Source: Parvularcula marina
GTDB taxonomy: Bacteria > Pseudomonadota > Alphaproteobacteria > Caulobacterales > Parvularculaceae
Direction of reading: 5' to 3'
Assembly: GCF_003399445.1 (NCBI RefSeq)
Contig: NZ_QUQO01000001.1
Location: 2,353,001-2,417,000 of the forward strand
DNA length: 64,000 nt
Position 1 is the first letter of the stretch. Each line of letters begins with the position of its first letter. The translations under genes were made by a program, and so were the position numbers. The notes below the pieces were generated by a model, which saw nothing but the letters and a program-made list of their open reading frames with translations, made no database searches and had not been told where the DNA came from. Positions 1 to 64,000 of this stretch are shown here, piece after piece.

Positions 1-576
1 TTCATGGTCGAAATGCTGGAGACGGCCGCCATCCTCAATCAGGCGAGTGCGGACAGTCTGGTGATCCTTGACGAGGTCGGGCGTGGCACCTCGACCTTCG
101 ACGGCATGTCGATTGCCTGGGCAGCGCTGGAACATCTTCATGACCGGATCAGATGCCGCGGGCTTTTTGCCACCCATTATCACGAGCTGACCTCACTGAC
201 CGAGAAACTGCCCCGCCTGCGGAATGTCTCGATGGCGGTGCGTGAGTGGAAAGGCGATGTCGTCTTCCTGCATGAGGTGCGCCCCGGTCCTGCGGATCGC
301 TCCTACGGTCTCGCCGTGGCAAAGCTCGCGGGCCTGCCGAAGGAAGTGACCGACCGCGCAGCCAAGGTGCTCGCAGAGCTTGAAGCCGGTAACCGGACGG
401 ATGCGCCTGTCCTGCCGCTTTTTGCTGCGGCCGAGCCGCCAGCTTCTTATGACCCTCCAGAGGACAAGCTTGGCGAAGCGCTTGATGGGCTGAACCCGGA
501 TGAATTGACGCCGCGCGCCGCGCTTGAGGCGCTATACGAGTTGAAAGCGTTGAGGGGCCGTGACGGCGGGCGGTGA
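1..576 (+). CDS. mutS: DNA mismatch repair protein MutS, C-terminal part
   Basis: Only the last 191 codons are in the window; the gene enters from the left edge in frame 1. MutS recognises mismatches and uses its ABC-type ATPase to recruit MutL. The fragment carries the end of that ATPase domain: Walker B and D-loop ([15 protein letters not shown], fragment residues ~21-35), the H-loop histidine in ATHYHEL (~58), and the C-terminal helix-turn-helix dimerisation region ([18 protein letters not shown]). The tail ends in a short [19 protein letters not shown] segment typical of bacterial MutS. Its last 17 nt overlap the start of glnD, so the two are probably co-transcribed and translationally coupled. 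Confidence 0.96.
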
Positions 577-3205
577 CCCCCCCATCGTCGCCGGGCTGCT
601 CAAGGGTAAGTTTGCCCGTGAGCGCGCCGGTGCCCTTCGCTCGTTCTGGCTCTCCGAACAGGACAGGCTGCTAGGTGCAGGCGTGCCCGGTGATGAGGTT
701 GCGGTCCATCTTGCAAAGCTCATGGATGAGATCATCCGTGCCCTGTGCGAAGGCGCGTGTGACGATTTTGCCGTCATGGCGGTCGGCGGCTATGGGCAGG
801 GACGGCTTGCGCCTTTCTCCGATATCGACCTTCTGATCCTGACGCCAGATGACGAGCAGGAAGGCGCAGCGCCTGATTTCATCTACACACTATGGGACAT
901 GGGTGTCGTGCCTGCCCAAGCGATCCATACGGTGCAGAGCGCGATTGCTGCAGCGGAAGAAGAGCTTGATACCCGCACCTCGTTCCTTGATGCCCGGCCC
1001 GTCTGCGGCAGTGAATCTCTGATGAGAGAGTTTCATGCGGCCTATGAGGAACTCAGGAAGCGGACGATCCCGGAATATTTTCAGGCGAAACTCGAAGAAC
1101 AGCGCCTGCGGCATGAGGATGCCGACAACTCGACCTATGCGATCGAGCCGGATGTCAAACGGGGCCGAGGCGGGGTGCGTGACCTTCAGACCCTTTTCTG
1201 GCTGGGCCGCTATCTTGAAGGGCGGGATAATTTCTCGCTCAGCACCATTCTTGCGCCGCGCGAGATCAGGCGGATCGGCAAGCTCGAGGAATTCTTCTGG
1301 TCCGTCCGTGTACATCTGCACAAGGTGGCAGGGCGCGGCGATGATAAGCTCTACTTCCCCCTGCAGCGCGATATCGCAACGCGGCTCGGCTTTTATGAGA
1401 ACGACCATGCCAGCAAGGTCGACCGCTTCATGCGCTATTATTTCCTTGCCGCGCAGGAGACGAGCCGACTGACGGGTGTTGCCATCCGCCGGCTCGAGCG
1501 CCGCGCACTTGGGGATGGCAAGCTGCCCAAGGGGAAATCCGTCGATAGCCATCCGGGGATTGTCGCGGTGAAGGGGCGGGCGGCGTTTGCCAAGGAGATC
1601 ACGACCCCCGATGCGCTCAACTGCCTTGAGCTTTTCCATGCCTGCGGCCTGCTGGGTCTGCCAATCCATTTTGAGGCCTTCACGGCGGTGGCGCGCGCCT
1701 CGCGGCGGTTCACTTTCCGTGGCCTTCAGACCCGTCAGATCACGGACAGGTTCACCGATATTCTGAGGGATTCGCCTAAACTCGAACCCGTCCTGCGGCA
1801 GATGGCGGAGACAGGCTTTCTGGGCCGGATGCTGCCCGCCTTTGGCGGTATTGTCGGGCGCGCCGAGCATGGCCTCTTCCGGCGCTTCACGCTTGATGAC
1901 CATGTCCTGCGCTCGATCTCGGTGCTCGATCGGATCTGTGCGGATGACGGTGAGTTCAGCGGAACCGTGTTTCTTGATCGGGCTCGCGAGTTCCGGCCAA
2001 CCTTGGCTTTCGCGCTTCTCATTCAGGAGATGCCGGCGGCCATGGTCCGGCCCTCGGCACAGAGGATCCGCAGGCGGATTACCCAGCGGGTCGGCTTCAT
2101 CCTTGATGATAAGGAAGCCGCGAAACTGATCGCTTTTGCGATCCTCAATCGCAGCCTGCTGGTCCGCACGGCAACAAGGCGGGAGGTCGCGGCGCCCGAA
2201 ATGCTCGAAGGGGTGGCAACCACCATCGGCACGGTTGACCGGCTGGCCTTCCTCTCGCTCTTCACCCTCTGTCGCCAATATGAGGCCGGTGTTGGGTCGT
2301 GGGAGGAATACAGCCATCGCGATGTCCGGCTACTCGTCCAGTTGCTCAATATACAGATCACAGGCGGCAGCACAGCTGTCTCGCTCTTTCTCAATGGCAG
2401 AAGCCAGGGCTTACGTGATCAGGTGGCGGCCAAGGTCGGCTCCGGCCGGATGGCCGCGTTTGACGCGCTGGTCGAGGCGGCGGGGCCTGCATTCTGGACC
2501 TCCGCCGATGTGCCCGCCGCGACCCGGCTCGCCGCCCTTATGGCGGAGCCCGGCCCGGAGGAGGCCGGCCGCAGTGCGGTCTATGCGGATGAAGAGGGCT
2601 TTCTCAACATCATCGTTTACAGTGAGGACCGGCTGACCCTGTTCGCCGAATGCGCAGGGCTCGCCGCCATGCGCGGGGGCAGCGTCTTCGGTGCGCGCGG
2701 CTATGCCTTCGTGCATCAGGGGCAGCATCGCGGCGTCATCATGATGCAGATCCAGCGTGCGGGCACGCCGCCTGAACCCTTTGATCCGGCCGATATCGAA
2801 AGCCTCGGCATTGCGGAGGATTTTGATGCCATCGCGCAAGGTCATCCGCCGAAGATCAGCCTGCCGCCGCCTTCCGTGCGGGATCGGCGGCATGTCTTCG
2901 AGGTCGAACCCAGTATACGGATGGACAAGGATGCCTCCAATGACGCGCTGGTCGTCGAGGTTGAGGCGCGCGACCGCCCCGGGCTCCTCTATCTGCTTGT
3001 CAGCCATCTGTCGGAAATCGGGGTCGATACGTCCTACGCGCTCGTTGCGACCTATGGGCACCGGGCGGTTGATACCTTCTATCTGCGGGACTATCCGGGG
3101 TACAAGATCGAAGATCCCCGCCGGATGGAGGTCATTCGCCGCCAGATCATGCGCGCCTTGAGCGATGATGCGGCGGACTCAGCACTGATCCGCACGGGGG
3201 CATGA
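560..3205 (+). CDS. glnD: [Protein-PII] uridylyltransferase GlnD with degenerate HD domain
   Basis: GlnD uridylylates and de-uridylylates PII proteins in response to glutamine. Start is GTG at 560, with GAGGGG five bases upstream. The nucleotidyltransferase site is intact: [17 protein letters not shown] (residues ~76-92, metal-binding D88 and D90). Two C-terminal ACT-like regions are visible (~685-740 and ~795-865; [15 protein letters not shown] in the second). The HD region that should remove UMP is degenerate: TLDDH (~444-448) survives, but the canonical LLHDIAKGRGGDHS stretch reads [15 protein letters not shown] (~481-495), and the later HLL histidine and VAD aspartate positions are also replaced. 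Length (881) is normal. I infer transferase activity retained and removing activity lost. Six bases separate it from xseA. Confidence 0.92.
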
Positions 3206-3211
3206 GGAAGT

Positions 3212-4753
3212 ATGGCTGATAACGTCCCTGAATATTCCGTCACCGAACTGTCCGGCGCAATCAAGCGCACGATGGAGGATGCCTTTGGCTATGTCCGCGT
3301 GCGTGGTGAGCTGGGCCGGGTGACGCGGGCGGGCAGCGGGCATTGCTATCTCGACTTGAAGGATGAGCGCGCGGTTCTCTCTTCTGTCATCTGGAAAGGC
3401 TCGTGGTCGCGCCTTGCGGTCAAGCCGGAGCAGGGGATGGAGGTCATCGCCACCGGGCGGCTGACGACGTTCCCGGGGCAGAGCCGCTATCAGCTTGTCA
3501 TCGATCAGATGGAGCCTGCGGGCGCCGGCGCGCTGATGGCGCTGTTCGAGGAACGCAAGAAACGTCTGGAGGCGGAAGGCCTGACGGCGAGCGAGCGCAA
3601 GCGGTCGCTGCCGAAAATGCCGTCCGTCATCGGGGTTGTGACCTCACCGACCGGGGCGGTGATCCGCGATATCCTTCACCGCCTGCGCGACCGATTTCCC
3701 GCGCATGTGCTTGTCTGGCCGACTGCTGTGCAGGGAGAGGCCTGCCCGCCGGGGGTTATCGCCGGCATCGAGGGCTTCAATGCGCTGCCCGAAGGTGGCC
3801 CCATCCCGCGACCCGATGTCATTATCGTCGCGCGCGGCGGGGGCAGTCTCGAAGACCTCTGGGGGTTCAACGATGAGGGTGTCGCCCGCGCAGCAGCGGC
3901 GAGCCGGATCCCGCTGATCTCCGCCGTCGGGCACGAGCCTGACTTTACCCTGATTGATTTTACAGCTGATGTCCGCGCACCAACACCGACCGCTGCTGCC
4001 GAGATGGCGGTCCCTGTACGGACGGAGCTGCTCAATGATCTCGCCGTTCGCGGCAGTCGTCTGGCCCAGATCGTCACGCGTGGATTCGAGCGGCGCCAGC
4101 TTGCTTTCAAATCTGCCGAACGCGGCCTTGGCCGGCCCGAGGCGTTGCTTGGACCATCAGAGCAGCGCTTTGACAATGCGGCTCTCGGTCTGCGCCGGGC
4201 ACTACAATCGCGACTCAATGCGGCGCAAAGCCGGTATAGTGAGCTTGCCGGACGGTTCGGGCCCGGGCTCGTCCGTCACCGGGCGGAGCTTCGAGCCCAG
4301 CAGCTCAAAACCCTGTCTGGCCGTCTCGGCGCAGCGCCTGCGCGGACCGTCGAGAAAGCTCATGCTCGCGCCGATGCCGCAAGGCTCCCCCGCCGGGCGC
4401 TGCTCCAGCATGTTGCGCGTAATGGCGAGCAATTGAGCGTGAGAACAAAGACCCTCCGCCGTCTCGGGTCTGAGAAAATCGAGGCGGCCCAGACCCGTCT
4501 CGCTGAACGTTCCCGGCTTCTCTCCAGCCTCTCTTATATGGGTGTCCTCGAACGCGGGTTTGCCCTCGTCATGGATGAAGGCGGCAAAGTCGTCCGCCGG
4601 GCAGGGGGCGCAAAAGATGGCGACAGTGTCGCGATCCGGTTTGCCGATGGGGAACGCGCCGCGACCCTTGGGAAAGGCCCGGATACGTCCCGGAAAGCGA
4701 AACCAAAATCTGCTTCCCCCAAAGCTCCGCAAGCCAATCTCTTTGATGAGTGA
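3212..4753 (+). CDS. xseA: Exodeoxyribonuclease VII large subunit
   Basis: The catalytic subunit of exonuclease VII, which degrades single-stranded DNA into oligonucleotides in repair. The protein has an N-terminal OB-fold region (residues ~8-105), then the nuclease domain with GVVTSPTGAVIRDIL (~145), ARGGGSLEDLWGFND (~206) and GHEPDFTLIDFTADVRA (~239), followed by a long arginine-rich helical region and a C-terminal segment around YMGVLERGFALV that matches the family ending. 513 residues is within the family range. The ATG at 3212 has GAGGAAG just upstream. The small subunit gene xseB is not adjacent. It is the last gene of the mutS-glnD-xseA run. Confidence 0.95.
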   Translation: MADNVPEYSVTELSGAIKRTMEDAFGYVRVRGELGRVTRAGSGHCYLDLKDERAVLSSVIWKGSWSRLAVKPEQGMEVIATGRLTTFPGQSRYQLVIDQMEPAGAGALMALFEERKKRLEAEGLTASERKRSLPKMPSVIGVVTSPTGAVIRDILHRLRDRFPAHVLVWPTAVQGEACPPGVIAGIEGFNALPEGGPIPRPDVIIVARGGGSLEDLWGFNDEGVARAAAASRIPLISAVGHEPDFTLIDFTADVRAPTPTAAAEMAVPVRTELLNDLAVRGSRLAQIVTRGFERRQLAFKSAERGLGRPEALLGPSEQRFDNAALGLRRALQSRLNAAQSRYSELAGRFGPGLVRHRAELRAQQLKTLSGRLGAAPARTVEKAHARADAARLPRRALLQHVARNGEQLSVRTKTLRRLGSEKIEAAQTRLAERSRLLSSLSYMGVLERGFALVMDEGGKVVRRAGGAKDGDSVAIRFADGERAATLGKGPDTSRKAKPKSASPKAPQANLFDE

Positions 4754-4762
4754 TGCAGCGCA

Positions 4763-4780
4763 GCAACGGCTGGCCGTTGC
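4763..4780 (+). terminator. Perfect hairpin after xseA, terminator-like
   Basis: GCAACGGC-TG-GCCGTTGC, an 8-bp perfect stem starting 10 nt after the xseA stop. There is no following T-run, so it is not a standard intrinsic terminator; it may protect the 3' end or insulate the regulated gene downstream. It ends 7 nt before the Pho-box-like repeats. Confidence 0.35.
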
Positions 4781-4787
4781 GACCGTG

Positions 4788-4820
4788 CTGTCACGTATCC
4801 GTCACGAAGCTGTGATGTAA
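4788..4820 (+). promoter_or_regulatory. Pho-box-like triple direct repeat (PhoB site)
   Basis: Three 11-bp units sit head to tail: CTGTCACGTAT, CCGTCACGAAG, CTGTGATGTAA. The PhoB binding site is built of 11-bp direct repeats with a CTGTCAT-type 7-mer, so both the 7-mer and the spacing fit. The third unit is the least exact. The array ends 63 nt before the start codon of the TonB-dependent receptor that precedes a phytase gene, the sort of target expected for phosphate-starvation control. That PhoB binds here is inference. Confidence 0.65.
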
Positions 4821-4883
4821 CCGTCGTCTTCGGCGCGCATGGGCCCCTCCTGAAGATTCCTTCCATCCTCTCAGGGGCAGATC

Positions 4884-7658
4884 ATGAAAAAGTTCACAAT
4901 GCTGATGGCCGCAACATCCGTGGCCGCGCTTTCCTCCGCCATGGCGGGCGACATCACGGGTAAAGTCACTGACGCCGACGGCACGGTGCCGCTTCGCGGT
5001 GCTGAAGTGACGGTCGAGGAGACCGGCCAGAAAGTCGTGACTGGCCGTGATGGTTCCTTCCGCGTGACGGGCCTTGAGGCCGGCACCTACAATCTGTCGG
5101 TCACCTATCTTGGCGCCCCGGACACGGCTGCCAGCGTCAGCCTTGCGAGCGCCGACGCGACCAGCTCCGTCGATATCGCCATGGGCGGTGAGGGCGATGT
5201 CCTCGTCGTGACCGGTCAGCGCGGCTCGCTCAACTCTGCCCTCAACCAGCAGCGCAACGCCGACGGCGTCGTTACGGTCCTGTCCGCGGACGCTATCGCT
5301 CAGCTGCCGGACGAGAACGTTGCTGAAGCTGCCCGTCGTGGTCTTGGCGTCTCGATCGCCAACGACCAGGGGGAAGGCCGCTTCATCACGATCCGCGGCA
5401 TCAACTCTCAGCTTAACGCGACCTCGGTCAACGGTGTGCGCCTGACGTCGCCGGAATCGGGTGACCGCCGCGTCGCGCTCGACGTTGTCGACGCTGACGT
5501 TCTGAAGAACATCGTCATCAACAAAACGCTGTCGGCTGACATGGATGGCGACGCAATCGGTGGTGCGATCAATATCGAGACCATTTCGGGCCTCGACCGC
5601 GCCGACAGCCTCCTGAAGCTCAAGGCCGGCGTCATCTACACGGGCAAGAGCGAAGAGTGGGGCGAGAAAGTCTCTGGCACCTACGCCAACAATTATATGG
5701 ATGGCCGTTTCGGTGTCGCCCTGTCGGGTTCCTATCAGAACCGCCAGATCGAGAACGACAACAAGGAAGTCGATGGCGATTGGAACGTCGAAGACGGTCT
5801 GCTTCCGTTCCCGGAAGAAGAGCTTGAGTTCCGTAACTATGATGTCGATCGCGAACGTATCTCACTGGCCGCCAACTTCGATTACATGGCGTCCGAGAAC
5901 ACCAAGCTTTATCTGCACACGCTCTATAACCAGTTTGGCGACCAGGAATACCGCCACCGCGTTGAAGTGAAGGTCGAAGACGCCATCGACAATGGCGACA
6001 TCTCGTTCTCTGCCCCGAATGCCGAAAATCAGCTCGTCAGCTTCTTTGGCGACGATCTGGAAATCGACCGCGACGTCAAGGACCGCTACGAAGAGCAGCA
6101 GATCTGGTCGGCGGTCACTGGTTTTGAGCATTCGATGGACCTTTGGACCTTCGACGGCTCGCTCTCCTTCACCCATGCCGAAGAAGCAGAAGACAACCTC
6201 GAAACCAATTTCGATCAGGACATTGAAGAAACGCTGACGATCAACGTCGCCAGCCTCAGCGAGCCGCGTCTTGCCATGGTCGGCCCGAACTATCTCGATG
6301 CGTCTGGCTATGAGCTTGATGCCATCGAACTGACCGACGGCCTTACCGAAGACGAAGAACTCGCGATTGCGTTCAACGTGAAACGCGATGTGACGTTCAA
6401 TGACAATCCGGGCTTCTTCAAATTCGGCGTCAAGTCGCGCATGCGTGACAAGAACTACGATCTCGACTTCAGCGCCTTTGATTACGAAGGCGATGACGAC
6501 GTTACGCTCGACATGTTCGAAGCATCCTTCGACTATCCGATCGATACGTTCGGTCCGCATGCCGATGCTGGCCTGCTGAAGGATTTCTTCAACGCCAACC
6601 GCAACGATCCCTCGCAGCTTGAGTTGGATGAAGCTGGCTCTCTCGAAGAAGCTGGCGTTTCCAGCTTCGACGCTGAAGAAGACGTCCTTGCTGGTTACGC
6701 CATGGTTCAGGTCGACATCGACAATCTCCGCCTGACCGGTGGTGTTCGTGTTGAGAAAACCGATGTTGAAGCGACGGGCAATGTCTTCGACGAAGACACA
6801 GAGACCCTCACGCCGATCACCATTGAAGATAAGTATACGGATATCCTTCCTTCTATCGCGATGCGCTGGGAAGTCCGTGAAGACATCATTCTGCGTGCAT
6901 CTTACTATGCTTCGATCATTCGCCCGAATTTCGGCCAGTTTGTGCCGGCCGGTTCGCGTAATGACGATAATGAGCTTGAGGCCGGTAACCCCGATCTTGA
7001 GCGTACCGAAGCTGATAACTTTGACTTCCTCGTCGAGGTCTATCCAACCGACTCGTCGATCTTCCAGGCAGGCCTTTTCTACAAGGATCTCGAAAACCTG
7101 ATCTCGCCGGTCTCCAGCGATGTACCGGGTACCTATAACGGCCTCGACTATGTCGAGATCGAGACCTTCGCGAACTTCGAAGATGCTCACATTTTCGGTG
7201 CGGAAATCGGCTACCAGCAGGCGCTCGACATGCTGCCGGGCATGCTGGACGGTCTGATCGTCAGTGCGAACTACACCTTCGCCAGCTCCGAAGCGACACT
7301 GCCGGACGGTGACACCATCGAAGTGCCGGGCCAGTCCGAGCACATCGCCAACTTCATCCTTGGCTACGATAAAGGCCCGCTTGATCTTCGTGCGGCCTAT
7401 TCCTTCAAGGGCGAGAATATTGATGATGTCGATGTCGACGGCATTTCCGCTGGCCGCTATGTTGATGACCAGGAATTCCTCGACCTCTCTGGTAAGTTCA
7501 AGATTACCGACCAGATCCGCATCTATGCCGACATCAAGAATGTTCTTGATACTGAGCTGAAGGTGTCGAACCGCTATGAAGGTGTGCCGGGCCGCTTCCT
7601 CAGCCAGTATGAAGAATATGGCCGCACCTATCAGATGGGCGTCCAGTTCAAGTTCTGA
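4884..7658 (+). CDS. TonB-dependent outer membrane receptor (Caulobacter/Xanthomonas type)
   Basis: A 924-residue outer-membrane active transporter. Residues 1-21 are a signal peptide (cleavage near AMA-GD). Residues ~22-100 form a carboxypeptidase-regulatory-like beta domain (DITGKVTDADGTVPLRGAEV...). A TonB box, DVLVVTGQRGS, lies at ~105-115, followed by the plug (LPDENVAEAARRGLGVSI, GRFITIRGINSQLNATSVNG) and a barrel ending in the terminal aromatic QFKF needed for outer-membrane insertion. The ATG at 4884 has AGGGGCAG upstream. The Pho-box-like repeats upstream and the phytase downstream suggest it imports phytate or a breakdown product; the substrate is inferred. Energy would come from a TonB complex such as that at 12.8-18.9 kb. 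Confidence 0.94.
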   Translation: MKKFTMLMAATSVAALSSAMAGDITGKVTDADGTVPLRGAEVTVEETGQKVVTGRDGSFRVTGLEAGTYNLSVTYLGAPDTAASVSLASADATSSVDIAMGGEGDVLVVTGQRGSLNSALNQQRNADGVVTVLSADAIAQLPDENVAEAARRGLGVSIANDQGEGRFITIRGINSQLNATSVNGVRLTSPESGDRRVALDVVDADVLKNIVINKTLSADMDGDAIGGAINIETISGLDRADSLLKLKAGVIYTGKSEEWGEKVSGTYANNYMDGRFGVALSGSYQNRQIENDNKEVDGDWNVEDGLLPFPEEELEFRNYDVDRERISLAANFDYMASENTKLYLHTLYNQFGDQEYRHRVEVKVEDAIDNGDISFSAPNAENQLVSFFGDDLEIDRDVKDRYEEQQIWSAVTGFEHSMDLWTFDGSLSFTHAEEAEDNLETNFDQDIEETLTINVASLSEPRLAMVGPNYLDASGYELDAIELTDGLTEDEELAIAFNVKRDVTFNDNPGFFKFGVKSRMRDKNYDLDFSAFDYEGDDDVTLDMFEASFDYPIDTFGPHADAGLLKDFFNANRNDPSQLELDEAGSLEEAGVSSFDAEEDVLAGYAMVQVDIDNLRLTGGVRVEKTDVEATGNVFDEDTETLTPITIEDKYTDILPSIAMRWEVREDIILRASYYASIIRPNFGQFVPAGSRNDDNELEAGNPDLERTEADNFDFLVEVYPTDSSIFQAGLFYKDLENLISPVSSDVPGTYNGLDYVEIETFANFEDAHIFGAEIGYQQALDMLPGMLDGLIVSANYTFASSEATLPDGDTIEVPGQSEHIANFILGYDKGPLDLRAAYSFKGENIDDVDVDGISAGRYVDDQEFLDLSGKFKITDQIRIYADIKNVLDTELKVSNRYEGVPGRFLSQYEEYGRTYQMGVQFKF

Positions 7659-7688
7659 TCTGGCTCGCTCTCTAATTGACAAATGGGC

Positions 7689-7716
7689 GGGGTGTACGGT
7701 GAAAGCCGTGCGCCCC
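7689..7716 (+). other. Intercistronic hairpin between receptor and phytase
   Basis: GGGGTGTACGG and CCGTGCGCCCC form an 11-bp stem (two G-U pairs in RNA) around the loop TGAAAG. No T-run follows, so it more likely stabilises the receptor message or tunes read-through into phytase than terminates fully. Confidence 0.5.
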
Positions 7717-7756
7717 GTCCGCTTAACCGCCGATGCTTTTTATTCATGAGATCCTG

Positions 7757-8827
7757 ATGAAACCGACACTTCTTCTCCCTGCTTTGCTCCTGACTGCCTG
7801 CGCTTCCATGCCCATTGGCTACGAACCGATTGACGAGATGCCAGAGACGGATCTGTCGGTCCCTGCTGTGACGGCAAAGGTCGAGACGGCCTCTGTCGAC
7901 AGCTCTGGTGACGCAGCGGACGATCCCGCGATCTGGATCGATCCGCGCGACGCCTCTCGCAGCCTTGTTCTCGGGACGGACAAACAGGCTGGGCTCTATT
8001 CTTATGATCTTACGGGCAACGTTGTGCAGTTCATTCCCTCGGGCGCGCTTAACAATGTCGATCTGCGCCAGCGCGTGACGGTCGGCGGCTGGCTGGGCGA
8101 TCTCGCGGCGGCGACGAACCGCACCGATAATTCAGTCACACTGTTCACGATAAGAAGCGGCGAGATGACGGAGATGGGGCGCTTCCCCGCGGCCCGGAAA
8201 GAGCCCTACGGCTTCTGCATGGGCTATCAGGACGAGAACGTCCTGATGGTGGTCACCCATAAGAATGGCGAGGTTGATCTCTTCCGGCTCGACGGTTTCG
8301 GTGAGCCTGCGCAGGCGACCCTGCTCCAGACCGTGAAAATGGAAAGCCAGCTTGAAGGTTGCGTCTTCGATGAACCCAATGCTGCTCTTTATGTCGGTGA
8401 GGAGAATGCCGGCATCACCCGCTATGACCTCAACCCGTCGGCAGAGATGCCGCTTACAGGCGGGCGCCGGATCGATGTCCTTGGCTCGGACACCGGCATC
8501 GTCGCCGATATAGAAGGGCTTGCCATCTACCGGCAAGGCGAGACGGGCGGCTATCTCATTGCCTCCAGCCAGGGCAATAACACCTATGCGGTGTATAAAC
8601 TCGAAGACGGCACCTATCTTGGCCGCTTCTCGATCGGCACGGATGAAGCGACCGGCATTGACGGGGCAGAAGAGACTGACGGTATCGAGGCCTCAAGCGC
8701 GGCGCTGCCGGGCTACCCCAAGGGCGTCTTTCTTGTGCAGGACGGCTTCAACATGCCGGAAGGGTCGACCCAGAACTATAAATATGTCGACTGGCGCGAC
8801 ATTGAGGCCGCGCTCGATCTCGAATAA
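7757..8827 (+). CDS. Beta-propeller phytase (3-phytase) lipoprotein
   Basis: Predicted to release phosphate from phytate (myo-inositol hexakisphosphate) at the cell envelope in a calcium-dependent manner, as known for beta-propeller phytases. An open frame begins at 7733, but the ATG at 7757 gives a good lipoprotein signal with lipobox LTAC (MKPTLLLPALLLTAC), so I use it; 356 residues. Family motifs: DAADDPAIWIDP (~52-63), LVLGTDKQAGLYSYDL (~74-89), NNVDLRQ (~98), EGCVFDEPNAALYVGEEN, DIEGLAIYR and FLVQDGFNMP near the C-terminus. It follows the TonB-dependent receptor by 98 nt with a hairpin between, consistent with a shared phosphate-scavenging role. Confidence 0.94.
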   Translation: MKPTLLLPALLLTACASMPIGYEPIDEMPETDLSVPAVTAKVETASVDSSGDAADDPAIWIDPRDASRSLVLGTDKQAGLYSYDLTGNVVQFIPSGALNNVDLRQRVTVGGWLGDLAAATNRTDNSVTLFTIRSGEMTEMGRFPAARKEPYGFCMGYQDENVLMVVTHKNGEVDLFRLDGFGEPAQATLLQTVKMESQLEGCVFDEPNAALYVGEENAGITRYDLNPSAEMPLTGGRRIDVLGSDTGIVADIEGLAIYRQGETGGYLIASSQGNNTYAVYKLEDGTYLGRFSIGTDEATGIDGAEETDGIEASSAALPGYPKGVFLVQDGFNMPEGSTQNYKYVDWRDIEAALDLE

Positions 8828-8839
8828 CAAAGACTCCGC

Positions 8840-8874
8840 TTGACCCCGCCGCGCTCATTCTTTATGCGCGGCGG
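8840..8874 (+). promoter_or_regulatory. Candidate rpmJ promoter overlapping a GC-rich hairpin
   Basis: TTGACC (8840-8845) and TATGCG (8863-8868) are spaced by 17 nt ahead of rpmJ. The same bases carry a perfect 9-bp inverted repeat, CCGCCGCGC (8846-8854) and GCGCGGCGG (8866-8874), 18 nt after the phytase stop. The hairpin may end the phytase message, or the repeat may be an operator; the two readings are not separable by eye. Confidence 0.42.
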
Positions 8875-8923
8875 CTCGAAATCACACCGCGCGCAAGCGC
8901 CCCAGCACGCTCGACAGGTCATC

Positions 8924-9049
8924 ATGAAAGTCCGCAGCTCGCTTAAATCGCTGAAGAACCGCCACGCCGACTGCCGTGTCGTGCGCCGTAAAGGCCGTAT
9001 CTACGTCATCAACAAGACGCAGCGCCGTTACAAGGCACGCCAGGGCTGA
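8924..9049 (+). CDS. rpmJ: 50S ribosomal protein L36, zinc-free type
   Basis: A 41-residue ribosomal protein, [17 protein letters not shown]..., with the conserved [21 protein letters not shown]-like second half of L36. Only one cysteine (C17) is present, so it is the C-minus form without the zinc ribbon. The frame stays open upstream to 8840, but the conserved start is the ATG at 8924. It stands alone, followed directly by an intrinsic terminator. Confidence 0.96.
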
Positions 9050-9089
9050 GCCCGGCCATCGGCCTGACGATAACCTTTCCGGGCTTTTT
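9049..9089 (+). terminator. Intrinsic terminator of rpmJ
   Basis: AGCCCGG (9049-9055) pairs with CCGGGCT (9079-9085), followed by a T-run. The 23-nt loop is long but the stem and T-tract are clear. Confidence 0.7.
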
Positions 9090-9126
9090 GTTGGCGCGGC
9101 TTTCGAGCCGCGCTATTCTTGTGCGG

Positions 9127-9666
9127 ATGCGGTTCTTTTTATTCATCGCGATTCTGTCTGCGCTCGCCTCACCGGCGAAGGCGGACCAGTTCGACCCGGC
9201 GCTGGCGCAGCTCTTCGTCGATCTGCGCGAAGGGCGGGGCGATGCGTCTGTCCTTGAAGCTGAGATTGAAAGCCGCTGGCTGATGCCGCCCGAAGAGGGC
9301 ACGGCGATTCTGGTTGAGCGCGCGGTCAAGGCGATTGATGAAGACCGCCTTGCGGTCGCTGAGACCCTCGTCGCCCATATCACTTCCATTGCGCCAAGTT
9401 TTGCCGAAGGCTTCGTCCTTGAGGGCCGCCTTGCGCTGGCCCGGAACGATACCGGCACCGCGCTGCGCGCCTTCCGCCGGGCCGTCTCGCTTGAGCCGCG
9501 CCATTATTATGCCCTCGAACGGCTGGGTGATCTTGCGCTGATGCTGGGGGACAAGCCTCGCGCGCATGAGCATTACCGCGATGCCCTCGACTGGCATCCG
9601 CGCCAGCCCATGCTGCAGCAAAAGACCGACCGGCTGCGCACGGAAATTTACGGCCGGGAGATCTGA
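9127..9666 (+). CDS. Exported tetratricopeptide-repeat protein
   Basis: 179 residues from the ATG at 9127, which gives a clean signal peptide (MRFFLFIAILSALASPAKA-DQ); the frame is open back to a TTG at 9088 inside the rpmJ terminator, which I reject. The mature part is helical with TPR-like repeats, clearest in AEGFVLEGRLALARNDTG and HYYALERLGDLALMLGDK with GDKPRAHEHYRDAL following. TPR proteins are usually scaffolds; no enzymatic motif is seen. It lies 4 nt before the next gene and is probably co-transcribed with it. Partner unknown. Confidence 0.75.
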   Translation: MRFFLFIAILSALASPAKADQFDPALAQLFVDLREGRGDASVLEAEIESRWLMPPEEGTAILVERAVKAIDEDRLAVAETLVAHITSIAPSFAEGFVLEGRLALARNDTGTALRAFRRAVSLEPRHYYALERLGDLALMLGDKPRAHEHYRDALDWHPRQPMLQQKTDRLRTEIYGREI

Positions 9667-9670
9667 TCGA

Positions 9671-10171
9671 GTGATCGCGTTTTCTGTTCTCGTCGGCCTC
9701 GTCTGCATCCTCCTTGCGGTGAATGAGACGCGGAAATTCCGCCGCCGCCAGAATGTTCGGCCTGCTGCCGGGGCGACCGGCCTCGTCGAAATGCTAACAG
9801 ACCCCAAGGAGGCTGCGGCCATCCTTCTGGTGCAGGTTGCGGCCTATGGCGATGGGCAAGTCACGGTCGAGCAGAAGTCCCGGATCATGGGCCTGATGTC
9901 CGAGCACTTCGGGAGCGATGAGGAAGAGGCCGAAGGTCTCTTCTCCTTTGGCCGCATGGCGGTCGGACAGATAGGCGATGTCATGGGCAGCCTCGGGCGG
10001 CTTCTCCGGCCGATCCGCGAGCATCTGACGCTCGAAGAGATGAAGGGCCTGCTCGGCATGATGTCGGCGGTTGCGGCGAGTCATGAGCGGGCAGACCCCG
10101 ATGCACGTCGCCTCATCGAAGAGACCCGCGATGCGCTTCATGTCGACCTGCCGGTCGCGCTGCGCGACTGA
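9671..10171 (+). CDS. Membrane-anchored TerB-like helical protein
   Basis: 166 residues from a GTG at 9671, placed 4 nt after the upstream stop; the frame is open further 5' but that part overlaps the TPR gene. It begins with one membrane segment (IAFSVLVGLVCILLAV) and a short basic stretch (ETRKFRRRQ), predicting a cytoplasmic C-terminal domain. That domain (~42-160) is all-helical and recalls TerB/co-chaperone folds (DPKEAAAILLVQVAAYGDG, ITLEEMKGLLGMMSAVAASH-like pattern). The family assignment is tentative; function unknown. Confidence 0.6.
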   Translation: MIAFSVLVGLVCILLAVNETRKFRRRQNVRPAAGATGLVEMLTDPKEAAAILLVQVAAYGDGQVTVEQKSRIMGLMSEHFGSDEEEAEGLFSFGRMAVGQIGDVMGSLGRLLRPIREHLTLEEMKGLLGMMSAVAASHERADPDARRLIEETRDALHVDLPVALRD

Positions 10172-10193
10172 TCAGAGCTATCTCCGTATTCAG

Positions 10194-10676
10194 ATGAAAG
10201 ACCCCGGCACTGAGATCGAGTTTGTCCGCCTGACGGAAGTCTCACCTGAAGAGATCACGGCGCATATGTCGGACCCGAGAATGGCCGAGCACATGCCGCT
10301 GCTCAAAGCTGAGTGGACCCATCAGTCAACGGAAGGCTTTATTCAGGCAAAGGAAGCCTGCTGGCAGCGCGACGGTCTCGGGCACTGGGCATTTCTCTCG
10401 GGCGGGGCCTATGTCGGCTGGGGCGGGTTTCAGAAAGAGGGGGAGGAATGGGATTTTGGTCTCGTCCTCCGGCCAGACAGTTTCGGGCTCGGCCCCCGCA
10501 TTGCGCGCAAGGCGTTGAGCATCGCCAAGGCTGATGCGCGCATTCCATACGTCACCTTCCTGCTTGCGCCGTCACGACGGAGCCTGCGCGGGCTTGAACG
10601 GTTGGGCGCGCAGCAGGTCGGTGAGATTGACTATGATGGCAGCCGGTTTCTTAAATACCGGCTTGATACGGACTAA
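10194..10676 (+). CDS. GNAT-like N-acetyltransferase
   Basis: 160 residues from the ATG at 10194. The layout fits a GNAT acyltransferase: an N-terminal segment (IEFVRLTEVSPEEITAHM), a central strand pair (HWAFLSGGAYVGWGGFQK), and a C-terminal helix-strand region (PSRRSLRGLERLGAQQVGE) resembling motif B. The acetyl-CoA pyrophosphate loop is poorly conserved (FGLGPRIARKAL), so substrate and even activity are uncertain. It is 22 nt downstream of the TerB-like gene, and its stop overlaps that of the convergent metallo-hydrolase by 4 nt. Confidence 0.68.
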   Translation: MKDPGTEIEFVRLTEVSPEEITAHMSDPRMAEHMPLLKAEWTHQSTEGFIQAKEACWQRDGLGHWAFLSGGAYVGWGGFQKEGEEWDFGLVLRPDSFGLGPRIARKALSIAKADARIPYVTFLLAPSRRSLRGLERLGAQQVGEIDYDGSRFLKYRLDTD

Positions 10677-11554
10677 CCCGCCGAGAACCCGCCATCCTCA
10701 TGGCGGCGGACTGAACCTCGTTTGACGTGCCGTTCCAGATGCGCCTCGACATTGAGCGCTGCAGCAAAATGCATAGCCGGATCGATATCAGTGTAAACGA
10801 TGCGGGCAATCTCTAGCGGCGATTGCGGCGCGGCGGTCACGGCGGCGAGGATCGACTCATCGCGCTTCTCCCGATGCACCCTCACGGCACGGACGAATTC
10901 CTGCGGGTTTGGCACCGGCGCGCCATGGGTGGGGTAGTAGACCTCATCATCGCGCGCCAGCAAGAGATCGAGACTGGAGAAATAGTCATCCATGTCGCCA
11001 TCGGGCGGTGCGACCACCGTTGTGGCCCAGCCCATGATGTGATCGCCGGTAAAGAGCGCGCGCTCGTCTTCCAGAGAGAAACAGAGATGATTGGCGCAAT
11101 GCCCCGGCGTGTGGACCGCCCGCAGCCGCGCTGAGGGCAGCTCAAGGAGATGTCCGTCCTTGATCTCCGTATCCGGACGGAAATTGAAATCCGCGCCCTC
11201 ATCGAGTGCTGGCGGCGCGGCGCCTTTCTCAACCTCATGAGCGCCATGGCCAAGTACCACCGCGCCGGTCAGCTCTTTGAGGCGCGAAGTTCCGCCGCAA
11301 TGATCGAGATGGGTGTGGGTGACAAGGATATGAGTGATGGGGCCGGGTGCTGCCGCAATGACGGCCTGCGCATGTGCCTCATCCTCCGGTCCCGGATCAA
11401 TCACGGCCACGCCGCGCTCATCGCCGATCAGATAGGTGCCGGACCCCGTAAACGTGAACGGCCCCGGATTCTTCGCAATCACCCTTGTGATCAGCGGGGA
11501 CAATCGGTCCGGCTCGCCATGGGTGAAATCAAAGGCGCGAATAAAAGGAACCAT
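10673..11554 (-). CDS. MBL-fold metallo-hydrolase (glyoxalase II / LACTB2-like)
   Basis: 293 residues with a complete metallo-beta-lactamase fold signature: THTHLDHCGG (HxHxDH zinc motif, ~99-108), HTPGHCANHLCF, GDHIMGWATT and PTHGAPV for the remaining ligands, and a C-terminal winged-helix-like tail (SPLEIARIVYTDIDPAMHFAAAL) typical of the LACTB2-type subgroup. The substrate is probably a thioester or a nucleic-acid phosphodiester; the sequence does not decide. It is followed 8 nt upstream in coordinates by another minus-strand gene (11563-11988), so the two form a small operon. Confidence 0.86.
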   Translation of the reverse strand: MVPFIRAFDFTHGEPDRLSPLITRVIAKNPGPFTFTGSGTYLIGDERGVAVIDPGPEDEAHAQAVIAAAPGPITHILVTHTHLDHCGGTSRLKELTGAVVLGHGAHEVEKGAAPPALDEGADFNFRPDTEIKDGHLLELPSARLRAVHTPGHCANHLCFSLEDERALFTGDHIMGWATTVVAPPDGDMDDYFSSLDLLLARDDEVYYPTHGAPVPNPQEFVRAVRVHREKRDESILAAVTAAPQSPLEIARIVYTDIDPAMHFAAALNVEAHLERHVKRGSVRRHEDGGFSAG

Positions 11555-11562
11555 GACGGGGC

Positions 11563-11988
11563 TCAGCCAGAGGGCGCGAGAGAGGCAAGCCCGCTGCGGA
11601 AGCCAGAGAAATCAAACCCAGCAGCTTCGGTTGCCGACATCACGTTCTCCAGATCATCGCCGGCCTGCACGCGGGTTGCCGCCCAGAGGAGGGCAGAGCG
11701 TTTGCCGCTGGCGCAATAAGCGAGGATCTTTGAGTGGGTGGCAATCGCCAGATCGAGTGCCTCCATCTGTGCGGGCGTCAGGCCTTGTGAGGCTGAGATC
11801 ACCTCAAAACTTATGCCGCGCTCGGCCGCAGCCTCTGCCATCTCGGCCATGGTGGGCTGACCTGGCGCTTCGCCTTTGACGCGATTGCAGATGACATGTG
11901 TGACGCCGTCTTCTTTGGCGGCATCGAAATCGGCTGGACTCAGCTGGGGCGCGACGAGGAATTGGGGGGCTAGAGGGATCAAGGGCAT
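11563..11988 (-). CDS. TIGR01244-type sulfurtransferase/phosphatase-like protein
   Basis: 141 residues from the ATG at 11986-11988. It matches the Blh N-terminal-like family: MPLIPLAPQFLVAPQLSPAD, then VTHVICNR and the active-site loop YCASGKRSALLWA (Cys-x4-Arg) near residue 103. The family has a dual-specificity-phosphatase fold with a rhodanese-like Cys loop and often neighbours MBL hydrolases, as here (8 nt from the 10673-11554 gene), suggesting linked sulfide or persulfide chemistry. The longer open frame up to 12156 runs through tRNA-Pro and is not coding. Confidence 0.8.
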   Translation of the reverse strand: MPLIPLAPQFLVAPQLSPADFDAAKEDGVTHVICNRVKGEAPGQPTMAEMAEAAAERGISFEVISASQGLTPAQMEALDLAIATHSKILAYCASGKRSALLWAATRVQAGDDLENVMSATEAAGFDFSGFRSGLASLAPSG

Positions 11989-12019
11989 GGGCGTCTCCTG
12001 ACGCGTTCCTGCCGGAAAA

Positions 12020-12096
12020 TGGTCGGAGTGGCGAGATTCGAACTCACGACCCCTGCCTCCCGAAGACAGTGCTCTACCAGGCTGAGCTACACTCCG
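12020..12096 (-). tRNA. tRNA-Pro (CGG)
   Basis: On the minus strand the gene reads CGGAGTG...CACTCCG with acceptor, D (GCTC...GAGC), anticodon and T arms all foldable. The anticodon loop is TTCGGGA, giving CGG (reads CCG). The T loop is TTCGAAT and the CCA end is encoded. Confidence 0.95.
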
Positions 12097-12228
12097 ACGA
12101 GCGCGCGCCATAACCGCTTGGAAGCAGCCATGCAATCGAAATTCTCGAGGGTCCAAAAAACGGTCAAAAATCGGTCAAATGGGCTGTTGCGCTCCCTATC
12201 AGCCTTGGATATAGACCCGCTCTCCTGA

Positions 12229-12303
<75 letters not shown>

Positions 12304-12517
12304 GTCCTTCCCAAAATATTCTCAACTGAAGCATGAATTTTTTGCGACTATTCAAGTCTTGTCTGTGCTCGCGGAAGGGGAATGTGTGCACTGCAACAAT
12401 GAAAATGCGTGTGTTTATTTTGGCGATTTCTAGCCGAATCGAGAATTGATTTTCTATTGTTTTGCAAGGATTTAGAGACCTTCCGAGGGCGGATTCAAAC
12501 AGTTTCAATTTAATCGG

Positions 12518-12546
12518 TTGACGGGTCTGGGCCTTTCCTGTGATAT
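12518..12546 (+). promoter_or_regulatory. Sigma-70 promoter of the TonB-system operon
   Basis: TTGACG (12518-12523), 17 nt, TGATAT (12541-12546). It is the best promoter match in the 514-nt gap before the DUF3450 gene and would give a leader of about 265 nt. Confidence 0.6.
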
Positions 12547-12817
12547 CGTATCAGTGAGTTGGTGATCTCCGGGCATCGACGGCGTGCGCGTGTGCGTGTC
12601 GGGGCATTGCTTTTTGCAGGATTTTAACCAATCATCGCGAATAGGTCGGGGAGGGGTCCCGGCCACTTTGAGGGGTGACGGAACGGGACGTGATCTGACG
12701 CGTTCGGTCGAGGTCTGAGTTAATCGGGCCTTTCGAATTTTCTGGCGGAACCTCCGCCCTTAACCAGAGGACGGCCAGGTCTGGCCAGTTAAACGGAAAC
12801 ATCCGGTAGGTGAGCAA
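12547..12817 (+). other. Long untranslated leader of the TonB-system operon
   Basis: No open frame of note lies between the promoter and the DUF3450 gene. The stretch is GC-rich, with short inverted repeats such as GGCCAG-GT-CTGGCC near 12771-12784. I recognise no riboswitch class. The rest of the gap (12304-12517) shows nothing that I can name. Confidence 0.4.
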
Positions 12818-13594
12818 ATGATGAGAAAACTTGCTTTTCTGGGGTCTGCGGCCCTGATGACGCTGGCGATGACCTCGCCAGCTTCTGCACAATTCCGCGC
12901 GGCGCTTGATGAAAGCCGCGCTGCGGTGGACGAAGGTGCAGCTTCCCAGCAGCGCGTCGAGGAACTCGATGATCAGGCTGCGGAACTGCTCGGCGACTTC
13001 CGCGCAGCCCAGAAACAGCGTGACCTGCTGCGGCGCTTTAATGCCAGCCGTCAGCGTGAGGTTGAGAACCAGCTTCTTGAAATCCAGGGCCTCCAGCAGG
13101 ACGTGGAAAACATCGAAGGTCTGCAGCGTGCAACGCAGCCGCTTCTCGATGACATGATGGAAGACCTTGCGGCTTTCGTCGAAGCTGACATGCCCTTCCT
13201 TGAAGAAGAGCGCGCAGCCCGGATCGCCCGCCTGCGGAACGTCATGGCAGACTCCACTCAGACAGCGGCCTCCCGCTACAATCTGATCATGGAAGCCTTC
13301 CAGATCGAGAACGAATATGGCCGGACGCTCGACTCCTATGAAGGCGTCGTCGACAACAATGGCGAAGAGCTCAAAGTCGAGTATCTGCGCATTGGCCGTC
13401 TCGCACTGATCTACAAGACAGCTGATGACAGCGTTCTGCGGATTTACGATCGTTCAGTCGGCGACTTCGTCGACCTCGACCGCGGCTTCCTTGACGATGT
13501 CGTCACCGGCATGCGTATCGCAAAAGAACAACTTCCGCCTGATCTCATGATCATTCCTGTGTCCGCGCCAGTTGACGCTACGTCGGGCCAGTAA
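12818..13594 (+). CDS. DUF3450 periplasmic coiled-coil protein
   Basis: 258 residues with a signal peptide (MMRKLAFLGSAALMTLAMTSPASAQ) and a long heptad-like helical region (~27-115, rich in E, Q, R, L), then a globular C-terminal part ending near DLDRGFLDDVV. DUF3450 proteins occur at the head of operons for TtpC-type TonB systems, as here. The role is unknown but the periplasmic location and constant neighbourhood suggest a partner of the TtpC-like protein encoded 26 nt downstream. The start has AGGTGAGC upstream; ATG 12818 or 12821 are equivalent. Confidence 0.88.
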   Translation: MMRKLAFLGSAALMTLAMTSPASAQFRAALDESRAAVDEGAASQQRVEELDDQAAELLGDFRAAQKQRDLLRRFNASRQREVENQLLEIQGLQQDVENIEGLQRATQPLLDDMMEDLAAFVEADMPFLEEERAARIARLRNVMADSTQTAASRYNLIMEAFQIENEYGRTLDSYEGVVDNNGEELKVEYLRIGRLALIYKTADDSVLRIYDRSVGDFVDLDRGFLDDVVTGMRIAKEQLPPDLMIIPVSAPVDATSGQ

Positions 13595-13620
13595 GCGGCT
13601 GAGAGAAGGGTTTGAAAGAA

Positions 13621-14994
13621 ATGACCATGTTCAAGACCATGAAATCCGGCATTCTTGCAGCTGCAGCCGTCATCGCTGCGACGGGCGGTATCGCCTCTGC
13701 TCAAGACATCTCGCTTGACGACATTCTTCGTCAGGCCCGGGAAGAGCGCCGTCAGGCCGCTCAGGAAAACCGCGAGCGCGAGCAGCGCTTCCTTGCGGAA
13801 CGAAACCAGCAGCAAGCTCGCCTCAACCAGGTTCGTGGCCAGGTGAATGCAGCCGAAGCTGAATCGGATCGGATCGAAGCTGAGTTCCGCGCGAATGACG
13901 ACCGCATCCGTGAGCTGCAAACTGAACTGGAAGCCCAGCAGGGCGAGTTCGGCGAGCTCTTCGGTGCTGCTCGTTCGGCTGCTGCTGACCTCGCTGCCCA
14001 GCTCGACGGCTCTGTGATCTCGGCTGAGTATCCGGGCCGTTCGGCAATCCTCCGCAAGACGGCGGAAGCCAAGACCCTGCCTTCCGTGGATGAGCTTATC
14101 TTCATCTACGAAACGCATATGGAAGAAATGATCGGCCAGTCGAAAGTTTCGAAATTCAACGCGACTGTCTGGAATACCAAAGGTGAGAGCGATACCGCTG
14201 AAGTGACCCGTATCGGGCCGTTCGTCGCCTTCTCCGGTGGTGAATACTACACCATGAAAGACGCAGAAAACGCCGTGCCGCGCCTGACCGAGCTGAAAAA
14301 ACAGCCGAATGTCAAAGACGCGACATCGAACGCTCGCAGCGTCGCATCCTACAGCGGTGACGGCTACACGGCCGGCACGATTGACCCGACCTCCGGTCAG
14401 CTTCTCGACCTCTATGTTGACAGCCCTGACCTTCAGGAGCGTTTCAACCAGGGTGGTCTTGTTGGTAAGGTCATCGCGATCGTCTTCGCAGTCGGTGTTG
14501 TGATCGGTCTTCTCAAGCTCTTCACCCTGTTCATGACCAATTCGGCCGTGAAGGGTCAGGTACGCCGCAAGTCGCCGTCGCGTGGTAACCCGCTCGGCCG
14601 TGTCATGATGGCATATGAAAGCAATCCGAATGCGGATGCTGAAACGCTGGCCCTCAAGCTGGACGATGCAGTTCTTCGCGAAATCCCGAAACTCGAGCGT
14701 GGTCTGAACCTCGTGAAAGTCTTCGCGGCTATCGCACCGCTGCTCGGCCTTCTGGGTACGGTTGTCGGCATGATCATCACCTTCCAGCAGATCACTCTGT
14801 TCGGTACAGGCGATCCGAAGATCATGGCCGGCGGTATTTCTCAGGCGCTCGTTACCACGGTGCTTGGTCTTATCGCAGCTATCCCGCTCCTGCTGCTGCA
14901 CGCTTTTGCGTCAGGCTTCTCCAAATCGGTGGTCCAGACCCTTGAAGAGCAGGCTGCTGGCATGATTGCGGAGCGGGCTGAGAGCCGGTCGTAA
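13621..14994 (+). CDS. TtpC-like MotA/TolQ/ExbB proton-channel protein
   Basis: 457 residues. A signal peptide (ILAAAAVIAATGGIASAQ) and a periplasmic coiled coil (~35-130, REERRQAAQENREREQ...) precede a globular region, one membrane helix (VIAIVFAVGVVIGLLKLFTL, ~283) and a C-terminal TolQ/ExbB domain with IAPLLGLLGTVVGMIITFQQI and GGISQALVTTVLGLIAAIPLLL. This is the architecture of TtpC, the fourth component of TonB2 systems in Vibrio and Shewanella. It probably couples proton flow in the ExbB/ExbD complex to a wider envelope contact. I use ATG 13621 (GAGAAGGG upstream) over the TTG at 13612. Confidence 0.9.
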   Translation: MTMFKTMKSGILAAAAVIAATGGIASAQDISLDDILRQAREERRQAAQENREREQRFLAERNQQQARLNQVRGQVNAAEAESDRIEAEFRANDDRIRELQTELEAQQGEFGELFGAARSAAADLAAQLDGSVISAEYPGRSAILRKTAEAKTLPSVDELIFIYETHMEEMIGQSKVSKFNATVWNTKGESDTAEVTRIGPFVAFSGGEYYTMKDAENAVPRLTELKKQPNVKDATSNARSVASYSGDGYTAGTIDPTSGQLLDLYVDSPDLQERFNQGGLVGKVIAIVFAVGVVIGLLKLFTLFMTNSAVKGQVRRKSPSRGNPLGRVMMAYESNPNADAETLALKLDDAVLREIPKLERGLNLVKVFAAIAPLLGLLGTVVGMIITFQQITLFGTGDPKIMAGGISQALVTTVLGLIAAIPLLLLHAFASGFSKSVVQTLEEQAAGMIAERAESRS

Positions 14995-15020
14995 GCGCTT
15001 AGGCGAAGGGAGACTGTCCT

Positions 15021-15554
15021 ATGCTGGACGTATTCAACCCTGCGAACGCTCTGGATAATCTCCAAGCGTTCTTCGCCGCGGGCGGCAACGTTCTGGTCGT
15101 CATCATGGCGGTGACGTTCGTGATGTGGCTGCTGGTCCTCGAACGGGTTCTGTTCTTCGTCACGGGTGGGTCTTCTGTGCGCAAACGCGCAGAGAAGTCC
15201 TGGGAAGCCCGGTCGGACAAGACGTCCTGGTATGCTTTTGCGATCCGCGAAAAGTCGATTTCGGAAGTAGGTCAGACGACCATGTCCAATCTTGGCGTGA
15301 TCAAGGGCCTTATCGCGATCCTGCCGCTGCTGGGCCTTCTGGGCACAGTGACGGGCATGGTCGAGGTGTTCGATGTGATGGCTTCGACGGGTTCATCCAA
15401 TGCGCGCCTGATGGCGGGCGGGATCACCAAGGCAACCATCCCGACCATGGCGGGCCTCGTCGCTTCGCTGTCCGGTATCGTGATGGCCAATATCATTGAG
15501 GGCATGGCCCAGCGCGAAGTGCGCGATGCCACCCACAACATTGTGATCGGATAA
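15021..15554 (+). CDS. exbB: ExbB/TolQ proton channel subunit
   Basis: 177 residues, short for ExbB, with three membrane helices: VLVVIMAVTFVMWLLVLERV (~28-47), then LIAILPLLGLLGTVTGMVEVF (~95-115) and IPTMAGLVASLSGIVMANII (~137-156). The ILPLLGLLGTVTGM motif is the family hallmark. With ExbD it forms the proton-motive-force engine that energises TonB. It lies 26 nt after the TtpC-like gene and 4 nt before the first exbD. Confidence 0.92.
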   Translation: MLDVFNPANALDNLQAFFAAGGNVLVVIMAVTFVMWLLVLERVLFFVTGGSSVRKRAEKSWEARSDKTSWYAFAIREKSISEVGQTTMSNLGVIKGLIAILPLLGLLGTVTGMVEVFDVMASTGSSNARLMAGGITKATIPTMAGLVASLSGIVMANIIEGMAQREVRDATHNIVIG

Positions 15555-15558
15555 GTTC

Positions 15559-15987
15559 ATGGCGAGACGCAGAAGAACAGGAGACGAGGCGGCTGACGTC
15601 AATGTGACGCCCCTGCTTGATATCGTCTTCATCATGCTGATCTTCTTCATCGTGACGGCGACCTTCGTTTACGAAGACGGGTTCGATCCGAACCTTCCGC
15701 CGGACAGCCAGGATGAGCCGGAAGATCCACCGCCCAGCATGCTGCTGACGGTCCAGGCTGATGGTTTCATCCGAGTGGATGACATCCGTCAGGTTGATCC
15801 CCGGTCAGTGACTTCAGTGGTCGAACAGTTCCTCGCGAAAGAGCCCAAAGGTGTCGTGATCGTCAATGCGACGCCTGACGCCCGGACCGGAACGACGATC
15901 ACCGTGCTCGACCAGGCACGCCAGGCGGCCCCGGATGAAACTGTCCGGAATTCGCAGATCACGCTCACTCTGGCGAGCGGCAACTAA
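15559..15987 (+). CDS. exbD: ExbD/TolR family protein (first copy)
   Basis: 142 residues. The single N-terminal membrane helix carries the essential aspartate in NVTPLLDIVFIMLIFFIVTATF (~16-37; D of LLD), followed by a periplasmic domain. It anchors in the inner membrane with ExbB. ATG at 15559, 4 nt after exbB. A second, divergent exbD follows after 89 nt; having two is usual for this TonB operon type and they probably form a heteromeric complex. Confidence 0.92.
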   Translation: MARRRRTGDEAADVNVTPLLDIVFIMLIFFIVTATFVYEDGFDPNLPPDSQDEPEDPPPSMLLTVQADGFIRVDDIRQVDPRSVTSVVEQFLAKEPKGVVIVNATPDARTGTTITVLDQARQAAPDETVRNSQITLTLASGN

Positions 15988-16076
15988 GATCGGGCGGGCG
16001 CCCACCATGCGGCGCTCCCCAATTTGGAAAGTAAAGTTTGGCCGGCTCCCGGCCATAGGAAAGACGGAAGAGACCG

Positions 16077-16487
16077 ATGGCTAGACGACCGCTTAGAGCG
16101 CCGGCCGGTGGTGACGAAGATGACGTCAACGTGACGCCGCTTCTCGACATCGTGTTCATCATGCTGATCTTCTTCATCGTGACGTCCACCTTCATCAAGG
16201 AACCGGGGATCGATCCCGAGCGCCCGAAAGTGGAACTTCAGGAAGCACAGAAGAAAGTCTCCATTCTTGTTGCCATCTCGGCGGAAGACGAGATCTTCAT
16301 CAATAACGAGCAGGTCGAACTCAGTGAGCTGAGCTATGCGATCCGCGAGTTGCGTAAGGAAACGCCGAAAGGCAGCGCGGTCGTGCAGGCCGATGTCGCT
16401 TCGCGTTCTGAAACGCTCATCGAAGTACTCAACGAAGTGAAGGACGCGGGCATCGATGATGTCGCGGTCTCCACTGAAAAAATCTGA
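16077..16487 (+). CDS. exbD: ExbD/TolR family protein (second copy)
   Basis: 136 residues, with the same membrane motif VNVTPLLDIVFIMLIFFIVT as the first copy but a different periplasmic domain (EVQLSELSYAIRELRKETPKG-like). Here the periplasmic part has the usual ExbD pattern (VQADVASRSETLIEVLNEVKDAGIDDV). It lies 14 nt before tonB. The first copy's periplasmic domain is more acidic and proline-rich, suggesting specialised roles. Confidence 0.92.
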   Translation: MARRPLRAPAGGDEDDVNVTPLLDIVFIMLIFFIVTSTFIKEPGIDPERPKVELQEAQKKVSILVAISAEDEIFINNEQVELSELSYAIRELRKETPKGSAVVQADVASRSETLIEVLNEVKDAGIDDVAVSTEKI

Positions 16488-16501
16488 CGGGGGCACACGA
16501 C

Positions 16502-17116
16502 ATGGCATCGATCTTTCGTAGTGTACTCGGTCTTCCTGTCGCCGCCGTGGTGACAGTCTTCCTCTTCTTGCTGATGTATGGTCTCGTTCGCGTGGACCAG
16601 CTGCCGGAAGTTGAAGAAAGCGATGACATCAACATCAACTTCCAGCGGAACCTGACGGACTCTGAAGTTCGGAACCAGAAGGTGTTCGAGCGTCCGGCTC
16701 TTGACCAGCCGCCGCCCCCGCCGCCGGCTATCAACCAACAGAACTTCCAGCCGCAGGTGGATGGGGTTCAGGCTGTTGCCCCGACTTTCGAGGCCAATGT
16801 CGATATCGGCTCTGGTTTCAACCCGGACCGCGACGCCCAGCCGATCGTTCGGATCCCGCCGCAGCTGTCTGACTTCCAGCGCTGCATCCGGTCCGACGAA
16901 CAGAAGACCGAGCGGGTTGTGCTTGAGTTTGACGTGACGCCAGAAGGTCAGGTGGCCAACGTTCGCGTCGTCGGCTCCACGGATCGTTGTTACGAGCGGG
17001 CTGCTATCCGCTCTGCCCAACGCTGGAAATATAACCCGAAAATCGTGGACGGCAGTCCGGAGCCGCGGTTCGGCGTTCGCACTACCATCGAATTCCAGGT
17101 GGGCGGCGAAGGCTAA
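16502..17116 (+). CDS. tonB: TonB energy-transducing protein
   Basis: 204 residues: an N-terminal membrane helix (VAAVVTVFLFLLMYGLV, ~13-29), a short linker with proline runs (QPPPPPPAI, ~69), and a C-terminal TonB domain (~120-204) with ERVVLEFDVTPEGQVANVRV, ERAAIRSAQRWKYNPKIVDG and the final strand TTIEFQV. Two cysteines, C128 and C163, flank the domain's first strand pair. TonB delivers proton-motive energy to outer-membrane receptors by binding their TonB box. A secreted protein at 23414-24142 repeats this domain with the same cysteine spacing. Confidence 0.94.
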   Translation: MASIFRSVLGLPVAAVVTVFLFLLMYGLVRVDQLPEVEESDDININFQRNLTDSEVRNQKVFERPALDQPPPPPPAINQQNFQPQVDGVQAVAPTFEANVDIGSGFNPDRDAQPIVRIPPQLSDFQRCIRSDEQKTERVVLEFDVTPEGQVANVRVVGSTDRCYERAAIRSAQRWKYNPKIVDGSPEPRFGVRTTIEFQVGGEG

Positions 17117-17287
17117 GGGTTTGGCCAGCCCGTCTGGTTGGCCAGCAAGCAAAAAGGGGAGGGATGCGATGAGCGTGTCCCCTCCCGGTTACCGGCGGAG
17201 ATCCGGCGGTAGCGACAAATAGGGATTTTGGCGGACGGTGACCGATTTTTAGGTGCCTACCCGCGTCTGACGAAGAGACTGAACAGC

Positions 17288-18853
17288 ATGCGTAAACATC
17301 TGTCTGCCGCTGCGATTATGGCCCTGGTCGGAATGGGGGCTCTGCCTGGAGCAACGCCGTTTGCTTCGACAGCTAATGCCGCCACGGCCCAAAGTAATCA
17401 GACGCCGGAGGAAGAACGCCGCCGGGCACGGCTCAGCCTGTCGACCTCGACAGCTCGTGTCCTGCAGGAAGTCTTCAACGACATTAACTCCGAACCGCCG
17501 AACTACGCCAAAGCGATGGATTCGCTGAACCGCCTGTTGAGCCGCGACGGCCTCAGCAAGTTTGACGAATCAACTTCGCTGGAACTACGTGCTGGTATCT
17601 ACGCGCAGCAGGAAAATTATGCCGCTGCTCTTCGCGATTTCGAGCGCATCCTCCAGCTTGATGAGCTGCCTTTCGATCGCCTGAAGCAGATCCGGTATTA
17701 TGTTGCTCAGCTCTATTTCACGCAGGAACGCTACGCTGATGCGATCCGCTTTATGGAGCTTTACCTCGCTGAAGAGGGCAATGTCGAAGATACCAATGCC
17801 TGGTACATCCTTGCTGCTGCATATGTTTCGCAAGGCAATTACCAGAAAGCCCGCCGTCCTGCGGAGCGCGCGCTGCAATATGACGAGAAAAAAGAGAAGA
17901 AGAGCTACGATCTTCTCAACCTGATCTACTCCGAACTCCAACTGAATGCTGAACGCGGCCGTCTCCTCGAAGAGATGGTGGAGCGCTTCCCGAATGAGGA
18001 AGGCTACTGGGCCCAGCTTTCAGGTTCTTACGATGCAGCTGGCCGCCGCAAGGACGCGCTCGCGACACTTGAAGCTGCCTATAATGCCGGTCTCATCACG
18101 GATGAGGACAAGATCATCGCCCTCGCGCAGTACTATTCTTCGCTCGACAACCCCTATCGCGGGGCCAAGCTGATCGAAGAGGAAATGGCGGCTGGTGCCG
18201 TCAAGCGTGACCTCGATAATCTCACTCTTCTTTCTCAGCTCTGGTCCATGTCTCGTGAGCAGGACAAGGCGATTGAAGCCCTTTCTGCTGCGGCACGGAT
18301 CTCACCGTCGGGTGAGCTCTATTACCGCCTTGGCCAGAGCTACATGGCCAGTGAACGCTTCGAAGAAGGCATCCGTGCCCTGAACGAAGCGCTCGAGCGG
18401 GGCGGGTTGTCCGCACAGGACCGCGGGGATATCAACCTGTTGCTCGGCAACGCCTACTTCCAGCTCGATCCGGACTCTGCCGATGGCCGCCGCCGTGCGC
18501 GCCGTGCCTTTGAACGTGCGCTGAACAGCCCGCGTTCGCGGAACTCGGCTCAAGGCTGGATCGCATATATCGACGCTTACGAACGGACACTTCGTCAGCA
18601 GGCGGAAATCGAACGCATCCAGCGCCAGGAACGTCTGCAACGTGAACGCGATCGTTGTGACTCACTGGTTGATCTGGCCGACCTCGGTGGTGCTGTGAAC
18701 GAATCAGATGTCTCTGAATGTCGCGCGCTGATCGCTCGGACGGATGAGCAGGGTCGCCCGCTTGATCCGAACGCTGCTAGCGATGAAGAAGAAGCGGCTG
18801 CAACCGAAGAAGAAGGTGAAGCAGCAGATGAAGAAGCCACCGACGCTGGCTGA
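17288..18853 (+). CDS. Periplasmic TPR protein of the TonB operon
   Basis: 521 residues from ATG 17288, which gives a signal peptide (MRKHLSAAAIMALVGMGALPG...); the frame is open upstream to 17228 but without the signal. The body is a solenoid of about ten TPR-like repeats (for example YAAALRDFERILQLDELPFD, YADAIRFMELYLAEEG, FEEGIRALNEALERGG). A basic coiled region (QAEIERIQRQERLQRERDRC) and a very acidic alanine/glutamate tail (~490-521) end it. TPR proteins often close DUF3450-TtpC-TonB operons and are thought to assist receptor-linked transport. It is followed by a strong terminator. Confidence 0.88.
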   Translation: MRKHLSAAAIMALVGMGALPGATPFASTANAATAQSNQTPEEERRRARLSLSTSTARVLQEVFNDINSEPPNYAKAMDSLNRLLSRDGLSKFDESTSLELRAGIYAQQENYAAALRDFERILQLDELPFDRLKQIRYYVAQLYFTQERYADAIRFMELYLAEEGNVEDTNAWYILAAAYVSQGNYQKARRPAERALQYDEKKEKKSYDLLNLIYSELQLNAERGRLLEEMVERFPNEEGYWAQLSGSYDAAGRRKDALATLEAAYNAGLITDEDKIIALAQYYSSLDNPYRGAKLIEEEMAAGAVKRDLDNLTLLSQLWSMSREQDKAIEALSAAARISPSGELYYRLGQSYMASERFEEGIRALNEALERGGLSAQDRGDINLLLGNAYFQLDPDSADGRRRARRAFERALNSPRSRNSAQGWIAYIDAYERTLRQQAEIERIQRQERLQRERDRCDSLVDLADLGGAVNESDVSECRALIARTDEQGRPLDPNAASDEEEAAATEEEGEAADEEATDAG

Positions 18854-18879
18854 TCTGCTTTTCTTCAATCCAAGATTTG

Positions 18880-18913
18880 AAAACACCGGTTCAGTTGAGC
18901 CGGTGTTTTTTTA
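18880..18913 (+). terminator. Intrinsic terminator of the TonB operon
   Basis: AAAACACCGG...CCGGTGTTTT with a short inner TCA/TGA pair and a run of seven Ts. It lies 27 nt after the TPR gene stop and faces the convergent mnmC gene. Confidence 0.9.
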
Positions 18914-18944
18914 TGTCCGAGGCCAGTTTATAGGGAATTGCGTC

Positions 18945-20705
18945 TCAGCTCTGTCCGCGCCGGCGGCGACGTTCCGCAAATCGTCCGGGGGCAGCGAAGC
19001 ATGAAATGGGCAGAGACAGGGGCGAGACGTCTCCTGTCATTCGGGCAATCAAGTGCCGGGCCAGGATTGGAGCTGTGACAAGCCCGCGAGATCCGAGCCC
19101 CGTCAGGGCAAAAACTCGCCCGCTCTCATCAAGCTCTCCCGCAATAGGATGACGGTCTCGCGTCGTGGCGCGCAAGGATGCGCGCGCCGAGATCCAGTTT
19201 CCGGCTGGTCTATGAAGCAGTGCTTCGGCAGCAACCCGGTTAGCAGCGGAGCTTGCTTCATCGGGTTCGGGTACGTCATCAGCTTGCGCAGGATCATATG
19301 TAGCCCCGGCAATCAGCAGGCTGTCGAGCGGCGCGATATAGGTGCCCTCGGTCAGGATGTGGGGGGGCGCAGGTCCCGCAAATATATCGACCTGCCCACG
19401 AGACGCGGACATGTCTTCTTCGAACCCGGCAAGTTTAGCTGAGCGAGGCCCTGCAGAGACTAGCACTGCATCGCTCTCGACAGTGCCGTCTCTGAGGGTG
19501 AGCGTGATATGCTCACTGGACTGATCAATGGCCTCTACCTGCCCCTGACGGAAGGAACATCCTTCGATCAGTGCAGCGATGGCATCTCGTGGGGAAAGTA
19601 GGGCGGCGGCACCTGCAAGAAGCCGGTCCGCTTCCAGATGCAGCTCGCCGTCTGGCCATAATCCAGTCTCAAGCACACGATGGTAGCGTTCAGTCTCGCC
19701 CTGCATCGCCCCTCCAAAAGCCAAAAGTGCATCGGGAGAGTGATCACCATAAAACCGCCGGGCAAAGAGGAACGCGTCGCGATAGAACCGGGCCGCCGGA
19801 TTATCCTGCGCCTCAAGCCGCGGCATGAGGAGCCCAGCCGGGTTGCCGGAAGCTCCCGCACCGGGGCTCTCCCGATCAATGATCTCAACATCCAACCCGG
19901 CACGCCGCGCCTCGAATGCCGCACATGCTCCGGCGATCCCGGCGCCGATAATCGTCAGCTTCCGGATTTGTGGTGCCGCAGAAGTCTCATCTCCCGGCAT
20001 CCGGCCGGTCAGCATCTCGCGCTTGCGGCCGAAGCCCTGCCGCCGGGCAAGGGTGAAGCCTGCCGCTTCCAGGCTCCGTCGCACGGCGCCCGCGACGGTG
20101 AAGGTCGCAAAGCTGCCGCCCGGCCTTGTATGCGTGGCGGCAAGATGGAGCAGGTCTTCCGACCACATTTCCGGGTTCTGGGCTGGGGAGAAGCCATCAA
20201 GAAACCACGCATCGGCGTGAAAATCCGTTTCCGACAGAACTTCCGTTGCCGGACCGAAACCGAGGGTCAGGCGGACACGGTCCGACAGATCGATCTGCAC
20301 CTGACCGGGCCGGGGGCGGGGATAGGCGCGTGCCAGCCGCTCGGCCCAATCGCCCAGTTCCGGCCAGCGCGTTGTGATGGCGGAGAGGATTCCTCCCAAT
20401 TCTTCCGGGTCCAGCGGAAAGCCTTCAGCAGACCAGAAATGAAGCCGGGCCTCGCTGGGGGCGACTTCTTCAAAAAGATGCGCCGCAGCTAGCAGGTTGA
20501 GCCCCGTGCCAAAGCCCAACTCCCCGATGATAAACGGGCGAGTGCCGGCATGCCGGGCAAACCGCTCGGGTAGATCATTGCCGTCAAGGAAGACGTGCCG
20601 TGTCTCAGCGAGGCCGTCTGCCTCCTGATAATAAATATCGCCGAACTGGTTCGAGCGTAAGGCCTCCCCGTCCCGCGAAATGTCCGGTCGGGGAAGGCGA
20701 CTCAT
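18945..20705 (-). CDS. mnmC: Bifunctional tRNA mnm5s2U modification enzyme MnmC
   Basis: 586 residues. The N-terminal part (~1-240) is the MnmD methyltransferase (RHVFLDGNDLPERF, IGELGFGTGLNLLAA SAM-binding loop, WFLDGFSPAQNPEMW). The C-terminal part is an FAD-dependent oxidase (KLTIIGAGIAGACAAFEARRA dinucleotide-binding motif, GASGNPAGLLMPRL, TGLGSRGLVTAPILA). It converts cmnm5 to nm5 and then mnm5 at the wobble uridine of tRNAs. ATG 20703-20705 overlaps the TGA of the upstream transglycosylase (ATGA), so the two are translationally coupled. The open frame up to 20777 is shadow. Confidence 0.93.
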   Translation of the reverse strand: MSRLPRPDISRDGEALRSNQFGDIYYQEADGLAETRHVFLDGNDLPERFARHAGTRPFIIGELGFGTGLNLLAAAHLFEEVAPSEARLHFWSAEGFPLDPEELGGILSAITTRWPELGDWAERLARAYPRPRPGQVQIDLSDRVRLTLGFGPATEVLSETDFHADAWFLDGFSPAQNPEMWSEDLLHLAATHTRPGGSFATFTVAGAVRRSLEAAGFTLARRQGFGRKREMLTGRMPGDETSAAPQIRKLTIIGAGIAGACAAFEARRAGLDVEIIDRESPGAGASGNPAGLLMPRLEAQDNPAARFYRDAFLFARRFYGDHSPDALLAFGGAMQGETERYHRVLETGLWPDGELHLEADRLLAGAAALLSPRDAIAALIEGCSFRQGQVEAIDQSSEHITLTLRDGTVESDAVLVSAGPRSAKLAGFEEDMSASRGQVDIFAGPAPPHILTEGTYIAPLDSLLIAGATYDPAQADDVPEPDEASSAANRVAAEALLHRPAGNWISARASLRATTRDRHPIAGELDESGRVFALTGLGSRGLVTAPILARHLIARMTGDVSPLSLPISCFAAPGRFAERRRRRGQS

Positions 20706-21910
20706 CCGGCCTGCATGGCAGCAAGGGTTTTGGCCGAGGCATAGCCGTCGGCGGCCACGCCTTGATCCTTTTGCCACTGGCGGATCGCAGCCTGCGTACC
20801 AGCACCGATAATACCGTCTACAGGACCGGGGTTGTAGCCTTTTGCGGTCAAAACTTCCTGAAGCATCTTCCGCTCACTGAGCGACAGCGGCCGGTCATCG
20901 CGCGGCCACTCAGCGGAGAGGGGCTGGCCCCGTCCGGCGATTGCATCGGACAGCCGCCCGATGCCCAGCGCGTAGGAGGTCGAGTTGTTGTACTTCATGA
21001 TCGCCCGGAAATTATCGAGCACCATGAAGGCGGGGCCGTTTGCGCCGGCTGGAACAATGACAGAAGCGCTAGCGTTGAAATCCGCCTTATCAGCAAGGCT
21101 GCCGGTGGGGAGTGCAACGCCTAGCTGATGCCAGCTGCTGACAGTTTTCTCGGTCCGAAGGCTCGCTTGTGAGTAGTCAAACCCGTCCGGCAGGGTCACT
21201 TCAAATCCCCATGGCTGATCAGCCTTATAGCCTGATTTGGCCAGATAGTTGGCGGTCGAAGCAAAGACATCTTCATGATCAGCCCACAGATCTTTTAGGC
21301 CATCACCATTTTCATCAATGGCAAAGGCAAGATAGGTGGTCGGGATGAACTGGGTCTGACCCATTGCGCCGGCCCATGAGCCTTTGAGCTGGTCACGACG
21401 CGCGTAGCCGTCCTGAATAATTGTCAGGGCCCCGATCAGCTGGGACTTGCCGAAACTCTGCCGTCGTCCGTCATAGGCCAGCGTTGAGAGCGCCGAGATC
21501 ACGTCATGGCTGCCGAGGATCGCGCCATAAGAGCTCTCCAGCCCCCAGATCGCGCCGATGATTTCCTTGTCGACGCCATATTTGGCCTCGACCTTATCGA
21601 GGATCGCGGCGCGCGCAGCAGTGTTGTTCAGCCCGTCGGAGATGCGCCGGTCGGACACGGCGCTGTCGAGGTAAGTCCAGATGGCCTGTGCAAATTCGGG
21701 CTGATTATTATTACGATCAACGACGATTTGCATCGGTTTCGCACTTGCCATCTCGCGATCATAGACTTCCGCCGAAATGCCTTTCGCCATGGCTTCTGCC
21801 TTGAACGAGGTGATGAAGGCGTCGTATTTCGCCTGGTCGATTTCCTGCGCTGATGCGCCCGAAATCCCGGCCAGCAATGCCGCCCAAATCCCAATGGCCC
21901 GTTTCGTCAT
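20702..21910 (-). CDS. Lytic murein transglycosylase (MltB-type) with peptidoglycan-binding domain
   Basis: 402 residues from ATG 21908-21910, giving a signal peptide (MTKRAIGIWAALLAGISGASAQ); the open frame to 22045 is not used. The catalytic domain (~25-320) carries IWGLESSYGAILGSHDVISA (catalytic Glu in GLESS), GSWAGAMGQTQFIPTTYL and ANYLAKSGY. A C-terminal PG_binding_1 domain follows (~335-400; LTAKGYNPGPVDGIIGAGTQ). It cleaves glycan strands to 1,6-anhydro-muropeptides during wall remodelling. Coupled to mnmC through the ATGA overlap, with no obvious functional link. Confidence 0.93.
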   Translation of the reverse strand: MTKRAIGIWAALLAGISGASAQEIDQAKYDAFITSFKAEAMAKGISAEVYDREMASAKPMQIVVDRNNNQPEFAQAIWTYLDSAVSDRRISDGLNNTAARAAILDKVEAKYGVDKEIIGAIWGLESSYGAILGSHDVISALSTLAYDGRRQSFGKSQLIGALTIIQDGYARRDQLKGSWAGAMGQTQFIPTTYLAFAIDENGDGLKDLWADHEDVFASTANYLAKSGYKADQPWGFEVTLPDGFDYSQASLRTEKTVSSWHQLGVALPTGSLADKADFNASASVIVPAGANGPAFMVLDNFRAIMKYNNSTSYALGIGRLSDAIAGRGQPLSAEWPRDDRPLSLSERKMLQEVLTAKGYNPGPVDGIIGAGTQAAIRQWQKDQGVAADGYASAKTLAAMQAG

Positions 21911-22043
21911 CTGGAACTCCCGCTTGTTCGAACCCCTTCCTAACAAAGCCCGCCCGCCCGTGCCAATGAGAAGCGTGAGAGGTTGAGGCGCGTGCCGGGC
22001 GCCTGCAAAAGGGGCGGCGTCATTGTTGTAAACGGTTCGTGCC

Positions 22044-22790
22044 ATGCCCGCTCTCGCCCGTCAGGATCTGCCCGTCATCGCTTGTGTGACGGCCTATAAC
22101 GAGGCCGAAACGATCGGCGCGATCCTTGAGACGCTCAAACAGGTGAACGGCATCACCCGGGTGCAGGTCGTCGATGACTGCTCCGAGGATGCAACCGCCG
22201 AGATCGCCCGAGCCGCCGGGGTGAAGGTGATCAGCCTGCCGGAAAAAGTGCCGGTGGGGCAGGCGATCATGCATCATCTTGAGGGGATGGAGCCCGAAGC
22301 CATCGTCCTGTGGTGTGATGCTGACCTTGTGGGCCTCGAGCCCGGGCATATGCAGACCCTGATCGATTCGTTCCGTGAGGGGACAAGAATGCAGGTGACC
22401 AGCTCCCGCGGCGTACCGCCCAACTGGCCGGGATGGGCACGCAATGGCGCGGTGAAGGCTTTCTGGGGCTGGCTCTTCGGGCCGATCTCGGGCGAGCGGG
22501 CGATCCTTAAATCCGATTTCGAGGCAGCGATTGCGCTCGCGTCAAAACTGGAATGGGCGGAGATGATGCGCGGTTACGGCATCGTTCTCTTTCTCAACTG
22601 GTATGCGCGTGCCTATGGCGGCGGCTCGGAGGTGAAGTACTTCGATACCCTTCGCCAGCGGCAGAAATATCAAAAATGGAAGACCGGCAACCCGGTCGGC
22701 CAGATGTTCCGTCAATGGGGGGAGTTCATCCGTGTCTGGATGAAGATCAGGCTGAATGCCGGACGGATTAGAAAGCTGGCAGGGCTGTAG
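22044..22790 (+). CDS. Family 2 glycosyltransferase
   Basis: 248 residues with the GT-A entry motif VIACVTAYNEAETIGAILETL (~11-31), VQVVDDCSEDATAEIARAAG, and a DXD-like CDAD (VLWCDADLVGLEPGH, ~90). The second half (GPISGERAILKSDFEAAIAL) fits polyprenol-phosphate or glucosyl-phosphoglycerate-type transferases; there is no membrane segment. Acceptor unknown. It starts divergently from the transglycosylase. Confidence 0.83.
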   Translation: MPALARQDLPVIACVTAYNEAETIGAILETLKQVNGITRVQVVDDCSEDATAEIARAAGVKVISLPEKVPVGQAIMHHLEGMEPEAIVLWCDADLVGLEPGHMQTLIDSFREGTRMQVTSSRGVPPNWPGWARNGAVKAFWGWLFGPISGERAILKSDFEAAIALASKLEWAEMMRGYGIVLFLNWYARAYGGGSEVKYFDTLRQRQKYQKWKTGNPVGQMFRQWGEFIRVWMKIRLNAGRIRKLAGL

Positions 22791-22806
22791 GTGCTATTAG
22801 GCTGCC

Positions 22807-23199
22807 TTAGCTGTGTCGTCTCAGGCGCAGAACGTGCCCCGTGGCAATCAGCAGCGCGCCGGTCACGGTCAGCAGCCGCTCATAATCCTCAACCGCCTCG
22901 ATGAAGGCGCCCAAAAGAAGGAAGCCGAGACCTGCGAGGATCAGCGGGAAGAATGCTCTCTCGCGTCCCGTTTTCTGCCGCAGGAGGACCGCGAAAAGCG
23001 ACAGCGGCACGGCAGTCAGCGCCATCATTTGGTGGATGAGGTGATTGTCGGAAATCGTCCCGACGAGCGGCAGGAACCCTGCGAGTATGGGAAGCGCAAG
23101 GCAGTGCATAATGCAAAGGCCAGAGAGCCCCGCAGCCCCCAGATCGATCAGGCGGGAGGAATGGCCTGAGCAGGGATAGGCGGCAGGGTTTTCGGACAT
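22807..23199 (-). CDS. MerC-domain membrane protein
   Basis: 130 residues with four predicted membrane helices (AAGLSGLCIMHCLALPILAGF, MMALTAVPLSLFAVLL, FFPLILAGLGFLLLGAF, LTVTGALLIATGHVL). The CIMHC pair in helix 1 is the MerC metal-handling signature. MerC imports mercuric ion in mer operons, but stand-alone MerC-domain proteins often sit in zinc or iron regulons; no mer genes are nearby. A perfect 17-bp palindrome lies 59 nt upstream of the start. Confidence 0.8.
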   Translation of the reverse strand: MSENPAAYPCSGHSSRLIDLGAAGLSGLCIMHCLALPILAGFLPLVGTISDNHLIHQMMALTAVPLSLFAVLLRQKTGRERAFFPLILAGLGFLLLGAFIEAVEDYERLLTVTGALLIATGHVLRLRRHS

Positions 23200-23257
23200 A
23201 GGGAACTCAACGCAACAGGGATAGGGCGGCGCCCTTGGATGGTGCCTCAGATAGTGA

Positions 23258-23274
23258 GCGTGATAGTATCACGC
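23258..23274. promoter_or_regulatory. Perfect palindrome upstream of the MerC-like gene
   Basis: GCGTGATA-G-TATCACGC, 8-bp arms around one base, ending 59 nt before the start codon. Size and symmetry suit a dimeric regulator, plausibly a metalloregulator given the gene. I cannot name the protein; it is not a standard Fur, Zur or Irr consensus that I can vouch for. Confidence 0.5.
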
Positions 23275-23413
23275 AAGTCTTTACAGTGGTTAAATTTGGG
23301 GACGCGCAGTTTAATCGGCCGATCCGTAATGACGATGACGCGATCAGGCAGGGGGTATTGAGCGAGGGCGAAATCCGCGTGCGTTCTTGTTCAGATCACA
23401 CAAACCTTGGAGC

Positions 23414-24142
23414 TTACCTTTCGCCAATCTGAAATTCGATAGATGACGTGATGTCAGTATGAGCAGCGGGTTTTCCGTCAATCATCCGGGGGGCGTAAGT
23501 CCATCTTTCCACCGAGCGGATTGCAGCCTTTTCGAAGCATTTACTCGAGCTGCCCAGTATTCTCGTATTCACCGGTTTTCCCTCTGGGGAAACATCGAAG
23601 GCAACAACCACCCGTTCGAGCCTGAAGTCGGCGCTTCGGATACAGTCTCTGAAATCGTTTAGAGCAGGTGGTTTCCGGCGTTCGGGAACGGCATCATTGC
23701 CTGTTTTCCTCCGGACAATGATGGCCTCACGAAGCCTGATCAAATATTCTTCCTTGTTCGCTTCGTTTTCGTCGAAAAGCTGGTATTTCAACGTGGCGTT
23801 CATTTGCAGCGGGGCGCCGCGTTTCGGTTTCGGGATCGATCGCGGGTTATAGATCCAAAGCCCCACCATTTTAGTGGCGGAGTCCTCAAGGCATGGATCG
23901 GTCGAGGAGGAAACTTCCAGATCAATCGTCCTCCCCGTCCGGGTCAATCCGTATGCGACATCGACGCTACCGACGTACCCGTCTTCGGGTATCGCGTCTG
24001 GGGCAACGCAGTGAAGATACATGCCGAGTGGTGGGGCCGGCTGTTGTAGGGGTTCTGGAGTTTTCTCTTCCGCTGCAAATGCAGGAGCAATGCTCATGCA
24101 GCTCAACAGAAGTGTGGTGATGCCCAATATACTGCGCCGCAT
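23414..24142 (-). CDS. Secreted protein with tandem TonB-C-like domains
   Basis: 242 residues with a signal peptide (MRRSILGITTLLLSCMSIAPAFA) but no membrane anchor or proline linker. The C-terminal half (~160-242: DCIRSADFRLERVVVAFDVSPE, CFEKAAIRSVERWTYAPRM) closely matches the TonB domain at 16502-17116, including cysteines 35 residues apart (C167, C202; C128, C163 in TonB). The N-terminal half (~38-125: LHCVAPD..., CLEDSATKMVGLWIYNPR) is a diverged copy with C45 and C84. A soluble double TonB domain is unusual. It may bind TonB boxes without energising them, or be a remnant of duplication. Stands alone. Confidence 0.82.
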   Translation of the reverse strand: MRRSILGITTLLLSCMSIAPAFAAEEKTPEPLQQPAPPLGMYLHCVAPDAIPEDGYVGSVDVAYGLTRTGRTIDLEVSSSTDPCLEDSATKMVGLWIYNPRSIPKPKRGAPLQMNATLKYQLFDENEANKEEYLIRLREAIIVRRKTGNDAVPERRKPPALNDFRDCIRSADFRLERVVVAFDVSPEGKPVNTRILGSSSKCFEKAAIRSVERWTYAPRMIDGKPAAHTDITSSIEFQIGER

Positions 24143-24233
24143 GTCTCCCCCTCCATTCGCCAGTTGATGGCGATATGGGGAGCTTAACTTGAGGATGACT
24201 TCACTTCAACTGAAGGGTGAGTTGGGGGCTGCC

Positions 24234-25388
24234 TCACCCCCGCTCCTCAAGGAACCGCCGTGCAAGGCTCACCCAGTAGCGGACGCCGGGTTCCAGGATC
24301 TCGTCATTGAAATCATAGCGGTCATGGTGGAGGCCGAAATTCTCCCCCGCCGGATGGTCATTGCCGAGCCAGACATAGGCGCCGGGTTTGGCCTCCAGCA
24401 TGGCGCCGAAATCCTCTGACCCCATTGAGGGGTCAACGCCCTCCACAATCGCATCGGGGCCAAGGGCATCGCCTGCCGCGCGTTTGGCCAGCGCGGTTTC
24501 GGCCTCACTGTTCACGGTTGCGACATAGCGCTGGTCGTAATCAACCGATGCCGTCAGCCCGGCGGTCGTCGCGACGGCTTCAGCCATTTCAGCCATCACA
24601 TCCCGGATGACGCTGCGCGCCTCATCATGGAACGTCCGTACACAGCCGCGAATGATGGATTCAGCGGGCAGGACGTTATAGGCATCCCCGCCATGGATCT
24701 GGGTCACGCTGACGACGGCGGGGTGCAGCGGATTGACCCGGCGCGAGACGAGGGTCTGAAGCTCCGTGACCAGCTGCGCGGCGGCGACTAGCGTATCGGT
24801 GCCCAGATGCGGCATGGCGGCATGGGCGCCGCGCCCGGTGAGGCGAATCTCGAAAATATCATAGGCGGCCATCATCGGCCCTGCCCGCACGGTGAACTGC
24901 CCTGCGGGCAGGCCCGGCCAGTTATGCAGGCCAAAGACCGCATCGACGGGGAAGCGCTCGAAGAGCCCATCCTCGATCATCGCGATGGCGCCGCCTTCAT
25001 TTTCCTCCGCTGGCTGAAAGATGAAGGTGATCGTGCCCGCCCAGTCATCCATTGCGGCGAGTTCCCGCGCGGCCCCGAGCAGCATGGTCGTGTGCCCGTC
25101 ATGCCCGCAGGCATGCATCTTTCCGTCATGGGTCGAGGCGTGGCTGAACTCATTCTTCTCGCGGATCGGCAGGGCATCCATATCGGCGCGTAAGCCCACA
25201 TTGGGGCCATCGCCACGCTTGAGAACCCCGACAACGCCCGTGCCGCCAATGCCGGTCGTCACCTCAATACCGAAAGAGGTGAGGAGGTCCGCGACCATCT
25301 TTGCCGTCTCGACCTCCTCAAAGGCGGTCTCGGGATGGGCGTGAAGGTGGCGGCGCCAGCGGATCAGGTCTTCTGTGTCACTCATCAT
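24234..25388 (-). CDS. M20-family amidohydrolase (hippurate hydrolase-like)
   Basis: 384 residues of the M20D type. Metal-ligand motifs: MHACGHDGHTTMLLGAARE (~89-107), FQPAEENEGGAIAMIEDGLF (~125; catalytic Glu pair), GLHNWPGLPAG and the C-terminal MGSEDFGAMLEAKPG and HHDRYDFNDEIL. Such enzymes hydrolyse N-acyl amino acids or IAA conjugates; the substrate cannot be told. No signal peptide, so cytoplasmic. Confidence 0.92.
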   Translation of the reverse strand: MMSDTEDLIRWRRHLHAHPETAFEEVETAKMVADLLTSFGIEVTTGIGGTGVVGVLKRGDGPNVGLRADMDALPIREKNEFSHASTHDGKMHACGHDGHTTMLLGAARELAAMDDWAGTITFIFQPAEENEGGAIAMIEDGLFERFPVDAVFGLHNWPGLPAGQFTVRAGPMMAAYDIFEIRLTGRGAHAAMPHLGTDTLVAAAQLVTELQTLVSRRVNPLHPAVVSVTQIHGGDAYNVLPAESIIRGCVRTFHDEARSVIRDVMAEMAEAVATTAGLTASVDYDQRYVATVNSEAETALAKRAAGDALGPDAIVEGVDPSMGSEDFGAMLEAKPGAYVWLGNDHPAGENFGLHHDRYDFNDEILEPGVRYWVSLARRFLEERG

Positions 25389-25429
25389 CCGAGCATGGAC
25401 CGCATGGGCGCAAATGTCATCGCCTCTGA

Positions 25430-26140
25430 TCAGGCGGCGCTGTCCTCAGCATCCAGCAGGCGGGCCCGCAGGCGCGCGCGGACAAAGGTGATCGGGATGA
25501 CGATGGTGCGCAGGATCGCGAGCACAAAGGCGAGGCCATAAATGCGGATGCCGGAGAGAAAGACGTCGCCATCCTCCGTGAACGCCGTCAGCCGGTCTTC
25601 GGCAATGTAGCTGGTGATCCCTTTCAGATTGTCCGACCCCAGAAAAAACAGAAAATAGCCTAAGGAGCCGGCAATCCCTTCGCGCACGAATATGTCGATG
25701 GCTTCCCACGTTGTCATGTTGCCGAAGAGGGTTTCCTGCGCTGCGCGCGGGGCGGCGGCATAGCTTGCGCCGAGAAGGGCGAAGATCACAAGGAAGAGGG
25801 TGAGCCGGGCTGCATTGGCCCCCGAAAGGAGCGCGACCGTCTGGCCGGGACGAAGGCGCCGCAGGAGCGAGGCGCGCTTTACGCTCTCATTGTCCACCTT
25901 GGGGATGAGGTCGGGGAAGGTCGTGCTGATAATGCTGATGACCTTGGCGATGATATCGGCGAGGACGACCGCCAGCATGATTAGGAAAAAGGCCGAGGCG
26001 GCGCTGAAATTCTCGATCAGGGCAGAGATCGTGCCCGACCAACCAAGCGCGGCCACAATCCCGATCAGGATGATAGAGGAGAGCGTTCCCGCCGCGATCC
26101 GCTTGATAAGGTCAATGATTCCCAGCATTTCGGCCCCCAT
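25430..26140 (-). CDS. Multi-pass membrane protein of unknown family
   Basis: 236 residues from ATG 26138-26140 (the frame also has a GTG at 26155 and an ATG at 26128). About five hydrophobic stretches are visible: TLSSIILIGIVAALGW, ASAFFLIMLAVVLADIIAKVI, AARLTLFLVIFALLGASY, IAGSLGYFLFFLGSD and IYGLAFVLAILRTIVIPI. It ends with a basic-then-acidic tail (VRARLRARLLDAEDSAA). I do not recognise the family. It is 41 nt from the amidohydrolase on the same strand, so possibly co-transcribed. Confidence 0.7.
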   Translation of the reverse strand: MGAEMLGIIDLIKRIAAGTLSSIILIGIVAALGWSGTISALIENFSAASAFFLIMLAVVLADIIAKVISIISTTFPDLIPKVDNESVKRASLLRRLRPGQTVALLSGANAARLTLFLVIFALLGASYAAAPRAAQETLFGNMTTWEAIDIFVREGIAGSLGYFLFFLGSDNLKGITSYIAEDRLTAFTEDGDVFLSGIRIYGLAFVLAILRTIVIPITFVRARLRARLLDAEDSAA

Positions 26141-26242
26141 GCCGTCTCGTCCCACAAGGGGGACGCTACAGGCTGGCGCCCGGTGTCACAAGGTGATCTA
26201 TGTTATCAAACAGGCGGCGCCTATAAGGTGTGTGCCTGCGGA

Positions 26243-26917
26243 TCATTCCACCTGTTCGAAATCTGAGAAGGTCGCGGTGAATTCTGTATCGACCGCGCGG
26301 AAGAACTGCTCGCCCTTCTGACGGGAATAGAGCTTGCGCAGGACGGCGGGGCCGTTCTCGCCAAGGCGTTCGAATTCCTGCACGACTTCGAATTCTTCCA
26401 TCTTGGCCGCCGGATTGGGTTTGAAAGGTTTGAGGCCCTTCACCTCATAGCGGGCGAGCCGCTGGTCGTCCTTTGCGACATAAAGACGAGCACGGACGAC
26501 GTCTTCCGCTGTGCCGGTCACGTCGTCTTCATCAACCTGAGAAGGGATGAAGCGGTAGATATATTGATCATCGGTTTCATTGACGAGGGTGATGTCGTCA
26601 AGATACTCCCGGAAGTCCGCATAAAGAAGACCGCCGGGTTCGGATTCGGATTTCTTGATATTGCCCAGCTTCTTTTTCGCTTCGCGGGGCAAGGCGTCGG
26701 GATTGCCGTCCAGCGTCGACCAGCGATCGCGGCCCGCGTCATAGCGAACGGTGATGGGCGCTTCGCCTGGCCATTCGAACTTCATCGTGTAGGAATAGCG
26801 CAGGCCCGCTTCGGCCTCGGCTTCGGAGAGGGCCGCATCGATCGGCTGCTTGTCGCCGGCATAGGACGGCGTGAAGGAGCCGAGCAGGGTCGCGGCGATC
26901 ATCGCTTTGAGGCGCAT
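26243..26917 (-). CDS. Exported protein of unknown function
   Basis: 224 residues with a signal peptide (MRLKAMIAATLLGSFTPSYA-GD). The mature protein is charged and looks like alternating beta strands (YSYTMKFEWPGEAPITVRYD, YIYRFIPSQVDEDD, RLYVAKDDQRLARYEVKGLK), recalling lipoprotein-carrier-like half barrels, but no family motif is clear. ATG 26917 has AAGGGGAA upstream. It lies 23 nt downstream of the serine hydrolase gene. Confidence 0.72.
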   Translation of the reverse strand: MRLKAMIAATLLGSFTPSYAGDKQPIDAALSEAEAEAGLRYSYTMKFEWPGEAPITVRYDAGRDRWSTLDGNPDALPREAKKKLGNIKKSESEPGGLLYADFREYLDDITLVNETDDQYIYRFIPSQVDEDDVTGTAEDVVRARLYVAKDDQRLARYEVKGLKPFKPNPAAKMEEFEVVQEFERLGENGPAVLRKLYSRQKGEQFFRAVDTEFTATFSDFEQVE

Positions 26918-26940
26918 GGGAATTCCCCTTTTTTCCGGCG

Positions 26941-28041
26941 TCAGAGCGCCCGGTAAATCTCGTCCAGAAGATGGGAAGTCCGCTCGCCGCCGACAAGAAC
27001 CCCCAGCATCCGGCTCGGCAGATAGGCAACCGAGAGCCCCGCATCGGGGTCGGCCATGCCGAGCGAGCCGCCAAAGCCGAAATGCCCGACAGCATTGGCG
27101 CTGGGTCCCAGATGCCCACCACGGTTCCGCATCACCCCTGCGCCCCAGGAGAGATCAAAGGGCAGCACCTTGTCCGGCCCGGCGACACGTTCGGCCATCG
27201 CGGCCTCGCGCGCGTCATCGGGCACGAAGGACGCGTCGTTGATCCTGCCTGTTGCGAATGCCTGCAGGATCTCGGCGAGACCACGGGCGGTCGCGTGCAT
27301 GTTCGAGGCGGGGATTTCCGCTGCCATCCAGTCCTCGCGGGAAACCTTGGCGGCTGCTGACCAGGGTTTGAGGAAGGCGGCCTTGGTCGGCTCATCAATC
27401 GTGCCGAGATCGGCGGGGGCGGGCGGTTTCTGCATGAACCCGGCGCGGGCCTGCTCCTCCGGCGTCATACCGCAATAGCAATCGAGTCCCAGCTCGCGGA
27501 GCGCCTCGCCGACCGTCCGGCCGGTCGCGCGCCGATAGGTTTCACCGGCGATATAGCCGACGGTCTGGGGGTGATAGCCATTGGCCGTGCCCGGCGCCCA
27601 CATCGGCTCCATCGCGGCGAGCTTGGCGCAGGTCGCGTCCCAGTCGAGCCAGATCGCGGGGTCTGTTTCATCCGTAAAGCCCGGCAGGCCCGCCTGATGG
27701 CTCATCACTTGCGAGAGCGTCAGCCGGTCTTTGCCTGCCGCGCCGAAATCGGGCCACAGCTCGGCAACCGGCTGGTCGTAATCAAGCTCGCCTTCTGCGA
27801 CGGCCTTCATGACCAGTGCGGCGAGCACCGCCTTGCCGGCTGAATAGATCGAGAGCAGCGGATCGCCGAAGGGCGCGTCTTTCTTGCGATTGGCATATCC
27901 TGCACGGATATCGGCCAGCACTTCGCCATCGGCGATCACCGTAACGCCGCAGCCAAGATCGGTGCCGTCTTCGATGCGCGAGGCGATGAGATCAGCCACG
28001 CCGTTAAAGCGCGGCTGCCAGTCTCCGGTGACAATATCCAT
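26941..28041 (-). CDS. Serine hydrolase of the beta-lactamase / EstB family
   Basis: 366 residues with the penicillin-binding fold signature: SxxK as S67-A-G-K70 (LLSIYSAGKAVLAALVMKA), tyrosine motif in GTANGYHPQTVGYIAGE, and a late glycine-rich FGFGGSLGMADPD in the KTG-equivalent place. Such proteins are usually esterases or D-amino acid peptidases, not lactamases. No signal peptide. It is 3 nt downstream of a small lipoprotein gene. Confidence 0.88.
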   Translation of the reverse strand: MDIVTGDWQPRFNGVADLIASRIEDGTDLGCGVTVIADGEVLADIRAGYANRKKDAPFGDPLLSIYSAGKAVLAALVMKAVAEGELDYDQPVAELWPDFGAAGKDRLTLSQVMSHQAGLPGFTDETDPAIWLDWDATCAKLAAMEPMWAPGTANGYHPQTVGYIAGETYRRATGRTVGEALRELGLDCYCGMTPEEQARAGFMQKPPAPADLGTIDEPTKAAFLKPWSAAAKVSREDWMAAEIPASNMHATARGLAEILQAFATGRINDASFVPDDAREAAMAERVAGPDKVLPFDLSWGAGVMRNRGGHLGPSANAVGHFGFGGSLGMADPDAGLSVAYLPSRMLGVLVGGERTSHLLDEIYRAL

Positions 28042-28044
28042 CGG

Positions 28045-28347
28045 TTAACGGACGAAAAGGCAGGAAACGCCGGCCTGTGCTGCCGCGCGCGCAATGCGGT
28101 CATCATTCACGCGGCCCAGCGCGTCGATCACATTACGCGGCCCTGCATCATCGGTCAGGTCGTCCAGCGTGCGGGCGACATCCCGCAACCGGCCATCATC
28201 AAGGCGTTCATCGAGTTCGTCGGCCACGCAATCGGCCTGCGCGCGACTCATCCCGAGTTCGCGCAGGCGGTCTTCGATCGTCAATTTGGATACGGTCGCG
28301 CAGGCGACGAGGGAGAATGACGCAATCGTCAAAAGAATCCGTCGCAT
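28045..28347 (-). CDS. Small putative lipoprotein
   Basis: 100 residues: lipobox LVAC at residues 13-16 (MRRILLTIASFSLVAC), then a short helical domain with two more cysteines (DCVADELDERLDDGRLRDVA; AGVSCLFVR at the end). Family not recognised. It starts the minus-strand pair with the serine hydrolase and is divergent from the gene at 28423. Confidence 0.72.
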   Translation of the reverse strand: MRRILLTIASFSLVACATVSKLTIEDRLRELGMSRAQADCVADELDERLDDGRLRDVARTLDDLTDDAGPRNVIDALGRVNDDRIARAAAQAGVSCLFVR

Positions 28348-28422
28348 GGGGTCTCCTCATTCTTATTGGAGGCGGTGTAGCCTATTCTGAGCGTACGGGG
28401 AAACAGCCGGGGAGTTCCAAAG

Positions 28423-29091
28423 ATGACCATTTTGCCATGGCTTGCAGGCACGCTGGCGCTGACGGCAGTGAGCGAGGACGTGCCGGTCTTTGAGCTGTTG
28501 CCTGAGGCGCAGCAGACGCGGCTTGCGGCCTGCGGTGTCGATGCGGGCGAGCTCTCGCGGCTTTTGGAGCTGAAGCAGCGGCCCTTCGATCAGGATTTCG
28601 AAGGCGGGTGGCGCGAAATTGCAGGGCGCGATGGCTGCCGTCTGGCTGCAGCGGACGCGATAGAATCCTACATGCTCTTTGCGCGCCCATATGGTCCGGA
28701 ACACACAAAGATCCTGCGCTGGCATGCAGGTCAGATGTATGCATATGAGCAGCGTACGGATAAAGCGATCGCATATTTCAGGGCAACTTACGACGACGTC
28801 GAAAGTGTGGCGTTCCCCGGTCCTGAATGGAACCTCTATGTTGATGCGACGCTGGCCTTCCTGCGCGGCGACTACGACGCGTTGGTCGCCGCGCGGGATG
28901 AATTGGCAGTCCAACCGGTTCCTGAAGAGCGAAAGGAATCCCGCCGCAAGATGCTGGCCGATAATCCGAATATGACGATGCCGGAAGGGTTCATCGACGC
29001 GCCCATGAACCTCAATGTGGTGAAGGGGCTCGTCGACTGTTTCGGCAAGCCCTATTCGCAAGCCTATGGAAGCTGCGAAAAGGACGAATAG
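28423..29091 (+). CDS. Exported helical protein of unknown function
   Basis: 222 residues with a short hydrophobic N-terminus (MTILPWLAGTLALTAVS) that may be a signal peptide. The rest is helical with TPR-like stretches (HAGQMYAYEQRTDKAIAYFRA; LYVDATLAFLRGDYDALVAAR) and four cysteines. The C-terminus (GLVDCFGKPYSQAYGSCE) is distinctive but unknown to me. The stop is 3 nt from that of the convergent AMP nucleosidase. Confidence 0.72.
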   Translation: MTILPWLAGTLALTAVSEDVPVFELLPEAQQTRLAACGVDAGELSRLLELKQRPFDQDFEGGWREIAGRDGCRLAAADAIESYMLFARPYGPEHTKILRWHAGQMYAYEQRTDKAIAYFRATYDDVESVAFPGPEWNLYVDATLAFLRGDYDALVAARDELAVQPVPEERKESRRKMLADNPNMTMPEGFIDAPMNLNVVKGLVDCFGKPYSQAYGSCEKDE

Positions 29092-29094
29092 CCC

Positions 29095-30570
29095 TTACCG
29101 GAAGGGCGGCTCGTCAAAGCTTCTCAGCTTGCGGGAATGCAGAGCGGCGGAGCCGTCGCGGCGGAACATCTCCAGCGCTTCGATCCCGATACGGATGTGC
29201 TCACCGATCGATTTCTCATAGAAGCGGTTGGCCGCACCCGGCAGCTTGATCTCGCCATGCAGCGGCTTGTCCGAGACGCAGAGCAGCGTGCCGTAGGGCA
29301 CGCGGAACCGGTAGCCATTGGCGGCGACCGTCGCACTTTCCATGTCGATCCCGACCGCGCGGGCAAGGTCGAGCACCCGTCCTTCATCCTCAAAACGTAG
29401 CTCCCAGTTCCGGTCGGCATGGGTGACGACCGTGCCGGTCCGCAGGCGGCGCTTGAGATCCGCACCGCTGTCGCCCGTCACGCGGGAGGCCGCTTCAGTC
29501 AGGGTTGTCTGGATCTCGGCAATCGGCGGCACCGGAATGTCGGCGGGCAGAACACTGTCGAGCACCTGATCGCGCCGCAGATAAGCGTGCGCCAGCACAT
29601 AATCGCCAAGGCGCTGGGAGTGCCGCAAGCCACCACAATGGCCGACCATGATCCAGCATTGCGGACGAAGAACCGCGAGATGATCCGTAATCGTCTTGGC
29701 GTTGGAAGGCCCGACCCCGATATTGATCAGGGAAATGCCTTTGCGGTCCTTGGTTTTCAGATGATAGGCCGGCATCTGAAAACGGCGCCATTCCCCGCCC
29801 TGCAGCGCGGCGATGGTTTCAGGCTTGTTGTCAGTGGCCATGATGCCGCCCGGCGCGACGAAGGATTCATACTCCTTGCCTTCGGCGACCTTGCCCAGCG
29901 CAATCTCCACAAACGCATCCATATAGCGGTGATAGTTCGTGAACAGAATGAAGTCCTGGAAGTCCGCCGCTTCGGTGCCGGTATAGTGCTTCAGCCGCTG
30001 TAGCGAGTAATCCGTCCGCAAGGCCGTAAACAGGCTGAGCGGTTTGAGGCCGCGATGCTTGCCGGAAAGGGATTTCGCCGTCGAATGCTTGCCGTCGGCG
30101 ATATCATCATCGAGTTCGGCGAGGTCCGGCGTCGGGAAGACCGTTGCCAGCTCCGCAGGCGGAATTTTTTCTGAATCGATCTCGACCTGACCGCCCAGCA
30201 CGTAAGGATAGGGGATCTCCTCGCCGGACGGGCCGACCGACAGGGCGACCTCATAGCGTTTGGTGATCAGCTCGAGCTGAGCTTTGAGGTAATCCGCGTA
30301 GAGGGCCGGGCGCGTAATCGCACTCTGATAGATGCCGGGCGAGGCCATCTTGCCGAAAGCGGCGGAGATCGGCGGCACGGGCCCTTCGGGCAGATATTCG
30401 ATCCGCAGGGCCGGATAGCACCATGAGGCGCGATCGTCGGGGAACGTGCCGTTCCGGACATAGGCTTCGAATGCGGATTTCAGTGCCCCGCAATTGCGCT
30501 CGAACATCTCCTGAAGAAGCTCGATCGCCTTGTCAGGGGTTGCTGCGGGCTGCCAGCCGATCTCTTTCAT
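29095..30570 (-). CDS. amn: AMP nucleosidase
   Basis: 491 residues, the usual length for Amn, which hydrolyses AMP to adenine and ribose 5-phosphate. N-terminal domain (~1-230) with WCYPALRIEY and ITRPALYADYLKAQLELI; C-terminal nucleoside-phosphorylase-like domain with SLINIGVGPSNAKTITDHLA, WIMVGHCGGLRHSQRLGDYV, GIDMESATVAANGYRFRVPY and LLCVSDKPLHGEIK. Preceded by a 72-residue gene ending 3 nt upstream, so the two form an operon. Confidence 0.94.
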   Translation of the reverse strand: MKEIGWQPAATPDKAIELLQEMFERNCGALKSAFEAYVRNGTFPDDRASWCYPALRIEYLPEGPVPPISAAFGKMASPGIYQSAITRPALYADYLKAQLELITKRYEVALSVGPSGEEIPYPYVLGGQVEIDSEKIPPAELATVFPTPDLAELDDDIADGKHSTAKSLSGKHRGLKPLSLFTALRTDYSLQRLKHYTGTEAADFQDFILFTNYHRYMDAFVEIALGKVAEGKEYESFVAPGGIMATDNKPETIAALQGGEWRRFQMPAYHLKTKDRKGISLINIGVGPSNAKTITDHLAVLRPQCWIMVGHCGGLRHSQRLGDYVLAHAYLRRDQVLDSVLPADIPVPPIAEIQTTLTEAASRVTGDSGADLKRRLRTGTVVTHADRNWELRFEDEGRVLDLARAVGIDMESATVAANGYRFRVPYGTLLCVSDKPLHGEIKLPGAANRFYEKSIGEHIRIGIEALEMFRRDGSAALHSRKLRSFDEPPFR

Positions 30571-30573
30571 GCC

Positions 30574-30792
30574 TTATTCGGCTTCCTTGTGGCGGAAGGT
30601 CACGGCGAATAGCGTTTCGCCTTCGAAAAGATCTTCAGGCGCGCCGTGACCCTCGATCATCTGGAACTGCCGCGGGGTGATCGACCCCTCCATGACATAC
30701 CCTTTCTCGGCCATTTTGCCGCGATGGAACTCGAGAGCGGCGGCCGAGAATTCACGGGCCAGAATGGTGATACGGGCAGGGGACTGCGACAT
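30574..30792 (-). CDS. 72-residue protein linked to AMP nucleosidase
   Basis: MSQSPARITILAREFSAAAL... with a GHGAPEDLFEGETLFAVTFRHKEAE-type end (residues ~48-72). Charged, single domain, no membrane segment. I do not recognise the family, but tight linkage to amn and normal codon use support a real gene. Possibly a regulator or partner of AMP nucleosidase. Confidence 0.7.
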   Translation of the reverse strand: MSQSPARITILAREFSAAALEFHRGKMAEKGYVMEGSITPRQFQMIEGHGAPEDLFEGETLFAVTFRHKEAE

Positions 30793-30952
30793 GGTGACGT
30801 CTCTCCGGTGTAAAGTTTTGATCTATGCCCCTGCAAAAGCAGGTTCGCCGAACCTTTTCAATCGGCGTGACCTGTTCGGCAAAAATTGACGCTTTTGCGC
30901 GACCATATGGAAATCGTGCATAATGCGCGGGGGAACCATTGGTTAGTAGTTG

Positions 30953-31948
30953 ATGGGACGAGAGAAAATCCTGATTACCGGCGGCGCGGGCTATATTGGC
31001 AGCCATGTCGCCTGGGCGGCCGCGGATGCAGGGCATGAGATCATCGTGCTTGATGATCTCTCGACCGGCTGCCGGGATAATGTCCCGCCGACGGCCGAGT
31101 TCATCAAAGGCAATGTCGGGGATTCGGCGCAGCTCGGGAAAATCCTCTCAGATCCATCGATCACCGCCGTCATGCATTTTGCCGGCAAGGTTGTGGTCCC
31201 TGAATCGATTGCCGATCCGATCACCTATTACCGCGAGAACACCTCCGCGACGCTGGCGCTTCTCGCCGGAATGGTGGAGGCGGGAACAAAGACGCTGCTC
31301 TTCTCTTCGACGGCGGCAGTTTATCAGCCCCAGGACGGTATGCTGCGCCTGCCCGAAGATGCGCCCAAGGCGCCGCTTTCGCCTTACGGCCAGTCAAAGC
31401 TGATGAGTGAGGCGATGATCGCCGATATCTGCAATGCGCATGGTCTTGGGGCCATGGTGCTGCGCTATTTCAATGTCGCGGGCGCGGACCCTGATGGTCG
31501 GACGGGCCAGTCGGGCCCCTCCAGCACTCATCTGTTGCGGGTTGCGACCCAGACCGCGCTAGGGCTGCGTGAGCGGCTGACGGTTTTCGGCGATGATTAT
31601 CCGACCCCGGACGGTACATGCCAGCGGGACTTTATCCATGTCACCGACCTTGCGACCGCGCATATGCTGGCGCTTGATCACGCCAAGCGAGTCGGCGGCC
31701 GGTCGGTGATGAATTGCGGCTATGGCCGCGGCACCTCCGTGCGCGAAATGATCCGCGCGGTGGAGGGGGTGACGGGCGAGCCTCTGCCGATCGAGATCGG
31801 CGAGCGCCGCCCCGGCGATGCGCCCGTCATGGTCGCCGATCCACGCCGTATTTTCGACACGCTTGACTGGCAGCCCAGCCATGACAACCTCGACGAAATG
31901 GCGAGGACAGCGATTTCATGGGAAAAACGGCAGATCGGCGCAAAGTGA
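30953..31948 (+). CDS. galE: UDP-glucose 4-epimerase
   Basis: 331 residues from ATG 30953 (the TTG just before it at 30950 is not needed). Rossmann NAD motif ITGGAGYIGSHVAWAA (~8-23), LDDLSTGCRDNVP, the SDR catalytic pair in SPYGQSKLMSEAM (Tyr, Lys), FNVAGADPDGRTGQS and DGTCQRDFIHVTDLA. It interconverts UDP-glucose and UDP-galactose for surface polysaccharide. It overlaps the downstream secreted protein gene by 31 nt, implying joint expression. Confidence 0.93.
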   Translation: MGREKILITGGAGYIGSHVAWAAADAGHEIIVLDDLSTGCRDNVPPTAEFIKGNVGDSAQLGKILSDPSITAVMHFAGKVVVPESIADPITYYRENTSATLALLAGMVEAGTKTLLFSSTAAVYQPQDGMLRLPEDAPKAPLSPYGQSKLMSEAMIADICNAHGLGAMVLRYFNVAGADPDGRTGQSGPSSTHLLRVATQTALGLRERLTVFGDDYPTPDGTCQRDFIHVTDLATAHMLALDHAKRVGGRSVMNCGYGRGTSVREMIRAVEGVTGEPLPIEIGERRPGDAPVMVADPRRIFDTLDWQPSHDNLDEMARTAISWEKRQIGAK

Positions 31949-34746
31949 GGCGGGCTTTCGGGGCCTTCACCCTCCTATCTTGCCTCTTTTTCACGTCCTC
32001 CGCAGCGATGGCGCTCGAGATCATCGAAGTCACGCCGGGCGAGGGGCTAGCCGCTGCTATCCGATCCTCTGCGGCGGGCGATGAGCTGCACCTTGCTGAG
32101 GGGCGCTATACCGCCCGTGACATCCGCATCCCGCATGATTTGACCATCATTGGTGAAGGCGAGGTGATCCTCTCTTCGCCCCAGCCGGTCGCCAAGGGGC
32201 TGCTCGTGTCGCTCACCGGCGTTGACCTCACTGTCCGGGGGCTGAGGTTCGAAGGCGCAGTCTCGCCCGACAAGAATGGCGCGGGCATCCGCTTTGAGGG
32301 CAGCGATCTGGTGATCGAGGATTGCGTCTTTCTTGAAAATGAAGACGGCATCCTTGCGACGGGCGATCATGACGGATCGATCCGTATCCGGCGCTCTTCC
32401 TTTATCCGCAATGGCCATGGTGATGGTTTCTCGCACGGTGTCTATCAGTCGAACGGTGCCGTCTTTGAAGTGACCCAGAGCCGCTTCTCCGGCACGAAGG
32501 TCGGCCATCACCTCAAGATCCTTGCCGGTGACATCACCGTGACGGGGAACAGCTTTGATGATGGCGAGGGGCGGACATCCTATGTCCTCGATGTGCCTGC
32601 GGCGGGCAAGACGGTCTTTAGCGGCAATTCCATCCTGCGGCGGCGCTCGGCGGACCAGAACACGCTGGTCAATTTCTCCACCCGGCGCGGCGATCATGGC
32701 GGCTCGATGGAGATCTCTGGAAATTCAATCGTCAGTGAGAAGACCAATCTGCGTATCCTGCGCAACCCTGAGAAACTGCCCGCCACGATCAATGGCAATG
32801 CCGTCTCGAAAGTTCGCCGGATCGGTGAGAATGAGGGCGAGGAGGGCAGCTTCCACCTCCAGCCTGCGCCTGAATATGACATGTCCTTCCGCCTGCGCCG
32901 CACCGACCGCGAGGGCGGGTTCGTCACTTTCGGCGAGGCCTTCGAGAAGGGCGCGGTTCCGGCGGGCGCAGGGCTGATGCTTGAGACAGGGGGCGACGCG
33001 CTGCCCCTCCAGATGGATGTGAAAGCGACCCATGATGACGGCAGTGTCCGCCACGCGGTCCTGACGCTTGGCGTGCCCGCGGGACGCGGCGCGGTAGAAG
33101 GGCAGTACAGAGCCGGCAAGGCCGAGGCGGCAGCGCCGCTCGGCTGGGATGCGAGCCTGTTTGACGGGCTCACCCTGCGGCTTGATGGCCAGCTTGGCGG
33201 CAAAGTCACGACGGCAACGCTCGACATCAATGACACGCTTACCGGCGGGGAAGCATGGCTTACGGGTCCGCTGGCGGTTGAGAAGACTGCCGCAGCGCCA
33301 CTCGGCCCGCTCCTCATCGTGCGGCTTGATGGCCGTCAGTATCAGGACGGCACGGCGCGCCTCCGGCTCACTTTCGAGAACCACAAGACCTTCAGCCCCC
33401 TGCCGCGCGATCTTGCCTATAAGGTGACCCTCGCGCGCGGGGATGAGACCCTCAGCGTCACGGATGTGCCGCTGCATTACCGGCATTCGGGCTGGACCAT
33501 GCTGGCGCCCCTCGGCGCAGAGCCAGCGGGAGAAGTGATCCCGTCGCTGACGCGGCTCACCCGTTCAGGCGCGGTGCCGCCTTATACGGATGATGTGACC
33601 CCGCAGGTGCGGGAGGACGAGATCGGCCCACCGCCTTATCTGCCCGGCACGCATGGCGCCCTGACGCCTTACATGCCCTCGACCGGCGGGCGGCTCGATA
33701 TCGGCCCGATGACCCATTGGGCGGCGGCTTGGGCAATCGCGGGGGAGAGTGAAGCGCGGGAAGAAATGCTCCGTACCGCCGATATCGGCCTGACGATCCC
33801 GTGGCATTTCGAAGAGGACAAGACCGGCCTGCCGATCCGCCTCGATCAGCGTCCCCGTTTCTGGGCGGAGGAACGCGGCGCGGGCAAGGGCCGGGACCAG
33901 TTCCCCGAAGGGCTGATGGAAGAAGACCGCCCCGGCGGCTGGGTGCCGGACACCGCGCACAAGCCGGAGCTGGCCTATCCCGCCTACCTTGCGACCGGCG
34001 AGGCGCTCTATGCGCGCGCGCTCAGCCATGAGGCGGCATTCGGCATCAACGCGATCTGGCCAAAAAAACGCGAGCCTGGCCCGCTGGTCGTCAATGCGCT
34101 TCAGATCCGCACCGGCGCATGGAGCCTGCGCTCAATTGCCAATGCGGCATGGCTCCTGCCCGATGATGATCCGCTGAAGGAATATTTCATTGCCCTTCGC
34201 GATGAGAACCTTGCCTATCTGAACCAGCGCTATGTCACCGGCGGGACTATGGATGCGGCGGGCGAGACCGAAGGCTGGTTTGACAATTATGCGCGCGGCG
34301 GCCCTGGTTCCTATGCGGCATGGCAGAGCGATTTTCTCGCCATCATCATCGCCCATGAGGCAATCCGGGAGACACCAAACGCGCGTGAGGTGCTCGACTG
34401 GCTGGCGGGCTACATTACAGGCCGAGTGCTGAATATCGACGATGTGACGATTTATGCCGGCGCCCGCATGATGATGCTGGATGATGACGGGCGCTATGTC
34501 TCAAGCTGGGCGGAGGCCGAGCGCCTGACGCGGCGCGACTATCCTGACCAGACGCCCTATATGGCGGATGCCAAGGGCTATTACTCAATCCTGCGCGCAG
34601 CGCTGGCGACGATTTACACTGCGACCGGCAACCCGGATGCGGCCCGCGCGCTGGAGAAACTCCGCCGCGTCGACCGGGCAGAGGAGCTCTTCCTTGAGCG
34701 GAACAAGGGCGGACGCATCTGGGCGTCCCAGTTCAATTTCGACTAA
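31918..34746 (+). CDS. Secreted multi-domain protein: beta-helix, beta-rich domain, toroid-like C-terminus
   Basis: 942 residues with a signal peptide ([22 protein letters not shown]). Residues ~40-300 read as a right-handed parallel beta-helix ([67 protein letters not shown]). Residues ~320-420 resemble the RIFT-barrel domain of YetA/PL26-like rhamnogalacturonan lyases ([31 protein letters not shown]). Residues ~560-940 are helical with Trp/Tyr/His-rich patches ([30 protein letters not shown]) like alpha/alpha toroid lyases. Domain names are inferences from pattern. Coupling with galE suggests processing of an exported polysaccharide. The stop overlaps the convergent methyltransferase stop by 4 nt. 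Confidence 0.8.
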
Positions 34747-35804
34747 TTGGCGAGGATCAGCGGCTCGAGCCCTGAGAGACGCATCGCGGGCTTCACCTCC
34801 GGCAACGCACGGGGCGTGACGCCCTCAACCGCCTTGGCAAAGGCGGCAATGTGATCGGGCGTCGTCCCGCAGCAGCCGCCGATCATGTTCAATAATCCGG
34901 CCTCGGCCCATTCTTTGATATGGCTCGCCATGCTTTCGGGCGTCTCATCATATTCGCCAAAGGCATTGGGCAGGCCCGCATTGGGATAGGCCGAGACATA
35001 GCATTCCGAAATGCGGCTGAACTCGGCGACATGCGGGCGCATCAGATCGGGCCCGAGCGAGCAATTGACCCCGACCGAGAAGGGGCTCGCATGGCGCACC
35101 GAATTATAGAACGCCTCGACCGTCTGGCCTGACAGGGTGCGGCCCGACTGGTCCGGGATCATGACGGAGATCATCACCGGCACCCGCAGGCCCTTTTCGT
35201 CGAACAGCTCTTCAATGGCAAAGATCGCGGCACGGACATTCAGCGTATCGGTGATCGTCTCGATCAGGAGCATGTCGGCGCCCCCTTCGATCAGCCCGTC
35301 GGCGGCCTCATAATAGGCATCGCGTAGCTCCTCGAAGGTGACATTGCGCGCGCCGGGATCATTCACATCAGGGCTGATCGAGGCCGCGCGATTGGTTGGC
35401 CCGATCGCGCCGGCAACAAAGCGCGGGCGCTCCGGGGTCGAAAGCCGGTCCGCTTCATAGCGGGCAAGGCGCGCGCCCTCGACATTCAGCTCGCGGGCGA
35501 TCTCCTCCATGCCGTAATCGGCCTGCGCGATGGTTGTCGCGCTGAACGTATTGGTCTCGATAATGTCGGCCCCGGCCTCGAGATATTCGCGGTGCATAGT
35601 CGCGATGATCTCCGGCTGGGTGAGGTTGAGGAGGTCATTGTTCCCCGCCACGTCCTTGGGCCAGTCATGGAAGCGCTTGCCGCGATAGGCTGCCTCATCG
35701 GGCTTCTGGCGCTGGATCATGGTCCCGGCCGCCCCGTCGAGCACGAGAATGCGCTCCTTGAAGGCTTGAGCGAGCTGGTCCTGGCGTTGGGCGTGCGTGG
35801 TCAT
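34743..35804 (-). CDS. Homocysteine S-methyltransferase (MetH N-terminal domain, stand-alone)
   Basis: 353 residues equal to the homocysteine-binding domain of cobalamin-dependent methionine synthase: [10 protein letters not shown] (~21-30), [37 protein letters not shown], and zinc ligands in [12 protein letters not shown] and [12 protein letters not shown]. In many alphaproteobacteria MetH is split and this part is a separate gene next to metF or metH2; neither is adjacent here. A betaine- or S-methylmethionine-type role is the alternative. A 26-bp palindrome sits 25 nt upstream. Confidence 0.88.
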
Positions 35805-35828
35805 GGCGATATCCGGTGGCTACACAAA

Positions 35829-35854
35829 ATCATATAAAGAAATCTTTATATGAT
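35829..35854. promoter_or_regulatory. 26-bp palindromic operator upstream of the homocysteine methyltransferase
   Basis: ATCATATAAAGA-AA-TCTTTATATGAT: perfect 12-bp arms around AA, 25 nt upstream of the methyltransferase start. It resembles what I recall of the ATATAAAG-type sites of SahR/ArsR-family regulators of methionine-cycle genes in alphaproteobacteria. That identity is inference; the symmetry is plain in the sequence. Confidence 0.65.
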
Positions 35855-35919
35855 GACAATCGGGGGGAACGAATCCATTTCCCACGCGGTTTTTCTCCTG
35901 GGGAGTGAGGATACGGATT

Positions 35920-35937
35920 GACCGGCGTGTGCCGGTC
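35920..35937 (+). other. Hairpin in the sodB leader
   Basis: GACCGGC-GTGT-GCCGGTC, a perfect 7-bp stem 45 nt before the sodB start. No T-run follows. It could affect message stability. Confidence 0.4.
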
Positions 35938-35981
35938 CTTACGTTCCGCCCGGACAACACCAACCCAAGTGGAGAACGATT

Positions 35982-36587
35982 ATGGCTTTAAGCCTTCCTG
36001 ACCTGCCTTACGCCAAGGACGCTTTGGCACCCCATGTCTCGGCAGAGACCCTCGATTTCCACCACGGCAAGCACCACCAGAAATATGTCGATGTCGCCAA
36101 TGAAATGATCGAAGGCACGGACCTTGCCAATGCCTCGCTCGAAGAGATCGTCCGTGCCGCGCATAAATCCGGCAATCAGGGCCTCTTCAACAATGCGGCC
36201 CAGATCTGGAACCACAATGTCTACTGGCTGTCGATGAGCCCGAATGGCGGCGGTGAGCCAAAAGCCGGTTCCAAGGTCGCCGCAGCGATCAAGGACAGCT
36301 TTGGCTCTTATGGCGAATTCGCAGACGCCTTCAAAAAGGCTGGCGCGACCCAGTTCGGCTCGGGTTGGGCGTGGCTCGTGCACAAGGGCGGCAAGCTCGA
36401 GGTCCGCAAGACACCGAATGCGGAATGTCCGCTGACCGATGATGGCGCAACGACGCTCCTTACGATGGATGTATGGGAGCATGCCTACTATCTCGATTAC
36501 CAGAATAAGCGCCCAGACTATATGGAGCACTGGCTTAGTCACCTGGCGAATTGGGATTATGCAGAACAGCAACTCGCCAGTGTCTAA
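35982..36587 (+). CDS. sodB: Superoxide dismutase (Fe type)
   Basis: 201 residues, normal length. Dismutates superoxide to H2O2 and O2, in the cytoplasm (no signal peptide). Metal ligands: His in DFHHGKHHQKY (~24-34), His in IWNHNVYW (~74), Asp and His in MDVWEHAYYLDY (~160-171). The AAQIWNHNVYW and FGSGWAWLV motifs favour the iron form. ATG 35982 has GTGGAGAA upstream. The next gene begins 21 nt after the stop. Confidence 0.95.
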   Translation: MALSLPDLPYAKDALAPHVSAETLDFHHGKHHQKYVDVANEMIEGTDLANASLEEIVRAAHKSGNQGLFNNAAQIWNHNVYWLSMSPNGGGEPKAGSKVAAAIKDSFGSYGEFADAFKKAGATQFGSGWAWLVHKGGKLEVRKTPNAECPLTDDGATTLLTMDVWEHAYYLDYQNKRPDYMEHWLSHLANWDYAEQQLASV

Positions 36588-36608
36588 ATAATCCTCTAGA
36601 GGAGTGTC

Positions 36609-37508
36609 ATGGCTGATCCCGTGACGCTTCCCGATGAGATCACAGAAGAAGCCGTCCGCGTGACCGCGCGTGACGGCTTTTCCTTGTCCGCGCTGTGGCT
36701 GCGCCCGCCGGCGGCGAAAGGTGCGCTCCTGGTCTCAACCGGTACGGGCTATCCCAAGGAATTCTATCTGCGCTTTGCGCGGGCTGCGGCGGAGCGGGGC
36801 TTTGCCTGCCTCCTTTTTGACTGGCGCGGCATAGGCGGCTCGGCGCCTGAAGATCTCGCCGCGATGAAGATGGATTATTCAGACTGGGGACGGCTTGATT
36901 TCCCGGCCATGTTCGAAGCTTTGCGCGCGGGCAGCGGCACGGACGGCCCGCATCTTCATGTCGGACATTCGGCGGGCGGGCACATGGTCGGCTTTGCGGA
37001 TAATCATGCTCTCATCGATGCCCACGCCTTTATCTGTGTGGGATCGGGGTATTGGGGCAATCACCTTCTCTGGTATCGCCCGGCGGCGCTCTGGTTCTGG
37101 CATGGCTGGGGCGCCTGGTCCTTGGCGCAGCACGGCTATGTGAAGCGGGGTGGGGGCTGGACCGGTCGCCCGTTGCCGCGCGGCGTCTTTGAGACATGGA
37201 AACGCTGGTGCCATGACCCCAGCTATTACCGCCGGGAGCTGGAGGAAAAGCTCCGCCCTCATCATTTTGAGGACGTGACCGCGCCGATCCGCTCTTTCAT
37301 CTATAAGGATGATCCGATCGCGACGCCGAAGACGGGGCAGCACATGCTCGATGCCTATCCGAATGCGCCCTCGGAATTGGTGGTGGCATCAGCTGCTGAT
37401 TTCGGCCTCTCCGCCATCCGTCATGACGGACCGTTCCCAAAACGCTCCCTCGCTGCGGCAGAGCCTGTGCTGGAGTGGCTGGATAGTTTTCTGATCGTTG
37501 AGAGGTGA
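36609..37508 (+). CDS. Alpha/beta hydrolase
   Basis: 299 residues. A Ser-aminopeptidase-type lid-bearing hydrolase: LLVSTGTGYPKEFYLRFA (~40), LLFDWRGIGGSAPE, nucleophile elbow GHSAGG (~Ser119), and AAADFGLSAIRHDGPF (His) near the end. Matches the Atu3572-like hydrolase group by pattern. Substrate unknown. It follows sodB by 21 nt and may share its message. Confidence 0.84.
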   Translation: MADPVTLPDEITEEAVRVTARDGFSLSALWLRPPAAKGALLVSTGTGYPKEFYLRFARAAAERGFACLLFDWRGIGGSAPEDLAAMKMDYSDWGRLDFPAMFEALRAGSGTDGPHLHVGHSAGGHMVGFADNHALIDAHAFICVGSGYWGNHLLWYRPAALWFWHGWGAWSLAQHGYVKRGGGWTGRPLPRGVFETWKRWCHDPSYYRRELEEKLRPHHFEDVTAPIRSFIYKDDPIATPKTGQHMLDAYPNAPSELVVASAADFGLSAIRHDGPFPKRSLAAAEPVLEWLDSFLIVER

Positions 37509-37511
37509 CCC

Positions 37512-38249
37512 TCAGCGCTTCTCCATCTCCGCCTGGACAGCGGTGAGGAGGGTCTCGGCGTCTTTTTCGATGCCGGTCAGGCGGTCATACTGCCAGTAAG
37601 AGAGAAAGCTCGCCATTTTCACAAAACCGAGAAATGATTTGTCCGTCTTCGCCAGATCAACGGTCTCACTAAGACTCGCGCGGTCGGCCATGCCGACACC
37701 ATTCTCGCGCGTCCAGTCGAGCATCCCTTCCGCCTGGTTCAGCAGGATATTGTCGTCACCGCGCTGACGATCCATGCGGTCATAATAGCCGGTCAGGTCT
37801 TTCACCAGAGACCGGTTTGAAATGACGCCAATCCTCCCTGTCTGGATCAATTCTTCAAACGTGCTGTTTGAGCTGACCATGAAAAAATAAGCCGTGAGAT
37901 TTGCGTAAGGGTAATCATCAAACGCGCCATTGGACGGCAAGTCGCGATCAATCGGCGCGAAGAAGGTTGGGCGGTCAAGTTCCGGTGCGGCCTCGGCCAG
38001 AATGGCTTCGGCGGTTGCGAGGCGTTGTAGCGACAGCGTCTGTCCGGCGCGGGCCTGCGACAGGTCCGCCTCAAGATTGACGGCGAGTTCGGCAAGATAA
38101 CGCCGCTCGTCACGGCGGTCGTGTCGCGCCTCGTTCCAGTTCGTGATTTGAAAGGCGATCAGAATGCCAGCCACAACGATAATGAAGTCGAGAAAGACAG
38201 CCGCCCAGTTATGTGTACGGACATGTTTCATGACGCGGCGCAGAAGCAC
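37512..38249 (-). CDS. DUF6090-like single-pass membrane protein
   Basis: 245 residues. An N-terminal amphipathic/basic segment is followed by one membrane helix (AVFLDFIIVVAGILIAFQITNW; ~14-35) and the WNEARHDRRDERRYL motif typical of this family, then a helical domain. I choose GTG 38247-38249, which has AGGGG seven bases upstream; a TTG at 38264 and ATG at 38231 are alternatives. Function unknown. Confidence 0.7.
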   Translation of the reverse strand: MLLRRVMKHVRTHNWAAVFLDFIIVVAGILIAFQITNWNEARHDRRDERRYLAELAVNLEADLSQARAGQTLSLQRLATAEAILAEAAPELDRPTFFAPIDRDLPSNGAFDDYPYANLTAYFFMVSSNSTFEELIQTGRIGVISNRSLVKDLTGYYDRMDRQRGDDNILLNQAEGMLDWTRENGVGMADRASLSETVDLAKTDKSFLGFVKMASFLSYWQYDRLTGIEKDAETLLTAVQAEMEKR

Positions 38250-38359
38250 AAATATTCCCCTCAATTTCTCGGGGCACCATAGGGCGGTTCGAAAGCTGAA
38301 TTAAAGGGGACGCATTTTCCGCAAGCATATCAATCTATTCTTGCCGGTGCGCGCTTACT

Positions 38360-39409
38360 CTATTCGCGCGATTTGCCCGCAAATTCGGTGACCGCTGCGA
38401 CCATCGGCGCGGAGATTGCGTCTTCTTCAAGGAGGAGGCAGTGCCCGGCCTCGGGCAATTCGATCCGTGTGCAGTGGGGCAGTTTTTCATCGCAGGCGGT
38501 GATCGTCCGCGCATAATCGAGGATCTGGTCGCGCTCTGCCGTGATCATCAGGATGTCCGCGTCAACGCCTTTCAAAACATCCGTCTCGGCAAGATAGCGG
38601 CCGGACCGGTCAAACCCCGTCGCCCATTCCATGGTGATCCCGCCAATGCGGAATTCAGGGTGCAGGGCGAAGATCGCATCCTTGTTATAGATCCGGTCGG
38701 GCCGGGTCGCACAGCCATAGCCCTCAAGGGAGAGATCCCATTTGGGCGTCCACTGACCTTGTGTCGGCGCATAGCGGTGACCATAGCCCAGATCCGTCAG
38801 TCCCCCCATGATCCCGTTGATCACGCCCGTCGGCATGCCCGGGGTCTGGAGCGCGAGACCCGGGACGATTAGCGCGATGCGGTCCGCCTCAATCATGCCG
38901 TCCGCTGCACCGCGTAAGGTGACATGTGCGCCGAAGCTCTCCCCGACCAGCGTCACGGGTGAGGTGGCGGCTGACTGCCGCTCAGCCATAAAGCCGCCTA
39001 GGACGTCCGCATACCATGCAAAATTGCCGGAGATGGGCCGCTCGGGGAAATCGGCCCGCCGCGTTGAGCCGCCCTGTCCGGGCAGATCGACGGCGATGAC
39101 GGTAAAGCCCGCCTCGTGCCACGCGGTCAGGAAATCGCCATAGGCTTCGATATAGTTGGAGAAGCCGGGCACGAAGATCAGCGTACCGCGATCCTCTGCC
39201 GCGCGCGCTTCGCCCCAGCGCATCTGCCCGCCCTCATAAGGGTAGCTCGCCCATTGCCAGCCTGGCGGCATCGGCACGGGGTTCTCGGCCAGATAGGCAT
39301 GGGCCCGCTCGATTTCCGCAGGCCCACTCTGATGTGAGTGATTGCGCGGCACCGGCAGGAGAAGAGCCAGGCCGCAAAGGACGGTGATGACGATCAGTGC
39401 AGTCTTCAC
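38360..39409 (-). CDS. Membrane-anchored alpha/beta hydrolase (lysophospholipase-like)
   Basis: 349 residues. The N-terminus (MKTALIVITVLCGLALLLPV) is a signal anchor. Hydrolase motifs: LIFVPGFSNYIEAYGDFL, VIAVDLPGQGGSTRR, nucleophile GESFGAH (~168), Asp in MITAERDQILDYA and His in PEAGHCLLLEEDA. This is the monoglyceride lipase / lysophospholipase (Hydrolase_4) pattern. Substrate unknown; probably acts at the periplasmic side. Eighteen nt from the FKBP gene stop-to-start, so they may be co-transcribed. Confidence 0.84.
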   Translation of the reverse strand: MKTALIVITVLCGLALLLPVPRNHSHQSGPAEIERAHAYLAENPVPMPPGWQWASYPYEGGQMRWGEARAAEDRGTLIFVPGFSNYIEAYGDFLTAWHEAGFTVIAVDLPGQGGSTRRADFPERPISGNFAWYADVLGGFMAERQSAATSPVTLVGESFGAHVTLRGAADGMIEADRIALIVPGLALQTPGMPTGVINGIMGGLTDLGYGHRYAPTQGQWTPKWDLSLEGYGCATRPDRIYNKDAIFALHPEFRIGGITMEWATGFDRSGRYLAETDVLKGVDADILMITAERDQILDYARTITACDEKLPHCTRIELPEAGHCLLLEEDAISAPMVAAVTEFAGKSRE

Positions 39410-39427
39410 CGCCCCGCAATGCTCCTG

Positions 39428-40579
39428 TTACTGACCGCCCTGATCGGCCGGTTTCTCGATGGCGAGGAGTTCGACATCAAAGACCAGTGCCTGCTCCGGG
39501 CCGATCGGGCCGCCCGGCGTGCCCATCTCGCCATAGGCGAGCTCGGAGGGGATATAAAAGCGGTATTTGTCGCCCGCATTCATCAGGCCAACACCTTCCG
39601 TCCACCCCGGAATGACCCGGTTGAGAAGGAAGCTGATCGGCTTGTCGCTGTCTGCCGGCTCTTCGCCCTCATAGGACTCATCAAAGACGGTCCCGTCGGG
39701 CAGCGTGCCGCGGTAATGCACCGTGACCTGATCGGTCGGGGCAGGGGAGGCACCTTCGCCGCCATCCTCGAGCACTTCATAAAGGATGCCCGATTCGGTC
39801 GACATGATGCCGTCTTTGGCTTTCACTTCTTCGAGGAAAGCGGTGGAGGCGGCGCGGTTCTCAGCCAGCATGGCCTCATAGGCTTCGCGCTGGGCGGCCT
39901 CTGCAGCTTCCTGCTCGGCTTCCGCATCGGCGATGATCTGCTCCTGCTCGGCAAGAATTTCGGCGCGGCGGTCATCCTCATCGGCGCCGACGCGCTCGAC
40001 CAGCTCAAGGTCGAAGACAAGATCTGTGTAGGGCGGGAAGATGCTGTGTCCGCCAAGCTCTTCATAGTGGGCGTCGACAACATTGAAGGGAACGATCAGG
40101 CGCGCGCGCTCACCTTCGCTCATTGCGGCCAGGCCCTGCGGCACGCCGGGGATCGGGATCGCCGACCAGCTCTCAAGATCAGGGACAATCGGGGAGGGGA
40201 TCACCAGCGGCCCGCCGCCGTCAGAGCGGGTGTCCTGAAGGATATTGCCGTCAATCGTCGTGCCGGTGAAATGAAAGCGGACCATGTCCCCTTCGGCCAG
40301 CTTCTCGCCGTTGCCTTCGGTCATGGTTTCGATCAGCAGCCCGCCATCGATTTCCCGCACACTGTCCTTGGCGCGCTCGGCGGCGAGGAATTCATCGCTC
40401 TTCTTCTTATTGATGGCGGCATAGTCGATCTCCGGCGCATCGGGGATCGAGACTTCGCCGGTCGGCTCCATCGGATCGATTTCCGGAGTGTCGGGCTTGT
40501 CGGCATCGCCCTTGTCACCGCCGCAGGCAGCAAGAAGAGCGGAGGCCGCGATGGCGGCGCCGAAAAATTTTCTGGTCAT
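39428..40579 (-). CDS. FKBP-type peptidyl-prolyl isomerase lipoprotein, two domains
   Basis: 383 residues. Lipobox LAAC (MTRKFFGAAIAASALLAAC) and an acidic linker, then a first FKBP domain (~80-200: VRFHFTGTTIDGNILQDTRS; PQGLAAMSEGERARLIVP), a coiled Ala/Glu-rich segment (~205-255) and a second FKBP domain (~260-380: VTVHYRGTLPDGTVFDESYE; NRVIPGWTEGVGLMNAGD; YRFYIPSELAYGEMGTPG). Tandem FKBPs with a helical linker act as periplasmic folding catalysts and chaperones. The second domain keeps the proline-binding residues better than the first. Confidence 0.92.
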   Translation of the reverse strand: MTRKFFGAAIAASALLAACGGDKGDADKPDTPEIDPMEPTGEVSIPDAPEIDYAAINKKKSDEFLAAERAKDSVREIDGGLLIETMTEGNGEKLAEGDMVRFHFTGTTIDGNILQDTRSDGGGPLVIPSPIVPDLESWSAIPIPGVPQGLAAMSEGERARLIVPFNVVDAHYEELGGHSIFPPYTDLVFDLELVERVGADEDDRRAEILAEQEQIIADAEAEQEAAEAAQREAYEAMLAENRAASTAFLEEVKAKDGIMSTESGILYEVLEDGGEGASPAPTDQVTVHYRGTLPDGTVFDESYEGEEPADSDKPISFLLNRVIPGWTEGVGLMNAGDKYRFYIPSELAYGEMGTPGGPIGPEQALVFDVELLAIEKPADQGGQ

Positions 40580-40658
40580 AGCGATGTCTCCATCTGGAAT
40601 CGGGGAATGATGAATTTCGATTTTTTTCGGGTCTCCCCTAGCCCTGACGGGCTCGCAA

Positions 40659-40673
40659 TTAAAGGCTTGTTAA
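40659..40673 (+). promoter_or_regulatory. CtrA-binding-site match upstream of nrdA
   Basis: TTAA-AGGCTTG-TTAA followed by C, an exact TTAA-N7-TTAA(C) consensus for the cell-cycle regulator CtrA. It lies 118 nt before the nrdA start; a GANTC site (GAATC, 40597-40601) is 58 nt further upstream. The combination suggests cell-cycle timing of dNTP synthesis; binding is inferred. Confidence 0.6.
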
Positions 40674-40790
40674 CCCGAAAAGCGCGACGTGGTTACTCCT
40701 GTGTAAAACCATATCTTGACCGTGAAGCGTTATGCACCTCTAGATGTGGTGCCCAGCAAGGACGGTTTGGGGAACAAGAGAGGAACAAAA

Positions 40791-42689
40791 ATGCGCGACC
40801 TTTCCATGACCGAAACGGCCCGGAAAACAGTTGAGGAAACGGTGACGGCACCGGCCCAGCCCGCCGCCGAACCCAAATCCGACGCTCGTCCGGTCCTCAA
40901 AGTCGTCCGCGAGGTTCAGGTCGACCGGTCGCGCGATGCCCTGCTGACGGATTTCGGCAAAAAGACCATGGATGACCGCTATCTGCTCGAGGGCGAAAGC
41001 TATCAGGACATGTTTGCCCGGGTCGCGACCGCCTATGGCGATGACGCTGACCACGCCCAGCGCATCTATGACTATATCTCGAAGCTCTGGTTCATGCCGG
41101 CGACCCCCGTCCTCTCGAATGGCGGCGCGAAACGCGGCCTGCCGATCTCCTGCTTCCTCAATGCGGTGGGTGATTCGCTCGACGGCATTGTCGGGACATG
41201 GAACGAGAATGTGTGGCTTGCGTCCAATGGCGGCGGCATCGGCACCTATTGGGGCCAGGTCCGCTCGATCGGCGAGACGGTGAAGGGCCAGGGCAAAACG
41301 TCTGGCATCATTCCTTTCATCCGCGTGATGGATTCGCTGACCCTTGCGATCAGCCAGGGCTCGCTGCGCCGCGGCTCGGCCGCCTGCTATCTCGACATCC
41401 ACCACCCGGAAATCGAGGAGTTCCTCGAAATCCGCAAACCCTCCGGCGACTTCAACCGTAAATCGCTGAACCTGCATCACGGCCTCAACATCACCGATGA
41501 GTTCATGGAAGCGGTCGCGGCGGATGAGGAATTCGGCCTGCGCTCGCCCAAGACCAATGAGGTCATCCGTACCGTGAGCGCCCGCAAGCTGTGGCAGAAG
41601 ATCCTTGAGATCCGCCTGCAGACGGGTGAGCCCTATCTCATCTTCTCGGACACGGTGAACCGCGCCATGGCCAAGCACCAGCGCGATCTGGGGCTGAAGG
41701 TCTCGACCTCGAACCTCTGTGCCGAGATCATGCTGCACACCGGCAAGGACCATCTAGGCAATGAGCGGACGGCCGTTTGCTGCCTCTCCTCGATCAATGC
41801 CGAGAAATATTTCGAGTGGAAGGACGAGCCGCGCTTCGTCGAAGACGTCATGCGCTTCCTCGACAACGTGCTTGAAAGCTTCATCCAGGAAGCGCCGACG
41901 GAAATGGCGAAGGCCGTTTACTCAGCACAGCGCGAGCGCTCGGTCGGTCTCGGCCTCATGGGCTTCCACTCCTTCCTGCAGGAAATGGGCGTGCCGTTCG
42001 AAAGCGCGATGGCCAAATCGTGGAACATCCGTCTCTTCAAACATATCCGGATGGGCGCGGACGCCGCATCGGTGAAACTCGCCGAGGAACGTGGGCCATG
42101 TCTGGATGCGGAAGAACGCGGCATCAAACAGCGCTTCAGCCACAAAATGGCGATTGCGCCGACGGCGTCGATCTCGATCATCTGCGGCGGCGCGTCCCCT
42201 TGCATCGAGCCGATCCCGGCCAATGTCTATACGCACAAGACCCTGTCGGGCTCCTTCACGGTCAAGAACCGCGCGCTTGAGCAGCTCCTTGAAGACAAGG
42301 GCCTGAACGATGATGACACCTGGGCCTCGATCCTCGAGCATGAAGGCTCGGTCCAGCATCTTGATTGTCTGTCTCAGGACGAAAAGGACACGTTCAAGAC
42401 GGCGTTCGAAATCGACCAGCGTTGGGTCATCGACCTTGCCGCCGACCGCGCACCCTTCATCTGCCAGTCCCAGTCGATCAATGTCTTCATCCCCGGTGAT
42501 GTCGACAAATGGGATCTGCACATGCTGCACTGGACCGCGTGGGAGAAGGGCGTGAAGTCGCTCTACTACTGCCGCTCCAAATCCGTTCAGCGTACGGCCT
42601 TTGCCGGCGGCAAGGGACGCGAGGAAAATGTCTCCCCGATGCTCCTGCCGGAGAAGACGGATTATGACGAGTGTCTGGCGTGTCAGTGA
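40791..42689 (+). CDS. nrdA: Ribonucleoside-diphosphate reductase large subunit
   Basis: 632 residues from ATG 40791 with AGAGAGGA upstream; the frame is open to 40716. Reduces ribonucleotides to deoxyribonucleotides. Motifs: LWFMPATPVLSNGG (~92-105), LPISCFLNAVGDSLDGI (active-site Cys), NGGGIGTYWGQVRSIGE, SNLCAEIMLHTG (thiyl Cys), ASISIICGGASPCIEPI, the radical-path Tyr pair SLYYCRSKSV and C-terminal ECLACQ redox pair. No N-terminal ATP-cone is evident, so dATP inhibition may be absent. nrdB is not adjacent in this window. Confidence 0.94.
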   Translation: MRDLSMTETARKTVEETVTAPAQPAAEPKSDARPVLKVVREVQVDRSRDALLTDFGKKTMDDRYLLEGESYQDMFARVATAYGDDADHAQRIYDYISKLWFMPATPVLSNGGAKRGLPISCFLNAVGDSLDGIVGTWNENVWLASNGGGIGTYWGQVRSIGETVKGQGKTSGIIPFIRVMDSLTLAISQGSLRRGSAACYLDIHHPEIEEFLEIRKPSGDFNRKSLNLHHGLNITDEFMEAVAADEEFGLRSPKTNEVIRTVSARKLWQKILEIRLQTGEPYLIFSDTVNRAMAKHQRDLGLKVSTSNLCAEIMLHTGKDHLGNERTAVCCLSSINAEKYFEWKDEPRFVEDVMRFLDNVLESFIQEAPTEMAKAVYSAQRERSVGLGLMGFHSFLQEMGVPFESAMAKSWNIRLFKHIRMGADAASVKLAEERGPCLDAEERGIKQRFSHKMAIAPTASISIICGGASPCIEPIPANVYTHKTLSGSFTVKNRALEQLLEDKGLNDDDTWASILEHEGSVQHLDCLSQDEKDTFKTAFEIDQRWVIDLAADRAPFICQSQSINVFIPGDVDKWDLHMLHWTAWEKGVKSLYYCRSKSVQRTAFAGGKGREENVSPMLLPEKTDYDECLACQ

Positions 42690-42794
42690 TGGGGTGAGAG
42701 GTAGCGATTATTGCCCTCAGGAGAAGAAAAGCGCTAAATACACTTAGAGCATGTTGCGGAGACGCAAGGTGTCTGGGAGCGAACTAATCCACGA

Positions 42795-43286
42795 TTGATC
42801 GCATATGAAGCTGCGTCCCACCAATACGGGACAATTGCAGTAAAGAATGCTTATATCTTGAATGGTGGGGCTCTAGTGATTTTTCCGGCTTTTCTTGCTG
42901 CTGTGCAAGAGAGTGGTGCATTTATTCCGGCAAAAGATATTCTTTGGGCGGCTGGTTTTTATATATCGGGTATAATTTTCGCTAGTTTTGCCGTGCTTTG
43001 TGGTTATTTGAATTTTCAGTGGCATTCGCATAAAGTTCAGTATGAGCGTGGAAGAGACCTGCTGCTGATCAAAGAATATTATGATATTGATACGTATCAT
43101 CGATTAAAAAGCTATCGAGACGAAACGCTTGAGTGGTATAAGGAAAAGTCAGAAGGATCGTCAAAATTGATAGGGCGCTCCTTTTTTGTAGGTGTGATAT
43201 CAGGGGCATTGTCATATGTATGCTTCCTGCCAGGAACTTGGTTTGCTGGCAAAGCAATACTGATGATTAGTGGTGCCTCAGTATAG
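42795..43286 (+). CDS. Membrane protein of unknown family, start unclear
   Basis: 163 residues from a TTG at 42795. The frame is open back to 42738 without any ATG/GTG/TTG, and the extra codons (LEHVAETQGVWERTNPRL) read like protein, so the true start may be lost. Three hydrophobic segments: ILNGGALVIFPAFLAAV, ILWAAGFYISGIIFASFAVLCGY and VGVISGALSYVCFLPGTWFAG, around a charged helical loop. Base composition is visibly richer in A and T than its neighbours, with poor codon match, suggesting transfer. It abuts the repeat array. Family not recognised. Confidence 0.55.
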   Translation: MIAYEAASHQYGTIAVKNAYILNGGALVIFPAFLAAVQESGAFIPAKDILWAAGFYISGIIFASFAVLCGYLNFQWHSHKVQYERGRDLLLIKEYYDIDTYHRLKSYRDETLEWYKEKSEGSSKLIGRSFFVGVISGALSYVCFLPGTWFAGKAILMISGASV

Positions 43287-43369
43287 CAGGCAATTAGATT
43301 GCATAACCATCCGCATGCGATGTTTCGTCCAAGTGCGGACCTCGGCATTCCCAGAACCCACCCAACCAT

Positions 43370-43495
43370 CCGCTCATCCCCGCGCAGGCGGGGATCCGCC
43401 TCTGATGCGCTGATCTCTCATTTTTGGAGAGTGGAAAGACAGGTCCCAACCCTCATCCCTTAAGACCAGATGCCCGCCTGCGCGGGCATGAGCGG
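43370..43495. repeat. Terminal-inverted-repeat element, copy 1 (126 bp)
   Basis: Starts CCGCTCAT and ends ATGAGCGG; the 26-bp ends are inverted copies with two mismatches. Each end holds its own palindrome: ATCCCCGC-GCAG-GCGGGGAT on the left, ATGCCCGC-CTGC-GCGGGCAT on the right. No coding capacity. Confidence 0.85.
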
Positions 43496-43587
43496 GGTGA
43501 GAGAGCTAGCAGGACGGATTACGTAGCCATCCGCCTGCGGTGTTTCGTCTAGGTGAACCCCGGCATTTTCAGAACCTACCCCACCAT

Positions 43588-43713
43588 CCGCTCATCCCCG
43601 CGCAGGCGGGGATCCGCCTCTGCGGCGCCGGTCTCTCGTTCTCGATGAGTGGGAAGACAGAGCCCAACCCGCATCACACAAGACCAGATGCCCGCCTGCG
43701 CGGGCATGAGCGG
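43588..43713. repeat. Terminal-inverted-repeat element, copy 2 (126 bp)
   Basis: Same length and ends as copy 1, with loops GCAG (left) and CTGC (right). The interior differs from copy 1 at many positions, so the copies are not recent duplicates. Confidence 0.85.
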
Positions 43714-43807
43714 GGTGAGAGAGCTAGCAGGACGGATTACGTAGCCATCCGCCTACGGTGTTTCGGCCAAGAGCGAACCCCAGCATTCCCAGAACTCACC
43801 CCACCAT

Positions 43808-43933
43808 CCGCTCATCCCCGCGAAGGCGGGGATCTGCCTCTGAGGCACCGATCTCTCATTCTCGGTGAGTGGGAAGACAGAGCCCAACCCTCATCCCTCA
43901 AGATCAGATGCCCGCCTTCGCGGGCATGAGCGG
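43808..43933. repeat. Terminal-inverted-repeat element, copy 3 (126 bp)
   Basis: Same length and ends, but loops are GAAG (left) and CTTC (right): both ends changed together so the two stay complementary. It ends 36 nt before the GIY-YIG start codon. Confidence 0.85.
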
Positions 43934-43969
43934 GGTGAGAGGGAAAGAGAAATATGCTAACCCCACGCC

Positions 43970-44257
43970 ATGGCGTTCTATGTCTACATGGTGACCAATC
44001 GGCCCGGCGGGGTGATTTATACAGGGCATACGGAAGATATCGAGAACCGGACATGGGAGCACCGCGAACAAATCCGCAAAGGCTTCGCGTCGAAATATAA
44101 TTGCTCTCGTCTCGTCTGGTATGAAATCCACGAGGCACGCGAAGATGCCTTCACTCGTGAGCGACAGATCAAAAAATGGAACCGGGCGTGGAAAATGCGC
44201 CTGATTGAAGAGACAAATCCCGACTGGGTTGATCTGTTCAACAGCCTCTTTGGCTGA
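43970..44257 (+). CDS. GIY-YIG nuclease-domain protein
   Basis: 95 residues, a single-domain GIY-YIG protein of the YhbQ/UvrC-like size class. Motifs: FYVYMVTNRPGGVIYTGHTED (GIY as VYM, YIG as IYTG), NRTWEHREQIRKGFASKY (catalytic Arg/His region), LVWYE, and RERQIKKWNRAWKMRLIEE (Glu, Lys). These nick or cut DNA; many copies occur as cargo-like genes in alphaproteobacteria. It sits between a triple array of inverted-repeat elements and a fourth partial element, a context pointing to a role in, or dependence on, those repeats. Confidence 0.9.
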   Translation: MAFYVYMVTNRPGGVIYTGHTEDIENRTWEHREQIRKGFASKYNCSRLVWYEIHEAREDAFTRERQIKKWNRAWKMRLIEETNPDWVDLFNSLFG

Positions 44258-44270
44258 GCTTCATTTTCCT

Positions 44271-44320
44271 CCGCTCATCCCCGCACCGGCGGGGATCCGC
44301 CTCTGAGGCGCCGGCTCTCC
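44271..44320. repeat. Partial fourth copy of the inverted-repeat element
   Basis: The left end recurs exactly (CCGCTCAT, palindrome ATCCCCGC-ACCG-GCGGGGAT, then CCGCCTCTGAGGCGCCGG) 14 nt after the GIY-YIG stop, but the sequence diverges after about 50 bp and the right end is missing. Confidence 0.8.
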
Positions 44321-44417
44321 ACCCGTCAAGCCGCGGGATGACGGCGCTAAGTTCGAAGGGCAGCGGATCTTTAGGCAGCCACTTTGCCTTGGGCGAAAGT
44401 CCGGCTAGAGGCGCGCG

Positions 44418-45692
44418 ATGACCTCACCTTCTCATGAAATTGCACGCGCCGTGATCATCGGGGCCGGTCCCGCTGGCCTGATGGCCGCGGAGATGCTCAC
44501 CGATCACGGCATCGCCGTCGATATTTATGACGCCATGCCGTCGCCTGCGCGCAAATTCCTGATGGCGGGCAAGTCGGGGCTGAACATCACGCATACGGAG
44601 GGGCTTGAGATGTTCCTTGCCCGGTATAGCGAGGATGAGGGCCGCTTGGCGGAGATCGTAGCTGATTTCACTCCGCATATGATCATCCGCTGGATGGAAG
44701 AGTTAGGGATTGAAGCCCAAACCGGGCCGACCGGCCGGGTCTTCCCCAGCATGATGAAGGCCTCACCGCTTTTGCGCGCCTGGTTGCGGCGCTTGGAAGA
44801 CGGCGGCGCGACACTTCATACTAGGCATCGCTGGACCGGCTGGGACGAAGACGGCGCGCTTTTGTTCGAGACGCCGGACGGGCCAAAAGCCGTGACGGCG
44901 GAGGTGGTCATCTTCGCGCTGGGGGGCGCAAGCTGGTCTCGGCTCGGCTCAGATGGGGCGTGGGCAGAGCATTTTGCGAAAGAAGATATCCCCGTCACCC
45001 CCTTCATGCCGTCCAATAGCGGCTTTCTCGTTGACTGGTCGGCGCATATGAATGAGACCTATGCCGGCGCGCCGGTCAAGAATATCCGCTTGACCGCGGG
45101 GGATGTCTCAACGCGGGCGGAATTCGTGATCACCGAACGCGGGGTCGAAAGCGGCGGTATTTACATGGTCTCCGCCCCGCTTCGAGAGGCGCTTGCGGCA
45201 GGTGAGGCTCTCCTCAATATTGATCTGTTGCCGGATGTTTCAGAAGAGGCGCTGACCGAAAGGCTGTCCCGACCGCGCGGTCGCCAGTCGATGAGCAATC
45301 ACTTGCGAAAGGCGGCGCGCCTGACCGGCGTGAAAAAGGCGCTGCTCTATGAATTCACTCCTAAAGAGGTGCTGGAAGATGCGGCCGCTCTAGCGAAGGC
45401 AATCAAATCGCTCCCTTTACGGATCACTGGAATGGTGCCGCTTGACGAGGCCATCTCGACGACGGGCGGGGTGCCTTTCGCGGCGTTGACAGAAGAATTG
45501 ATGCTGGAAGATCGGCCCGGCACATTCTGCGCAGGCGAAATGCTTGGTTGGGATGCGCCGACGGGCGGTTATCTGCTGACGGCGTGCTTCGCGACGGGCC
45601 GCCGGGCAGGTCAGGGTGCCTGCAGCTGGCTGCTCGACAGCGCTGCGCCGAACGGGCAAAACGGTGTCACAGATAAAGGGGACGCCGCATGA
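44418..45692 (+). CDS. FAD-dependent flavoprotein, HI0933/TIGR03862 type
   Basis: 424 residues. Dinucleotide-binding motif VIIGAGPAGLMAAEML (~12-27), PARKFLMAGKSGLNITHTEG (~43-62; family signature), GRVFPSMMKASPLLRAWL, LGGASWSRLGSDGAW and C-terminal TTGGVPFAAL and CAGEMLGWDAPTGGYLLTAC. This family is related to BaiN oxidoreductases; substrate unknown. Its stop overlaps the next start (ATGA), so the two are coupled. Confidence 0.9.
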   Translation: MTSPSHEIARAVIIGAGPAGLMAAEMLTDHGIAVDIYDAMPSPARKFLMAGKSGLNITHTEGLEMFLARYSEDEGRLAEIVADFTPHMIIRWMEELGIEAQTGPTGRVFPSMMKASPLLRAWLRRLEDGGATLHTRHRWTGWDEDGALLFETPDGPKAVTAEVVIFALGGASWSRLGSDGAWAEHFAKEDIPVTPFMPSNSGFLVDWSAHMNETYAGAPVKNIRLTAGDVSTRAEFVITERGVESGGIYMVSAPLREALAAGEALLNIDLLPDVSEEALTERLSRPRGRQSMSNHLRKAARLTGVKKALLYEFTPKEVLEDAAALAKAIKSLPLRITGMVPLDEAISTTGGVPFAALTEELMLEDRPGTFCAGEMLGWDAPTGGYLLTACFATGRRAGQGACSWLLDSAAPNGQNGVTDKGDAA

Positions 45693-46438
45693 CCATGAAA
45701 CCGACCCGCCGCCATCTTCTCGGCCTCTTGCCCGCCGGGTTACTGGCCGCCTGTACGACGGCCGAGCAGGAGGCAATCCTTGGCGCCGTTCTTTCCGGCA
45801 CTGGCACCACGGGCGGCACCAGCGGCGTGACCTCCGCCGAAGCGGCGCAAGGCATTCGCGCAGCGCTTGAGCAGGGCATCCTCTCCGCGATTGCGCAGGT
45901 TGGACGCAATGACGGTTATTTCCGCGATGGGCGTATCCATATTCCGCTGCCCAGCCGTCTGGCCAGCATTCAGTCCCAGCTTCGCCCGCTCGGGCTCTCC
46001 GGCCTGCTTGATGATCTTGAGCTCCAGATCAACCGCGGGGCGGAGGCGGCTGCGCCGCAGGCTAAATCGATCTTCCTCGATGCGATCCGTTCTCTGAGCA
46101 TTTCGGATGCGATCGGTATCGTCAATGGCGGGCCGACTTCGGCAACCGACTATTTCGAACGGCGCACGACGCCGGCGCTGACCTCGCTGTTCACGCCGGT
46201 CATGGAATCCGCGCTGCAGCGGGCGGGCGCGATCCAGACATTCGATAATCTTGTGGCAAGCCTGCGCAATGTGCCGCTCGCGCCGCAGCTTGGTGCCGAT
46301 GCGAAAAACGATCTTATCGAGCATGGCGTGGGCAAGGGCCTCGACGGTCTCTTCTATTATATCGGGCAGGAAGAGGCGGCGATCCGCAGCAATCCGGCCA
46401 AACGGACATCCGAGATCCTCAAGCGGGTCTTCGGCTGA
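45689..46438 (+). CDS. DUF4197 lipoprotein
   Basis: 249 residues. A twin-arginine-like and lipobox N-terminus (TRRHLLGLLPAGLLAAC) anchors it, then a Gly/Thr-rich linker and the DUF4197 domain (~60-245): ALEQGILSAIAQVGRNDGYFRD, LPSRLASIQSQLRPLGLSGL, YFERRTTPALTSLFTPVMES and GKGLDGLFYYIGQEEAAIRSNP. All of these fit DUF4197 exactly in order. Function unknown. Translationally coupled to the flavoprotein gene. Confidence 0.9.
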   Translation: MTMKPTRRHLLGLLPAGLLAACTTAEQEAILGAVLSGTGTTGGTSGVTSAEAAQGIRAALEQGILSAIAQVGRNDGYFRDGRIHIPLPSRLASIQSQLRPLGLSGLLDDLELQINRGAEAAAPQAKSIFLDAIRSLSISDAIGIVNGGPTSATDYFERRTTPALTSLFTPVMESALQRAGAIQTFDNLVASLRNVPLAPQLGADAKNDLIEHGVGKGLDGLFYYIGQEEAAIRSNPAKRTSEILKRVFG

Positions 46439-46442
46439 CGGC

Positions 46443-47462
46443 TCAGAGCGTTACGATATCCTGACGGCTGCGATCATTCAGCCAACCTTCAAAGGCAGAG
46501 CGCAGCCGGTCGGTGGTCAGCGCGGCGGTTATATCCTCCGTGCTGCGCATACCGGTGAGTGAGCGCTTGACCTCTTCATTCTCGTGCCAGATGCAAAGGC
46601 CGCGGGCCGAGATCCGGCGACCAGTCGAATTGATGGTCGTCAGCATGCCGTCGAACCAGTAAAAATCGTCATCTGACGGACGATGGCCGACAAAATAGCT
46701 CAACACCGGACGGTGCGCCGTGCGGGCAAGGCCAAAGACATGGGACTGGTCGAAAAAGGAGACGCCATTGGCCTCCCGGCTGCCCAGTGACTGGCCGTTA
46801 TGGTCGTGGCGCTCATATTTCTCGGAGAAATAGGTGTAGCCTGACCGCTCCGCATGCGGTTCGAATTTCAGGCCATGCACGACCAGCCCGTCAAAATTGC
46901 CCGTACTGCGCCGGATGAAGCTGAAATGCTTCTTTGCGGAGAAACGCGGATCGGAGGGCGTAACGTCATCGGCGCTTCGGTTGAACATCAGCGCGGCGAG
47001 CGCGAAAGTCTGGGAGATGTGCTTGGCGCTGTCGAGGACGGCAAAATCTGCCGACGGCCCGTCCAGGATCGAGGCAATGCTCTCCCCCCGGAGGTTCTTG
47101 GCGACAAGGTCAGTCTTCTCATAAGGCGCAAAGAACTTAATCAGCGTGTCGCGGCCAAGCTCGTAATTCTCGGAGATCACGGCATCGAGGATCGCGGCAT
47201 GAGAGGGCTGAACGCCATTCTCCGCCTCCTGAAAATTCTCGCGCAGCTCTTCGATCAGGGCCTGTTCGGGCACCCCGCGTAGGGGGGTGCCTGAATCAAG
47301 GAACGCCTTGATCAACTTATAAGCATTGTCGACGTCACCTGCCGGGCCCACCCGCTCGGCGGCACTCTGAGCCAGGTTCTTGATCCCGCCATAGCCGAGA
47401 TTCTGCTTCGCGTGGACGCGCGAAAGGATGTGCAGCGGTAATGTCCTGCGATCAGAAACCAT
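46443..47462 (-). CDS. Unknown protein, possible regulator
   Basis: 339 residues from ATG 47460-47462; the frame runs open to 47597 but that part is intergenic in character. The N-terminal ~140 residues are helical (LPLHILSRVHAKQNLGYGG; ILDAVISENYELGRDTLIKF) and could bind DNA or a partner. The C-terminal ~170 residues look like alternating strands rich in His/Phe/Arg (FDGLVVHGLKFEPHA, GYTYFSEKYERHDHNG, YWFDGMLTTINSTGRRISARG). No known family comes to mind. It is divergent from an SPFH-like gene 267 nt away. Confidence 0.65.
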   Translation of the reverse strand: MVSDRRTLPLHILSRVHAKQNLGYGGIKNLAQSAAERVGPAGDVDNAYKLIKAFLDSGTPLRGVPEQALIEELRENFQEAENGVQPSHAAILDAVISENYELGRDTLIKFFAPYEKTDLVAKNLRGESIASILDGPSADFAVLDSAKHISQTFALAALMFNRSADDVTPSDPRFSAKKHFSFIRRSTGNFDGLVVHGLKFEPHAERSGYTYFSEKYERHDHNGQSLGSREANGVSFFDQSHVFGLARTAHRPVLSYFVGHRPSDDDFYWFDGMLTTINSTGRRISARGLCIWHENEEVKRSLTGMRSTEDITAALTTDRLRSAFEGWLNDRSRQDIVTL

Positions 47463-47729
47463 CTCGCCAGCCTCCCGCGCCGCCCTGCCACCACAATCAG
47501 AGGGTGGCAAATGCGACAATTGCCCTGAAATTCGAGAAAACTTCTCAAATTTTGCCAAATTCTCCACTGTATAGCCGGTACCTGCCGAACCCGGCAAGTT
47601 TCCTCCTGCTCATCAATATTTGCTCTTTTTTGCGAGGATTGAGCCGGCATAAGGCGCACTCTTTACCCTTTATTTCGTCCGTACTCGCCGCGATATTCGC
47701 GTCGTCGAGACAGCTATGGGGGTGTCGAC

Positions 47730-48671
47730 GTGAAAAAAACTGAACGAGTACAAGGGGCTGCGGCTGTCGTGGATAGTCGTGACCTCATCAACCTGCCGGC
47801 CGGCACAAGGATCGAGCGCACAGAGCTCGGTGTCTATGTCGGCAAATGGCTCAGGCGCGGTTTCCTGACGAAAAGGGCCAATCATTTGGCTCCCTTATTC
47901 GCGCGGCGCGTCGATGCACGCCAGCTGGGGGCACTGGACCCCAGACCCGGTGTTCGCTTTGAGCCGCCGACCCTTGCGTCATCGCGAGGGAATCTGCGCA
48001 CGGATGAAACGCTGCTCTGTGTCGAGGAGCTTTCATTTCCGACAAAGGAAGGCGGCCGCGTCCTGGGCGATGTCAGTATCAGCTTCCGGCTGATTGACGA
48101 CTCCGTGCTTGTCGCAGGGCTCCTGAATGCGGGGATCCTGCAGCAGATCTCAATCGAGCTGCCGCGGCGGCTGCGTGAGATCCTGTCGGCTGAAGTCGGG
48201 CGCTGGGCGCAGCGGGATGTCATCGAGAACCTGCTGCCGATCCGTGACAATACGCTTGCCGCGCTGTCTCGGGAGATCGGGCCGGATGCTGCAAAGGATC
48301 ATCTCGGCCTTGGCCTGCAGTTGATCAACGTCACCGTCATCCTGAGGACGCCTGATCTTTATCGTGCCTCAGGCGCCAGGGGGCCGGACCTGATCGCGGA
48401 TCTGGCAAGGGCGCGTGAGGCGATGGGCACCATCACCTCAAAGGCGGATGAACGCGCCATCGCGCAGATGTTTGACGGGATCATCCGTCAGCATTTGCTG
48501 CGAACACTGAATGCCGGTCGGGCCAAGATCTTTGTGGTCCCGACTGAAGCCACGGGCCTTCTGGGCAATTTTCAGGATATCGAGCGTATGGCTGGAAATG
48601 ATGACGACTCAGATGGACCGCAGGGTGACGGGCCACCGCTCTTACTTCCCCCAGAGGGAGAAGCGGCCTGA
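47730..48671 (+). CDS. SPFH/band-7-like protein without membrane anchor
   Basis: 313 residues from GTG 47730. The middle reads like an SPFH domain: RTDETLLCVEELSFPTKEGG, DVSISFRLIDDSVLVAGLLN, RRLREILSAEVGRWAQRDVI and LQLINVTVIL, followed by a helical stretch (DLIADLARAREAMGTITSKA) and a disordered acidic/proline tail. Known SPFH proteins have an N-terminal membrane segment; this one has none, though a basic N-terminus may bind lipid or another protein. Probable scaffold. Divergent from the unknown gene at 46443-47462. Confidence 0.6.
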   Translation: MKKTERVQGAAAVVDSRDLINLPAGTRIERTELGVYVGKWLRRGFLTKRANHLAPLFARRVDARQLGALDPRPGVRFEPPTLASSRGNLRTDETLLCVEELSFPTKEGGRVLGDVSISFRLIDDSVLVAGLLNAGILQQISIELPRRLREILSAEVGRWAQRDVIENLLPIRDNTLAALSREIGPDAAKDHLGLGLQLINVTVILRTPDLYRASGARGPDLIADLARAREAMGTITSKADERAIAQMFDGIIRQHLLRTLNAGRAKIFVVPTEATGLLGNFQDIERMAGNDDDSDGPQGDGPPLLLPPEGEAA

Positions 48672-48979
48672 TCCTGGAACGAGACAGGGGGCAGCGGCTG
48701 GGAATCCACCGATTTCCGGCCGTTTATCTTATCCATTTAACCCTTTGAAACCATGTCAGAAAATGATGTTTTCCACTGACTGTGATGTGATAAAATCATC
48801 CAATTGCGGATAAATTTTTGGTCAGAACATGCGATGATCTCTGGACAGAATACGTCCACCGCACTTCTACTTGAGTCCCTTGCGGGGATGTTCTGCTTCA
48901 TGACTGCCATGCGAACCGGCAGTTTTGGCGGAATCCGGGAGGGATATAGGTAGCTGCCTGAGGGAGGTTAGCGACTGAT
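48672..48979. other. Intergenic stretch without recognised features
   Basis: 308 nt, AT-richer around 48740-48830. No open frame, hairpin with T-run or clear promoter. GGAGGTTAG near 48963 is the ribosome-binding region of the next gene. Confidence 0.5.
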
Positions 48980-49390
48980 ATGTTACAGCATTTGCTGAAC
49001 CTGACAGCCGGGACGATGGCTGTCGCGGGGAGCATGGCAGCGGAAGACCGCAGCTATGAACTTCTCAGTGCCACGCTGGATGGCCGTCTCCTTGTCGCCT
49101 TCGTTGATTATCAGGGTACGGCGGTCGCTGTTGATCTGACAGCGGAGCGGCCCGAGATCATTACCGGCCTTGCGGCGGGTGCCATTCTTTCCGATTTGCG
49201 AGATGCAGCTGCCGATGTGGATGAAGAGACCTATCACATCTCTTCTGGTGCCAGTCACAGCCAGATCCGGGTGGATGGCGATGTGCAAGTCGGCCGGGTC
49301 AATTCGACAGAGGTCGCAGCTGTCATCGATACGCTGCCGCAATTGCTGCCCCTCCAGCGCCAGCATCTCAAAACGAGTTTGGGCCTTTAA
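48980..49390 (+). CDS. Small protein of unknown function
   Basis: 136 residues. A mildly hydrophobic start (LLNLTAGTMAVAGSMAAE) is followed by a compact alpha/beta pattern (RSYELLSATLDGRLLVAFVDYQ; SQIRVDGDVQVGRV) with no cysteines. Not recognised. ATG 48980 has GGGAGGTTAG upstream. It precedes the methyltransferase gene by 23 nt and may be in its operon. Confidence 0.65.
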   Translation: MLQHLLNLTAGTMAVAGSMAAEDRSYELLSATLDGRLLVAFVDYQGTAVAVDLTAERPEIITGLAAGAILSDLRDAAADVDEETYHISSGASHSQIRVDGDVQVGRVNSTEVAAVIDTLPQLLPLQRQHLKTSLGL

Positions 49391-49413
49391 GCCGAAGCGC
49401 CTAAAGGCAAGCG

Positions 49414-49890
49414 ATGCCGACCGAACCCCATAATTACGCCGAACGGCCGAATACCATTCCATGGCCGCCAATTCTGCTTGGCTTTTGCCTGCTCGGGCCG
49501 CTCCTTCTTGCGAAGGTTATTCCGCTCGATACCGGCCAGCGCTTCGTTGAGCTTGGCCTCGGGATGCTGGCGGCGGCTTTTGTCATTGATGGATGGGTAT
49601 TCGAGACCTTTCGCAAATACCGGACGGAGATCATGCCGCATAAACCGGCCACCAAGCTGGTAACGGACGGACCCTTCAAATATTCCCGGAACCCCGTCTA
49701 TTTCGGCAATGTGATGATCATCATGGCAGGGGCTGCCTTCACCGGCAGTGCCTGGTTCCTGATCAGTGCGATCATCTTCGTTTTCGCCGTGACCCGGCTC
49801 GCCATTGTCCGCGAAGAGCAACACCTCGCCGCGCTTTTCGGGCAGGAATGGGAAGAGTATCGGGCAAGGGTGCGGCGCTGGTTCGGATGA
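49414..49890 (+). CDS. Isoprenylcysteine/phospholipid methyltransferase-like membrane protein
   Basis: 158 residues, four hydrophobic segments (PPILLGFCLLGPLLLAKVI, FVELGLGMLAAAFVIDGW, VMIIMAGAAFTGSAWFLI, AIIFVFAVTRLAIV). The C-terminal motif LVTDGPFKYSRNPVYFGNVM and EEQHLAALFGQEWEEYRARV are hallmarks of the ICMT/PEMT superfamily, where the RNP(V/M)Y motif binds SAM. Substrate unknown; in bacteria it is often a lipid or small thiol. Thirteen nt before mutM. Confidence 0.85.
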   Translation: MPTEPHNYAERPNTIPWPPILLGFCLLGPLLLAKVIPLDTGQRFVELGLGMLAAAFVIDGWVFETFRKYRTEIMPHKPATKLVTDGPFKYSRNPVYFGNVMIIMAGAAFTGSAWFLISAIIFVFAVTRLAIVREEQHLAALFGQEWEEYRARVRRWFG

Positions 49891-49902
49891 GGGCACTTCA
49901 CT

Positions 49903-50757
49903 ATGCCTGAATTGCCGGAGGTCGAAACCGTCCGCGCCGGGCTGGCGCCAGTGATGGAGGGGGCAAGGATCACCTCGGTCACCCTCAACCGGCCCGACCT
50001 GCGTTTCCCTTTCCCGGAGAAATTCATCTCCCGCCTCGAAGGCCAGCGGATGATCAGGCTCATGCGACGGGCCAAATATCTGGTCGGTGAGCTTGAGAGC
50101 GGTGAGCATCTCATTATGCATCTGGGAATGACGGGCCGTTTCAGCATCGAAGGGAAGGGCGCGCCGGGCAATTATCATCATGATGTCGCGGGAGATCGCC
50201 ATGTCCATGTCATCTTTGAGCTGGAAGGGCCGAAAGGCCTCGCCCGCGTGACTTATGCCGATCCCCGGCGGTTTGGGTTCATGGATCTCGTACCGGCAGG
50301 GGAGCTTGCCAGTTCTGCGCATTTCGCCCGGATGGGACCGGAGCCGCTCTCTGATGAGCTGACCGCCGACACGCTGCGGTTGCGGCTGGCAGGCAAATCA
50401 GCGCCCCTTAAAGCTGCGCTTCTCGACCAGCGGGTCGTGGCGGGGTTGGGCAATATTTATGTCTGTGAGGCCCTTTACCGGGCCGGCCTTTCTCCCCGCC
50501 GGATGGCCCGTACCGTCGGGCCTGCACGGGCGGAGAAGCTGGTCAGGGCCATCAAGGACGTGCTGCAGGAGGCGGTCGAGGCCGGCGGGTCCACTTTGCG
50601 GGATTTTGCGGCCGCAGATGGCGCGATGGGCTATTTCCAGCACCGCTTTGACGTCTATGACCGGGCAGGGGAGGCATGCCGAAAATGCGCCTCACCGATA
50701 CAACGCCTCGTCCAGTCTGGCCGCTCCACTTTCTTTTGCGGCACATGTCAGCGATAA
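49903..50757 (+). CDS. mutM: Formamidopyrimidine-DNA glycosylase
   Basis: 284 residues. Removes 8-oxoguanine and nicks the strand. Catalytic N-terminus [13 protein letters not shown] (Pro1 after Met removal, Glu2), Lys in [21 protein letters not shown] (~59), [20 protein letters not shown] (~186) and a C-terminal zinc finger ([24 protein letters not shown], four cysteines). All catalytic elements are intact. It starts the block that continues with rpsT and dnaA. Confidence 0.95.
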
Positions 50758-50762
50758 ATGCG

Positions 50763-50791
50763 TTGACCCAGCTTATTCAGCGGACTATAGG
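50763..50791 (+). promoter_or_regulatory. rpsT promoter
   Basis: TTGACC (50763-50768), 17 nt, TATAGG (50786-50791), giving a ~30-nt leader. It is the best-formed promoter of the block and starts 6 nt after the mutM stop. Confidence 0.7.
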
Positions 50792-50829
50792 CGCGTCCTT
50801 GTCTCATCCGACCCGGAGAAGAATATCCC

Positions 50830-51096
50830 ATGGCGAATACGTCATCGGCCAAGAAAATGGTCCGCAAAATCGAACGCCGGACCGCCGTGAACAAATCACG
50901 CCGCAGCCGCGTGCGCACTTTCCTGCGCCGCGTTGAGGAGGCGATTGCAGCCGGCGATGCATCGGGCGCACAAACTGCGCTGCGCGACGCGACGTCTGAA
51001 CTGCAGCGGGCGGTTAGCCGCGGAATTATCCACAAGAACACAGCGTCACGTAAACTGTCCCGCCTGTCGGGCCGGGTTAAAGCTGTCGCTGCATAA
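50830..51096 (+). CDS. rpsT: 30S ribosomal protein S20
   Basis: 88 residues, basic and helical: [20 protein letters not shown], then [19 protein letters not shown] and the conserved C-terminal [20 protein letters not shown]. Full length, GGAGAAGA upstream of ATG 50830. Followed by a strong intrinsic terminator that isolates it from dnaA. Confidence 0.97.
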
Positions 51097-51131
51097 TCGC
51101 ATACACAATTCTGTGTGCTGAACAAAGTAAC

Positions 51132-51161
51132 AAGCCCGTCTCGTAAGAGGCGGGCTTTTTT
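51132..51161 (+). terminator. Intrinsic terminator of rpsT
   Basis: AAGCCCGTCTC-GTAA-GAGGCGGGCTT (one G-U pair) followed by TTTTTT. It lies 35 nt after the rpsT stop. Confidence 0.9.
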
Positions 51162-51402
51162 GTTGCGTAGTCGAAACTCTGCAATTAAGACCTCTACGTC
51201 CTAAGCGCAAAGAGTGCGTTCTGCTAAAATTTAAAATTCCTATGCTGCAACAGCACTTTCTGGAATTTTTTGACGGCGCTGATGTGGGTAAATATGCGGA
51301 AAAAAAATTGCATGTTCGAAGCTGGCTCCAAACCGTTGATTCGCAAAGTTCTGGCGTAAAATTTATTCACCATAATGCATGTCAAGTCACATAATCGGTG
51401 AA

Positions 51403-51431
51403 TTGAAGGCTTGTCAGACAGCCCTTAGGAT
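51403..51431 (+). promoter_or_regulatory. Candidate dnaA promoter
   Basis: TTGAAG (51403-51408), 17 nt, TAGGAT (51426-51431), which would give a leader of ~305 nt. An alternative lies near 51337 (TTGATT...TAAAAT, short 15-nt spacing) and overlaps a GANTC methylation site (GATTC, 51338-51342). Near 51364 and 51397 an ATTCACC/GGTGAAT inverted pair is present. Confidence 0.45.
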
Positions 51432-51483
51432 ATCTAGTGTTCTTGAACCGGGTGCCGATTAGGGCGGTGCCCTGACAAATTAA

Positions 51484-51566
51484 GATAGGGGCAGAAAATG
51501 CGGACGGACTCGCAAATGAGTAAGGCTGAAATTCTAGCAACCACTCATGAGGCCGCATTCCCTATC
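51484..51566 (+). ncRNA. Nested-stem structure in the dnaA leader
   Basis: Three nested perfect stems share one axis: GATAGGG (51484-51490) with CCCTATC (51560-51566); AATGCGG (51497-51503) with CCGCATT (51553-51559); ATGAGT (51516-51521) with ACTCAT (51543-51548). Twenty pairs in total without mismatch is unlikely by chance. It ends ~178 nt before the dnaA start. No T-run follows. A 5'-UTR control element or small RNA is inferred. Confidence 0.6.
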
Positions 51567-51599
51567 CTTCTTCTTGTCACGGGGCGAAGTTCTGTCCCT

Positions 51600-51622
51600 G
51601 GGGGCGCGTAGTTTAAACCCCC
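51600..51622 (+). other. G/C hairpin in the dnaA leader
   Basis: GGGGG (51600-51604) pairs with CCCCC (51618-51622) around a 13-nt loop CGCGTAGTTTAAA. It sits 121 nt before the dnaA start. Confidence 0.4.
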
Positions 51623-51743
51623 TTCTTGTCGACTGGTCCTAAATTTTACCTGCCGGCAATTTCAGTAATTCATTTTTGATCTGTGTACCCTCGAGCCCAT
51701 TCGGGGTGGGTAGGGTCTGTTGCTTCGGGGCATCTCAACCAAC

Positions 51744-53180
51744 ATGACGCAAGAAAACCAAGAAACGAAACTGGCCGCGTTCCGCGATGGCCTGAAAGAC
51801 TTCTACGGCACCGACATCTACACCAGCTATTTCGATCCTATCGATGTAGGTGAATATGACTCCCGCCGCGCAACGCTCTTTGCCAAGAACCGTCTGGCTG
51901 CTGATCGTATCTCGACGCGCTTTGCGACAGGTGTTCACGCGCTCTGGTGTGAGCATTTCGGGCCGGTAGAAACGATTGAGATCTGTGAAGGGGCAGAAGG
52001 CGTGCAAATGTCATCAGTGATCCGTGCTGAAGATGCTGCAAAACAGGCCAGTGCTGCGCTGATGGCGCGCCCGGCACGCGAAATTTCTGCTGCCCCCTTG
52101 CCTGAATCAGACGAAGAGACGACACAGCCTTCCGACAATTCTCTCAACGTACTGGTCAATGCCATGCAGACCCTCGACAATTTCTGCGTCAACGAAACAA
52201 ATCGTATGGCACGGCTCGCAACCGAGCAGGTGATCGAAGGGTCCGGCGCGCCGGTGACCTACCTCTATGGCAATAATGGCTACGGCAAATCGCACCTCCT
52301 GAATGCCGCGTGTAATGAGTATAGCCGCCGCTTCCCAGGCCGGCGCATCATGTACATCACCTATGAAAGTCTTGTGGCGGACGTATCTGACGCGGTCGTT
52401 TCGAATTCGATCAAGGATCTGCGCGCACACCTCAATGACACAGACCTTCTGGTCTTTGATGATGTCCAGCTGCTTCGTGGCCGGAAACGGACGCAAGAAG
52501 AACTCGCTTGCCTGATGGAGCGGTTCCAGCCGCTCGGTAAGCCAATCCTCGTAGCTGGCGCTCTCTCACCGGGCGAGCTTGCAGAGACTGGTATCTCACC
52601 TCGACTGACCGAACGCCTCAAGGGCGGCGCGAGCATCCGCATCGGTAAGCCGGATGCCATCCTGCGCTTGCGTATCGTCAATCGTTCAGCTGAACAGTTC
52701 ACGGCACGAACGGGTACGGAGATTCCCCAACGCCATCTCGATTATATCGCCCGGCGCTGCGATGTCTCCGTTCGCGAACTCCTCGGTATCCTGCGTTATT
52801 TCGAGATCGCAATCGTTGCGCGTGACAATGACGGCCCGATCACAGATGAGTGGGTTCGGGAAATCCTGTCCGAGAAACTGGCAAGCCAGAAAGCGCAGAC
52901 AACTCTTGAAGACGTCTTCAGCTTCACGGCCAGCACCTTCGGGGTGACCTCAGCAGATCTGCGCAGCAAGTCGCGCCGACGTGAACTGGTTCGTGCCCGG
53001 CAGGCTTTCTGTCTCTCTGCTCGTAAGCTGACGGATGAAAGCCTTAAAGCAATTGGCAGCATGATCGCTCGTGATCACACAACAGTGATGCATTCCATCG
53101 ATCAGGCGGAAATCTTCTCGACCGGCGACAAGACATTCGGGCACAAGATCAATACGATTTTCGATCATTTCGGGCTCTAA
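51744..53180 (+). CDS. dnaA: Chromosomal replication initiator DnaA
   Basis: 478 residues from ATG 51744; a TTG at 51720 is in frame but extends into the leader. Domain I (~1-85), a short linker, then AAA+ domain III with Walker A YLYGNNGYGKSHLL (~174) and Walker B DLLVFDDVQLLRG (~234). Domain IV binds DnaA boxes: KSRRRELVRARQAFCLSARKL and RDHTTVMHSIDQAE (~442). The N-terminal region is divergent but the DNA-binding signature is intact. No clear Shine-Dalgarno precedes the ATG, and the leader is long and structured, so translation may be tightly controlled. Confidence 0.95.
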   Translation: MTQENQETKLAAFRDGLKDFYGTDIYTSYFDPIDVGEYDSRRATLFAKNRLAADRISTRFATGVHALWCEHFGPVETIEICEGAEGVQMSSVIRAEDAAKQASAALMARPAREISAAPLPESDEETTQPSDNSLNVLVNAMQTLDNFCVNETNRMARLATEQVIEGSGAPVTYLYGNNGYGKSHLLNAACNEYSRRFPGRRIMYITYESLVADVSDAVVSNSIKDLRAHLNDTDLLVFDDVQLLRGRKRTQEELACLMERFQPLGKPILVAGALSPGELAETGISPRLTERLKGGASIRIGKPDAILRLRIVNRSAEQFTARTGTEIPQRHLDYIARRCDVSVRELLGILRYFEIAIVARDNDGPITDEWVREILSEKLASQKAQTTLEDVFSFTASTFGVTSADLRSKSRRRELVRARQAFCLSARKLTDESLKAIGSMIARDHTTVMHSIDQAEIFSTGDKTFGHKINTIFDHFGL

Positions 53181-53224
53181 GGCGCTTCCGCTCCCTCCCA
53201 AAGATCACACTGGCATCATGGGTC

Positions 53225-53247
53225 GGGCTGTGCTTTTATCGCAGCCC
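53225..53247 (+). other. Hairpin between dnaA and dnaN
   Basis: GGGCTG (53225-53230) and CAGCCC (53242-53247) around an AT-rich loop, 44 nt after the dnaA stop. No T-run; likely read through to dnaN. Confidence 0.4.
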
Positions 53248-53273
53248 ACCTTAGCCAGGATCAGGCGAACTAC

Positions 53274-54392
53274 ATGCAGGTTACGATTGAACGGGCGACG
53301 TTCCTGAAAGCCCTCAACCACGTCCAGAGTGTCGTGGAACGGCGGAACACTATTCCGATCCTCTCCAACGTGCTGATGCGCGCGGAGGGCGGTACCATGT
53401 CCTTGACGGCGACCGATCTCGATATCGAGATTGTTGAGCAGATTCCGGCTGATGTCACCGCCAATGGCGGGATCACGGCATCGGCGATCACGCTTTTCGA
53501 CATCGTCAAGAAGCTGCCTGAGGGCGCGCAGATCGCGCTCGACAGCGGCGAAGACGGCGGACGGCTGACGGTCTCTGCAGGCAAGTCTGAGTTCCAGCTC
53601 GCGGTTCTGCCGGATCAGGATTTCCCCTCTCTTGCCGGGGACGGAGAGGGCGCGAGCTTCACCATGCCGACTGCGGATCTGCGCCGCCTTGTTGATCGCA
53701 CCCGTTTTGCGATGAGCCAGGAGGAGACGCGCTACTACCTCAACGGCATCTATCTTCATGCCCATCAGGAAGATGGCAAATCGGTCCTCCGGGCGGTCGC
53801 AACGGACGGTCACCGTCTGGCCCGCCTTGATGCGGAGCTCCCCGATGGGGCTGCCGATATGCCGGGCGTGATTGTGCCGCGTAAAGCCGTGCTCGAACTG
53901 CGCCGCCTGCTCGATGATGCCGGCGATGACATCTCGATCACGATTTCGGAATCGCGCATCCGCTTTGCCTTTGACGACATCGTCCTGACCTCAAAGCTGA
54001 TCGATGGCACGTTCCCGGATTATGCCCGCGTCATCCCGACCGGCAATGACCGGGTGCTCGAAGTCGAGAACGCCGCTTTCCGCCGAGCCGTTGACCGGGT
54101 CTCCACTGTCTCTGCGGACAAGACGCGCTCGGTAAAGCTCTCGCTCCGCGAGGACCAGCTGACCTTGCTCGTCAACAATCCCGAGACGGGCAGCGCGACC
54201 GAAGAGCTTTCCGTCGATTACCGCGCGGAAGATCTCGATATTGGTTTTAACGCCAAATATCTCCTCGATATCGCCGATCAGATCACCGGTGATAATGCGA
54301 CCCTCCATTTTGCCGATGCCGCCTCGCCGACGGTGGTGACGGACACGGATGATGTTCAGGCACTTTACGTGCTGATGCCGCTGAGGGTCTGA
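53274..54392 (+). CDS. dnaN: DNA polymerase III sliding clamp (beta)
   Basis: 372 residues, normal length. Three topologically equal domains: MQVTIERATFLKALNHVQSV (start), RFAMSQEETRYYLNGIYLHA (domain 2), and C-terminal YVLMPLRV, the typical end. SNVLMRAEGGTMSLTATDLDIEI is well conserved. Forms the ring that tethers polymerase to DNA. Four nt before recF, so they are co-transcribed. Confidence 0.96.
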   Translation: MQVTIERATFLKALNHVQSVVERRNTIPILSNVLMRAEGGTMSLTATDLDIEIVEQIPADVTANGGITASAITLFDIVKKLPEGAQIALDSGEDGGRLTVSAGKSEFQLAVLPDQDFPSLAGDGEGASFTMPTADLRRLVDRTRFAMSQEETRYYLNGIYLHAHQEDGKSVLRAVATDGHRLARLDAELPDGAADMPGVIVPRKAVLELRRLLDDAGDDISITISESRIRFAFDDIVLTSKLIDGTFPDYARVIPTGNDRVLEVENAAFRRAVDRVSTVSADKTRSVKLSLREDQLTLLVNNPETGSATEELSVDYRAEDLDIGFNAKYLLDIADQITGDNATLHFADAASPTVVTDTDDVQALYVLMPLRV

Positions 54393-54396
54393 GCCA

Positions 54397-55515
54397 ATGC
54401 GCCGGGTGCGGCGCATCAGCCTGCGCGACTTCAGGTCTTATGAGGCTCTCGATATCCGAACGGATGCGGGGGCCATTGTCCTTTACGGGCCGAATGGCGC
54501 GGGCAAGACCAACCTTCTCGAAGCCTTATCCCTGATGGGCCCCGGGCGAGGGCTTCGGCGTGCGACCGCCGCGGAGGTTGCCCGGCAAAAGGGCGCAGGT
54601 GGTTGGGGCATCGGCATCGGGCTTGGGGATGAGGATGACGAGTTCTCACTGTCGCTGCGCGCAGAGCCCCCCGAGCCCTTGCGCAAAGTCGCCCAGATCG
54701 ATGGGGCGTCCGTTTCCTCCAGCACTGTCTTTGCCGATCATCTGCGGTTTGCGTGGCTGACCCCGGCGCAGGACCGTCTGTTTCTTGATGCCCCCGGTGA
54801 TCGGCGCCGGTTTCTCGACCGCATGGTCCTGACCGGTGATGCCGCCCATGCCCCGCGCTCGCTCGCCTATGAAAAGGCGATGCGCCAACGTCAGGCCGTC
54901 CTTTCGGACAAATGGGATCAGGGTCTGCTCTCGCTTCTTGAAAGCCAGATGGCGGAGCATGGCGCGGCGATCGTCGCGGCTCGCCAGCGGACGCTTGAGG
55001 AGCTGGCATCGGGCTATGCCTCGCTCCGGACCGGCGCGTTTCCCGGCGCGTTACTGGCGCTCAGTGGCCCCTATGAGGAAGCCATCGCCGCAGGCCAATC
55101 GCTTGCAGAGATCGAGATGTGGCTGAAGGGCGATCTGGCCCGCAGCCGTAGGCGGGATACTGAAGCCGGCCGGGCGCTCGCTGGGCCGCATCGCGCTGAT
55201 CTGGCGGTCACTCATCGCGAAAAAAACCAGGCGGCCAAGTTCTGCTCGACAGGCGAGCAGAAAGCACTCCTCGTCGGCCTGGTGCTTGCTCATGCGGCCA
55301 GTGAAGCGCAGCGGAGCGGGGCGCCCCTCATCCTCCTTCTCGATGAAATTTCGGCCCATCTCGATGGCGCACGGCGTGCGGCACTGGCCGAAATCCTCGC
55401 CTCTCTCCGTATACAGGCCTTCATGACCGGAACCGACCGGGAGCCGTTTTCGCCCTGGTCGAATAGCGCCCTGATGATCGAGATCGGAGAGGGCGGGCGC
55501 GCGCATCCCGAATGA
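54397..55515 (+). CDS. recF: DNA replication and repair protein RecF
   Basis: 372 residues. SMC-like ATPase acting in gap repair with RecO and RecR. Walker A YGPNGAGKTNLLEALS (~28-43), signature KFCSTGEQKALLVGLVLAHA and Walker B LILLLDEISAHLDGARR. DRLFLDAPGDRRRFLDRMVL matches the family. Normal length. The next gene (gyrB) is 111 nt away with its own promoter elements. Confidence 0.95.
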   Translation: MRRVRRISLRDFRSYEALDIRTDAGAIVLYGPNGAGKTNLLEALSLMGPGRGLRRATAAEVARQKGAGGWGIGIGLGDEDDEFSLSLRAEPPEPLRKVAQIDGASVSSSTVFADHLRFAWLTPAQDRLFLDAPGDRRRFLDRMVLTGDAAHAPRSLAYEKAMRQRQAVLSDKWDQGLLSLLESQMAEHGAAIVAARQRTLEELASGYASLRTGAFPGALLALSGPYEEAIAAGQSLAEIEMWLKGDLARSRRRDTEAGRALAGPHRADLAVTHREKNQAAKFCSTGEQKALLVGLVLAHAASEAQRSGAPLILLLDEISAHLDGARRAALAEILASLRIQAFMTGTDREPFSPWSNSALMIEIGEGGRAHPE

Positions 55516-55521
55516 TGCATT

Positions 55522-58065
<2,544 letters not shown>

Positions 58066-58088
58066 ATCACCTCGGGTGGAGCACGCAT

Positions 58089-58613
58089 ATGGAGCTGCAC
58101 CGTATCATGATCATCGGCGGGGCGGGGGCAGGGAAATCGACCCTTGCCCGCCAGATTGGCGAGCGCCTTTCACTGCCGGTCATTCATCTCGATGCGGTGT
58201 TCTGGCAACCCGGCTGGGTGGAGCCTGACCGCGATACCTTCAACGAAAATGTCCGGCGCATTATCGAGGATGAGAGCTGGGTCATCGAGGGCAATTATTC
58301 TGCCACATGGCCAGAGCGTGCGGCTCGGGCGGATCTGATCGTCTTCCTCGATGTTTCAACGGGCCGCCGCATTTACCGGGCGATCCATCGTTCCCTGACG
58401 AATTACGGCAAGACCCGGCAGGATATGGCGCCGGGCTGTGTCGAGAAATTTGATCCCGCCTTCATCAAATGGGTCGCTGATTACCGCTGGCGGGGGCGGC
58501 CCAAAACGCTCAGACTGCTTGAAGATCCGGTAGTCGCGGACAAAGCGTTCACGCTGCGGAACAAGGACGATGTCAGCAATTTCCTCGCAACGCTTGACCG
58601 GCTGGGTCAGTGA
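58089..58613 (+). CDS. P-loop nucleotide-binding protein (FlaR / topology modulation type)
   Basis: 174 residues. Walker A IIGGAGAGKSTLARQIGERL (~8-27), HLDAVFWQPGWVEPDRDTF (~37-55), WVIEGNYSATWPERAARADL and RRIYRAIHRSLTNYGKTRQD. This is the adenylate-kinase-like FlaR group annotated as topology modulation proteins. A small-molecule kinase is the likely role. Its stop overlaps the convergent SulP gene by 7 nt; it starts 23 nt after gyrB. Confidence 0.86.
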   Translation: MELHRIMIIGGAGAGKSTLARQIGERLSLPVIHLDAVFWQPGWVEPDRDTFNENVRRIIEDESWVIEGNYSATWPERAARADLIVFLDVSTGRRIYRAIHRSLTNYGKTRQDMAPGCVEKFDPAFIKWVADYRWRGRPKTLRLLEDPVVADKAFTLRNKDDVSNFLATLDRLGQ

Positions 58614-60229
58614 CCGCCGCCGACCATGCCTGTACGGACCGTATAATCGACCGCGATGCCGTAATCGGGGTCATCCCCTGAATCGACCATCAACTGTTCG
58701 GCACGGTGAAGCAGGCGGTGACAATCCCGCGAGAGATGCCGCAGCTGAAGCCGCTTGCCGGCGGCCTCATATTTCGCGGCGACATCTTCAATCGCGCGCA
58801 GGGCGGAGCCATCCGCCACCCGGCTATTGGCAAAATCGATGATCACATTGTCCGGGTCGGTCTCGGGCTGGAACAGCTCCGTGAACCCCTCAACCGAGCC
58901 GAAAAAGAGCGGGCCCTCGATCTGATAGACGCGGCCATCGCTGACATCCTTGATATTCGCGTGAATGCGGCGGGCATTGGTCCAGGCGTAGGCGAGGGCC
59001 GACACGATGACCCCGACGACCACGGCGACGGCAAGGTCCTGCCATACAGTGACGGCTGTCACGAGAAGGATGACGACAGCGTCTGTCCTCGGGATCTTCG
59101 GCAGAATACGGAAGGAATGCCAGGCGAACGTGCCGATCACGACCATGAACATGACCCCGACCAGCGCGGCCAGCGGGATCTTCTCGATCAGCGGCGAGGC
59201 AAAGAGAATGAAGACAAGCAGGAACAGAGCAGCGGAAATCCCCGACAGCCTCGTGCGGCCGCCCGATTTCACATTGATCATGGACTGGCCGATCATGGCG
59301 CAGCCGCCCATGCCGCCGAAGAAACCCGTAACCGTATTGGCAACGCCTTGCGCTACGCATTCCTGTGACGCGCCGCCGCGCTTGTTCGTGATCTCCCCCA
59401 CGAGGTTCAGCGTCAGCAGGCTCTCGATCAGGCCAATCAGCGCCAGGATCACCGCATAGGGAAGAATGATCTTCAGGGTCTCAACCGATAGCGGTACCAT
59501 GGGCAAATGGAAGGCCGGGAAACCGCCTTTGATGGACGCCAGATCCCCGACGCGCGGCGTGTCGATGCCGACAGCGATGACCAGAATGGCGGTGATGCCG
59601 ATCCCGGCCAGCGGGGCGGGGATGATCGAGGTCAGTTTCGGCAGCCCCCAGATGATCACCATGGTCAGGGCCACAAGCGCGAGCATGATGAAGAGCGGCG
59701 CGCCGGAGAGCCATTCGCCTGCCGCCATGCCGTGCCCAGCGCTTTCCGCCGTCCCCGGTACTTGGAACTGGGTCAGCTGCGCCATGAAGATCACGATGGC
59801 GAGACCATTGACGAAGCCGAGCATCACGGGGTGCGGCACCAGCCGAATGAACTTGCCCCATTTCATGACCCCGGCAAGGATCTGAAGAAGGCCCATCAGA
59901 ACGACAGTCGCAAAGAGATACTCAACACCATGCTGCGAGACGAGCGCGACCATGACGACGGCGAGCGCGCCCGTCGCACCGGAAATCATGCCTGGCCGTC
60001 CGCCGATCAGCGCAGTGATCAGCCCGACCAGAAAGGCGGCATACAGACCAACCAGCGGGTGAACCCCTGCGACAAAGGCAAAAGCCACAGCCTCCGGCAC
60101 GAGGGCCAGTGCGACGGTCAGCCCGGAGAGGAGTTCCGTTTTGGCCTGCGCGGGGCTCAGATTCGGGCCGCGAGTGCGCGCGGCAACACTTATCCGGTCC
60201 GCAAAAGCGGCGAGGGTCGGTTGAAGCAT
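58607..60229 (-). CDS. SulP-family anion transporter
   Basis: 540 residues with ten or more membrane helices, for example ELLSGLTVALALVPEAVAFA (first helix pair, family signature), PLVGLYAAFLVGLITALIGG, VMLGFVNGLAIVIFMAQLTQ and FGGMGGCAMIGQSMINVKSG. A C-terminal STAS domain (~435-510; VIIDFANSRVADGSALRAIEDV region) regulates it. Transports sulfate, bicarbonate or a similar anion; the ion cannot be told. N-terminal start at 60229 is by conserved position. Confidence 0.93.
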   Translation of the reverse strand: MLQPTLAAFADRISVAARTRGPNLSPAQAKTELLSGLTVALALVPEAVAFAFVAGVHPLVGLYAAFLVGLITALIGGRPGMISGATGALAVVMVALVSQHGVEYLFATVVLMGLLQILAGVMKWGKFIRLVPHPVMLGFVNGLAIVIFMAQLTQFQVPGTAESAGHGMAAGEWLSGAPLFIMLALVALTMVIIWGLPKLTSIIPAPLAGIGITAILVIAVGIDTPRVGDLASIKGGFPAFHLPMVPLSVETLKIILPYAVILALIGLIESLLTLNLVGEITNKRGGASQECVAQGVANTVTGFFGGMGGCAMIGQSMINVKSGGRTRLSGISAALFLLVFILFASPLIEKIPLAALVGVMFMVVIGTFAWHSFRILPKIPRTDAVVILLVTAVTVWQDLAVAVVVGVIVSALAYAWTNARRIHANIKDVSDGRVYQIEGPLFFGSVEGFTELFQPETDPDNVIIDFANSRVADGSALRAIEDVAAKYEAAGKRLQLRHLSRDCHRLLHRAEQLMVDSGDDPDYGIAVDYTVRTGMVGGGH

Positions 60230-60393
60230 GTCGGGAAGCCCATTGCTTTGAATGTCGGGTGGCCCCGCCTAACCGTTTTCATGCTGCATCGCAACATCGC
60301 GTGGAGGTTTTCTTGCGTCACCGGCGCGGCTTGACCCGCAAGGGAGAGCGCCGGAGTGTGGGGCTTATCGGAAAACAATGAAGGTGAGACCCG

Positions 60394-63300
60394 ATGAAGA
60401 AGCTGCTCCTCTCCACAGCCCTTGCGGCCCTGTTCGCGCTGCCGGCCGTCGCCCAGGAGGCTGGCCAAGGGACTGAAAACGAAGAGAAAAAAGACGAGAA
60501 ATGGGATGTGGCGAACCCGCCGCTGCCGATGCGGGAGGTCACCATCAATGTCGATGAGGGCACATGGATGAATGTCGATGTGTCGCCAGACGGGCGCATG
60601 CTCGCCTTCGACCTGCTCGGGGACATCTACACCATGCCGATCAGCGGGGGCACGCCGACGCGGATCGCCGAAGGCATGCCATGGGAAATGCAGCCCAAAT
60701 TCTCGCCGGACGGCGAGATGATCGCCTTCACCTCCGACCGTGAAGGCGGCGATAATATCTGGGTGATGAATGTCGATGGCTCGGACAAGCGATCGATCAC
60801 GTCTGAGAAATTCCGTCTCCTGAACGAACCGGACTGGAGCCCGGACGGCACCTATATCGCGGCGCGTAAGCATTTCACGACGGCGCGTTCGCTGGGGACA
60901 GGCGAAGTCTGGCTCTATCACCTTGGCGGCGGGGGCGGGGTGGCCCTCGTTGAAAAACCGGGCAGCTCCTATCAGAAGGAACTCGGTGAGCCGGTGTTCT
61001 CCCCGGATGGCGGGTCGATCTACTACACGCGCAGTACCTCGGGCGGGAATACATTCGTCTATGCGGACGATTCAAATGGCGAGATCTTTGCCATTGAGAA
61101 ATATGATCTTGAGACTGGCGACCGCTCGGATGTCATTGGCGGTGCCGGCGGTGCGGTGCGGCCCACCCCTTCACCCGATGGGCGCAAGCTGGCTTTCGTA
61201 AAGCGTGAGCGAGGGCTCTCCGGCCTCTACGTGAAGGATCTTCGCTCGGGCGCTATCACCAAGATCTATGATGATCTTGATCAGGACATGCAGGAGACAT
61301 GGGGCGTGCACGGCCTTTACCCCGCCATGGACTGGATGCCGGACAGCCGCGAAATCGTCTTCTGGGCGGGCGGCAAGATCATGCGTGCCGACATGAGCGG
61401 AAATGCAGAAGTCATTCCGTTTACGGTGAATGATACGCGGGACGTGATCGATCCGCCGCGCCCGCAGGTCGAGGTGGCGCCTGACAGTTTTGAAACGAGG
61501 ATGCCGCGCTATGCCGCCGTCTCCCCGGATGGCAATCGTGTGGTGTTCCAGTCGCTCGGCAAGCTTTATGTGAAGAGCTTGAGCGGCGGGGCACCGCGGC
61601 GCCTGACCCGGTCTGGCGACGGAGTGCGGGAGCTTTCCCCGTCATGGTCGAGGGATGGCCGGCGTCTTGTCTATGTCGAATGGACGGATGCGGAGCTTGG
61701 CAAGGTCAAGACGGTGACGGCCTCCGGCGGCGGTGCGCGCACCGTGACCAACCGGCCGGGGCATTACGCGAACCCGGTTTTCTCGCCCAATGGCAACACC
61801 ATCGTATTTGAACGCGGCAGCGGCGGGTATCTCCTGTCCGATCTGTGGTCGGATAATCCCGGCATTTACAGCGTGCCCGCGAGCGGCGGTGAGCAACGGC
61901 TGGTCTCCCAGTCGGGCTTCAATCCGCAATTCGGCGCATCAAATGACCGCCTGTTTGTGACGACAGGCGGCGGAGACGGCTTCTCCTTCGTCAGCATGGA
62001 TATGAATGGCGAAGCCCAGCGGACCCATGCCACAGGTGAGCTGGTGCCCGAATGGGAGATTTCCCCGACAGGCAAGCATGTCGCCTTCCGCGACAATTAC
62101 GGCGCTTACGTCATGCCGCTCCTGCCCGGACCGCAAAAAGTCGGCGGCGGCAAAGGTGGCTCAGCTGTGCCTGTCGTCAAGGCAAGTGAAGGTGGGGCCA
62201 CCTTCATGAGCTGGTCCGAGGACGGAGAGACCCTCAACTGGACGCTCGGCCCGGTGCTTTATTCGGCGGGTCTCGATGAAATGGTCCCGACTGCCCCGAA
62301 AGGTGAAGATGACGAGGGCTACACCCCGCCGGAGTCGGGTGTATCACTCAGCATCGATGTGCGGGCGGACAAGCCTAATGGCGCGGTCATCCTGTCCGGC
62401 GCGAAGATCGTAACCATGGCGGATGAAGATGGCGGGGTCATCGAAGATGGCGTCATCGTCGTTCAGAATAATCGCATTGTTGGCATCGGCAAGGCGGGCG
62501 AGGTGCCCGAGCCATCAGGCGCCAAGCGCGTTGATGTCAGTGGCAAGACGATTGTTCCCGGCTTTGTCGATGCTCACGCGCACGGCCCATATTCGGATGA
62601 CGGGATCGTGCCGGACCAGAACTGGTCGACCATCGCGCATCTCGCACTGGGCGTGACGACGATCTTTGATCCCTCAACATCCTATGACAGCTTTGCGGCA
62701 TCCGAGATGCAGCGGGCCGGGATGATCCTCGCGCCGCGGATCTATACAACGGGTGAGATCGTCTATGGCGCCAAATCGCCTTACCGCTATGCTGATATTC
62801 AGACCTATGATGATGCGCTAGCGCATGTTCATCGCCTGAAAACCCAAGGGGCGCATGGCATCAAGAACTACAACCAGCCGCGCCGCGACCAGCGCCAGCA
62901 GGTGGTGAAAGCAGCGATTGAGGAAAACCTGATCGTCGTGCCGGAGGGCGGCTCGCTTTTCACCATGGACATGTCGCTGATCCAGGATGGCAACACCTCC
63001 GTTGAGCACAACATCCCGCAGCGGGTGCTTTATGAGGATGTCCTTTCCTTCTGGGAGCAGACGGAAGTCGCCTATACCCCGACGCTGGTTGTGACGTATG
63101 GGGGCCTCGGTGGTGATCCATATTGGCGCTACAAGATGGATGTCTGGAAGCATCCGATCCTGTCGGCCCATGTGCCGCCGCATATCCTTCAGCCTTCAAG
63201 CGTTCGCAGCACGAAAGCGCCTGAAGAGGACTTCGTCGATCAGTATGCCGCGCATCAGGCTAAGCGTCTTGCCGATCGCGGGATCAAGGTGTCAATCGGC

Positions 63301-63672
63301 GCCCATGGTCAGGAAGAGGGGCTCGCCGCCCATTGGGAGATGTGGTCCTTTGCTCGCGGTGGGATGAGCCCCATCGAAGTCCTGCGCACGGCAACGGTTT
63401 CACCAGCCCAGCATCTCGGTTTCTGGGCGGATATCGGCTCACTCGAAGAGGGGAAACTGGCAGACCTTGTCATCCTTGATGCGGATCCGCTGGAGGATAT
63501 CAGCAACACGGACAAAATCTCGTACGTCATGCAGAATGGCCGCCTTTATGAGGCCGACACGATGAATGAGACCGTGACGGGGGATCGCCAGCGGGCGCCT
63601 TATTACTGGGAGACCTCCGGCGGCGGTGTCCGGCCCGTCGGTGGTGTCGCGCATACGGCGCATCAGGATTGA
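60394..63672 (+). CDS. Exported beta-propeller / amidohydrolase protein
   Basis: 1092 residues. Signal peptide (MKKLLLSTALAALFALPAVAQ). Residues ~50-620 are TolB/PD40 propeller repeats (VSPDGRMLAFDLLGDIYTMP, FSPDGEMIAFTSDREGGDNI, WSPDGTYIAARKHF and more). Residues ~660-1070 are an amidohydrolase with VPGFVDAHAHGPYSDDG (HxH metal pair), HNIPQRVLYEDVL and the final KLADLVILDADPLEDIS. It is the propeller-amidohydrolase architecture known in Caulobacter-like bacteria; a peptidase or imidazolonepropionase-like activity is possible. Periplasmic or secreted; substrate unknown. Confidence 0.9.
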   Translation: MKKLLLSTALAALFALPAVAQEAGQGTENEEKKDEKWDVANPPLPMREVTINVDEGTWMNVDVSPDGRMLAFDLLGDIYTMPISGGTPTRIAEGMPWEMQPKFSPDGEMIAFTSDREGGDNIWVMNVDGSDKRSITSEKFRLLNEPDWSPDGTYIAARKHFTTARSLGTGEVWLYHLGGGGGVALVEKPGSSYQKELGEPVFSPDGGSIYYTRSTSGGNTFVYADDSNGEIFAIEKYDLETGDRSDVIGGAGGAVRPTPSPDGRKLAFVKRERGLSGLYVKDLRSGAITKIYDDLDQDMQETWGVHGLYPAMDWMPDSREIVFWAGGKIMRADMSGNAEVIPFTVNDTRDVIDPPRPQVEVAPDSFETRMPRYAAVSPDGNRVVFQSLGKLYVKSLSGGAPRRLTRSGDGVRELSPSWSRDGRRLVYVEWTDAELGKVKTVTASGGGARTVTNRPGHYANPVFSPNGNTIVFERGSGGYLLSDLWSDNPGIYSVPASGGEQRLVSQSGFNPQFGASNDRLFVTTGGGDGFSFVSMDMNGEAQRTHATGELVPEWEISPTGKHVAFRDNYGAYVMPLLPGPQKVGGGKGGSAVPVVKASEGGATFMSWSEDGETLNWTLGPVLYSAGLDEMVPTAPKGEDDEGYTPPESGVSLSIDVRADKPNGAVILSGAKIVTMADEDGGVIEDGVIVVQNNRIVGIGKAGEVPEPSGAKRVDVSGKTIVPGFVDAHAHGPYSDDGIVPDQNWSTIAHLALGVTTIFDPSTSYDSFAASEMQRAGMILAPRIYTTGEIVYGAKSPYRYADIQTYDDALAHVHRLKTQGAHGIKNYNQPRRDQRQQVVKAAIEENLIVVPEGGSLFTMDMSLIQDGNTSVEHNIPQRVLYEDVLSFWEQTEVAYTPTLVVTYGGLGGDPYWRYKMDVWKHPILSAHVPPHILQPSSVRSTKAPEEDFVDQYAAHQAKRLADRGIKVSIGAHGQEEGLAAHWEMWSFARGGMSPIEVLRTATVSPAQHLGFWADIGSLEEGKLADLVILDADPLEDISNTDKISYVMQNGRLYEADTMNETVTGDRQRAPYYWETSGGGVRPVGGVAHTAHQD

Positions 63673-63702
63673 TCGGAGAGGGGCGGCATTGGCCGCCCCT
63701 TT

Positions 63703-64000
63703 TCATTCGCGGATATCAAGCCAGGCCCGAACCGTCTTCCCGGCGAGTTCGGGTTTTTCATGATGGACCCAGTGCCCGGCCCCCGGCACGGTCATCAGTG
63801 TCAGGTCATTTTCGGCATAGTTCCAGCTATTGTCATGTCCGGAGGTCGCAAGCGCCACATCATCCGTTCCGTGTATGATGAGGGTCGGCGCCTTCACCTT
63901 CGGCAGGGCATCCGGGTCCGCGGGGCGAGGCCCCGTGCCTTTCGGGAAGGCTTTGCGGTACATGTTCATCATGCCGCGAAAGCTGGAGCGCTCGAAGGCG
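63703..64000 (-). CDS. Alpha/beta hydrolase, C-terminal part
   Basis: 99 codons visible; the 5' part lies beyond the window. The acid and histidine of the triad are seen in TLIIHGTDDVALATSG (Asp) and VPGAGHWVHHEKPE (His). This matches the epoxide hydrolase / haloalkane dehalogenase-like superfamily by pattern. Convergent with the propeller-amidohydrolase gene, 30 nt away. Confidence 0.85.
   Translation of the reverse strand, partial: AFERSSFRGMMNMYRKAFPKGTGPRPADPDALPKVKAPTLIIHGTDDVALATSGHDNSWNYAENDLTLMTVPGAGHWVHHEKPELAGKTVRAWLDIRE

Follow-up and report, generated by a model that had tools for sequence, protein, structure and literature searches.

A standalone GIY-YIG nuclease gene among CGTC-REP-type palindromes in Parvularcula marina: a candidate partner enzyme for these repeats

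RAYT proteins have been tied to REPs by the palindromes that flank their genes, by co-evolution and by a correlation in abundance, and they have been proposed to spread the GTAG REPs (Nunvar et al. 2010, PMC2817692). The CGTC REPs, which are most common in alphaproteobacteria and include the dRS3 repeats of Neisseria, "apparently lack a dedicated transposase" (Di Nocera et al. 2013, PMC3733652). That study examined transposase genes and, in the parts of it drawn on here, associated none with the CGTC repeats and left open how these repeats spread. Hypothetical proteins of less than 120 aa were excluded from its intragenic analysis, and it nowhere uses the term GIY-YIG. The stretch of DNA analyzed here (64,000 nucleotides, hereafter the window) carries a gene for a small GIY-YIG nuclease beside palindromes of this type. 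Might such nucleases be the enzymes that CGTC REPs have seemed to lack? Judging from comparisons of sequences, CGTC REPs and related palindromes are likely to have standalone GIY-YIG nucleases as their partner enzymes, just as GTAG REPs have RAYTs.

Such a partnership would have two consequences. A matched nuclease for each palindrome class would make the spread of CGTC REPs directly testable, the materials being a single small protein and a single hairpin oligonucleotide. In addition, a function would be assigned to a common family of proteins, which is often annotated as UvrC-like (PMC1839093, in the part relevant here), as it also is in two database records that we encountered. Among the matches listed in the open literature, exclusive of subscription papers and preprints, none linked GIY-YIG proteins to REPs, REPINs, MITEs, RAYTs, BIMEs or palindromic repeats. 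The string "palindrom" is absent from the survey of the GIY-YIG superfamily by Dunin-Horkawicz et al. (PMC1564403), and the relevant part of a paper on Moraxella (PMC9465073) counts a RAYT and a GIY-YIG gene separately among clade-specific genes.

The locus and its nuclease

An earlier note on this DNA had described three elements before the GIY-YIG gene with a hairpin at each end, and these are indeed present, with the loops that it gave (Table 1). Each element is 126 bp long and has, at either end, a hairpin with a perfect 8-bp stem and a 4-nt loop (ATCCCCGC-NNNN-GCGGGGAT and ATGCCCGC-NNNN-GCGGGCAT). The inverted arms are 27 nt long and 93% complementary in copies 1 and 2, and are reported as 38 nt and 84% complementary in copy 3. 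When both strands are counted, the hairpin pattern has 11 matches in the window, compared with 0.02 expected in shuffles. The elements sit in a 209-nt tandem repeat with spacings of 218 and 220 nt, and their loops are not independent because the copies belong to this repeat. No gene remnant was found inside them, and the ORF immediately upstream of the array has no Pfam or NCBIfam match.

Table 1. Positions of the repeats and genes at the locus (window numbering)
Feature	Position	Strand	Remarks
nrdJ-like ORF	40716-42689	+	identity read from translation
ORF upstream of array	42795-43286		between nrdJ-like ORF and elements
Tandem array of three 209-nt units	43339-43985	+	holds the three elements
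Array units	43339-43547, 43557-43765, 43777-43985		second and third 89% and 77% identical to first
Gene-less element, copy 1	43370-43495	+	palindromes paired in inverted orientation; loops GCAG/CTGC
Gene-less element, copy 2	43588-43713	+	loops GCAG/CTGC
Gene-less element, copy 3	43808-43933	+	loops GAAG/CTTC
Palindrome common to copy 3 (right end) and gene unit (left end)	43907-43933	-	
Standalone GIY-YIG nuclease gene	43970-44257	+	95 aa; PF01541, E 2.5e-16
Right-hand palindrome of gene unit	44271-44297	+	partial fourth element of the earlier note
Flavoprotein gene	44418-45692	+	beyond last palindrome

The gene is flanked by inverted palindromes in outward orientation. The palindrome on its 3′ side, which the earlier note had taken for a partial fourth element, is present, and it would be better read as the right-hand palindrome of a unit that includes the gene. 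This reading follows from homology with a sister gene unit of another species (locus L245), which is homologous to window positions 43905 to 44296, covering both palindromes and the gene between them; the remaining L245 matches to the window are single palindromes.

In the window, the palindromes have the form GCTC-AT(stem)-loop-(stem)AT-CCG or -CTG. They resemble the CGTC-1 family of Di Nocera, De Gregorio and Rocco (2013), whose members are described, in the text considered here, as having an 8-bp stem beginning with AT and a 4-nt loop and as occurring mostly as inverted dimers (PMC3733652). By the text of that paper, the tag is CGTC, TGTC or CCTC in CGTC-1, whereas it is GCTC in the window; the tail is CCA-like in CGTC-1 and reads CCG or CTG in the window. 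Among the palindromes of relatives, GTC and CTC tags and CCA tails are frequent. A further difference is that no dedicated enzyme has been reported for the CGTC-1 REPs in the part of the literature cited above, whereas a matched nuclease gene lies beside such palindromes in the window.

The GIY-YIG active site comprises two tyrosines, an arginine, a glutamate and an asparagine as catalytic residues. The window protein, which we take to be a member of COG2827, retains all of these (Tyr6, Tyr17, Arg27, Glu64 and Asn83). In a wider set of 80 relatives described below, Tyr6, Tyr17, Glu64 and Asn83 are present in 80/80 and Arg27 in 79/80. The nuclease genes examined are mostly open and the active-site residues are conserved in the main clades; in protein clusters 9 and 10, Asn83 is not aligned. 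An AlphaFold2 model of the window protein (mean pLDDT 93.4) has the UPF0213 proteins 1zg2 (E 2.8e-4) and 1ywl (E 0.03) as its nearest solved folds, followed weakly, with E-values of 0.08 and more, by Slx1 (6seh, 4xlg and 7cq3). The protein shares its single-domain GIY-YIG fold and active-site residues with standalone proteins of the COG2827/UPF0213 type.

The assembly of this organism (3.40 Mb, 35 contigs) holds 41 distinct palindromes at 23 loci, as merged by hand, and a control pattern had no match in it. This number is lower than the more than 100 copies that are usual for REPs (PMC2817692). Seven of the 41 lie within 700 nt of the window GIY-YIG gene, where 0.02 would be expected if palindromes are counted singly; counted as loci, 1 of 23 lies within 700 nt of this gene (0.011 expected). 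PF01541 has four matches in this genome, one in a 646-aa frame that we read as UvrC and three in standalone genes.

Seventeen full pairs of palindromes, all in inverted orientation, are found in the same genome. The earlier note had seen in the matched loops of the window elements a sign of selection or correction for pairing between the ends. Genome-wide, the loops match in 9 of the 17 elements, against 5.0 expected when right-hand loops are dealt out at random (p 0.0125), and in the other 8 they do not. Counting the window array once gives 7 of 15 (4.1 expected, p 0.05), and the 14 elements outside the window give 6 matches (3.5 expected, p 0.07), which is only slightly above chance. The perfect matching in the window is what tandem duplication alone could give. 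As the window copies are tandem duplicates, we do not take their matched loops as a sign of selection, and it seems to us quite improbable that pairing between the ends is maintained by selection or gene conversion.

Palindromes beside standalone GIY-YIG genes

The association between gene and hairpins extends well beyond the window. We assembled a family set of 62 genomes (probably Parvularculaceae) with 93, and later 112, standalone GIY-YIG genes, the 112 being the better-scoring ones of the PF01541 genes in these genomes, together with 20 uvrC genes as controls. The counts exclude one further tandem copy (G010) and one gene interrupted by a stop codon (L252); another gene with an internal stop (L123) was left out of clustering, similarity test and tree and kept among the 112 for the intergenic comparison. 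Hairpins were defined by a perfect stem (at least 8 bp for counts) and a loop of 3 to 6 nt. Distances were measured from the matched domain, with a standard domain length assumed for loci L051 to L079.

By these measures, the 93 standalone genes have 2.69 hairpins per kb within 200 nt, 0.86 at 200 to 400 nt and 0.14 to 0.25 beyond 400 nt, and the 20 uvrC genes have 0.125 per kb within 200 nt. A hairpin lies within 200 nt of 63 of the 112 family genes; for the other ORFs of 100 aa or more in these loci, the number is 26 of 103. The wide set is the best 80 of 567 loci and leans toward the clade of the window. It covers 11 phylum groups (60 Pseudomonadota, 5 Nitrospirota, 2 Myxococcota and others, with 5 loci unassigned), and at least six of its loci lie on the same contigs as family loci (L160, L166, L167, L170, L191 and L196). 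Its genes have 3.82 hairpins per kb within 200 nt versus 0.27 to 0.48 beyond 400 nt, and 59 of the 80 have a hairpin within 200 nt, versus 43 of 187 other ORFs in these loci. The excess is also seen in intergenic DNA only, as delimited by a crude ORF caller: 3.02 per kb within 400 nt versus 0.85 beyond 600 nt for the family, and 4.19 versus 0.95 per kb for the wide loci. The repeats of clusters 9 and 10 were missed by the hairpin detector and seen by eye only.

A frequent layout among the wide loci has GTCATTCCCGCGAAAGCGGGAATCCA on the 5′ side of the gene and its reverse complement on the 3′ side; where this oriented pattern matches, the median distances to the gene are about 14 and 11 nt. Under a strict form of the pattern, 32 of the 80 loci have oppositely oriented copies on the two sides (26 inward and 6 outward), 5 have copies of the same orientation, and 43 have no match on at least one side. 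The tree of these 80 short proteins is too poorly resolved to speak to gene transfer at the level of phyla.

Each nuclease clade tends to be accompanied by its own palindrome. Protein identity correlates with palindrome similarity among the 90 genes with a hairpin (Mantel r 0.565), and none of 1000 permutations was as high, the best reaching 0.19. The trend holds for pairs without detected homologous outer flanks, whose palindromes are alike (a score of 12 or more) in 0.1% of cases at less than 30% protein identity, 7.8% at 40 to 50%, 67% at 60 to 70% and 76% above 70%. Comparisons within genomes that carry several such genes (135 cases, 66 genes) point the same way: the closer protein in another genome goes with the more similar palindrome 97 times, with 9 ties and 29 cases in the opposite direction. 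On the protein tree, where 59 of 111 genes could be assigned to one of five palindrome classes, the class changes 11 times, compared with 34.2 in shuffles, and none of 300 shuffles was as low.

Across whole genomes, the copy number of three palindrome classes goes with the presence of one gene clade each, namely class A with cluster 2 (p 6e-8), class B with cluster 5 (p 1.6e-7) and class C with cluster 7 (p 1.6e-4), in tests that treat genomes as independent regardless of host phylogeny and set seven clusters against three patterns. With the palindromes beside the genes removed, the values are 3e-7 (A), 1e-4 (B) and 3e-4 (C). The class patterns, both those of the genome counts and those of the tree, were drawn up once the flanking hairpins had been seen, and the class A pattern, with two mismatches, also catches a CCGGC sub-class. 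Class A palindromes have a median of 27 in the 23 genomes with cluster 2, the clade of the window gene, and of 1 in the 39 without it. Four mismatched pairs of clade and class also reach p <0.05 (0.003 to 0.035). Among the 10 genomes of the window's own genus, the matches listed place the clade in two, with 41 and 29 palindrome hits; the other eight have 0 to 3.

Three genomes run counter to this pattern. One (G024) has 12 class A hits, and its sole PF01541 match among those listed is UvrC. In another (G058), with 24 class B palindromes, none of the genes examined belongs to cluster 5. In the third (G037), where class C palindromes number 11, the matches listed include no intact gene of cluster 7. 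A gene with an internal stop, looked up in this third genome after the copy-number test, shares up to 73% identity with members of cluster 7, and a class C palindrome lies about 125 nt from it.

A search of the genome and its relatives indicates that the elements are not scattered independently of GIY-YIG genes. The parallel with REPs and RAYTs, drawn in the earlier note with a GIY-YIG protein as the partner, is borne out by the matching of clades to palindromes and by genome-wide co-occurrence, and it extends to many phyla.

The Neisseria repeats offer a further comparison. The dRS3 palindrome is ATTCCC(N8)GGGAAT (PMC3898611, PMC9778887) and has been implicated in genome rearrangement (PMC3733652, PMC3898611). 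In the NIME/dRS3 arrays, as portrayed in the parts of this literature used here, repeats of 50 to 150 bp lie between palindromes, an architecture like that of the window. A GIY-YIG relative sits inside such a dRS3 palindrome array in a record of N. gonorrhoeae. The sections of PMC3898611 and PMC9778887 relevant here link dRS3 to a phage integrase and not to a nuclease gene, and the term GIY-YIG is absent from the main text of both.

Sites, remnants and junctions

Related genomes may carry closely related nuclease genes at different sites. The gene of locus L245, which is the closest relative of the one in the window, encodes a 79% identical protein in a different neighborhood. More generally, 72 of 106 gene pairs that are more than 70% identical and come from different genomes lack detected homologous outer flanks within the 1 to 2 kb searched.

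One site could be compared across a genus. In Azospirillum lipoferum 4B, a GIY-YIG gene and four palindromes (one imperfect) lie between sufB and sufC, which are spaced by 617 nt. Gene and palindromes are absent from this position in the five Azospirillum relatives inspected, where the gap is 91 nt in A. ramasamyi, 87 nt in A. oryzae, 129 nt in strain B510, 55 nt in A. thermophilum and similarly short in A. argentinense. The gap of strain B510 holds an inverted repeat of another sequence. By eye, the gaps of A. ramasamyi and A. oryzae hold no such palindrome, which suggests that A. lipoferum acquired gene and palindromes together. Between sufB and sufC of Shinella PSBB067 there is likewise a gene, unannotated and read from the sequence, whose palindromes belong to another class.

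A gene-less element of Sinorhizobium meliloti Ak57 holds the 3′ end of the gene (the last 27 codons, 93% identical) between the same palindromes, as an internal-deletion derivative would look. This is the sole convincing case near a gene, and gene remnants are not a general rule in gene-less elements. A stretch beside a palindrome in S. medicae WSM419 reads by eye as a decayed C-terminus, and locus L217 has short gene remnants about 2.8 kb from its gene.

The 14 elements outside the window show no target-site duplication, not even of 2 nt at the assumed boundaries. The description of the elements as MITE-like in the earlier note applies only loosely, by virtue of the inverted palindromes and of the one remnant-bearing element elsewhere, and does not extend to target-site duplication. 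No clean insertion was found among the elements of the own genome, in Azospirillum or in S. medicae; the empty sites of Azospirillum are too diverged for the element ends to be placed. In S. medicae, a 161-bp stretch is present in 4 records and absent from 8, of which three were aligned, and the difference is best read as a deletion between palindromes with one breakpoint in a palindrome loop.

Possible roles of the nuclease

We consider it fairly probable that the window holds a REP/nuclease unit, whose nuclease recognizes and cuts its cognate palindrome and whose palindrome, palindrome pair or whole gene unit is spread by host copying. In such a unit, a standalone GIY-YIG gene would lie among CGTC-REP-type palindromes while gene-less paired copies multiply in the genome. 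The cognate palindrome would probably be recognized as a hairpin or cruciform, a form that we propose because of the weak structural resemblance of the protein to Slx1, a branched-DNA nuclease. The nuclease would then nick or cut it, and host replication or repair might copy the palindrome, the pair or the entire gene unit to a new place, in a manner resembling that thought for RAYT transposases and GTAG REPs. The earlier note had supposed that the nuclease acts on the repeats; we likewise infer from the patterns above that it may cleave them, and that the gene may be the cause of their spread. Systems of REPs and RAYTs, including REPINs, also have a gene among often-inverted palindromes, co-variation between gene and palindrome, and correlated abundance, as in the GIY-YIG case. 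They differ in the enzyme, which is an HUH tyrosine transposase there and a GIY-YIG nuclease here.

Perhaps REPs have two independent kinds of mobilizer, the RAYTs and, as a second class, the standalone GIY-YIG nucleases. The latter would then be minimal mobile units of about 400 bp, consisting of a gene of about 95 codons and its cognate palindromes, that seeded the CGTC REPs, the dRS3/NIME arrays and further palindrome families across many phyla, with each clade specific to one class. Toward this wider proposal we lean only slightly.

The main rival explanation is that a selfish GIY-YIG gene homes into existing CGTC REPs that spread by other means. GIY-YIG nucleases are classic homing enzymes (PMC1564403, in the part relevant here), dRS3 palindromes have been reported as landing sites of filamentous phage (PMC3898611, likewise), and the matching of clades to palindromes would follow from target specificity. 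However, the eight congeners that lack the gene clade have so few palindromes that they show no stock of landing sites predating the gene, and the two Azospirillum gaps read by eye are without such palindromes. For these reasons we regard homing as unlikely, and the gene remnant carried by the gene-less element of S. meliloti Ak57 also speaks against it. A maintenance role seems distinctly unlikely to us. In this case a structure-specific nuclease of the host would remove or repair cruciforms at the repeats, and the proximity of gene and repeats would reflect co-regulation or co-inheritance rather than mobilization. Such a role would suit the presence of Slx1 among the (weak) structural relatives, the reading of the S. 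medicae difference as a deletion with its breakpoint in a palindrome loop, and an SOS box reported at one Caulobacter COG2827 gene (PMC1839093, in the part relevant here). It nevertheless leaves unexplained why the gene lies among its palindromes at different sites, and why genomes without the clade mostly have few repeats.

It is also conceivable, though highly improbable, that a RAYT or another transposase spreads these REPs and that the GIY-YIG gene is a chance passenger, given that RAYTs have been proposed to do so for GTAG REPs. The Y1 transposase domain (Y1_Tnp, PF01797) has no match in the own genome, and a RAYT is accordingly rejected as the mobilizer there. The domain is likewise absent from 50 of the 62 family genomes, including G041, G020 and G043, which have 121, 59 and 54 palindrome hits, and, as noted above, no transposase gene has been tied to the CGTC repeats in the parts of PMC3733652 used here.

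The other two standalone GIY-YIG genes of the own genome also adjoin repeats, which belong to other families and have a low copy number. Rfam, searched at gathering scores over seven loci, matched only a tRNA. An inverted GTCATCCCGG...CCGGAATGAC element lies beside one of the two genes, and the other lies between direct repeats of about 130 bp, the first of which starts at the end of a tRNA gene.

Short GIY-YIG genes at apparent tRNA ends and other repeat settings

GIY-YIG genes encoding proteins of about 79 amino acids lie within repeats that, judged by eye, appear to start directly at the 3′ ends of tRNA genes (CCACCAGCCTTCGCC...). Among the loci with this arrangement, the tRNA is confirmed in L011 only. 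This position suggests that the tRNA end may be the target of this sub-family. At loci of cluster 10 of the standalone GIY-YIG proteins, genes of the ADGSYYVGSHRG type are flanked by repeats resembling CCTCATCCTGAGG...CCTCGAAGGATG, an arrangement seen by eye only.

Features and loci (L-numbers denote loci with standalone GIY-YIG genes)
Feature	Location	Setting or basis
163-aa ORF	window 42795-43286	between nrdJ-like ORF and array
Repeat-embedded genes of ~79 aa	L011 1263-1740; cluster 9 loci L056, L059, L091, L125, L126, L134, L255	by eye
Cluster 10 genes between repeats	L066, L087, L095, L111, L120 and others	by eye
Gene between sufB and sufC	L292 1857-2475	Azospirillum
Gene between sufB and sufC	L303 about 840-1340	Shinella

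Gene copies, decay and neighborhoods

In one genome of the family set (G010), the GIY-YIG gene occurs in tandem, near-identical copies (L079 and L097) whose proteins are 99-100% identical. A cluster 7 gene in another genome, G037, carries an internal stop (L252 2441-2725), and this genome retains 11 palindromes of class C, the class paired with cluster 7. Perhaps the class C repeats in G037 outlive their gene.

The gap between sufB and sufC is occupied by GIY-YIG genes of differing palindrome class, one each in Azospirillum and Shinella; the shared location may be chance or a favored site. On a Planktothrix agardhii plasmid (L293), the GIY-YIG gene is surrounded by GTCATTCTGAGTGAAACGAAGAATC repeats and is flanked by an mmeI-type gene and by drmA of a DISARM region.

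Element edges and the neighboring ORF

Across 14 elements located outside the window in the window's own genome, the 12 nucleotides to the left are 71% pyrimidine and the 12 to the right are 80% purine. Given these flanks, the element may be longer than 126 bp, or it may prefer sites with pyrimidines on the left and purines on the right. The 163-aa ORF in the window has no Pfam or NCBIfam match, and hydrophobic stretches are visible in it by eye.
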